Below are positions 1-24,941 of a DNA stretch of 24,941 nucleotides, one piece after another. The notes under the pieces are model-generated. The model saw only the letters and a program-made list of their open reading frames with translations. It was not told the origin of the DNA and ran no database searches. Source of the stretch: a virus; the IMG/VR virus record IMGVR_UViG_3300003886_000041, positions 1 to 24,941 of that record; one strand, given 5' to 3'. The position numbers and the translations under genes are program-made. Every line of letters begins with the position of its first letter. The stretch's first letter is position 1.

Positions 1-366
1 GGGATTGCCTGAGCCTTTGCCGAATTCTATGGTGAAGCATGCGGGAGGATTTAATGCTACACCAGAATCTATATTCTCTCCTGCCCCTCCGTTGCCACCA
101 GCTCCGTATAGATCACCGTTATTTATGATATTGACAATGCTGCCATCAGGAAGCCCATTCAGATCAAGAGATGGAATGCCGGGCGCTGAAGAAACGACCT
201 CCGTCTGAGCCGTAATGGTAATCGTCAACACAACAGGAAGAGATGGAGTAACGCCACCAAACGCATCTGTTATAGCGTCCCAGCCGAAAACGGGACTTGC
301 ATCATCGATTGTAACGCCAGCACTGACCGATTTATTGCCTGACAAAAGAATCATGTTGCCAAACAT
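1..366 (-). CDS. Glycine-rich tail/fibre-type protein (partial, 3' end outside window)
   Basis: The frame is open from an ATG at 366 to the window edge (122 codons), so only the N-terminal part is visible. The ATG overlaps the stop of the upstream gene in a TAATG junction, which implies translational coupling. The visible protein is rich in T, V, G and S. It has a beta-type segment (residues about 10-65) and then a motif INNGDLYGAGGNGGAGE near residues 88-104, of the glycine-rich loop kind seen in phage tail and receptor-binding proteins. Its place after a tail-fibre-like gene supports a tail role. The exact function is not recognisable. Confidence 0.6.
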   Translation of the reverse strand, partial: MFGNMILLSGNKSVSAGVTIDDASPVFGWDAITDAFGGVTPSLPVVLTITITAQTEVVSSAPGIPSLDLNGLPDGSIVNIINNGDLYGAGGNGGAGENIDSGVALNPPACFTIEFGKGSGNP

Positions 367-1232
367 TAGCTTCTCGGAAAGTTTTGGGCTACGCCAACTG
401 CAAGCCATCTATCGAGCCCCAGATCGTACTGGAACACAAACTGATCAACCGCATCTACGGTCTGAGTGAGGTCAAGGTTGTTGTTTCCGGTAAACATGAA
501 CTGGGTTCCCCACGTTACGCTACGAGGGGTTGAGGCGCTTTGCTCAACTCTGATAGCCAGCACAGCCCCCTCGACCTTTGTTCCGGTCGGGTTATTGATT
601 GTCAGGGCCGCAGTCATCTCTGCCTGCCTAATGATAACCGTTGAGTCGGTGTCACAGTCAGGAGTGTAGACGTTGCTCGTAAGCGTGCGCACATTTCCAC
701 GAACTATCTGTGGGTTGGTCCAAGTATTCTTTATGGCCAGTCTAGCATACGATGCGGCAACAACACCACCAAGCTGCAGTGAGTTGGTTGCAAGAGAAAC
801 CGTTCCTGTGATGTTTGCGTTGATTGTTTCGAACACGTCGTTTCCATCACACCACACAAGCAGGCTTTCTCCATTTGGAATTTCAAGCGCCGCGCCGGCA
901 AGGGTTTTGATGCTAACGGTCTCAGCTACCGACTGAACGACCTGATTGCTGACTATGTACAGCTTCGACACGTTCGGAGCGATAATATCAATGTTTGCTG
1001 TAATGGTTCCTGAGCAGTCTAGGATCATAGCTGCGGCCTGTTCAGACGCGCCACTTCCGCCGTTGTTTGTCGACAGGGTCAGGTCTGAAGAGGCTAGTAC
1101 CAGAGACCTTCGTCCAGCAATGGACTCCTCGATCTTATCAAGATTGTCACTGGTTATGTCTCCCCATGTGTTCTCCTGCTCGCCCTGAGTCATGCGCTCC
1201 AGTCGGAGCAGGTCTGTGAATGTGCTGGCCAT
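366..1232 (-). CDS. Tail-fibre-like structural protein
   Basis: This 288-aa protein has an N-terminus (MASTFTDLLRLERMTQGEQ, then NTWGDITSDNLDKIEESIAG) of a type I recognise from virion proteins of many marine and environmental phages. It is followed by a beta-rich segment (GTITANIDIIAPNVSKLYIVSNQ) and a C-terminus that reads like a trimeric virion domain (QFVFQYDLGLDRWLAVG). The start is supported by AAGGAG about 10 nt upstream. It is probably a tail fibre or a protein that attaches a fibre to the tail. The family resemblance is from memory. The tail role is inferred from that and from its position after the connector genes. Confidence 0.65.
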   Translation of the reverse strand: MASTFTDLLRLERMTQGEQENTWGDITSDNLDKIEESIAGRRSLVLASSDLTLSTNNGGSGASEQAAAMILDCSGTITANIDIIAPNVSKLYIVSNQVVQSVAETVSIKTLAGAALEIPNGESLLVWCDGNDVFETINANITGTVSLATNSLQLGGVVAASYARLAIKNTWTNPQIVRGNVRTLTSNVYTPDCDTDSTVIIRQAEMTAALTINNPTGTKVEGAVLAIRVEQSASTPRSVTWGTQFMFTGNNNLDLTQTVDAVDQFVFQYDLGLDRWLAVGVAQNFPRS

Positions 1233-1894
1233 TAGTTGTCGGCTCCTTCTTTTCTGGTGTTTAGACCCTTGTATTGGCGTCTCTGGTTGTCTTCCATCTC
1301 AACTTGCAGTCCGGGCACCAAGCTCTGGTACTTAGTTGCTGCTTTTTCCATTGCCCCTTGGTGCTTGAGGAAGTCATATACCTCAATCATAACAGCAGCA
1401 AATAGTATGTCGCCATAGTTATCGCCAAGCCATGTGCTCTGGTTTGACATGCCCAACCCAGTAGGCCGTATTGTTGCCCTGATGCGCGCGTTTCCGCCAG
1501 AGTATGACTGGTCAGGTGTTGGCACAACATAAAAATCTGTTTCATCGAACTCAGAGAAGAACTTAGGAACTCCAGTGAGGTTTTCGTTTGGCGCATACTG
1601 AATGCAATATTCAAACCCTCTTCTCGGGCAGTCAATCCAATCTAGTACGGATGGCGTCCTTACAAACAATTCGTTAATGTGGATCACATCAGATGGCTTC
1701 GAGACAACCCTGCTTCCTCCTGATACAGTAACCTCAAGCCACTGTTCGAATACCTCTAGGTCAATATCGCGCAGTATTCTAGTTTCTCCCTTTCCGATCA
1801 TGTCATCAATGTTTGCCAAGAAGTCCATATCGGTATCTTCCGAGAATGCCTGCATTGCGGCTACCAAGCTATTGTATGTGTACTGAATGCTCAT
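1232..1894 (-). CDS. Head-tail adaptor / tail tubular-like protein
   Basis: This 220-aa protein resembles a phage adaptor family found next to portal and capsid genes. Family-like features are a helical N-terminus ending in DDMIGKGETRILRDIDLEVF (about residues 30-49), a central beta part (SKPSDVIHINELFVR), a GVPKFFSEFDETDFYVVPTPD block, and a C-terminal TWLGDNYGDILFAAVMIEVYDF helix. Such proteins are thought to join the connector to the tail. Its stop overlaps the next gene start by one base. The assignment comes from motif pattern and gene order, not a database match. Confidence 0.65.
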   Translation of the reverse strand: MSIQYTYNSLVAAMQAFSEDTDMDFLANIDDMIGKGETRILRDIDLEVFEQWLEVTVSGGSRVVSKPSDVIHINELFVRTPSVLDWIDCPRRGFEYCIQYAPNENLTGVPKFFSEFDETDFYVVPTPDQSYSGGNARIRATIRPTGLGMSNQSTWLGDNYGDILFAAVMIEVYDFLKHQGAMEKAATKYQSLVPGLQVEMEDNQRRQYKGLNTRKEGADN

Positions 1895-2379
1895 TATACT
1901 TGCTTGCCAATAATTGGGATAAGCACGTCATTTACAGACGCTATGTTTGACAGACCCCATTGAATCAATATGTTTGTGCTTGGCGACACCGTGTCACCAA
2001 AGTCCAGAGAAAATATTACTCGGTTGCCTTGAGATAGGTTGTACATCAAGCACCCCCTAACGGCCACGTTCTGTATGTTTATTGTCAAGTCATCCACTGG
2101 GTTTATGTATGGCGTAGCGTTAAACTGTGCCGCCCCAGCTCTAGACGATCCAGACGCACCTACAACAATAAGTCCATTCGCAAGAACAACCCCTCCAGCA
2201 ACATACCCGCTTCCTACCACCTCACCTACAGGGGTGTATGCGTCAGTTCCGGGACCTATGGATGCATTTGGCCCATACAGAGCGACCATTATTGTATCAG
2301 GAACTCCCTCCGCAAGCGTGTGTATTCCTAGAGGAAGCTCCTCCATGAATTTTATACCTGCTCCGGTTACTATGGCCAT
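1894..2379 (-). CDS. Putative virion structural protein
   Basis: This 161-aa protein is small, neutral and beta-rich, with many G, V, A, T and N residues. The pattern VVGSGYVAGGVVLANG followed by FNATPYINPVDDLTINIQN resembles small phage tail or head-completion proteins of the type that carry a G-Y-x-x-G-G segment. No catalytic motif is visible. It lies between the zinc-ribbon gene and the adaptor gene with 1-bp overlaps, inside the connector block, so a virion role is likely. The precise role is unknown. Confidence 0.55.
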   Translation of the reverse strand: MAIVTGAGIKFMEELPLGIHTLAEGVPDTIMVALYGPNASIGPGTDAYTPVGEVVGSGYVAGGVVLANGLIVVGASGSSRAGAAQFNATPYINPVDDLTINIQNVAVRGCLMYNLSQGNRVIFSLDFGDTVSPSTNILIQWGLSNIASVNDVLIPIIGKQV

Positions 2380-2738
2380 TACGTAAAACTCAAAGCTCCT
2401 GATGGGCCGCTTGTGAAATTGTACCTCGATGCATTTATCACAACACCTATCTGTAGTGCGGCAACAGGAGTTCCAAAACTAGGTGGGAATCTTATCACTT
2501 GCTGATCTGCCTGTGCCCTGTCAGGGTCTCCAGTTGGGTCGTATATCGTGACCGGATCGAAAGCGGGAGGAAGGTACTCTTGAGGATGCTTCGGGTCCCA
2601 GCATTCTTGGCACACGAGAAGATCAGGGTACTGGCCATCGTACACCATGCGTCGACGCAGCATTTTGATGCTGCATCTTTCGCAGAATCCAATTGCGTGA
2701 TCTCCTCTAGCATATCTTCCGCTACCTCTGCGCCCCAT
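2379..2738 (-). CDS. Zinc-ribbon protein of the structural block
   Basis: This 119-aa protein has two CxxC knuckles, C19-x2-C22 (FCERCSIKM) and C43-x2-C46 (VCQECWDPKHP), which probably bind one zinc ion. The block ICDRC...LVCPECWEPKHPQ recurs, in my recollection, in a small protein that many environmental phages encode between connector genes. The C-terminal half is rich in P, D and aromatic residues. GGAG lies 6 nt before the ATG. The gene overlaps both neighbours by one base, so it is translated with the head-tail genes. Its biochemical role is unknown. Confidence 0.6.
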   Translation of the reverse strand: MGRRGSGRYARGDHAIGFCERCSIKMLRRRMVYDGQYPDLLVCQECWDPKHPQEYLPPAFDPVTIYDPTGDPDRAQADQQVIRFPPSFGTPVAALQIGVVINASRYNFTSGPSGALSFT

Positions 2739-3475
2739 TATCTTCTCCCTCGATACCTGTCAAACCTGACTCTCAATACAGCATCACCGGTATCTCTGTC
2801 TTCTGCCAAGGCTAGCCCAAGGGAGCCGCCGGGCATGCTGTTCTTGTACTCGTCGTAGTTCTCACCAAGGTAGTCTCCCTTTAGCTCTCTGCGACGGTCA
2901 GGAGCATATTTTCTAGACAGATGAAATGCCATTCCACTAGCGAATGCTTCAAAATAGTTAGGGCTCATATCTAGCGTGTTCATTGGAGCGCCGGCATCCT
3001 CTTGCTTGCGGATGTACCACATCTCAATTGTGTCTGACGTTCTCTCTGCAGCCTGCCAAAGAAACACGGTTGACCTAGGATCGTCTCCTACGAAGTCTCC
3101 TCGGTCGACAAAGTATCTGTCTGGCCTACCAGTCAATGTTTTGTCATGCAAAGCGTTGTAGTCCGATCTTGCTATCGGGTACATCTCAGACTCTCGCCCC
3201 TCTCTCTTGAGCGTGGCGTGAAATATATCAAGCCCGCCTACGGGCAACTGAAATGTTGTCTGGCCAACAGATGTTATGGCTTGAGATACAAACTCAAGTG
3301 CGTACTGCTTGTACCCAAAGTTCTGCCACTCTGAGAATACAAGATTCGCTGAGCGCACGGCAGACCTAACGTGACGAGCCTTGAGATCGGCAGGATCAAT
3401 CCCGCACCTCTCGAAGGCCTCGTCAATCTGGTCTGCCAACTGTGGATTGAACAGAAATGTTCCGCTCGTAGCCAT
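2738..3475 (-). CDS. Head-tail connector family protein
   Basis: This 245-aa protein begins with an alpha-helical half (ADQIDEAFERCGIDPADLKARH, then AVRSANLVFSEWQNFG), which is the recognisable N-terminus of a common phage connector/tail family. Next comes a beta part with FQLPVGGLDIFHATLKREGR and SRSDYNALHDKTLTGRPDRYFVDR-like text, then MWYIRKQEDAGAPMNTLDMS and a helical end ending in a basic RFDRYRGRR. It probably forms part of the ring that joins portal and tail. A Shine-Dalgarno GGGG is present upstream. Confidence 0.6.
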   Translation of the reverse strand: MATSGTFLFNPQLADQIDEAFERCGIDPADLKARHVRSAVRSANLVFSEWQNFGYKQYALEFVSQAITSVGQTTFQLPVGGLDIFHATLKREGRESEMYPIARSDYNALHDKTLTGRPDRYFVDRGDFVGDDPRSTVFLWQAAERTSDTIEMWYIRKQEDAGAPMNTLDMSPNYFEAFASGMAFHLSRKYAPDRRRELKGDYLGENYDEYKNSMPGGSLGLALAEDRDTGDAVLRVRFDRYRGRR

Positions 3476-3488
3476 GTTGGCTTACCCC

Positions 3489-4175
3489 TTATCGATATCC
3501 GCCGCCTGACTGCTTGAACTGAGCCTTCAGAACAGCAGCAGTGCCTGAGTTTATGCGGATGCGAGTTGCTGTAACTGGGTCAGCAAGCATGCCCTGAGCT
3601 GATGCTGTTGCACCAGCAAACGGTGCTCCCTCGTCGTATGTTCCTTCCGGAGGAGACCCAACTCGAATCATATCGTTATCGAGCGCATGCTCAAGCGTGT
3701 AATCAACAACTCCAGATACAAGAGACACCACAACATTGACATTGTACTGAGACTGGTTGTGGTCCATTGGGGTCCATGGAGAGAACTGAGGTACGCCGCC
3801 CGGTACGCCCGTGCTTAGGTTTGTTGCTGCGCCATCCAGCTCTATGCTTTCGATGAACCCGAACACAGATGTCGTGTCAACGCTCGCCGCCGCGCCCGGC
3901 ATGGTTACCTGCTCTTCAATGTGGACTCCTTCCAGAGTCTTTCCGATGACAGTTGCTACCGCTACCGAACCAGTTGCTCCAGTCGTAAATCGCATCACCG
4001 ACCCTACACCTCCGTTATTGCGAAGGTCTACTGTCTGCCGGCCATCAGGACGTATTGTCCCAGCAAGAACGCCATCGATGGACATGAATCCACCGGATGC
4101 CGCAATATTCTGGTTTGTTGCGAACCCATCCGGGTCTGCCGCTATCTGCGAAAGATTTTGAGTGATAACTCTCAT
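3489..4175 (-). CDS. Beta-rich virion protein (decoration-like)
   Basis: This 228-aa protein has the low-charge, G/T/V/A-rich composition of an outer capsid or tail-surface protein. A segment around residues 60-115 (TGATGSVAVATVIGKTLEG, VHIEEQV, then FGFIESIEL) follows the same order as a segment in the next upstream gene (TAQTATITGRDAYDAP, VVERLVF, FKQVESIAIS). The two proteins may therefore share a domain. The start is supported by GGGGG 6 nt upstream of ATG. A capsid-decoration role is inferred from location just after the major capsid gene. Confidence 0.5.
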   Translation of the reverse strand: MRVITQNLSQIAADPDGFATNQNIAASGGFMSIDGVLAGTIRPDGRQTVDLRNNGGVGSVMRFTTGATGSVAVATVIGKTLEGVHIEEQVTMPGAAASVDTTSVFGFIESIELDGAATNLSTGVPGGVPQFSPWTPMDHNQSQYNVNVVVSLVSGVVDYTLEHALDNDMIRVGSPPEGTYDEGAPFAGATASAQGMLADPVTATRIRINSGTAAVLKAQFKQSGGGYR

Positions 4176-4186
4176 GAGTTACCCCC

Positions 4187-4906
4187 TTATCCTGCAAACT
4201 GCGGAACGCCGAAGGCACCTACCGTGTTGCGACCAGCCGGCTTGTAAACCAGCTTTAATTCGTCCGTGCCGTCTGCCGCTGCTGATGGATTGAACGTACC
4301 ACGAACATCACCAGTAACTGCGGTTGCCGGGGAAGTTGTGTCGGCAACTGTAATTGCACCAGCTCCTACGCCGATAACCTTTGCGTTTCCGCCTTCGATG
4401 GCAGAGTCAACGTCGTCAGCATCGTCTACTCGATATGATAGTCCAACCTCGTCCTCAGTGCCTGCGCTGGCGTTGCCAGTAAGGGCTGCTGAGATTGCTA
4501 TTGACTCAACCTGCTTGAAAGACTTCGATCCGGATACCGGAGTTGTTCCGTTGAATACAAGTCTCTCAACTACAGGTGCGTCATACGCATCTCGACCAGT
4601 GATCGTGGCTGTTTGCGCTGTATCGCCAGCGTTTGTTGAAAGTATTTGCACGTTTCTAGCGACATCAGCAACGCCTATTCCGGCAACTACAAGAGCGCCG
4701 TTAAGTGTAAGGTTTCCTGCTGCGGCTACTGCCTGAGCAGCGGCATATCCGTTTGCGTCAAGCGCATCAGGCTGACCAAGGTTGTCATCCAGTGTCAGGC
4801 GGATTGGGAGGCCTCTGCCAGAGCTGTTAGCGCCGGCCTGATATGCATCTCCAGAGAAAAGGTTCTCAGCGTGCGAAATTGTGTGTGAGTTGTTTCTGTT
4901 GCCCAT
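4187..4906 (-). CDS. Beta-rich virion protein (decoration-like, possible paralogue)
   Basis: This 239-aa protein is rich in A, G, T, V and D. Its N-terminus (residues 1-35) is polar, followed by ANGYAAAQAVAAAGNLTLNG and a beta domain containing TAQTATITGRDAYDAPVVER. The middle segment parallels part of the 228-aa neighbour. AAGGA lies 8 nt before the ATG. It is the first gene after the major capsid gene, separated from it by about 180 bp that contain hairpins, so its expression may be lowered relative to the capsid gene. It is probably displayed on the head. No enzymatic motif is seen. Confidence 0.5.
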   Translation of the reverse strand: MGNRNNSHTISHAENLFSGDAYQAGANSSGRGLPIRLTLDDNLGQPDALDANGYAAAQAVAAAGNLTLNGALVVAGIGVADVARNVQILSTNAGDTAQTATITGRDAYDAPVVERLVFNGTTPVSGSKSFKQVESIAISAALTGNASAGTEDEVGLSYRVDDADDVDSAIEGGNAKVIGVGAGAITVADTTSPATAVTGDVRGTFNPSAAADGTDELKLVYKPAGRNTVGAFGVPQFAG

Positions 4907-4979
4907 TGTTTCAGTCCTTAAGGACGGTCAGCCACCACCTGACCAGAATTGTAATGCCGAAATTGGTGAGTCTTTCAGC

Positions 4980-5005
4980 AAAATAAGACCGGGGCCTAGA
5001 CCCCG
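4980..5005 (-). terminator. Probable intrinsic terminator after the major capsid gene
   Basis: On the minus strand a GC hairpin CGGGG-TCTAGG-CCCCG is followed by GGTCTTATTTT, a stem then a U-rich tract. It lies about 90 bp past the capsid stop and before the next structural gene. It is expected to end part of the transcripts and so keep capsid protein abundant relative to downstream genes. The U tract is interrupted, so termination is probably incomplete. Confidence 0.5.
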
Positions 5006-5045
5006 ACTGTCCGACAGGATAAACCCATCGGGAGAAAGTTCGCCC

Positions 5046-5073
5046 CCGGATAGGAGCCTAAGCAACTATCCGG
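5046..5073 (-). repeat. 8-bp inverted repeat in the capsid 3' untranslated region
   Basis: CCGGATAG (5046-5053) and CTATCCGG (5066-5073) are perfect inverted repeats with a 12-nt loop, beginning about 18 nt past the major capsid stop. No U tract follows. A 3' stem could protect the abundant capsid mRNA from exonucleases or act together with the terminator-like hairpin at 4980-5005. The stem is seen directly; the role is inference. Confidence 0.5.
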
Positions 5074-5090
5074 AGGACTTTGGGCTTACG

Positions 5091-6005
5091 TTATACGTCA
5101 GCGCCTTCCGAGCCAAAGGCTCCGCGATAGTCAGACCAGCCGAAGCTGTATCGCTCACGCGCTTTGTAGCGCATGTTGCCTGTCTCGAAGTCGCCTTCGA
5201 TACCACGGGCAACTTTCTTCCGCACCATGTGCTTCAGTCCGTCTGGGCAATCCGTGATAATGAACCAAGCGTCTGCATCTGTGAGACGATAGTTCACTTT
5301 GACTCCCTTAGGCAACATACCCATGCTCTTGAGAGCGTTCAGGTCGTTGTCGCCCGTACCTGACCGGTAAGGGGAGTTCAGGATTCGCTCGGCAATGAAC
5401 TGAAGCTCAGTCGGAATGACAATGCACTCCGCCATCACAGCGATAGGAATACCGCGCTCATCGACCCAGTCCGCGATCTGAATCAGTGATTCCTCAAGTG
5501 AGGCCTCAGAGATATCAGCCGGAGTGGCAAGCTTGTTGCTCTGCGAACCGCCGCCCCACAAGGGGTGGGCAGTGCTGAACAACGACACATTGTCGCCGCC
5601 GGGGAATGCGGAATCGAATCCGTTGTTAAGAATGTTGGAACCCTTGACTTCCTTCGTGTGCTGAAGGGATCGGGCCAACGCCTTGGCGTACTTAGCACCC
5701 AGTGCACCATACAGACCATCTTCCTCGGCTTCCTCAGTGATAGAGAAAGCAAGCGCGATTGTCTCGTGGTTGTAACGGGCGACGTAGGATTCTGCTCCTT
5801 CGTCGTACTCGATTCCAGCGCCCTCACCCTTAACAGGTGCGGCACCAAATCCAGCCATAAGTACGTCTTCTTCAAAGGCCTTCCGTGAAGTATTCACGGC
5901 AAAGAATTCACGCCATTGCTCTGGGTATGACTTGTAAGACATACCAAAGACTGCGTTTAGGCCTTCTTGAAGTTGCTTGCGAAAATCTGCGCGATTAAGA
6001 GCCAT
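5091..6005 (-). CDS. Major capsid protein (HK97-fold, Mu gpT-like type)
   Basis: This 304-aa protein is the expected size for a phage major head subunit. It starts MALNRADFRKQLQEGLNAVF and contains the typical YEEGAE-type E-loop region, NHETIALAFSITEEAEEDGLYG, an FSTAHPLWGGG segment near residues 142-152 and a C-terminal RYSFGWSDYRGAFGSEG. These features recall Mu gpT-like head subunits. A strong GGAGG lies 9 nt before the ATG, as expected for a very abundant protein. It follows the scaffold and decoration genes and is followed by hairpins. It forms the icosahedral shell. Confidence 0.85.
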   Translation of the reverse strand: MALNRADFRKQLQEGLNAVFGMSYKSYPEQWREFFAVNTSRKAFEEDVLMAGFGAAPVKGEGAGIEYDEGAESYVARYNHETIALAFSITEEAEEDGLYGALGAKYAKALARSLQHTKEVKGSNILNNGFDSAFPGGDNVSLFSTAHPLWGGGSQSNKLATPADISEASLEESLIQIADWVDERGIPIAVMAECIVIPTELQFIAERILNSPYRSGTGDNDLNALKSMGMLPKGVKVNYRLTDADAWFIITDCPDGLKHMVRKKVARGIEGDFETGNMRYKARERYSFGWSDYRGAFGSEGADV

Positions 6006-6010
6006 CTGTA

Positions 6011-6589
6011 TTATCCTCCAATCTGACCAGCATTACGCGGTCGGATGAATTGGACAATGGCCTCTTGAAGTGAGCCTTCACGTTTGCTGATTTCACGAAT
6101 CACTACGACGTTAGTCGCTTGGATTGTGGCATCCGTGTTGCCCTGATCAAGAGAGACGGTGCTCTTACCGGTAACGTCATCTCCGCCAGTACCTTCAGCC
6201 TGATCAAGATCAGCGTAGTCACCAACCTGAGCCTGTGTGATGTCGGCGGTAGCCTTAATCAGAAACAGTTCATCAGCGTTGTCGAGCACGCGCGCCTTGA
6301 CCACAGAGCCGGTTGCAACAGCACCCGGAGCTGGCCAGTACGGAGAGAAACGAGTGTCACCGTTGATATCAATGTACTCAACGCCGTCTAGGACGCCAAG
6401 AACAAGGTTATCACTCGCCGCTAGGGCCTCAACATAGCCGTTCGTACCAAGTGCAACTACTTGGCCAGAGTACAACTTCGTAGCGTAAGTACCAAGAATC
6501 TGATACTCATTCGCCCGGTTAGGGGTACCTGACTGAGAGCGCACTGGCGAAAAGCCGCGAGGTCCGTTAGGTTGAGCAGTGAAAGACAT
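6011..6589 (-). CDS. Capsid decoration/stabilisation-type protein
   Basis: The best start is the ATG at 6589 (192 aa), which has GGAG 9 nt upstream. Longer readings reach into the previous gene and lack a ribosome site. The sequence GFSPVRSQSGTPNRANEY followed by ATKLYSGQVVALG matches a class of small head proteins that sit beside the capsid gene in many phages, with an extended arm followed by a beta domain. The rest is a G/D/V/T-rich beta domain (residues 45-175). It probably binds the outside of the capsid or is a minor capsid component. Position between scaffold-side genes and the major capsid gene agrees. Confidence 0.6.
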   Translation of the reverse strand: MSFTAQPNGPRGFSPVRSQSGTPNRANEYQILGTYATKLYSGQVVALGTNGYVEALAASDNLVLGVLDGVEYIDINGDTRFSPYWPAPGAVATGSVVKARVLDNADELFLIKATADITQAQVGDYADLDQAEGTGGDDVTGKSTVSLDQGNTDATIQATNVVVIREISKREGSLQEAIVQFIRPRNAGQIGG

Positions 6590-6637
6590 TATGTCGTTCT
6601 CCATTGTGGTTAAAAAAGATACCGAAGCGGAGAACTT

Positions 6638-6657
6638 AGGGGCTTTGTACGGCCCCT
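6638..6657 (-). repeat. Stem-loop between the 199-aa gene and the decoration gene
   Basis: AGGGGC and GCCCCT form a 6-bp stem with an 8-nt loop in the 82-bp spacer. On the minus strand a run of six T lies about 20 nt further on, too far for a textbook terminator. It may be an mRNA processing or attenuation element ahead of the head genes. Confidence 0.3.
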
Positions 6658-6671
6658 GTTTTGAAGGAGCT

Positions 6672-7271
6672 TTACTCGGCAGGGTCCTGAGGAACTCTGA
6701 GTCGGCGTTTAGTGACGTGACTTTTGTGAGATTGAGCAATCCGTGGGCCACCGCGCTGTACGTTCCGTAGATCGTTTTCAACACCTTCGATCATGCGATC
6801 AACCTTAGATTGGTAGAACGCATTTCTCTGCATAGCCTTCTTGATTGGCATTTCGCACAATATCAAGTCTTCAACACCGATTACCTCGCCCAATCGGGCG
6901 TGAGAGAAGGTCGGTGGTGCATACCCGCCCGGAACACTTTCTACCGAACGAGGCAACCATCCCTCTCGGAATTTACGCATCGAGTTTCTTGCATCGTCGT
7001 CCGTTCCGAGTCTAATGCGTATCCATCTCTGCGTATATCCGGGTCGCGGTTTTGGAGCTTCCAATTCCGCCGGCCTTGACCAAGGCGCATCATGTGCGTC
7101 CCGCTCAACACCGTACGACGACATCACATCGGATTCCGTCGTTCTTGATTCGTTAGGAAGCTCCACGTCATGTGGGTTTTCTTCCTTCATTTCCGAGAGA
7201 AGCTTATTCTTCGCTCGGGTCTTTGCTGCCTTCTTTCCGGCAGCACGTCGCTGTGTCTTATTGAGTGACAT
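6672..7271 (-). CDS. Conserved-type phage head-region protein, function unknown
   Basis: This 199-aa protein has a basic N-terminus (LNKTQRRAAGKKAAKTRAKN), an acidic linker, and then a core KPRPGYTQRWIRIRLGTDDD, ARNSMRKFREGWLPRS and LILCEMPIKKAMQRNAFYQ. The core resembles a protein that many phages encode beside their scaffold and capsid genes. The C-terminus is basic again. No enzyme motif is present. It lies 5 bp downstream of the scaffold gene and is probably co-translated with it. A role in head assembly is inferred from position. Confidence 0.5.
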   Translation of the reverse strand: MSLNKTQRRAAGKKAAKTRAKNKLLSEMKEENPHDVELPNESRTTESDVMSSYGVERDAHDAPWSRPAELEAPKPRPGYTQRWIRIRLGTDDDARNSMRKFREGWLPRSVESVPGGYAPPTFSHARLGEVIGVEDLILCEMPIKKAMQRNAFYQSKVDRMIEGVENDLRNVQRGGPRIAQSHKSHVTKRRLRVPQDPAE

Positions 7272-7276
7272 GGGTA

Positions 7277-8332
7277 TTAGTCTCCAGCCTTGTTTTCGGC
7301 CCAGTTCTTAATGTGATCCGGGTTCTTCGGGTCCATTCCAAAGACTTCCATTTGCTCTTGGTCAGCCTTGGTCAGTCGAACAACTCCGCGTCTTGTGCGG
7401 GTCCTTCCAGAGCGTCTGGTTCCGGCCTTAGTTGTCGATCCAACAGCGCTTCTCTTGCTTCCTTTGCGCTTTGTTTTTGTCGCAGCTTTCTTCTTGATTA
7501 TGGACGGGAACTGTGGCCGGAGGATATCCTCCATTGCGGCGTAGTACTTGTCCGTATTCTTGTCGAAGCCCCTGTCAGCTACCATGCGGTCAGCGCTAAG
7601 CACGACCTTCTTGAACTGAGAGTTCGTGTGGAACTCTGGGTACTTCCCTAGCCACTTTTGCCCCGCTAGCGGAGCTGTTGTAGCTGGAGATGCTGCGTCG
7701 CCGTCATCATTCTCAAGGTCTTTGATCTGCTGACTAAGTCCAATCTCTTTAGCCTTAAGGTCGGCCTTAATATCGAGGATTTTATCGTCGACATCAATCT
7801 CCTCTTCGGAGTTGCCATCTTCTTTGGCTGCAAGTTTTTCTTTTCTCAGTGATCGAAGCTTGACTTCTGCCTCTCGCTTTTCCTTGGCTAGCTCGTCCTT
7901 CGCGTCGCGAAGTTCTATCCTACGCTCAAGTTTTGCAATTCTGGCATCAGAGTCTGCACGGTCAGCCTGCCTGAGGTCGCGTTCTCGGTCGATTCGCTTC
8001 TGAACACGCTTGGAATACTTGTCGTCTTCCTCTTCGTCCTCATCGTCCTCACTATCGTCCTCGTCGACTTCCTCATACGAATCGCTATCGATTTCGTCAA
8101 GGTCGTCTTCGTCGCCGCCATCATCATCTATATTGCCAAGATCATCGTCGTCGTTTTCATCCTTGTCATCACCATTGCTTGGTGGCTTCCAGTTGTCGTC
8201 GACATCTGATAGCGCTGCGTTAATAATGGGATTATCCGAATCGTTTAGATCGACATCCAAATCAGGAGCGTCTTCTGGATTTCCGCGCAAGTCCTCAAAA
8301 TCGGACTCGACTTTATATTTCTTCTTACCCAT
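7277..8332 (-). CDS. Capsid scaffolding protein
   Basis: This 351-aa protein has the charge architecture of a phage scaffold. Residues about 50-105 are almost entirely D and E. Residues about 105-215 form a charged coiled coil (KRVQKRIDRERDLRQADR and similar). A basic patch (KKKAATKTKRKGSKRS) follows, and the C-terminus (RLTKADQEQMEVFGMDPKNP) resembles the capsid-binding tail of scaffold proteins. GGGGG lies 5 nt before the ATG. It would fill the procapsid interior, guide shell assembly and leave or be cleaved before DNA packaging. Its place between portal and capsid is canonical. Confidence 0.75.
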   Translation of the reverse strand: MGKKKYKVESDFEDLRGNPEDAPDLDVDLNDSDNPIINAALSDVDDNWKPPSNGDDKDENDDDDLGNIDDDGGDEDDLDEIDSDSYEEVDEDDSEDDEDEEEDDKYSKRVQKRIDRERDLRQADRADSDARIAKLERRIELRDAKDELAKEKREAEVKLRSLRKEKLAAKEDGNSEEEIDVDDKILDIKADLKAKEIGLSQQIKDLENDDGDAASPATTAPLAGQKWLGKYPEFHTNSQFKKVVLSADRMVADRGFDKNTDKYYAAMEDILRPQFPSIIKKKAATKTKRKGSKRSAVGSTTKAGTRRSGRTRTRRGVVRLTKADQEQMEVFGMDPKNPDHIKNWAENKAGD

Positions 8333-8398
8333 GTTTTCCCCCGGCTCAACGCCGTGCTTGCCAGCTCTGTGTGAGGTAGCTGTGCGAAGTTTCTCTCA

Positions 8399-8420
8399 TT
8401 AGTTGTATTTTTGCAACCAA
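8399..8420 (-). repeat. Stem-loop in the scaffold gene leader
   Basis: In the 137-bp spacer before the scaffold gene, TTGGTTG and CAACTAA (minus strand) pair over 7 bp with one G-U and an 8-nt A-rich loop. It lies about 65 nt upstream of the scaffold ATG. Such a stem could stabilise the mRNA or serve as a processing site. No clear promoter pair is visible in the spacer. Confidence 0.3.
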
Positions 8421-8439
8421 TTTGAGCTGGTTTTCACAC

Positions 8440-8468
8440 AAAAAAAAATACACCAATTACTGCAGTGG
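8440..8468 (-). terminator. Weak terminator candidate after the GroES-like gene
   Basis: Directly after the GroES-like stop the minus strand reads CCACTGCAGTAATTGGTG, then TA and a run of nine T. The flanking CCAC and GGTG can pair, but the stem is short with G-U pairs, so efficiency would be low. The T run is the strongest part of the evidence. Confidence 0.35.
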
Positions 8469-8469
8469 C

Positions 8470-8835
8470 TTACGCGTCTACCCAAGAGTAGTAATTGTCG
8501 GGATCATCAATGATCGCAAGTATCTCTGTGTCATTCAGGAGCTTCAGGTTTTGCGTGCTTCCTGATCTGCGTATATCCACACCACCATATGGCGCATACA
8601 TAACTTGGTCACCAACTTGAGGTCGAACCTTCCAAGCAGACATATCAATGCCGCCCTTTGTTCTTGCACAAAATGCCGCTTCTCCAACTGCTACCAGCTC
8701 TCCGATATAGTTCAAGTGGTCCTGAGCATCAACAGTTGCGGAAAGATCAATGCCTGACTCACTCTCTGTCTTTCCCTTCTTTGGCTTTACGATGACCTTC
8801 CATCCTACTGGAATCGGGATTGAGTTATTCGTCAT
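8470..8835 (-). CDS. GroES-like co-chaperonin (Cpn10 family)
   Basis: This 121-aa protein has the Cpn10 fold signature. It opens with PVGWKVIVKPKKGK (residues about 9-22), followed by a flexible ESESGIDLSATVDAQ segment that fits the GroEL-binding mobile loop. Then come GELVAVGEA, a VGDQVMYAPYGGVDI strand pair (about 74-88) and the closing LLNDTEILAIIDD. GroES is about 97 aa; here the extra length lies in the roof region and the C-terminus. Phage co-chaperonins such as T4 gp31 replace GroES so that host GroEL can fold the capsid protein. Being next to scaffold and capsid genes fits that use. GGAG lies 7 nt before ATG. Confidence 0.75.
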   Translation of the reverse strand: MTNNSIPIPVGWKVIVKPKKGKTESESGIDLSATVDAQDHLNYIGELVAVGEAAFCARTKGGIDMSAWKVRPQVGDQVMYAPYGGVDIRRSGSTQNLKLLNDTEILAIIDDPDNYYSWVDA

Positions 8836-9073
8836 CTGAAATCTCCTCTAGCTCGTCATCATCGGCTTCAGACTCAACATTGAATGCTTCAAATATCTCT
8901 GGTATCTCAATGTGCAGCCACCGTTTTGTTTCCTTGTATCGACCAACCATAGCCTGATACTCGTGAATAGGAACTCCCTCTGCGATTCCTTCTTGAAGGG
9001 ACACCACTCGATCCGCCGCCCTTTCGACCAACTGATCATACAACCAAGAGACTCCGCTTGGAATATCTGCCAT
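8825..9073 (-). CDS. Small phage protein of unknown function
   Basis: The ATG at 9073 gives 82 aa. A GTG at 9088 is a possible alternative start, and AAGGTG lies about 12 nt before the ATG. The protein is helical (VSWLYDQLVERAADRVVSL) with a GVPIHEYQAMVGRYKETKRW segment common in small proteins next to phage portal genes, and it ends in an acidic tail (ESEADDDELEEISDDE). It overlaps the GroES-like gene by 11 bp and is probably co-translated with it. I do not recognise a function. Confidence 0.55.
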   Translation of the reverse strand: MADIPSGVSWLYDQLVERAADRVVSLQEGIAEGVPIHEYQAMVGRYKETKRWLHIEIPEIFEAFNVESEADDDELEEISDDE

Positions 9074-9099
9074 GATTTTTTCAGACACCTTAAACCCCC

Positions 9100-9142
9100 A
9101 TACCCGTTCGGGTATATTTCTGTTTTATACCCGAACGGGTAT
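9100..9142. repeat. Nested double palindrome (43 bp), operator or RNA-hairpin candidate
   Basis: ATACCCGTTCGGGTAT (9100-9115) and ATACCCGAACGGGTAT (9127-9142) are exact reverse complements of each other and are separated by 11 AT-rich bases. Each half is also a 7-bp inverted repeat around a 2-bp centre. The element fills nearly the whole gap between the genes at 9145 and 9073. In RNA it would form a 16-bp stem. In DNA it offers two symmetric protein-binding sites. Confidence 0.8.
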
Positions 9143-9144
9143 AT

Positions 9145-9363
9145 TTACTTAGATGATTCTCGTCTAATGCTGTCACGCCTCTGTTGAGACTGACCCTGAC
9201 CACCTGACCTAAGTTGCATTATATACGCAAGAAGCTCCCTAAAACCCTTGTTTAGCTCCTTTGCGGCACTGGCGAACTTTCGTGGTGGAATCTCCTTTGT
9301 GGTGATTCCCTTGCTCCTCAGAAAGGACCTAGCCTGACGAACTTCTGGCGGAGTTGCCGGCAC
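9145..9363 (-). CDS. Small phage protein following the portal gene
   Basis: This 72-aa basic protein contains PPEVRQARSFLRSKGITTKE and PPRKFASAAKELNKGFREL. That wording recalls a short protein often encoded right after the portal gene in related phages. The C-terminus is polar and basic (GGQGQSQQRRDSIRRESSK). The ATG lies one base past the portal stop, implying coupling. It may act in connector assembly or packaging, but no motif proves this. Confidence 0.6.
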   Translation of the reverse strand: MPATPPEVRQARSFLRSKGITTKEIPPRKFASAAKELNKGFRELLAYIMQLRSGGQGQSQQRRDSIRRESSK

Positions 9364-9364
9364 C

Positions 9365-11722
9365 TTAGGACTCCTTCAGGCTTGCCGCCTGAGATGCATC
9401 CTTCAGGACGTTCTCGCCCTGCTTATGGCGCATATCTTGATCGTGCTCCTCATCAGACTGCTTCAGCTTCTGGGAGTGACTCTCGTCGCTTTGCTTGAGC
9501 TTCTGCTCGTGCTCGGCCTGCCTTTGCTCCTCCTCAGACGGCTCTGGGCCCTGAGGCGGTGCCGGAGGTGCTATGTTTGCCGCAACCGCTCTGGCTACAG
9601 CGTTGTCCTCTTCAATGCTGATGTCTTTGTCATCTCTGGTGTCTTGGAAGTCTACGCTTGGTAGCTCAGCGCCAAGCTCCTGCTCTATTCTTAGTCTGTA
9701 AGAATGTGCATAATGCTCGGCCATGTGTGCCTGCATGTTCATCTGAAATGCCATAACCATCTGCTCATCAAGGCCCATTCCCATCACCTCTTGTATGAAC
9801 ATCTCGTGAGCTGCCATATGGCTCTGATGGTCCTGCTCAACGAATGCCTTTACGGCACCGCCGTTTAGAATGCTCTGGTTCTCAGTTACCGGGTCAAGTC
9901 GTCGAATCTTCTTCTTCGGGAGAAATCTCTCTGGAGATGCGACGCGTAGGGCCTTCCACATATCCAAGTGGGCAGACCGCCTAGCCTCTTCGTCATACAG
10001 CTCTGGGTCACTTCCGACAAGCTCCATGGCTGCTTGAGCCTGAGCAACCCTCTGTACGTTAGAATAAATGTTCGGATCGGAAACCGGGAGGATGTCGACG
10101 CGACCATCAAAGTCATCCTTGAATACCGTGCGCTCCTCATTGGCCACATCGTACGGATACTCGTCCGACATAAGCTCAAGATTAAGCTCGGCTATTAGCT
10201 TGAATTCAAAGCGCGCAGCCTTGTGCATGCGCTTGTGTATACCGCTGTATACCTTTGACCCCTGCTCGATCAGGGCAAGCGTTGTTCCAACTGGACCCCT
10301 ATTGTCCGCAGCGCCAGTCATCGCCTCAGTTGTCGAGCTGAACTCCTTTATTCCGCTGACTAGGAGGTTTAGGGTTTGGAACAAAGCCTGTGATGGCTCC
10401 TTAAACGGTGGAGTATAAAACGACTTGGACAAGTCCTCTGCGGTCATGTCAACATCTTTCCACACGCCCGGAGTAAATATGAACTCTCCCGCTATTTTTG
10501 ATTCCTTCGACTTGAAGCCGCCCTGTAGGGACGCGCTGGCGCTGCCATCGAGCAATGCGCGAAGGGCCCCAGATGCGGCCTTGCCAAGGCTACCGATAAT
10601 ATGCAGATAACCCCAACCGTAAAAGCCAAGTCCCGGCAGGAACTTATAATGGATGAAGTGAACTCTCTTCTTTCTTCTCTCGTCATCTTCTCGCCACAGG
10701 CGTCGAATAGCAAGTATCTCATTTGATTCCTTCTCGATTGTTACAACGTACGGAAGCGCAACCTTGTACTCGTCTTCGCCATCCGGATCATCGAACTCTT
10801 CGAAAATCATCTCGATATGCATTTCGTACATGTCATACACGATATCATCGTCAGCACGAAACGGAGACCTGTCATCAGATATGTCTTCAAGACTACTCTC
10901 TAGACCATCTGTGCCAGTGCTTTGGCCCCTCATCATTGTTCCCTGAGGATCAAGAGAGTCTGTTCTTATGAACTCACCGCTAGCAATTCTAGCGTTAACC
11001 TCGTTACCTGTAAGGGTGTACTTGTGCGTGTACCGGGACGCTTTCTTTAGATTCTTTGCGTCATACGGGACAACAAAGTCCTCGGCACTGACGAATTCAG
11101 AAATCGTCATATCGTCAGTCTGGTCGTAGTAAACTTTCTTGAATGCACTCCCTGAGAACGGAAGGTACATGGTCATAGAATCCGTCTGATCGAAATACTC
11201 GTCGTCTATTTCGGTAAGCTGGAAGTTCATGAAGTCCTGCACTCGAACTGCCTGCTCTTCCCTTTCAGGTGTTGACTCTCCTACCACCTTGGTCTTTACT
11301 GGCCCATCTGCCGGGAATATCTCCGCCATGGCATTTGCCTGAAATCGAACCATGGACTCTGCTATGGCGGGGTGATTGACCGTTGCCGACCCATCAAACG
11401 CACTTGATTCAGTTGGAATCTCCTCTATGCCGATGATCTCAAGGCCCTCAACAAGGCGTCGTTTCCACTTTGACCTAGATTGCTCATCCTCATCAACCAT
11501 CTCAACAAGCTCTTGCCCTATCTGCATACGGTCATTTGGAAGAATGCGGGCAGCTAGGTTTTCGTTGTGCCCCCCATCCTCAACATCGGCTTTTTCAGCC
11601 TTGCCTGTGAAGTCGACAACTAGGTCGTCTCCCTCTTGTGAGATGCTGGCACCATCTATCTTGGACGACTCAATATCATCGTCCTCTATCTCTTCAAGAT
11701 AACCTTTTCTTTTGGTGGCCAT
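9365..11722 (-). CDS. Portal protein
   Basis: This 785-aa protein is placed directly after the terminase region and before the scaffold and capsid genes. It has an acidic N-terminus and then EDEQSRSKWKRRLVEGLEII and TVNHPAIAESMVRFQANAMA. A stretch about the middle (FLPGLGFYGWGYLHIIGSLG, then SALRALLDGSASASLQGGF-like text) resembles the portal wing/clip of long portals. Next comes GIKEFSSTTEAMTGAADNRG and a helical barrel-like part. The C-terminal 75 residues are E/Q/K-rich with a doubled QKLKQSDE unit, probably a coiled coil. It forms the 12-subunit ring through which DNA enters. AGGA lies 6 nt before the ATG. Confidence 0.85.
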   Translation of the reverse strand: MATKRKGYLEEIEDDDIESSKIDGASISQEGDDLVVDFTGKAEKADVEDGGHNENLAARILPNDRMQIGQELVEMVDEDEQSRSKWKRRLVEGLEIIGIEEIPTESSAFDGSATVNHPAIAESMVRFQANAMAEIFPADGPVKTKVVGESTPEREEQAVRVQDFMNFQLTEIDDEYFDQTDSMTMYLPFSGSAFKKVYYDQTDDMTISEFVSAEDFVVPYDAKNLKKASRYTHKYTLTGNEVNARIASGEFIRTDSLDPQGTMMRGQSTGTDGLESSLEDISDDRSPFRADDDIVYDMYEMHIEMIFEEFDDPDGEDEYKVALPYVVTIEKESNEILAIRRLWREDDERRKKRVHFIHYKFLPGLGFYGWGYLHIIGSLGKAASGALRALLDGSASASLQGGFKSKESKIAGEFIFTPGVWKDVDMTAEDLSKSFYTPPFKEPSQALFQTLNLLVSGIKEFSSTTEAMTGAADNRGPVGTTLALIEQGSKVYSGIHKRMHKAARFEFKLIAELNLELMSDEYPYDVANEERTVFKDDFDGRVDILPVSDPNIYSNVQRVAQAQAAMELVGSDPELYDEEARRSAHLDMWKALRVASPERFLPKKKIRRLDPVTENQSILNGGAVKAFVEQDHQSHMAAHEMFIQEVMGMGLDEQMVMAFQMNMQAHMAEHYAHSYRLRIEQELGAELPSVDFQDTRDDKDISIEEDNAVARAVAANIAPPAPPQGPEPSEEEQRQAEHEQKLKQSDESHSQKLKQSDEEHDQDMRHKQGENVLKDASQAASLKES

Positions 11723-11994
11723 TAGTGTTCCTGATAGCTTCTGTTGTTGGGCGGAGCTGTTGTCTTTAGTTTCATTACCTGCTGCAACTCGTACAGAGCG
11801 GAAAGCTTCACCAGCGCACCCTTAAGAACTGGTTCTTCAGGCTTGTTGATATAGAAGAATGCTGGTTTTCCCTCTGTGCTTACAGCGCAAAAACCAACGC
11901 CCTGAAGGCGTCCGTTAAGCATCGCGTCAACGACTGAGTCTATTGCGCGAGCCATTGCCTCCTCACCGGGAGTGGGAATGTACTGATCAGTCAT
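11722..11994 (-). CDS. Small protein between terminase and portal
   Basis: This 90-aa protein has a helical start (EEAMARAIDSVVDAMLNG), a beta part (GVGFCAVSTEGKPAFFYIN) and a helical end (LKGALVKLSALYELQQVM). This helix-beta-helix order recalls small phage proteins that report on or modulate other proteins, but I cannot name a family. Its stop overlaps the portal start by one base (TAATG), so portal translation is probably coupled to it. No clear ribosome site is seen before its own ATG. Confidence 0.55.
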   Translation of the reverse strand: MTDQYIPTPGEEAMARAIDSVVDAMLNGRLQGVGFCAVSTEGKPAFFYINKPEEPVLKGALVKLSALYELQQVMKLKTTAPPNNRSYQEH

Positions 11995-12023
11995 GGCTTT
12001 GGATGATACACATGACTTATATA

Positions 12024-12048
12024 TGATTCAGCCGATCTTCATGAATCA
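12024..12048. repeat. Inverted repeat after terL
   Basis: TGATTCA (12024-12030) and TGAATCA (12042-12048) flank an 11-bp loop in the 77-bp spacer between terL and the 90-aa gene. On the minus strand the stem is followed by TATATAAG, not a T run, so a terminator is doubtful. It may be a stabilising stem or a protein site. Confidence 0.4.
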
Positions 12049-12071
12049 AGCAGTAAATAAATTTACAGGTC

Positions 12072-13721
12072 CTATCCATATATACCTCTTTCCCTTCTTG
12101 GCTTGAACAAATTCAGCTCTCCCTCATCTTCGTCAAACATCTCAATTGAGCCCATTCTTCGCAAAAACGCCAGCAACATAACCACCGTGTCCACGTAATC
12201 GTCGTAGCCTCCTATTGGGAACTTTGCGCACTCCTCGACCACATCTATGCCGTCATTGTGGCCGGGGACGTAGAACACACATCCCTGCTCAAGAATCGCC
12301 GAAACAAGGTGGGCTCGCATAATCTTGTCCTTGCCCTTTGGGTCGACGGCCTTGACTGGCACACCTGATCTACGTAGCTCCTGTATGAGCGAATGACCCG
12401 AAGCTTTTTTCTCAATGAGGACCCAGTCAGGGTGCCAATCGTCGTAAGCTGTTTGTGCCTCTCTCCGTAGATCAGGGAATGGAATTTTGTCTCGCCAAGC
12501 GTCAAGAAGGATTGCACAGCGCTTTTCCGTTGCTCGTATGATAGCTCCAGTAGCTGGGTGAATTCTTTCTGGAGTGTATGGGAAGACTCCCCACGTCGTT
12601 CGTGCGCTGTAGTCATTCTCTTCTTCCTCCTCGAATGCTGTATCATAAATCTGAAGTATGGCCTCACAGTCCGGCATTGGTCTTCTTTTGTGTGATTCCG
12701 GATGCCACTCAGGATACTCCCAAGGCTGCCACCAAGATCGCTTCAAGATAAGCCCGTCATCCGCCGCCGGGTCTTGTTGGTACTGAGAGTTATAATCTCG
12801 AAGCGTCATGCCTATCGGGGGCTTAAGCTCTATGGTCGCTCTCTGACCAAGTCTTCCGGGACACAAAAGCTCGTCCTTCTCGGTGCGCGGGTCTTCGAAT
12901 ATGGGCTCGGGCTCTGGTGCTCTCTTGTCTTCCTCAAGGGATTTCTTGTAATCAGACACTTGCTTGGGCAGCCAGATGGTGCACCTTGACGCAGGCCTAA
13001 ACTCATTCGGCATCACAACGTGAACCCACCGACCATCCTCCTCGACGTTAACTTTGCCCTCTTTTTTGAGTACGTGACCGATAACATCTGCGTCATGCAC
13101 TCGCTGTCCGACGTGCACGATTCTTCCGGTATTCTGGTTGTTTAGTCGAGACCTCATCGCGTTGTCGTACCAGTCGATGATATTCTCTCGCTTGACGTCT
13201 GAGTAAACCTCGCGGGCGTTATGTGAGTCATCAAGAAGTATTATGTCACCTCCCTCACCGGTAGTTCGTCCGCTTGACGTGATCGCTATTCTATGACCAC
13301 CTGATGTATTTGAGTATCTGGACTTCTGGTTCTCGTCAGTTCTTAGAGAGAACGTATCACCCCATCTGTCCTTGAACCACGGGGAGTCCATAAGGCGGCG
13401 AGACTTTAGAGCGTCTCGGGTGGATAGGTTGAGGTCATAGGATGATGTAAGGAATTGGGTTTCTGGCCTCTCAACCCACTCCCATACGGGCCAAGCTACG
13501 GAGCATGTCAATGACTTTGTCATGCGCGGTGGCATTGACACGATCAGTCTAGTGATCTCGCCAGTGCTCACATAGGTGAGAAACTCGCACAGCGCCTCCA
13601 AGTGCCATGTTTCGTGGAAGACTGCCGGGTCCATGTAGGCCCAAGCGTCCTTGAAGAATCGAAAGAATTCGCGCCGCGCAAGCTCGCCCTGAATCTGGGT
13701 CAAGTTGCCGGGGTTGGACAT
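12072..13721 (-). CDS. terL: Terminase large subunit
   Basis: This 549-aa DNA-packaging motor protein has an N-terminal ATPase with Walker A PPRMTKS (residues 64-70) and Walker B DIILLDDSH (159-167). A coupling segment follows at RIVHVGQRVHDADVIGHVL. The C-terminal nuclease half shows LQIYDTAFEEEEENDYSART, DWVLIEKKASGHSLIQ and GGYDDYVDTVVMLLAFLRR with acidic residues suited to metal binding. The usual glycine before the Walker lysine is Thr here. GAGG is 6 nt before the ATG. It cuts and translocates DNA through the portal. No clear small subunit gene is visible upstream. Confidence 0.9.
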   Translation of the reverse strand: MSNPGNLTQIQGELARREFFRFFKDAWAYMDPAVFHETWHLEALCEFLTYVSTGEITRLIVSMPPRMTKSLTCSVAWPVWEWVERPETQFLTSSYDLNLSTRDALKSRRLMDSPWFKDRWGDTFSLRTDENQKSRYSNTSGGHRIAITSSGRTTGEGGDIILLDDSHNAREVYSDVKRENIIDWYDNAMRSRLNNQNTGRIVHVGQRVHDADVIGHVLKKEGKVNVEEDGRWVHVVMPNEFRPASRCTIWLPKQVSDYKKSLEEDKRAPEPEPIFEDPRTEKDELLCPGRLGQRATIELKPPIGMTLRDYNSQYQQDPAADDGLILKRSWWQPWEYPEWHPESHKRRPMPDCEAILQIYDTAFEEEEENDYSARTTWGVFPYTPERIHPATGAIIRATEKRCAILLDAWRDKIPFPDLRREAQTAYDDWHPDWVLIEKKASGHSLIQELRRSGVPVKAVDPKGKDKIMRAHLVSAILEQGCVFYVPGHNDGIDVVEECAKFPIGGYDDYVDTVVMLLAFLRRMGSIEMFDEDEGELNLFKPRRERGIYG

Positions 13722-13724
13722 GAG

Positions 13725-13812
13725 CTACCTCAGTAGGTCTTTTTGCTTTTCTTGGTTGATTTGTTTTTTCCGGGGTTCTTCGGCTGGGAAGATTTTAGCG
13801 ATCTTGATTTCA
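13725..13812 (-). other. Possible +1 frameshift extension of the 67-aa gene
   Basis: Past the stop of the upstream gene the +1 frame stays open for 28 more codons and ends in TAG 3 bp before the terL ATG. The junction reads AGAAGG-TTT-TGA-A, so tRNA-Phe could slip from TTT to the overlapping TTT without losing pairing. The added tail (EIKIAKIFPAEEPRKKQINQ...) is highly charged. Without a frameshift this stretch is a short untranslated spacer. Confidence 0.35.
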
Positions 13813-14013
13813 AAACCTTCTGCCCCGACCAAATCCGCCGCCGCCGCTAGGTCGCGCTCTTGGCTGACGACCGTCTCTGGCTGCCGGCTGAATTTGTGGT
13901 TTTGCACCCATTGGGCCAGACGTAGGCTTGACACCAGAGTATGGGTCTATATTTCCCATGGACTTTTTCTGGGTCTGCATGCGCTTCATCATGCTTGAGA
14001 TTGCGTCATTCAT
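13810..14013 (-). CDS. Small basic Gly/Arg-rich protein upstream of terL
   Basis: This 67-aa protein has a helical N-terminus with several Met residues (ISSMMKRMQTQKKSMG), a Pro/Gly linker and an RGG-like basic end (RPSGGGGFGRGRRF). Its ATG overlaps the upstream stop (TATAATGA), implying coupling. The basic RGG-like tail suggests nucleic-acid binding. Its place just before terL would suit a packaging accessory protein or a much reduced small terminase, but no terminase small-subunit motif is visible. A +1 shift at its stop would add 28 residues. Confidence 0.5.
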   Translation of the reverse strand: MNDAISSMMKRMQTQKKSMGNIDPYSGVKPTSGPMGAKPQIQPAARDGRQPRARPSGGGGFGRGRRF

Positions 14014-14210
14014 TATACGCTTGGTTTACCCCGAGCGTTACCTGATATCGACCACGCATCCTTTCTTCCGCCGCGACTTATCGATCCTGCACTCATCTCG
14101 GCCTTTCCAGATAGGTTTGCCGGTCCGCCCTTCTTGTTTACCTTGACCTTTGGGCTGCTAGAGCTACTGGAGCTACTAGAGCTGTGCTTTGTTTTTTTGT
14201 GTCCGCTCAT
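14013..14210 (-). CDS. Serine-homopolymer basic protein
   Basis: This 65-aa protein starts MSGHKKTKH, followed by ten serines in a row (residues 10-19), then PKVKVNKKGGPANLSGKAEM and a basic Ser/Gly/Arg end. The serines use mixed codons (AGC, TCT, AGT, TCC), so the run is not simple codon slippage and seems to be kept by selection. The protein is predicted to be disordered and positively charged. It overlaps both neighbours by 1-4 bp in one coupled set. The function is unknown. Confidence 0.5.
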   Translation of the reverse strand: MSGHKKTKHSSSSSSSSSSPKVKVNKKGGPANLSGKAEMSAGSISRGGRKDAWSISGNARGKPSV

Positions 14211-14461
14211 TTCTTTTTTCCCTTGTTTGCATCATCAACAGCGCCATCAACACCACGATAGTCACGCTTGTTGTAGCTTGGCTTGGATGGTTTCTTCGTC
14301 GTTGGCTTGCTAGGGGCCCTCTTCTTCTTAGCAGGCTTTTTGTAGTCTGGGTCTTTGTCGCCCGGCTTTGGTCGTTTTCTCGTTGTTCCGCCCGGCTTAG
14401 GGGTTGACAACGGAGGACCATAGTGGTTCGATTTCTCCGACTGTTTTGATCTTGATGGCAT
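14207..14461 (-). CDS. Lys/Pro-rich histone-H1-like basic protein
   Basis: This 84-aa protein is mostly K, P, S, R and T (KPGGTTRKRPKPGDKDPD, KKPAKKKRAPSKPTTKKPSK), like the tails of histone H1 and of bacterial H1-like proteins. It ends DANKGKKK. It overlaps the Ser-rich gene by ATGA and begins inside the 44-aa membrane gene. A DNA- or RNA-binding role is plausible. The start ATG at 14461 has only a weak ribosome site (GCGGA). Confidence 0.5.
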   Translation of the reverse strand: MPSRSKQSEKSNHYGPPLSTPKPGGTTRKRPKPGDKDPDYKKPAKKKRAPSKPTTKKPSKPSYNKRDYRGVDGAVDDANKGKKK

Positions 14462-14531
14462 ACCAGTATCCGCCGACCCCCAAGATACACAGGGAGGTCA
14501 AAATTATCATTATGATCTCATTGATACCCAT
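14397..14531 (-). CDS. 44-aa single-pass membrane peptide
   Basis: The ATG at 14531 opens a 44-aa frame with one hydrophobic segment (EIIMIILTSLCILGVGGYWY, residues 5-24), then a basic KIK and a short polar tail. It overlaps the stop of the upstream gene by 14 bp and the start of the basic-protein gene by 65 bp. No strong ribosome site is seen, so expression would depend on coupling. Possible roles are a holin-like or inner-membrane accessory peptide. It could be spurious, although a clean transmembrane segment is unlikely by chance. Confidence 0.4.
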   Translation of the reverse strand: MGINEIIMIILTSLCILGVGGYWYAIKIKTVGEIEPLWSSVVNP

Positions 14532-14682
14532 GAACCGTATCTATAGATCGTATTACACGGAAAAGCCTAATGGTTCTCGGCCCAGCAGGAGTAGGAACCT
14601 CCCAATGCTTTTTGGCACAGGATCGCCTCATCTCAGAAACTGACTGAGACAGTGATTCTCTTTTTGTCTGCTGCTTTTCCAT
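14518..14682 (-). CDS. Small basic protein, unknown
   Basis: The ATG at 14682 gives 54 aa; a GTG at 14703 would add seven residues. The protein is polar and basic (MEKQQTKRESLSQSVSEMRR, then PAGPRTIRLFRVIRS). No family is recognised. It lies in the chain of small genes leading to terL and overlaps the 44-aa membrane peptide. I list it because it fills the gap between two supported genes on the same strand. Confidence 0.35.
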   Translation of the reverse strand: MEKQQTKRESLSQSVSEMRRSCAKKHWEVPTPAGPRTIRLFRVIRSIDTVHGYQ

Positions 14683-14752
14683 GGTTGATAGACTATAAGG
14701 CACTAGCCGGCAGGAATCTACCGACCGGGTGCCGCCATGGCCCGGAAAAAAA

Positions 14753-15103
14753 CTACCCGGTTATTGAGGGGATTTCTGGTCTCTCGACCCTGTCAAGCCT
14801 TGCACAAATCACCATCAAGGTTTCGTCAATTCTTTTGTTGACGTCGACAAGCTCTCGAATGTCTGACTTTATTTTTTGTAACGCGTTACGGTTAGCATCA
14901 AGCCTTCCGCTCAGGTCGTCATCGTGAGCGCTTAGCTTTGCTATCGCTGCGCCAATCACTTCGTCCATTGACCTTAGGGAGCCCTCAAGCTTAGCGCCAG
15001 TCTCTATGACGCTTGTTATCTTTGAGTTAGAGCACCGAATTTTCTTGCTCTGCATCGCGTACATATCAATAATGCCGAGCTTTCTCAACACCCAAAGTCG
15101 CAT
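14753..15103 (-). CDS. Coiled-coil protein downstream of the SPFH module
   Basis: The ATG at 15103 is preferred over longer readings that run into the upstream gene, and gives 116 aa. Residues about 30-110 are heptad-like (DEVIGAAIAKLSAHDDDLSG, NRNALQKIKSDIRELVDVNK), predicting a long coiled coil, ahead of a short Pro-containing C-terminus. No membrane segment is seen. It follows the 115-aa coiled-coil gene after 10 bp and may assemble with it or with the SPFH protein. The function is unknown. Confidence 0.5.
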   Translation of the reverse strand: MRLWVLRKLGIIDMYAMQSKKIRCSNSKITSVIETGAKLEGSLRSMDEVIGAAIAKLSAHDDDLSGRLDANRNALQKIKSDIRELVDVNKRIDETLMVICARLDRVERPEIPSITG

Positions 15104-15113
15104 CTTGTTTCTT

Positions 15114-15461
15114 CTACTCTTGCACGAGCGGCAGGTCACCGAACACATCCTCAAGCAATTGAAGCTGCGCGTCTATAGCCGCCAAAGCTGGCACGCCAAG
15201 AAGCTTTCTGTTTGTGGACATTAGGCTGCCCTTGGCTGTGATTGCCTTGTTCCTAATCGATAGGTACCCGCTTAGGGCCTCTTCGAAGTCAGCAATTCGC
15301 TCCTCCTCGGCCTTGTCAGACTCGGCTTGGATGGCCTCCTTCTGGGCCGCAATCTCTTTTCCTGCGCTTCCCTTGATGGACTCAAGTTCGTCACCTAAGG
15401 CTCTAAAGTCAGCCAGTGACTGCTCCAGCTCCTCGGTTAGTTGTGATTTCGATTTACTCAT
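15114..15461 (-). CDS. Coiled-coil protein coupled to the SPFH gene
   Basis: This 115-aa protein is mostly charged helix (QLTEELEQSLADFRALGDEL, AQKEAIQAESDKAEEERIAD), indicating a coiled coil over residues about 5-65, with a less charged end (LMSTNRKLLGVPALAAIDAQ). Its ATG overlaps the SPFH stop (ATGA). SPFH proteins usually carry their own coiled coil after the SPFH domain. This phage SPFH protein lacks one, so this separate coiled-coil protein could supply it. That link is inference. Confidence 0.55.
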   Translation of the reverse strand: MSKSKSQLTEELEQSLADFRALGDELESIKGSAGKEIAAQKEAIQAESDKAEEERIADFEEALSGYLSIRNKAITAKGSLMSTNRKLLGVPALAAIDAQLQLLEDVFGDLPLVQE

Positions 15462-16015
15462 TCTTCTTCTCCGTGTCCAAACACAAACCCATCTCCGTCG
15501 TGTGAGTACACCTCAGTTCTTGTGAAGTCCGACACGTAAGCATCGAGAACCTTCACCCCATAATCTGACAATAGCGACTTCGCCGCTCTGGTTACCTCGT
15601 TTCTCATCTGGTTCGAATCTGCCATGTCCTCGCAAATTTTCTCAAACGTGCGTGACATAACTGGCTGAACCGTAAGCTTTTGAGCAACCTCAGTGATCGT
15701 GTCTTCAAAGTCTGTGGTTTCCACCAAAGCCTTAACGACGTCATCAACGATGAATACTACCACAGTATTTAGCTGTACTGTTGCGTCATCTTTGGTTGTG
15801 AGGCGCTGACCAAAAGTAATGGTTTGCCTCTTTGATTCTATGGTGTAAACCTTCGTTGTGACAGGCCACCACCAGTAAATTTGTCCGGGAGTGAGCTTGA
15901 TAACCTGTGATCCGGGTCTGAATTTAACGCCGGCCTCTGTCGGCTCCAGAAGGTCCCACCTAGGGAATAGATCACCAAACCACTGAGCAAGGTCATTTAT
16001 CCAATCAAACATCAT
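15458..16015 (-). CDS. SPFH (stomatin/prohibitin/HflK-C-type) domain protein
   Basis: This 185-aa protein matches the SPFH pattern throughout: an N-terminal amphipathic segment rich in W and F (residues 1-20) instead of a full membrane span; then EAGVKFRPGSQVIKLTPGQI, the PGxxxxxP-type turn, KRQTITFGQRLTTKDDATVQ (central TTKD motif), VVVFIVDDVVKALV, EVAQKLTVQPVMSRTFEKI and YGVKVLDAYVSDFTRTEVY. In cells SPFH proteins form membrane-bound rings or microdomains that control proteases such as FtsH. It lacks the usual C-terminal coiled coil. Its ATG overlaps the lipoprotein stop (ATGA), so the two are co-translated. Confidence 0.8.
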   Translation of the reverse strand: MMFDWINDLAQWFGDLFPRWDLLEPTEAGVKFRPGSQVIKLTPGQIYWWWPVTTKVYTIESKRQTITFGQRLTTKDDATVQLNTVVVFIVDDVVKALVETTDFEDTITEVAQKLTVQPVMSRTFEKICEDMADSNQMRNEVTRAAKSLLSDYGVKVLDAYVSDFTRTEVYSHDGDGFVFGHGEEE

Positions 16016-16362
16016 TCAACCTCATCGTGGTAGTCCTTGCCGTAGATGCAATGCAGAATCTCGTGGCCTATGGTCAGGGTGTGTTCGTCATCAACCTCGT
16101 TGGGTCGAACGACAAACATATCCATATGACACAGGTCCCTGTCGCCGTAGCGCTCTATCATGCTGAACCCCTGCAGCCTTTCTGGGTCCTGACCGAAGTG
16201 CTCCTCTACGTGTGCACTCATTTCGGAAGTAGTGTCAAACCAGTATATGGTAACCAGAACATTGCTGATCTCACCCTTCGATTTGTCAACTGGCTCAGCG
16301 CTAACGTAGCCATCACTACAGCCAATCAAAAAAAACACTACCAATATCAATATCTTATTCAG
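16012..16362 (-). CDS. Lipoprotein with HExxH metalloprotease-like motif
   Basis: Translation from CTG at 16362 gives a 116-aa protein with a textbook lipoprotein signal: NK, a hydrophobic run ILILVVFFLIG, then lipobox LIGC with Cys15. The only upstream ATG starts lie far inside the previous gene and would bury the signal. GGAG lies 6 nt before the CTG, which overlaps the upstream TGA. The C-terminal part has DLCHMDMFVV and HTLTIGHEILHCIYGKDYH, where HEILH (100-104) would bind zinc and H112, or a nearby acidic residue, could be a third ligand. It is expected on the periplasmic face of a membrane. Protease activity is inferred. Confidence 0.65.
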   Translation of the reverse strand: MNKILILVVFFLIGCSDGYVSAEPVDKSKGEISNVLVTIYWFDTTSEMSAHVEEHFGQDPERLQGFSMIERYGDRDLCHMDMFVVRPNEVDDEHTLTIGHEILHCIYGKDYHDEVE

Positions 16363-16550
16363 GCCTCTCTCCCTTCGCCCGGAGGCATTGATGTTACGTG
16401 AAACCCCTTGCATACAGCGCACTGGTAAAAACTTCGCTCCTTCCTGTCTGGGCGTCTGTATTGCTTTGCCCAGCACTGCAGAAGCGCTAGCCTAGCCTCA
16501 AACTTGTTTTTGTGCCTGACCTTCCTCTTGCACTGCCTCTCTCTGCCCAA
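16359..16550 (-). CDS. Small zinc-finger-like protein
   Basis: Translation from TTG at 16550 gives 63 aa. It has C7 and H13 near the start and YQCAVCKGFHVTS (C44, C47, H51) near the end. This spacing is familiar from tiny phage zinc-binding proteins that end in a CxxCxGxHLT-type motif. It is strongly basic (QCKRKVRHKNKFEA), suggesting nucleic-acid contact. Its TGA overlaps the CTG start of the lipoprotein gene. No ATG is available in frame, so the exact start is uncertain. Confidence 0.5.
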   Translation of the reverse strand: MGRERQCKRKVRHKNKFEARLALLQCWAKQYRRPDRKERSFYQCAVCKGFHVTSMPPGEGREA

Positions 16551-16695
16551 CAGGATTCTCCAGTTCGTTTACTCTGGCCTTAAGAAACCCTATCACTCGC
16601 ATCGCCTGTTGTCTAGTGCTTCGAAGTTTTTCATGCAACAGGTTGTTTGCCTCGACCTGCTTCTTGTACCTCTCTTCCCATTTCCCTGCTTTCAT
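16498..16695 (-). CDS. Small coiled-coil protein
   Basis: The ATG at 16695 (65 aa), with GGAAGAGG upstream, is preferred to an in-frame ATG at 16770. The protein is a basic helix (KWEERYKKQVEANNLLHEKL, MRVIGFLKARVNELEN) ending in a Q/E-rich tail, so a coiled coil is likely. It overlaps the zinc-finger gene by about 50 bp and the 51-aa gene by 65 bp. Not all overlapping frames here need be real. The function is unknown. Confidence 0.4.
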   Translation of the reverse strand: MKAGKWEERYKKQVEANNLLHEKLRSTRQQAMRVIGFLKARVNELENPVGQREAVQEEGQAQKQV

Positions 16696-16786
16696 GCTTT
16701 CTGTGCCTCTTCCAGAAGTTTCTTTTTGTCCATCGAAGGTGCTTCCACCATTCGCTAGTGCGTACGCCATACTTTCCGCTAGCCAT
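16631..16786 (-). CDS. 51-aa Trp/Arg-rich protein
   Basis: An ATG at 16786 preceded by GGAAG with 5-nt spacing opens 51 codons. The text MASGKYGVRTSEWWKHLRWT and KRNFWKRHRKHE looks like the small tryptophan-rich basic proteins that phages place among accessory genes. It overlaps the coiled-coil frame by 65 bp. The ribosome site is better than that of its neighbours, which argues that this frame is used. The function is unknown. Confidence 0.45.
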   Translation of the reverse strand: MASGKYGVRTSEWWKHLRWTKRNFWKRHRKHESREMGREVQEAGRGKQPVA

Positions 16787-16795
16787 TGCAACTTC

Positions 16796-17008
16796 CTACG
16801 CAAGTGTTCTTTTTCCGCTCTCAGAAACGGTGTAGTTTCCGTTGGGCGTGCGCTCCACAAGCCCCTTGTCAAAGAGGCCCGTAAAGGTTGACGGCCATAT
16901 TTTCTTTGGCCCTGATCCTGTCACTGTGTAGTGACCATTTTCAAATGTTACTTCGAGTCCATTCTCAAGACTACGAAGAAGCGCATCCTGCGCCTTCGTC
17001 AGCGTCAT
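16796..17008 (-). CDS. Small winged-helix-like protein
   Basis: This 70-aa protein has helix LTKAQDALLRSLENG, strands VTFENGHYTVTG, helix PSTFTGLFDKG and a wing-like LVERTPNGNYTVSESGKRTL. This order suggests a minimal winged helix-turn-helix, a fold used for DNA binding by small phage regulators. The ATG has GGAG 4 nt upstream. It overlaps the end of the phosphoesterase gene by 38 bp. It might regulate nearby genes, but the fold call is from pattern only. Confidence 0.5.
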   Translation of the reverse strand: MTLTKAQDALLRSLENGLEVTFENGHYTVTGSGPKKIWPSTFTGLFDKGLVERTPNGNYTVSESGKRTLA

Positions 17009-17765
17009 AAAGCTCCAATGTTATTGTTTTTGTTGGATTGAATTCTGACACCTCGCCATTAAGCGGGTCACTTCGTCGTGCATATCCACGGCAATTGCCA
17101 ACCACTGCAGTGTCTCCAACCTGTATCTGCCATGTGTGATGCGTGTGTCCGCTGATCCATATTGATGGCTTCAGCTCCTCAATAAATTCCTCCATTGAGT
17201 TGCAGTACCACTTATTCAGCTCGCTGCCCCGATAGCGAGTTGGGCTTGCTGCATCTCTTATTGGTGGATTGTGTGTCACCACTACGTCTCCGGGAAGGAC
17301 ATTGAGCCCAAGCCAGTGCACATCTTTTTTGTGCTCTTCGACGTGGTGATCGTACGACCAGCCCTCGATGAGTTTGTAGTCATTGGTTCCGCGTCTGGCT
17401 AGAAACTCAGCCTCTCCACCGGGATCAGACCATAGAGGACACCCATGGAATGGTATGCCATCAATCGTTACACTGTCCCTGTTCAGAAAGTGGAAGTGCT
17501 CGTGTTTCTCTGCCATCATTCTCAGCAGACGAAGCGCGCCTCCGTGACTGGAGAAGTATCCCTCGTGGTTTCCCATGACCATAATGACGGCCTTGAACCC
17601 AAGCGACATCGTATGCTCAAGGAAACTCTGGAACACCATGTGCGATTTTCCTGAGAAAATATCCCCGGCAAGAACCAGAACGTCACCAGCCTTCTCCACA
17701 GTGAAGCCTGAAAACTCAAGGTGCAAGTCACTTAGGTACTGTATCTTCAGTAAACTTTTCGTCAC
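16971..17765 (-). CDS. Calcineurin-like metallophosphoesterase
   Basis: This 264-aa protein carries all motifs of the family: DLH (D13, H15), GD (D35), GNHE (65-68), H165 in VTHNPP and GHTH (206-209). These residues bind two metal ions and cleave phosphoester bonds. The GTG start has GGAGG 6 nt upstream. The single-domain layout suggests a small-molecule or nucleotide phosphoesterase, not an SbcD nuclease. It may act on nucleotides, signalling molecules or RNA ends during infection; the substrate cannot be told from sequence. Confidence 0.85.
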   Translation of the reverse strand: MTKSLLKIQYLSDLHLEFSGFTVEKAGDVLVLAGDIFSGKSHMVFQSFLEHTMSLGFKAVIMVMGNHEGYFSSHGGALRLLRMMAEKHEHFHFLNRDSVTIDGIPFHGCPLWSDPGGEAEFLARRGTNDYKLIEGWSYDHHVEEHKKDVHWLGLNVLPGDVVVTHNPPIRDAASPTRYRGSELNKWYCNSMEEFIEELKPSIWISGHTHHTWQIQVGDTAVVGNCRGYARRSDPLNGEVSEFNPTKTITLELYDADEGAGCASS

Positions 17766-17919
17766 GAATTGCCTCCATTGTTTCTAGTAGTCCGTCAAAA
17801 TCTTCGATTGGTATCTCAACCTGACCGGGGCTTGCGTTGTGTCGAATTCCCTTGAGAAGCCCGATATACCAGTTTAGGTAATCGCGCAGAGGAATTTCTG
17901 GAACCTCTACCTTGCTCAC
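17728..17919 (-). CDS. Small protein, unknown
   Basis: This 63-aa acidic protein starts at a GTG that overlaps the TGA of the two-span membrane peptide. It contains VPEIPLRDYLNWYIGLLKGI and a helical acidic end (FDGLLETMEAIRDEKFTEDT). It overlaps the phosphoesterase start by 38 bp. No family is recognised. Tight coupling to both neighbours suggests they are made together. Confidence 0.5.
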   Translation of the reverse strand: MSKVEVPEIPLRDYLNWYIGLLKGIRHNASPGQVEIPIEDFDGLLETMEAIRDEKFTEDTVPK

Positions 17920-18083
17920 ACCAACCCCCAGAACAGCAGCCCTGCGATGACCATGAGCATTGACTGGGTTCTCTCGTCATCATTCATCTCGGTTCGGCCA
18001 TTGTTGTCGTCTGAGTTGCGCTTAAACCCGCTGTATACGAGAAAGAGGCCCATGAGAGCGAACAAAATCTGAAGCACTATCAT
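17916..18083 (-). CDS. 55-aa two-span membrane peptide, holin candidate
   Basis: The ATG at 18083 has AGGGA 6 nt upstream and opens 55 codons. Two hydrophobic segments (VLQILFALMGLFLVYSGF, about 3-20, and MLMVIAGLLFWGLV, 42-55) are joined by a very polar loop KRNSDDNNGRTEMNDDERTQ. Two short spans with a charged loop are the layout of small holins. It overlaps the upstream gene by 4 bp and the next by 3 bp. No endolysin is visible in the window, so the lysis role is only a possibility. Confidence 0.6.
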   Translation of the reverse strand: MIVLQILFALMGLFLVYSGFKRNSDDNNGRTEMNDDERTQSMLMVIAGLLFWGLV

Positions 18084-18385
18084 TGGCATTCCCTGTCCAT
18101 TGGGAACTGCCTGCAGAGGCGGTCTATGGCGTCCTGAAGATCAAGATCAAGCTGACGCCTTCGATTCGCGTCGGAGCCGTTCAGCTTCCAAATCTCATTT
18201 CTGATCTCCCTGATCTCTGTCTTTAGCGCGGTGTACGCGTACGAGTCAAGGCTCTGCGTGATAAGTACGTGCTCAGGCTTGTGCACGATCTGCATCTCGT
18301 ACCGAGTGTCGGCTATCTGAACACTTCCCCAGACTCCTCCAATCAGCACAAACAGCCCGGTTATTGTTGCGATGATAATTTTCAT
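18080..18385 (-). CDS. Membrane-anchored coiled-coil protein (spanin- or holin-partner-like)
   Basis: The ATG at 18385 has AAAGG 7 nt upstream and gives 101 aa. An N-terminal span (KIIIATITGLFVLIGGVWGS) is followed by a soluble helical part (TALKTEIREIRNEIWKLN, then RRRQLDLDLQDAIDRLCRQF). This N-in membrane anchor plus coiled coil resembles inner-membrane spanins and other small anchored phage proteins. It sits directly before the two-span peptide, which supports a joint membrane role. Not proven. Confidence 0.55.
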   Translation of the reverse strand: MKIIIATITGLFVLIGGVWGSVQIADTRYEMQIVHKPEHVLITQSLDSYAYTALKTEIREIRNEIWKLNGSDANRRRQLDLDLQDAIDRLCRQFPMDRECQ

Positions 18386-18407
18386 GCTTGTGCCTTTCCT
18401 TCGGTTG

Positions 18408-18869
18408 TCATTTGGAGTAAGGACCTCTTGGCCCTCTGCCCCCGCATTCAATGGCTTTGCTTCGCCTCATAGGAACAAGTTTTCTGGATGCTGCGCTCAC
18501 GGCAAACATGTCCCCACTATCGCGATCAAGCTCTAGGTGTCCGATGATTTCATACTCCGGATACATCCTAGGCTGCCCCTCAGCGCGCCTCTTTGTTCCT
18601 GTTTTTATGATGATACCATGCCTTTCTCCAAAGGTAACGGCATCGCCAAGCTTACACCTCTGGGGAGGGAATCCAATAATTGGAGCGACAGCAGCCTCAA
18701 TCTCTCTGCCTATGAGGGTCTTTCCCTCGACTCCGGCGGCTGGGAATGCCATCAGGCATTTTTTTGGCCATGGAAGCTCGTGGTCATCGAACCCGTTGCG
18801 AGCAACATCCCTCATGTTGATAAACCACTTGGAATGCTTCTGTGTCTCAAACGGACTCATCATCTCCAT
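18408..18869 (-). CDS. Hypothetical protein
   Basis: This 153-aa protein is a mixed alpha/beta soluble protein. Segments such as PFETQKHSKWFINMRDVARN, VGFPP-like AAVAPIIGFPPQRCKLGDAV and GIIIKTGTKRRAEGQPRMYP give no recognised family. The C-terminus is basic (CGGRGPRGPYSK). A start at 18860 is possible, but GGGG before 18869 fits. It overlaps the next upstream gene by 10 bp. Unknown function. Confidence 0.5.
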   Translation of the reverse strand: MEMMSPFETQKHSKWFINMRDVARNGFDDHELPWPKKCLMAFPAAGVEGKTLIGREIEAAVAPIIGFPPQRCKLGDAVTFGERHGIIIKTGTKRRAEGQPRMYPEYEIIGHLELDRDSGDMFAVSAASRKLVPMRRSKAIECGGRGPRGPYSK

Positions 18870-19165
18870 ACCCTAGCCCCCCTGAAGTAGAACGACTTGC
18901 GAGTTTCCTTCTCACCCTCAAACTTTGGTCGGTAGCCGTGATGAACGTAAATGAGTTCTTCGGTTACCTGAACCACTGATTTTGGATCACGTAGTGTCCA
19001 GCCCTTGGCTTTCGCTATGTGACTGAATGTGCGCCTAGAGTTGGTCGCCACAGACTGTGGGACCCAGTGCCCATCTTTCCTATGACCCAGCCAGCTCTTG
19101 ATCTCTATCTGGAACTTTTTTTTCGGCTCTTGTTTCTGGTCGCTCCGATCTCTCTGCTGGTTCAA
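18860..19165 (-). CDS. Hypothetical basic protein
   Basis: The TTG at 19165 has a perfect AGGAGG with 6-nt spacing, so it is preferred over a TTG 15 bp upstream that lies before this ribosome site. The 101-aa product is basic and aromatic (KKFQIEIKSWLGHRKDGHWV, SVVQVTEELIYVHHGYRPKF). A short beta/helix fold is likely. It overlaps the membrane gene upstream by 86 bp in another frame. No function is recognised. Confidence 0.5.
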   Translation of the reverse strand: MNQQRDRSDQKQEPKKKFQIEIKSWLGHRKDGHWVPQSVATNSRRTFSHIAKAKGWTLRDPKSVVQVTEELIYVHHGYRPKFEGEKETRKSFYFRGARVWR

Positions 19166-19439
19166 CGCTTTCCTCCTCAATTTTCTTGAATATTACCCTA
19201 GCTTCGTTTCTTTTGCAAGCCATCGTGGATATTTTATATGTGCGGGCCATTCTTGCCGACTCCGCATGAGTAAGGCTGCACCTTTTGTCTCTGTGGCATG
19301 CCTGAGGCCCGGCCCACTGTATGGTGCTTTCAATGCATACTTTGCTATCATCCTTGTCAAACCGAAGCATGACTGCAAAAACGGAGATAAATACAAATAC
19401 AGACGCCATGAAGACGCCAAAAAGAGCCTTCTTAATCAA
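19080..19439 (-). CDS. Single-span membrane protein with Cys-containing domain
   Basis: Reading from TTG at 19439 (119 aa) places the protein's only span near the N-terminus (KKALFGVFMASVFVFISVFA). An ATG at 19517 would add 26 polar residues but overlap the KTSC gene by 86 bp. After the span come several Cys residues (VCIESTIQW, ACHRDKRC, TMACKRNE) that could form disulfides in the periplasm, and a highly charged tail (ERPETRAEKKVPDRDQE). It is probably exported and membrane-anchored. The start is uncertain. Confidence 0.45.
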   Translation of the reverse strand: MIKKALFGVFMASVFVFISVFAVMLRFDKDDSKVCIESTIQWAGPQACHRDKRCSLTHAESARMARTYKISTMACKRNEARVIFKKIEEESVEPAERSERPETRAEKKVPDRDQELAGS

Positions 19440-19698
19440 GCTCTTCTGCCGGTACCTTTCGGCACTCGAATCCTCCGCCCCGGATATTTGAGCCGAAGAA
19501 TCTTCCAACGCTACCATCCTCGTCTTCGTTCTCCGCGAGCAATGCCTCGTACAGGTCTGCCGGCACATCTAAGTACTCGTAGACGCCTCCGTTCTTGAAC
19601 TTAACCTGCATGATGCCGGCAGTTACGCCTGTGTCGTCTTCCTCGAACCTGACGCCCGAGACGTTGCTGGACTCCAGCTCTACAAATAAGCCCTTCAT
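19432..19698 (-). CDS. KTSC-domain protein
   Basis: This 88-aa protein shows the short KTSC pattern: SSNVSGVRF, then MQVKFKNGGVYEYLDVPADL, YEALLAENE and a SVGRFFGSNIRG end. KTSC domains are small beta-sheet modules of unknown function, common in phage genomes and fused to various enzymes. It is overlapped by ATGA with a second KTSC-like gene upstream, implying local duplication. The exact role is unknown. Confidence 0.65.
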   Translation of the reverse strand: MKGLFVELESSNVSGVRFEEDDTGVTAGIMQVKFKNGGVYEYLDVPADLYEALLAENEDEDGSVGRFFGSNIRGGGFECRKVPAEELD

Positions 19699-19958
19699 TC
19701 CTCAACCTCGGTTTCAACTGCGGCGTCATCCTCAATGACCGGGCTGACCTTAGCCCACGGGAAGTTCGACTTGACGTTTGCCCGGAAGTACGACTCGATG
19801 TTGTCCGCCGTGAAAAGCTCCTCGGCGACGTCGTTCGGCACATCCGAGTACTCGTACACATTGCTTCCGCTCTGTGTTACACGAAGCACTTCCGTGTCCG
19901 AATCGTAGTTTAGGGCTATGACGTTCTTTCCGCCCACTTGCTTTTCTGCTACTGGCAT
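19695..19958 (-). CDS. KTSC-like protein (tandem paralogue)
   Basis: This 87-aa protein has the same core as its neighbour: ALNYDSDTEVLRVTQSG, VYEYSDVPNDVAEELFTADN and SYFRANVKSNFPWAKV, followed by an acidic tail. The likeness is in layout and key aromatic positions, not in long identity, so the duplication would be old. Its ATG overlaps the stop of the HExxH gene by one base and its stop overlaps the next KTSC gene. Function unknown. Confidence 0.6.
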   Translation of the reverse strand: MPVAEKQVGGKNVIALNYDSDTEVLRVTQSGSNVYEYSDVPNDVAEELFTADNIESYFRANVKSNFPWAKVSPVIEDDAAVETEVEE

Positions 19959-20374
19959 TACCTTCTCCTGATGGCCTTCAAGGCCTCTGGTTTAGTTACT
20001 ATCCCACCGTACATGGCAGACGAAAGCCTGCCGGCGATGGTGTCCAAATGTCTTGCCCTCACGTTCCTGTCTCTGTTGAAGCGACAGAAAACCTTGTGCT
20101 CTACCCTGTGGGCCTCAAGCTCCATCTTGTACCTGAAAAGTACGTTGGTCAGATACTCCTCCCACCACGCCTCTACCCCGCCTCGCTTATCCTCACGGAA
20201 CTTATCCTGCTGTTCGAAGTGAACCTCCTCATGGGCAATGAGTTCAGGCGGCAGTGAGTTTCCCCAAGGGTAGTAGATTGTGTGATCGTATGCAAATATT
20301 GCGCCATCCGGAACCGGAAGCGCTTCCCTGATGCGGTCAATGTTTGGCGGAAATCCCTTCTTGATCTTAGCCAT
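19958..20374 (-). CDS. Putative HExxH metallopeptidase
   Basis: The ATG at 20374 gives 138 aa. The motif HEEVH (residues 48-52, within PPELIAHEEVHFEQQ) would bind zinc, and ELEAHR (85-90) follows about 35 residues on, where E87 could be the third ligand as in gluzincin-type proteases. WWEEYL between them fits small phage peptidases of this type. The C-terminus is helical and basic. It has no signal peptide, so it should be cytoplasmic. Its target is unknown. Confidence 0.6.
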   Translation of the reverse strand: MAKIKKGFPPNIDRIREALPVPDGAIFAYDHTIYYPWGNSLPPELIAHEEVHFEQQDKFREDKRGGVEAWWEEYLTNVLFRYKMELEAHRVEHKVFCRFNRDRNVRARHLDTIAGRLSSAMYGGIVTKPEALKAIRRR

Positions 20375-20717
20375 CAAAGTAGCCCTCGTCCCTAAGCTCG
20401 CAGATGGCACTCTCGTACGCATCATCAAGCTTCTGTAGATCGCGTATAATGCCCTTTATAGTTTCGTGCTGTCCAACCATGTGCCTATGCTGCTTAGAAG
20501 CACAAAAATCAATAGATACAGATTCACTGCAGTCCCTCATGGAGAAGTACGCAACAATCTCTCCGCGCGCTTTAATCTCACCGGAGCCATTAGCTATTTT
20601 TGGCGTCTTGTTCAGGTCCAGAGAGACATTGATGGTTGAATCGTTACCGTAATGGGCACTCTTTGGCCGAAGGAACCTTCGAATGCTCAGTTTTTTTACA
20701 CACTTAGAACGGACCAT
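20367..20717 (-). CDS. Hypothetical protein
   Basis: The ATG at 20717 has AAAGG 6 nt upstream and gives 116 aa. The N-terminus is basic (VRSKCVKKLSIRRFLRPKS), the middle is beta-like (STINVSLDLNKTPKIANGSG, EIVAYFSMRD), and the C-terminus is a helix (IKGIIRDLQKLDDAYESAIC). Cys/His residues are scattered without a clear metal motif. It overlaps its neighbours by 8-14 bp. Unknown. Confidence 0.5.
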   Translation of the reverse strand: MVRSKCVKKLSIRRFLRPKSAHYGNDSTINVSLDLNKTPKIANGSGEIKARGEIVAYFSMRDCSESVSIDFCASKQHRHMVGQHETIKGIIRDLQKLDDAYESAICELRDEGYFDG

Positions 20718-21006
20718 GTTCAACCTTTAGATTATCTGCTCGCATTGAGTAGTCAACGGCAGGTACACTTCCTCTAGCGAGATTTCTCGCACATGCAACC
20801 TCATGCCATCTCTTGAAAGACTCAGTCGATGCCATACGCTTGAAGGCCAATTGCCTGTTTTTGCGCTGCTCCCTGTGATCCTTTGAGAATCCAACGGCCC
20901 CTGAAGCACGATGTGTGCAGCGGACTGCTGAGGCGGTCTTGTTCTGCTTCTGTCCACCCTTGCCGCCTCTGGCAAGATACTGCCAGTCACAGTCTGACCT
21001 CGTCAC
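20704..21006 (-). CDS. RF-1 domain protein with GGQ motif (ribosome-rescue-like)
   Basis: Reading from GTG at 21006 (100 aa), the protein has ARGGKGGQKQNKTASAVR, with GGQ at residues 17-19, followed by CTHRASGAVGFSKDHREQR and NRQLAFKRM. This is the catalytic core of peptide-chain release factors and of ArfB/PrfH-type rescue enzymes, which release nascent chains in the ribosome. It lacks codon-reading domains and, unlike ArfB, lacks a long basic tail. It probably frees stalled ribosomes or peptidyl-tRNA during infection. The start is not certain; a TTG lies 12 bp upstream. Confidence 0.75.
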   Translation of the reverse strand: MTRSDCDWQYLARGGKGGQKQNKTASAVRCTHRASGAVGFSKDHREQRKNRQLAFKRMASTESFKRWHEVACARNLARGSVPAVDYSMRADNLKVEHGPF

Positions 21007-21160
21007 TGAGAACAGCAACTTCCCCTTCTTTCACGTCTTCCGATTTTTCGAACTCTTCATTTTTCATCCAAGCCGGGCAATCTGGCTCATGCCATGGACC
21101 CGGTCTGTTGCCGCACCCGTTGCAAAAACAAGTGCCCATTTTAATTACGTCGTGTGTCAT
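20987..21160 (-). CDS. Small Cys/His-rich zinc-binding-like protein
   Basis: Reading from ATG at 21160 gives 57 aa; a GTG at 21184 and an ATG at 21139 are alternatives and no start has a strong ribosome site. The core TCFCNGCGNRPGPWHEPDCP has C11, C13, C16, H24 and C28, which could bind one zinc. The C-terminus is acidic. It is the promoter-proximal supported gene of the leftward operon and its end overlaps the RF-1 gene. Function unknown. Confidence 0.5.
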   Translation of the reverse strand: MTHDVIKMGTCFCNGCGNRPGPWHEPDCPAWMKNEEFEKSEDVKEGEVAVLSDEVRL

Positions 21161-21309
21161 AAATAAATGCGGATCGAGGTTCACTAGCCCTGCAGGGCCC
21201 CCTGTGTTCCCCGATCCTTCTCTTTGGTTTGTATTATGGCGGGCCTAGCCCCCTCTAGGGAGGCATACTTACTTGAGAACAGTTCGTGTGCATATACAGG
21301 CACACGGAT

Positions 21310-21510
21310 TCACCTCAAACTCGCTGCTACCTCACTCAGATCGCTAGAAACTGTATCCCCCAACAACCCTGCGCCACGGTAGACATGCCCATTGTTCTTC
21401 AATCTCGACCAATCAATCGGCCTGATCAGGTGTTCGCGGTCGCGAATGTATCGGCGTCCATTTCGCGATGTGGTTGTCGAATGACTTCTAATCAAGGAGG
21501 CATCCAGCAA
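21310..21510 (-). CDS. Possible small leader protein
   Basis: A TTG at 21510 opens a 66-aa frame inside the leader of the leftward operon. The text is protein-like (RNGRRYIRDREHLIRPIDWS, RLKNNGHVYRGAGLLGDTVS) and basic, but there is no in-frame ATG and no clear ribosome site. It would be the first gene after the 21564-21592 promoter. An opposing plus-strand frame covers the same area, so coding status is uncertain. Confidence 0.35.
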   Translation of the reverse strand: MLDASLIRSHSTTTSRNGRRYIRDREHLIRPIDWSRLKNNGHVYRGAGLLGDTVSSDLSEVAASLR

Positions 21511-21563
21511 AGATTCAAGGATGGGCGATCAACCCCTCTTCCCCTAAGCCGAACCACAAACAG

Positions 21564-21592
21564 ACTATACACAAAGACTACAACCCAGTCAA
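21564..21592 (-). promoter_or_regulatory. Sigma70-type promoter for the leftward operon
   Basis: On the minus strand TTGACT (21592-21587) and TATAGT (21569-21564) are separated by exactly 17 bp; each hexamer matches the consensus at five of six positions. Transcription would start near 21557 and run left through the RF-1, KTSC, HExxH, phosphoesterase and SPFH genes. It is the clearest promoter in the window. A host RNA polymerase would be expected to read it. Confidence 0.75.
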
Positions 21593-21731
21593 GCATAAAC
21601 GGGATTTTTGTGAGTGAAGATTTGGTAGAAAGCAAGTTGTTGATTTAACTAAAATTATAAAAAATTTGGGAAGGAAAGAATGAGATTCGGTACCGCGATG
21701 GAGAAGGATACATACTCCCCTACATATGGGA

Positions 21732-21749
21732 CCCTAATCGAAATCAGGG
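21732..21749 (-). repeat. UUCG-capped stem-loop at the end of the 154-aa gene
   Basis: On the minus strand CCCTGAT-TTCG-ATTAGGG forms a 7-bp stem (one G-U) closed by a UUCG tetraloop, an exceptionally stable cap. The stem includes the TGA stop of the 154-aa gene. No T run follows, so it may stabilise the 3' end or act in Rho-dependent ending or RNA processing. Confidence 0.55.
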
Positions 21750-22208
21750 GTCGACCTTTCTGCCTGTTCCTGTGGTGGTGTGTGTGCCCAGCCTGACCTC
21801 ACCATCGCCACCACCTGAGCGCACGACACCTCGAAGGATGCAGCCACGGTGCGGCTCACCTGCCCTGTAGTCAGCACCACACATGCGGCATGCCACCACC
21901 TCATCTTGGGGGTGGGTGGGTATGGTGGTAGCCATGCATTGGTCTACATACTCAAGGGCAGCCCTGATCAGGTAAGAGACAGGGTCGGGGCCATCTAGCC
22001 CCACACTCATGCGTGTCTCCCATCGCATGGTGGGCTCCACTAGGATCGCTCGCACCTCTAGCCCCATCTCCATGCTCTCACGCCCCGCCAGCCCTAGCTC
22101 CCAGCCATCCGGGAGGGCCTTCAGGACGACACTATGCCAGTGTCGCAGGCTGATGTACTCACGAGAGCCAACAGGGTACAATTCACAAGTCATTGATCTG
22201 CTTGACAT
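21744..22208 (-). CDS. Hypothetical protein with CxxC-HxxC knuckle
   Basis: This 154-aa protein starts at ATG 22208 with GGAG 6 nt upstream. It is alpha/beta (LYPVGSREYISLRHWHSVVL, GWELGLAGRESMEMGLEVRA, SYLIRAALEYVDQCMAT). A CRMCGADYRAGEPHRGC segment has C107, C110, H120 and C123, suited to one zinc ion. The C-terminus is Gly/Thr-rich. It ends the first leftward cluster, with its stop inside a stable stem-loop. I recognise no family. Confidence 0.5.
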   Translation of the reverse strand: MSSRSMTCELYPVGSREYISLRHWHSVVLKALPDGWELGLAGRESMEMGLEVRAILVEPTMRWETRMSVGLDGPDPVSYLIRAALEYVDQCMATTIPTHPQDEVVACRMCGADYRAGEPHRGCILRGVVRSGGGDGEVRLGTHTTTGTGRKVDP

Positions 22209-22222
22209 TAAGTGCTCCGGGC

Positions 22223-22717
22223 CTACAGGGTGGATAAGATGTCGTCAACACGTCTCGCCGCCAGTCTGGAGGGCGAAGCGAGACCTCTGTGCTTAGGCTT
22301 TTCAGGCGTCCCGGAGGAGGCCGTGCACCTCTCCCCCTTACTGACCCTGCAGTCATCAACGTGTTGCCACACATCGACATAAGGTCTCATGGTCCAGTGT
22401 CTGCTTGGCCTCAGTCCTCCAGCGACCATCATCAATTCAGTGATACCGCCGCCTATCGCCATTGGTGCGCTCATGAGCCTGACCGCCATTGCCCTGCGCC
22501 TATCCAGCTCATCAAGGTAATTCATGCGATGCTTCATGGATGGCACATCGATCAGTACCGTGTACCTCTCTGACTCCCAAGCCATGTTTAGTATGTTGTA
22601 GTTTAAGCTATTGGTGTTGTGGTTAGGGCCTGTCCTTATCAGCCCGAAGGGAGCCGCGAGGACCGTGGCCAATCCTAGGCCAGCCCCTGCGATCACATCC
22701 CTGCGCGACAGAGTCAT
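22223..22717 (-). CDS. Protein with twin-arginine (Tat) signal peptide
   Basis: This 164-aa protein begins MTLSRRDVIAGAGLGLATVL. The twin arginines (R5, R6) in SRRDVI and the mildly hydrophobic run up to APFG fit a Tat export signal, with possible cleavage near LAAP. The rest is soluble, with RRRAMAVRLMSAPMAIGGGI and a basic Pro/Arg C-terminus; no cofactor motif is visible. ATGA overlap with the upstream gene and GAGG nearby support the start. If exported, it would be folded in the cytoplasm first. Function unknown. Confidence 0.6.
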   Translation of the reverse strand: MTLSRRDVIAGAGLGLATVLAAPFGLIRTGPNHNTNSLNYNILNMAWESERYTVLIDVPSMKHRMNYLDELDRRRAMAVRLMSAPMAIGGGITELMMVAGGLRPSRHWTMRPYVDVWQHVDDCRVSKGERCTASSGTPEKPKHRGLASPSRLAARRVDDILSTL

Positions 22718-22932
22718 CCCTTGTCTTCCTCGTCCACCTCAAGTCGCAGGCCCAGTGCCGTCCGATAGACGGTCATGCCTTGCGTCTGCATCAGCAGTAA
22801 CATCTGCATCGCTACGCTCAGCTCGTCATACTCCGGCGTATCAACGAACGCGCTCAGCTTGCTCAGCCTGACATCAAGTTCCTCAGCCTCTGCTTCCACG
22901 CGCTCTTGCCATGTAGCGGTAGCCGTGCTCAT
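22714..22932 (-). CDS. Small helical phage protein (crAss001_48-like pattern)
   Basis: The ATG at 22932 overlaps the upstream stop (ATGA) and gives 72 aa. The order TWQERVEAEAEELDVRLSKL, FVDTPEYDEL and MLLLMQTQGMTVYRTALGLR matches a small helical protein found in many unrelated phages, recalled as the crAss001_48-related family: WQxRV at the start and LLxxQxxxMxxYxxxLxxR at the end. The role is unknown. Being in a cluster of tiny genes is typical for it. Confidence 0.6.
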   Translation of the reverse strand: MSTATATWQERVEAEAEELDVRLSKLSAFVDTPEYDELSVAMQMLLLMQTQGMTVYRTALGLRLEVDEEDKG

Positions 22933-23105
22933 GTTTCGATCTTGCATTTTTCAGCATCCTTTCGCTTGTACTCATTCGATCTGTTAGTGAGCTGCTCAGT
23001 GCATCTCATGTAGTTGGCTAGGCCACGAGTAAGCTTGTCGACATCATCCCCGTAGGATTCCTTGACTAGCTTGATGTACTCGCTTCTGTGTCCGATCTTG
23101 ATCAT
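22929..23105 (-). CDS. Small basic helical protein
   Basis: The ATG at 23105 overlaps the upstream stop (ATGA) and gives 58 aa. It is basic and helical (IGHRSEYIKLVKESYGDDVD, NRSNEYKRKDAEKCKIET). No motif or family is recognised. Its stop overlaps the next start, so it belongs to the coupled leftward set and is probably an early or accessory gene. Confidence 0.5.
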   Translation of the reverse strand: MIKIGHRSEYIKLVKESYGDDVDKLTRGLANYMRCTEQLTNRSNEYKRKDAEKCKIET

Positions 23106-23395
23106 GACGCATCGCCCCACTGGTTGGGCTGCTCAAGGCTGCTCCCGAAATATCGCTGCATTGTCTTCTGCCACAGCCACGTCAGCATGTACAGTAGCGA
23201 CTCACGCGTGGCCTTGCTCCACATGTGATCGAAAATAATCCCCTCGTCATCGTCCTCGTCATCATACTCAAGCACGATGGAGCATCGAGCCACGTTATGC
23301 TTCTGTAGCTGTCCCTCAGCCCACCTGATGACCTGTTCAGGACACCAGTCACGCGTGTCGATATTGACTACGTTAGACCTTTCCCGAGAGCTCAT
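23102..23395 (-). CDS. Hypothetical protein
   Basis: This 97-aa protein starts at ATG 23395 with GGAGG 9 nt upstream. It has a mixed fold (SNVVNIDTRDWCPEQVIRWA, RCSIVLEYDDEDDDEGIIFD, SLLYMLTWLWQKTMQRYF) with an acidic loop near the middle. No family is recognised. It overlaps its upstream gene by 23 bp and couples with the next gene by ATGA. Confidence 0.5.
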   Translation of the reverse strand: MSSRERSNVVNIDTRDWCPEQVIRWAEGQLQKHNVARCSIVLEYDDEDDDEGIIFDHMWSKATRESLLYMLTWLWQKTMQRYFGSSLEQPNQWGDAS

Positions 23396-23705
23396 TCAGG
23401 GATGCCTCCAGCTCACTGACCCTTTGGGCCGCGCCCTGCGTAATCATAGCCATCTCAGCCAGTTGGTTCTCCATTTCCCAGCACCTCTGCTCGGCATAGA
23501 TTGCCCGCCTCAGCATGGTCCGGATGGCTGTGTCGTCCTTGTCCAGCACGTTATCATTCAGCCAGAAGAATCGCTCAGTCTTGAGCACGTTCTTCTCAAT
23601 CTTCTCACGCACCTCATCAGGCAGCTCATAGAAGTTGGGTACGCCATTCAGTGCGGCCTGTTCGCGCGGATCAATAAGCGCGCCGACCAGTGTGTCTTCA
23701 GTCAT
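23373..23705 (-). CDS. Hypothetical protein, first gene of the leftward cluster
   Basis: ATG at 23705 has GGAGG 8 nt upstream and gives 110 aa; the longer reading upstream is rejected because it lacks such a site. The protein has PREQAALNGVPNFYELPDEV, REKIEKNVLKTERFFWLNDN and a coiled-coil end (QLAEMAMITQGAAQRVSELE). A GATAAT (-10-like) at 23736-23731 may start its mRNA. It faces the rightward operon across a 160-bp divergent spacer. Function unknown. Confidence 0.55.
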   Translation of the reverse strand: MTEDTLVGALIDPREQAALNGVPNFYELPDEVREKIEKNVLKTERFFWLNDNVLDKDDTAIRTMLRRAIYAEQRCWEMENQLAEMAMITQGAAQRVSELEASLNELSGKV

Positions 23706-23797
23706 GTGATGGTCCTCCGAGTAGGCGCATATTATCCCACGGCAACCCAGTTCAGACATGGGATCACGAGGATTTCTGCACTCTGAGCAAATAAAGC

Positions 23798-23839
23798 TTG
23801 ACAAATACCTGATCCGTGGCGCAAGCTGCATGCAGCTTG
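23798..23839 (+). promoter_or_regulatory. Divergent control region: TTGACA box and 18-bp palindrome
   Basis: A perfect TTGACA (23798-23803) points right toward the 31-aa gene, but the base positions 16-18 bp on (GCAAGC) do not resemble TATAAT. That place is covered by CAAGCTGCATGCAGCTTG (23822-23839), an 18-bp perfect palindrome. The palindrome is a likely repressor or activator operator. Transcription may need an activator, or a phage-specific polymerase. Confidence 0.5.
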
Positions 23840-23864
23840 ATTCAAAACACACAGGAGAGAGATA

Positions 23865-23960
23865 ATGATCGCATCGATAGTTTTCCTTCCCATACTGCTG
23901 CTGGCGCTGTATCGTACAGACCCAGCACCGTTTCAATTCAATACAGGAGAGAAGTCATGA
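23865..23960 (+). CDS. 31-aa membrane peptide, first rightward gene
   Basis: ATG at 23865 lies 4-5 bases after AGGAGAGAG and opens 31 codons ending ATGA-overlapped with the next gene. Residues 2-16 (IASIVFLPILLLALY) form a hydrophobic segment, and the rest is polar. The ribosome site is one of the strongest in the window, so it is probably translated, either as a small membrane peptide or as a leader peptide. It is too short for family assignment. Confidence 0.5.
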   Translation: MIASIVFLPILLLALYRTDPAPFQFNTGEKS

Positions 23961-24277
23961 GAAAACCACAAACTGAGGCACAGATCAGGGCCGATCACCG
24001 CGTTGATAAGTTCTTTCATGATAGCGATGGTTGGTGGTGCTGGTTAAAGCCGGGATACTGGTCAACCAGCATGGAATGCGGATCGATCCATGAGTACACG
24101 ATCAAAAGCATAGTCCAGCAGTTCAATTCAGTTGAACGAACCCCTCTGGATTATATTGAACAGGCCGGCTATACACTGGCCGAAGCGGAAGAGAACTGGG
24201 CAAATGAGCCCGGTTCGATAAAGCCACTGAAACTGCGGCTGGTGGGGTCAACACTACAGGAGAGAAGTTATGAGTGA
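23957..24277 (+). CDS. Early-region hypothetical protein
   Basis: ATG at 23957 has ACAGGAGAGAAGTC directly upstream and gives 106 aa. It contains RVDKFFHDSDGWWCWLKPGY with several Trp, SIHEYTIKSIVQQFNSVERT, and NWANEPGSIKPLKLRLVGST. Trp-rich and acidic, it has no recognised motif. It ends within the ribosome-binding leader of the next gene. A role in early infection is inferred from location. Confidence 0.6.
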   Translation: MRKPQTEAQIRADHRVDKFFHDSDGWWCWLKPGYWSTSMECGSIHEYTIKSIVQQFNSVERTPLDYIEQAGYTLAEAEENWANEPGSIKPLKLRLVGSTLQERSYE

Positions 24278-24941
24278 ATTCAAAGGATTTGAGGACCTGC
24301 ACGATCTACCTGAGGCGGCAGACTGCAAAGAATCGACGTCGCAATTCAGTGAGAGCATCGGCGAGGTGGCTATACCCGGATTCGTCGAGGACTGTCCCAA
24401 GTGTCGCGGCAGTGGCGTATACATGGGGCGCAGCCAGCACGGCAGCAGATGCTTCAAGTGCAAGGGCAAGGGCAGCCTGTCATTCAAGACAAGCCCAGAG
24501 GCCCGTGGCAAGGCACGCAAGTATGCAGCCAAGTCCAAGACGCGCAAGGCTGAGAACAACGCCGCCAAGTTTCAGGACTGGCTGAAGGAGCACGGCATGG
24601 CCGACTGGTTCGAGGCAAACAAGGGTAATGACTTCGCCACCAGTTTGTATGCTGGCGGCATGAAGTACGGCCAGCTCACCGAGGGGCAGGCCAAGGCAGT
24701 GTACAACGCCATGGCCCGCGACGAGGACGGCAAGGCTGGATTCGAGGAGTGGTGCAAGGCCTATCCCGGCGTGCTTGAGTGGCTCCAGACCGAAACCAAG
24801 AGCGGCAACGAGTTCGCCGGCAGCCTACTGTCCAAGGGCATCAGGTTCGGCACACTAACCGATGGTCAGCTCAATGCTGTCATGCGTAATGTTGAGGAGA
24901 ACAAGCAGACGGACGGGCCCGAGTCAGCTCTGGATGTGAGC
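24270..24941 (+). CDS. Zinc-module protein with internal repeats (partial, 3' end outside window)
   Basis: ATG at 24270 follows ACAGGAGAGAAGTT, and 224 codons are open to the edge. A DnaJ-like zinc module has C42-x2-C45 (CPKCRGSG) and C61-x2-C64 (CFKCKGKG). Two repeats follow, each ending in a YGxLTxGQ-type motif: KYGQLTEGQAKAV (132-144) and RFGTLTDGQLNAV (192-204), with WLKEHG and WCKAYPG starts. It is lysine-rich near 78-100. I recall such zinc-plus-repeat proteins from phage early regions, where DNA binding is likely. Third codon positions are mostly G or C, unlike the structural block. Confidence 0.65.
   Translation, partial: MSEFKGFEDLHDLPEAADCKESTSQFSESIGEVAIPGFVEDCPKCRGSGVYMGRSQHGSRCFKCKGKGSLSFKTSPEARGKARKYAAKSKTRKAENNAAKFQDWLKEHGMADWFEANKGNDFATSLYAGGMKYGQLTEGQAKAVYNAMARDEDGKAGFEEWCKAYPGVLEWLQTETKSGNEFAGSLLSKGIRFGTLTDGQLNAVMRNVEENKQTDGPESALDVS

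Follow-up and report, generated by a model that had tools for sequence, protein, structure and literature searches.

Across cellular life, SPFH proteins pair with membrane proteases. In Pyrococcus (PH1511-PH1510) and in E. coli (QmcA-YbbJ), the SPFH gene is co-transcribed with the gene of a membrane partner, the long form of which carries a protease domain (PMC2636767, PMC13086221). In such operons, the stomatin partner is cleaved by the long NfeD form, a serine protease (PMC2636767, PMC13086221). SPFH proteins of the stomatin/QmcA type make up the group paired with NfeD/STOPP, and those of the HflK/C type are paired with FtsH (PMC2636767). SPFH genes have already been annotated in phages as well, namely ORF42 of Alteromonas phage V22 and genes of the T4-like phages 44RR, Aeh1 and RB43 and of the Vi01-like phage PhiSH19 (PMC7289586, PMC1524935, PMC3220722), so that a phage-encoded SPFH protein as such is not new.

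Here, we analyzed a 24.9-kb fragment of an uncultured virus (IMG/VR record IMGVR_UViG_3300003886_000041, positions 1 to 24,941; hereafter the window), in which the gene of a small zincin-like lipoprotein overlaps that of a short SPFH protein. The arrangement resembles the stomatin-STOPP and SPFH-NfeD systems in its operon-type combination of an SPFH gene with a membrane partner and in the stomatin-like sequence of the SPFH protein. However, it is carried by a phage, its partner is a tiny, predicted exported zincin-like (or trypsin-like) protein rather than one of the NfeD/ClpP type, and its SPFH protein has neither a C-terminal coiled coil nor a full transmembrane segment. With HflK-HflC and FtsH it shares the theme of an SPFH protein together with an HExxH protease, but FtsH is a cytosolic-side AAA+ metalloprotease, whereas the phage HExxH protein comprises about 100 aa, is predicted to be exported and has no ATPase; the phage SPFH sequence is also far from HflK/C. 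The literature searched contains no paper on the SPFH-zincin pair or on the zincin family. The pairing, which a first-pass annotation of this DNA had regarded as lying outside standard annotation, appears to be new, as do the zincin family and the exchange of protease type described below.

Cassette layout and genomic context

The terminase, portal and major head protein of the window place it among marine tailed phages; among cultured phages, its terminase and portal are closest to those of the Roseobacter phages CRP-901/902 (~41% identity). A Band_7 protein is absent from CRP-901/902, HTVC023P and DSL-LC04, the nearest cultured relatives by these markers. All cassette genes are encoded on the minus strand, just upstream of the gene for the terminase large subunit (12072-13721, minus strand; phrog_38, 3.4e-72). 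The lipoprotein gene (16012-16362) begins with a TTG codon and encodes 116 aa with the lipobox LIGC and a GHEILHC...YH motif. Its end forms an ATGA stop/start overlap (16012-16015) with the SPFH gene (15458-16015, 185 aa), and a second ATGA (15458-15461) connects the latter to the gene of a charged, coil-like protein of 115 aa (15114-15461). The first-pass annotation had described a lipoprotein with HEILH, an SPFH protein lacking a coiled coil of its own and three genes joined by ATGA overlaps; lipoprotein and overlaps are present as described, and the SPFH assignment is borne out by the profile and structure comparisons below.

Homologues of the 115-aa protein directly follow the SPFH gene in two related viral contigs (L127, 1.3e-13; L209, 1.4e-5), and the protein itself shows a weak match to Phage_Mu_Gam (0.002). 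Overlapping its gene is an open reading frame for a second charged, coil-like protein of up to 133 aa (14753-15154, minus strand, start codon uncertain), which has a weak homologue in L209 (0.0078) and similar-looking counterparts in L127 and L145; for both proteins, the label "coiled coil" describes the character of the sequence only. Further downstream, a small conserved cassette protein (14518-14703, minus strand) has homologues in the same order in L145 (6e-7) and L127 (2e-6). It is followed by a 44-aa protein with a single transmembrane segment by hydropathy (14397-14531, minus strand; phrog_10763 membrane protein, 0.0023), a possible holin or anchor. Single-transmembrane proteins are kept between the SPFH cassette and the terminase gene in L127 (1736-2002), L145 (6010-6171) and L209 (1114-1449, borderline).

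Several other minus-strand genes of the window were recorded. A GroES-like co-chaperonin (8470-8835; phrog_3188, 1.8e-8) adjoins the portal and head genes and is likewise annotated in HTVC023P and DSL-LC04. The window also encodes another HExxH-type protein (19958-20428, motif IAHEEVHFEQQ), which is unrelated to the lipoprotein; a look-alike of it lies near the SPFH-zincin pair of contig L208 (L220:11824-12246). The protein encoded at 22223-22717 starts with MTLSRRDVIAGAG, a twin-arginine-like export leader, which is unusual in a phage gene.

A short SPFH protein of the stomatin type

Membership of the 185-aa protein in the SPFH (Band 7) superfamily is genuine, as shown by a match to Pfam Band_7 (PF01145) at an E-value of 4.7e-16 and 59.8 bits (cut-off 23.6). 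A structural model built from 12 relatives (pLDDT 77.6) adopts a predicted stomatin fold, with human and mouse stomatin as the top PDB matches (Foldseek 4e-9; Z 16 over 108-114 residues at 1.5-2.5 A). At the subfamily level, stomatin (2e-15) and QmcA (4e-11) score far better than HflK (1e-6), and the NCBIfam equivalogs for hflK (21.9 bits, cut-off 159.4) and hflC (16 bits, cut-off 134.4) both remain well below their cut-offs. The suggestion in the first-pass annotation that HflKC/FtsH might be the target of the module is not supported by this result.

The protein is short and lacks the C-terminal coiled coil that follows the domain in most SPFH proteins: the SPFH domain ends at about residue 170, and a low-confidence acidic tail leads to the end at residue 185. 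The same early end after the domain is seen in all 12 aligned members, and an acidic tail in most of them. At the N-terminus, they open with a short amphipathic stretch rich in tryptophan, the hydropathy of which stays under that usual for transmembrane segments; an N-terminal transmembrane helix of the HflK/HflC type, which would place the SPFH domain in the periplasm, was not found, the best 19-residue hydropathy being 0.02 in the window protein and at most 1.43 among the 12 aligned members.

Direct searches for relatives, by tblastn against phages at E-values of up to 10 and by single-sequence scans of viral contigs, returned nothing. The view of the protein as an orphan was nevertheless rejected, since a scan with the pattern PGxYWxWP recovered close relatives; together with two alignment scans, it extended the subfamily to 23 other viral contigs. 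Two pattern-limited scans with the subfamily alignments found no relative among 84,980 genomes of bacteria and archaea. Among annotated phage proteins, the stomatin-like PHROG 200 (labeled "lipoprotein") and V22 ORF42 likewise carry an SPFH domain, but PHROG 200 matches the window protein weakly (0.0045), and ORF42 differs in its 297 aa, its lipoprotein-like N-terminus and its own long C-terminal helix, with no exported protease gene adjacent to it.

A family of small zincin-like lipoproteins

The lipoprotein carries a signal peptide with a lipobox ending in cysteine (LNKILILVVFFLIGC), and a lipobox pattern is found in 31/37 aligned family members. Its putative metal site, GHEILHCIYG..YH, covers residues 99-112 (16027-16068, minus strand), and G99, H100, E101, H104, G108 and H112 are invariant in 37/37 members. 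H100, E101 and H104 are thereby joined by an equally invariant H112, as expected for the third ligand of HExxH zinc peptidases. Based on these columns, we describe the family as tiny, predicted exported, three-histidine zincin-like proteins (GHExxH...G..YH) and putative proteases. Relatives, mostly lipoproteins, were identified in phage C48C1, in two Alteromonas phages and in 64 further IMG/VR viral contigs, the latter from a pattern-limited scan of a collection of 2.9 million contigs and including one of the Alteromonas phages again.

No named Pfam family matches the lipoprotein, and a sequence profile search in the PDB gave nothing meaningful. In its model (pLDDT 84.5), beta-alpha-beta-beta-alpha elements form the core, and the motif lies on the last of the helices (predicted helix 93-107). 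Foldseek returned no PDB match with an E-value below 0.14, and the only structural matches with Z above 5 were weak, namely YbeY (AQ_1354, 5.9) and collagenase (5.3), both of them metal proteins with the motif on a similar helix. Altogether, the family appears to be undescribed.

Phage lysis lipoproteins (o-spanin, u-spanin) share the small size and lipid anchor, and zincin relatives occur beside holin or lysozyme genes. In contrast to spanins, the predicted alpha/beta fold of the zincin is globular, its sequence carries the signature of a zinc site, and no spanin-type partner was identified. With a globular model and a zinc signature at hand, we set a spanin identity of the lipoprotein aside.

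Recurrence of the gene pair

Adjacent zincin and SPFH genes recur in four other viral contigs. In L127, L145 and L162, the order is that of the window, zincin then SPFH, and in L208 the two are adjacent and overlapping in reversed order. Since the window, L127 and L145 share synteny, they count as one arrangement and not as independent cases. L208 carries its pair in another context, beside RtcB and away from the packaging genes, and its reversed order speaks most strongly for selection that holds the two genes together. In L200, both genes are present about 16 kb apart; in L197, the SPFH gene is present and no zincin was detected within 74.7 kb. Within the closer clade with readable flanks (window, L127, L145, L162, L197, L200 and L208), the zincin accompanies the SPFH gene in 6/7 cases and is adjacent in 5/7; contigs L199 and L209 end on the side where a zincin would lie. 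Adjacency in four other contigs, as against a zincin recovered by the pattern-limited scan in only 64 of 2.9 million, confirms that the lipoprotein-SPFH combination seen by the first-pass annotation recurs more often than by chance. The two outcomes that the first-pass annotation had named as refuting it, a lack of any significant SPFH match and a pair kept together in no related phage, did not occur.

Conversely, a Band_7 search of all 64 zincin contigs and three phages yielded one independent phage, Alteromonas V22 (counted twice there, as phage record and IMG/VR copy), in which the two genes are not adjacent. Neither gene needs the other, since most zincins occur without SPFH and the SPFH protein of L197 without a zincin. 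Besides that, RtcB-like RNA ligase genes lie near phage SPFH genes in two phages (L220:6973-8247, L218:3-689), and in Pseudomonas aeruginosa, the rtc locus likewise contains a cellular SPFH gene, PaFlo8 (PMC13086221).

Other partners of the SPFH gene and the surroundings of the zincin

In two contigs of a related lineage with a common terminase type (L098, L210), the short SPFH gene is directly followed by the gene of a membrane-anchored trypsin-like protease. Both proteases match Trypsin_2 above the cut-off (1.1e-7 and 8.5e-13, respectively) and show a hydrophobic leader and TAxHC and GSSGG motifs, which adds a second case to the protease-like partner proposed in the first-pass annotation. 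In L206, a phospholipase-A2-like gene (4579-4995) lies between the short SPFH gene and a Mu-F head gene, with a match to PF09056 (4e-4) below the cut-off. In the distant members L205, L211, L215 and L217, the SPFH gene is located between a DUF4055 portal gene and a Mu-F head gene, without a protease. No neighbouring gene matches an NfeD/OB-fold or ClpP-type family in Pfam. The recurrent pair, its swapped order and the unrelated trypsin-like neighbour suggest that phages have their own arrangement of scaffold plus membrane protease.

The first-pass annotation had also proposed that the complex might protect lysis proteins or resist superinfection; the neighbourhoods of the zincin family lean to the envelope and lysis side. 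For example, a GTA-type holin gene lies directly upstream of the zincin gene in L018 (2.5e-15), and a phage lysozyme gene takes this position in L056, L058 and L060 (1.5e-9 for L056). In a C48C1-like group of 13-14 members, a holin-like gene is found two or three genes upstream (best 0.0034, below the curated cut-off), and the neighbours also include a nuclease gene. Several other zincin genes lie beside tail-fibre genes. Within the window, no endolysin or holin was recognized near the pair. Two minus-strand genes encode candidate i-spanin/holin-like proteins that match no family, one with a transmembrane segment plus charged helix (18080-18451) and the other 57 aa long, with two hydrophobic stretches (17916-18089). 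A literature search joining spanin, lysis cassette, lipoprotein and metalloprotease returned no paper.

Possible roles of the pair

The explanation that we tentatively favor, while giving it less than an even chance, is a late-operon membrane module of the phage, in which an SPFH scaffold and an exported protease serve the envelope step of lysis. The short stomatin-type SPFH protein would sit monotopically on the cytoplasmic membrane via its short N-terminal amphipathic helix and would assemble there, with the separately encoded coil proteins perhaps supplying the missing wall. The protease from the overlapping gene, exported and anchored to membrane or lipid, may act together with it; some phages would use a minimal zincin in this position, and another lineage a trypsin-like enzyme. 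Late in infection, the exported protease might cut envelope proteins, e.g. tethers between outer membrane and peptidoglycan, while the SPFH scaffold would place it or restrain the membrane side. The module may thus be likened to the cellular stomatin-NfeD/STOPP protease operons. As the predicted locations of the SPFH protein and the protease are the cytoplasmic face and the exterior of the membrane, respectively, direct contact between them would need a membrane-spanning link.

The holin and lysozyme neighbours of the zincin family lead us to favor a late envelope or lysis role over superinfection exclusion and over interference with FtsH. Known exclusion factors of phages include small exported lipoproteins, as in the T5 Llp type. 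For an exclusion or envelope-remodelling unit, the protease would clip a surface receptor or an incoming tail protein, and the SPFH protein would stabilize the modified membrane. The zincin relative located between tail and tail-fibre genes in two Alteromonas phages is in line with such a unit, as is the SPFH gene of the Vi01-like phage PhiSH19, which adjoins an annotated superinfection-exclusion gene (PMC3220722). However, no known exclusion family was matched, and the late, packaging-side position together with the holin and lysozyme neighbours fits lysis at least as well, so that we consider this role unlikely.

A phage SPFH protein with the fold of the host subunits could also co-assemble with or mimic the SPFH rings of host HflKC/FtsH or QmcA and thereby shift membrane proteolysis. 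Phage lambda targets this system, with CIII inhibiting FtsH (PMC1838920). We regard such interference as improbable: the sequence is stomatin/QmcA-like and not HflK/C-like (for hflK, 21.9 bits vs 159), and both the conserved zincin and its trypsin-like alternative would be left unexplained. A similarly low probability applies to an SPFH ring or scaffold near portal and terminase that acts at the membrane in virion assembly or packaging, with the protease genes as independent late passengers. The location just upstream of the terminase in the window group and that between portal and Mu-F head gene in the four distant members would agree with this role, but the L208 pair, off the packaging genes, keeps its zincin in swapped order, and it is hard to see what a predicted exported protease would contribute to head assembly. 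Finally, two unrelated accessory genes might have met in a hot spot upstream of the terminase, for which the solitary SPFH gene of L197, the many zincins without SPFH and the single synteny of window, L127 and L145 would speak, but we give this little credence in view of the recurrence in L162 and L208 with stop/start overlaps in both orders, the co-presence in L200 and the second protease type beside the same SPFH protein.

Implications of a proposed late membrane protease module

Returning to the late lysis module, a broader and more speculative proposal, which we hold with less assurance, is that an independent phage lineage of minimal SPFH scaffolds, with a split coiled-coil wall and interchangeable exported proteases, forms a phage-specific system of membrane proteolysis, plausibly one for protease-based outer-envelope lysis that replaces or assists spanins. 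In cellular SPFH pairs, the control of the protease by the scaffold is unsettled, and the phage pair would be easy to reconstitute. With an SPFH core of about 160 residues without a wall and a predicted exported protease of about 100 residues, it would be the smallest such pair. The zincin family, spread over 64 further viral contigs and lacking a Pfam name, provides a new target for annotation. Should the zincin act in lysis, phages without recognizable spanins could carry out the outer-envelope step by means of a protease.
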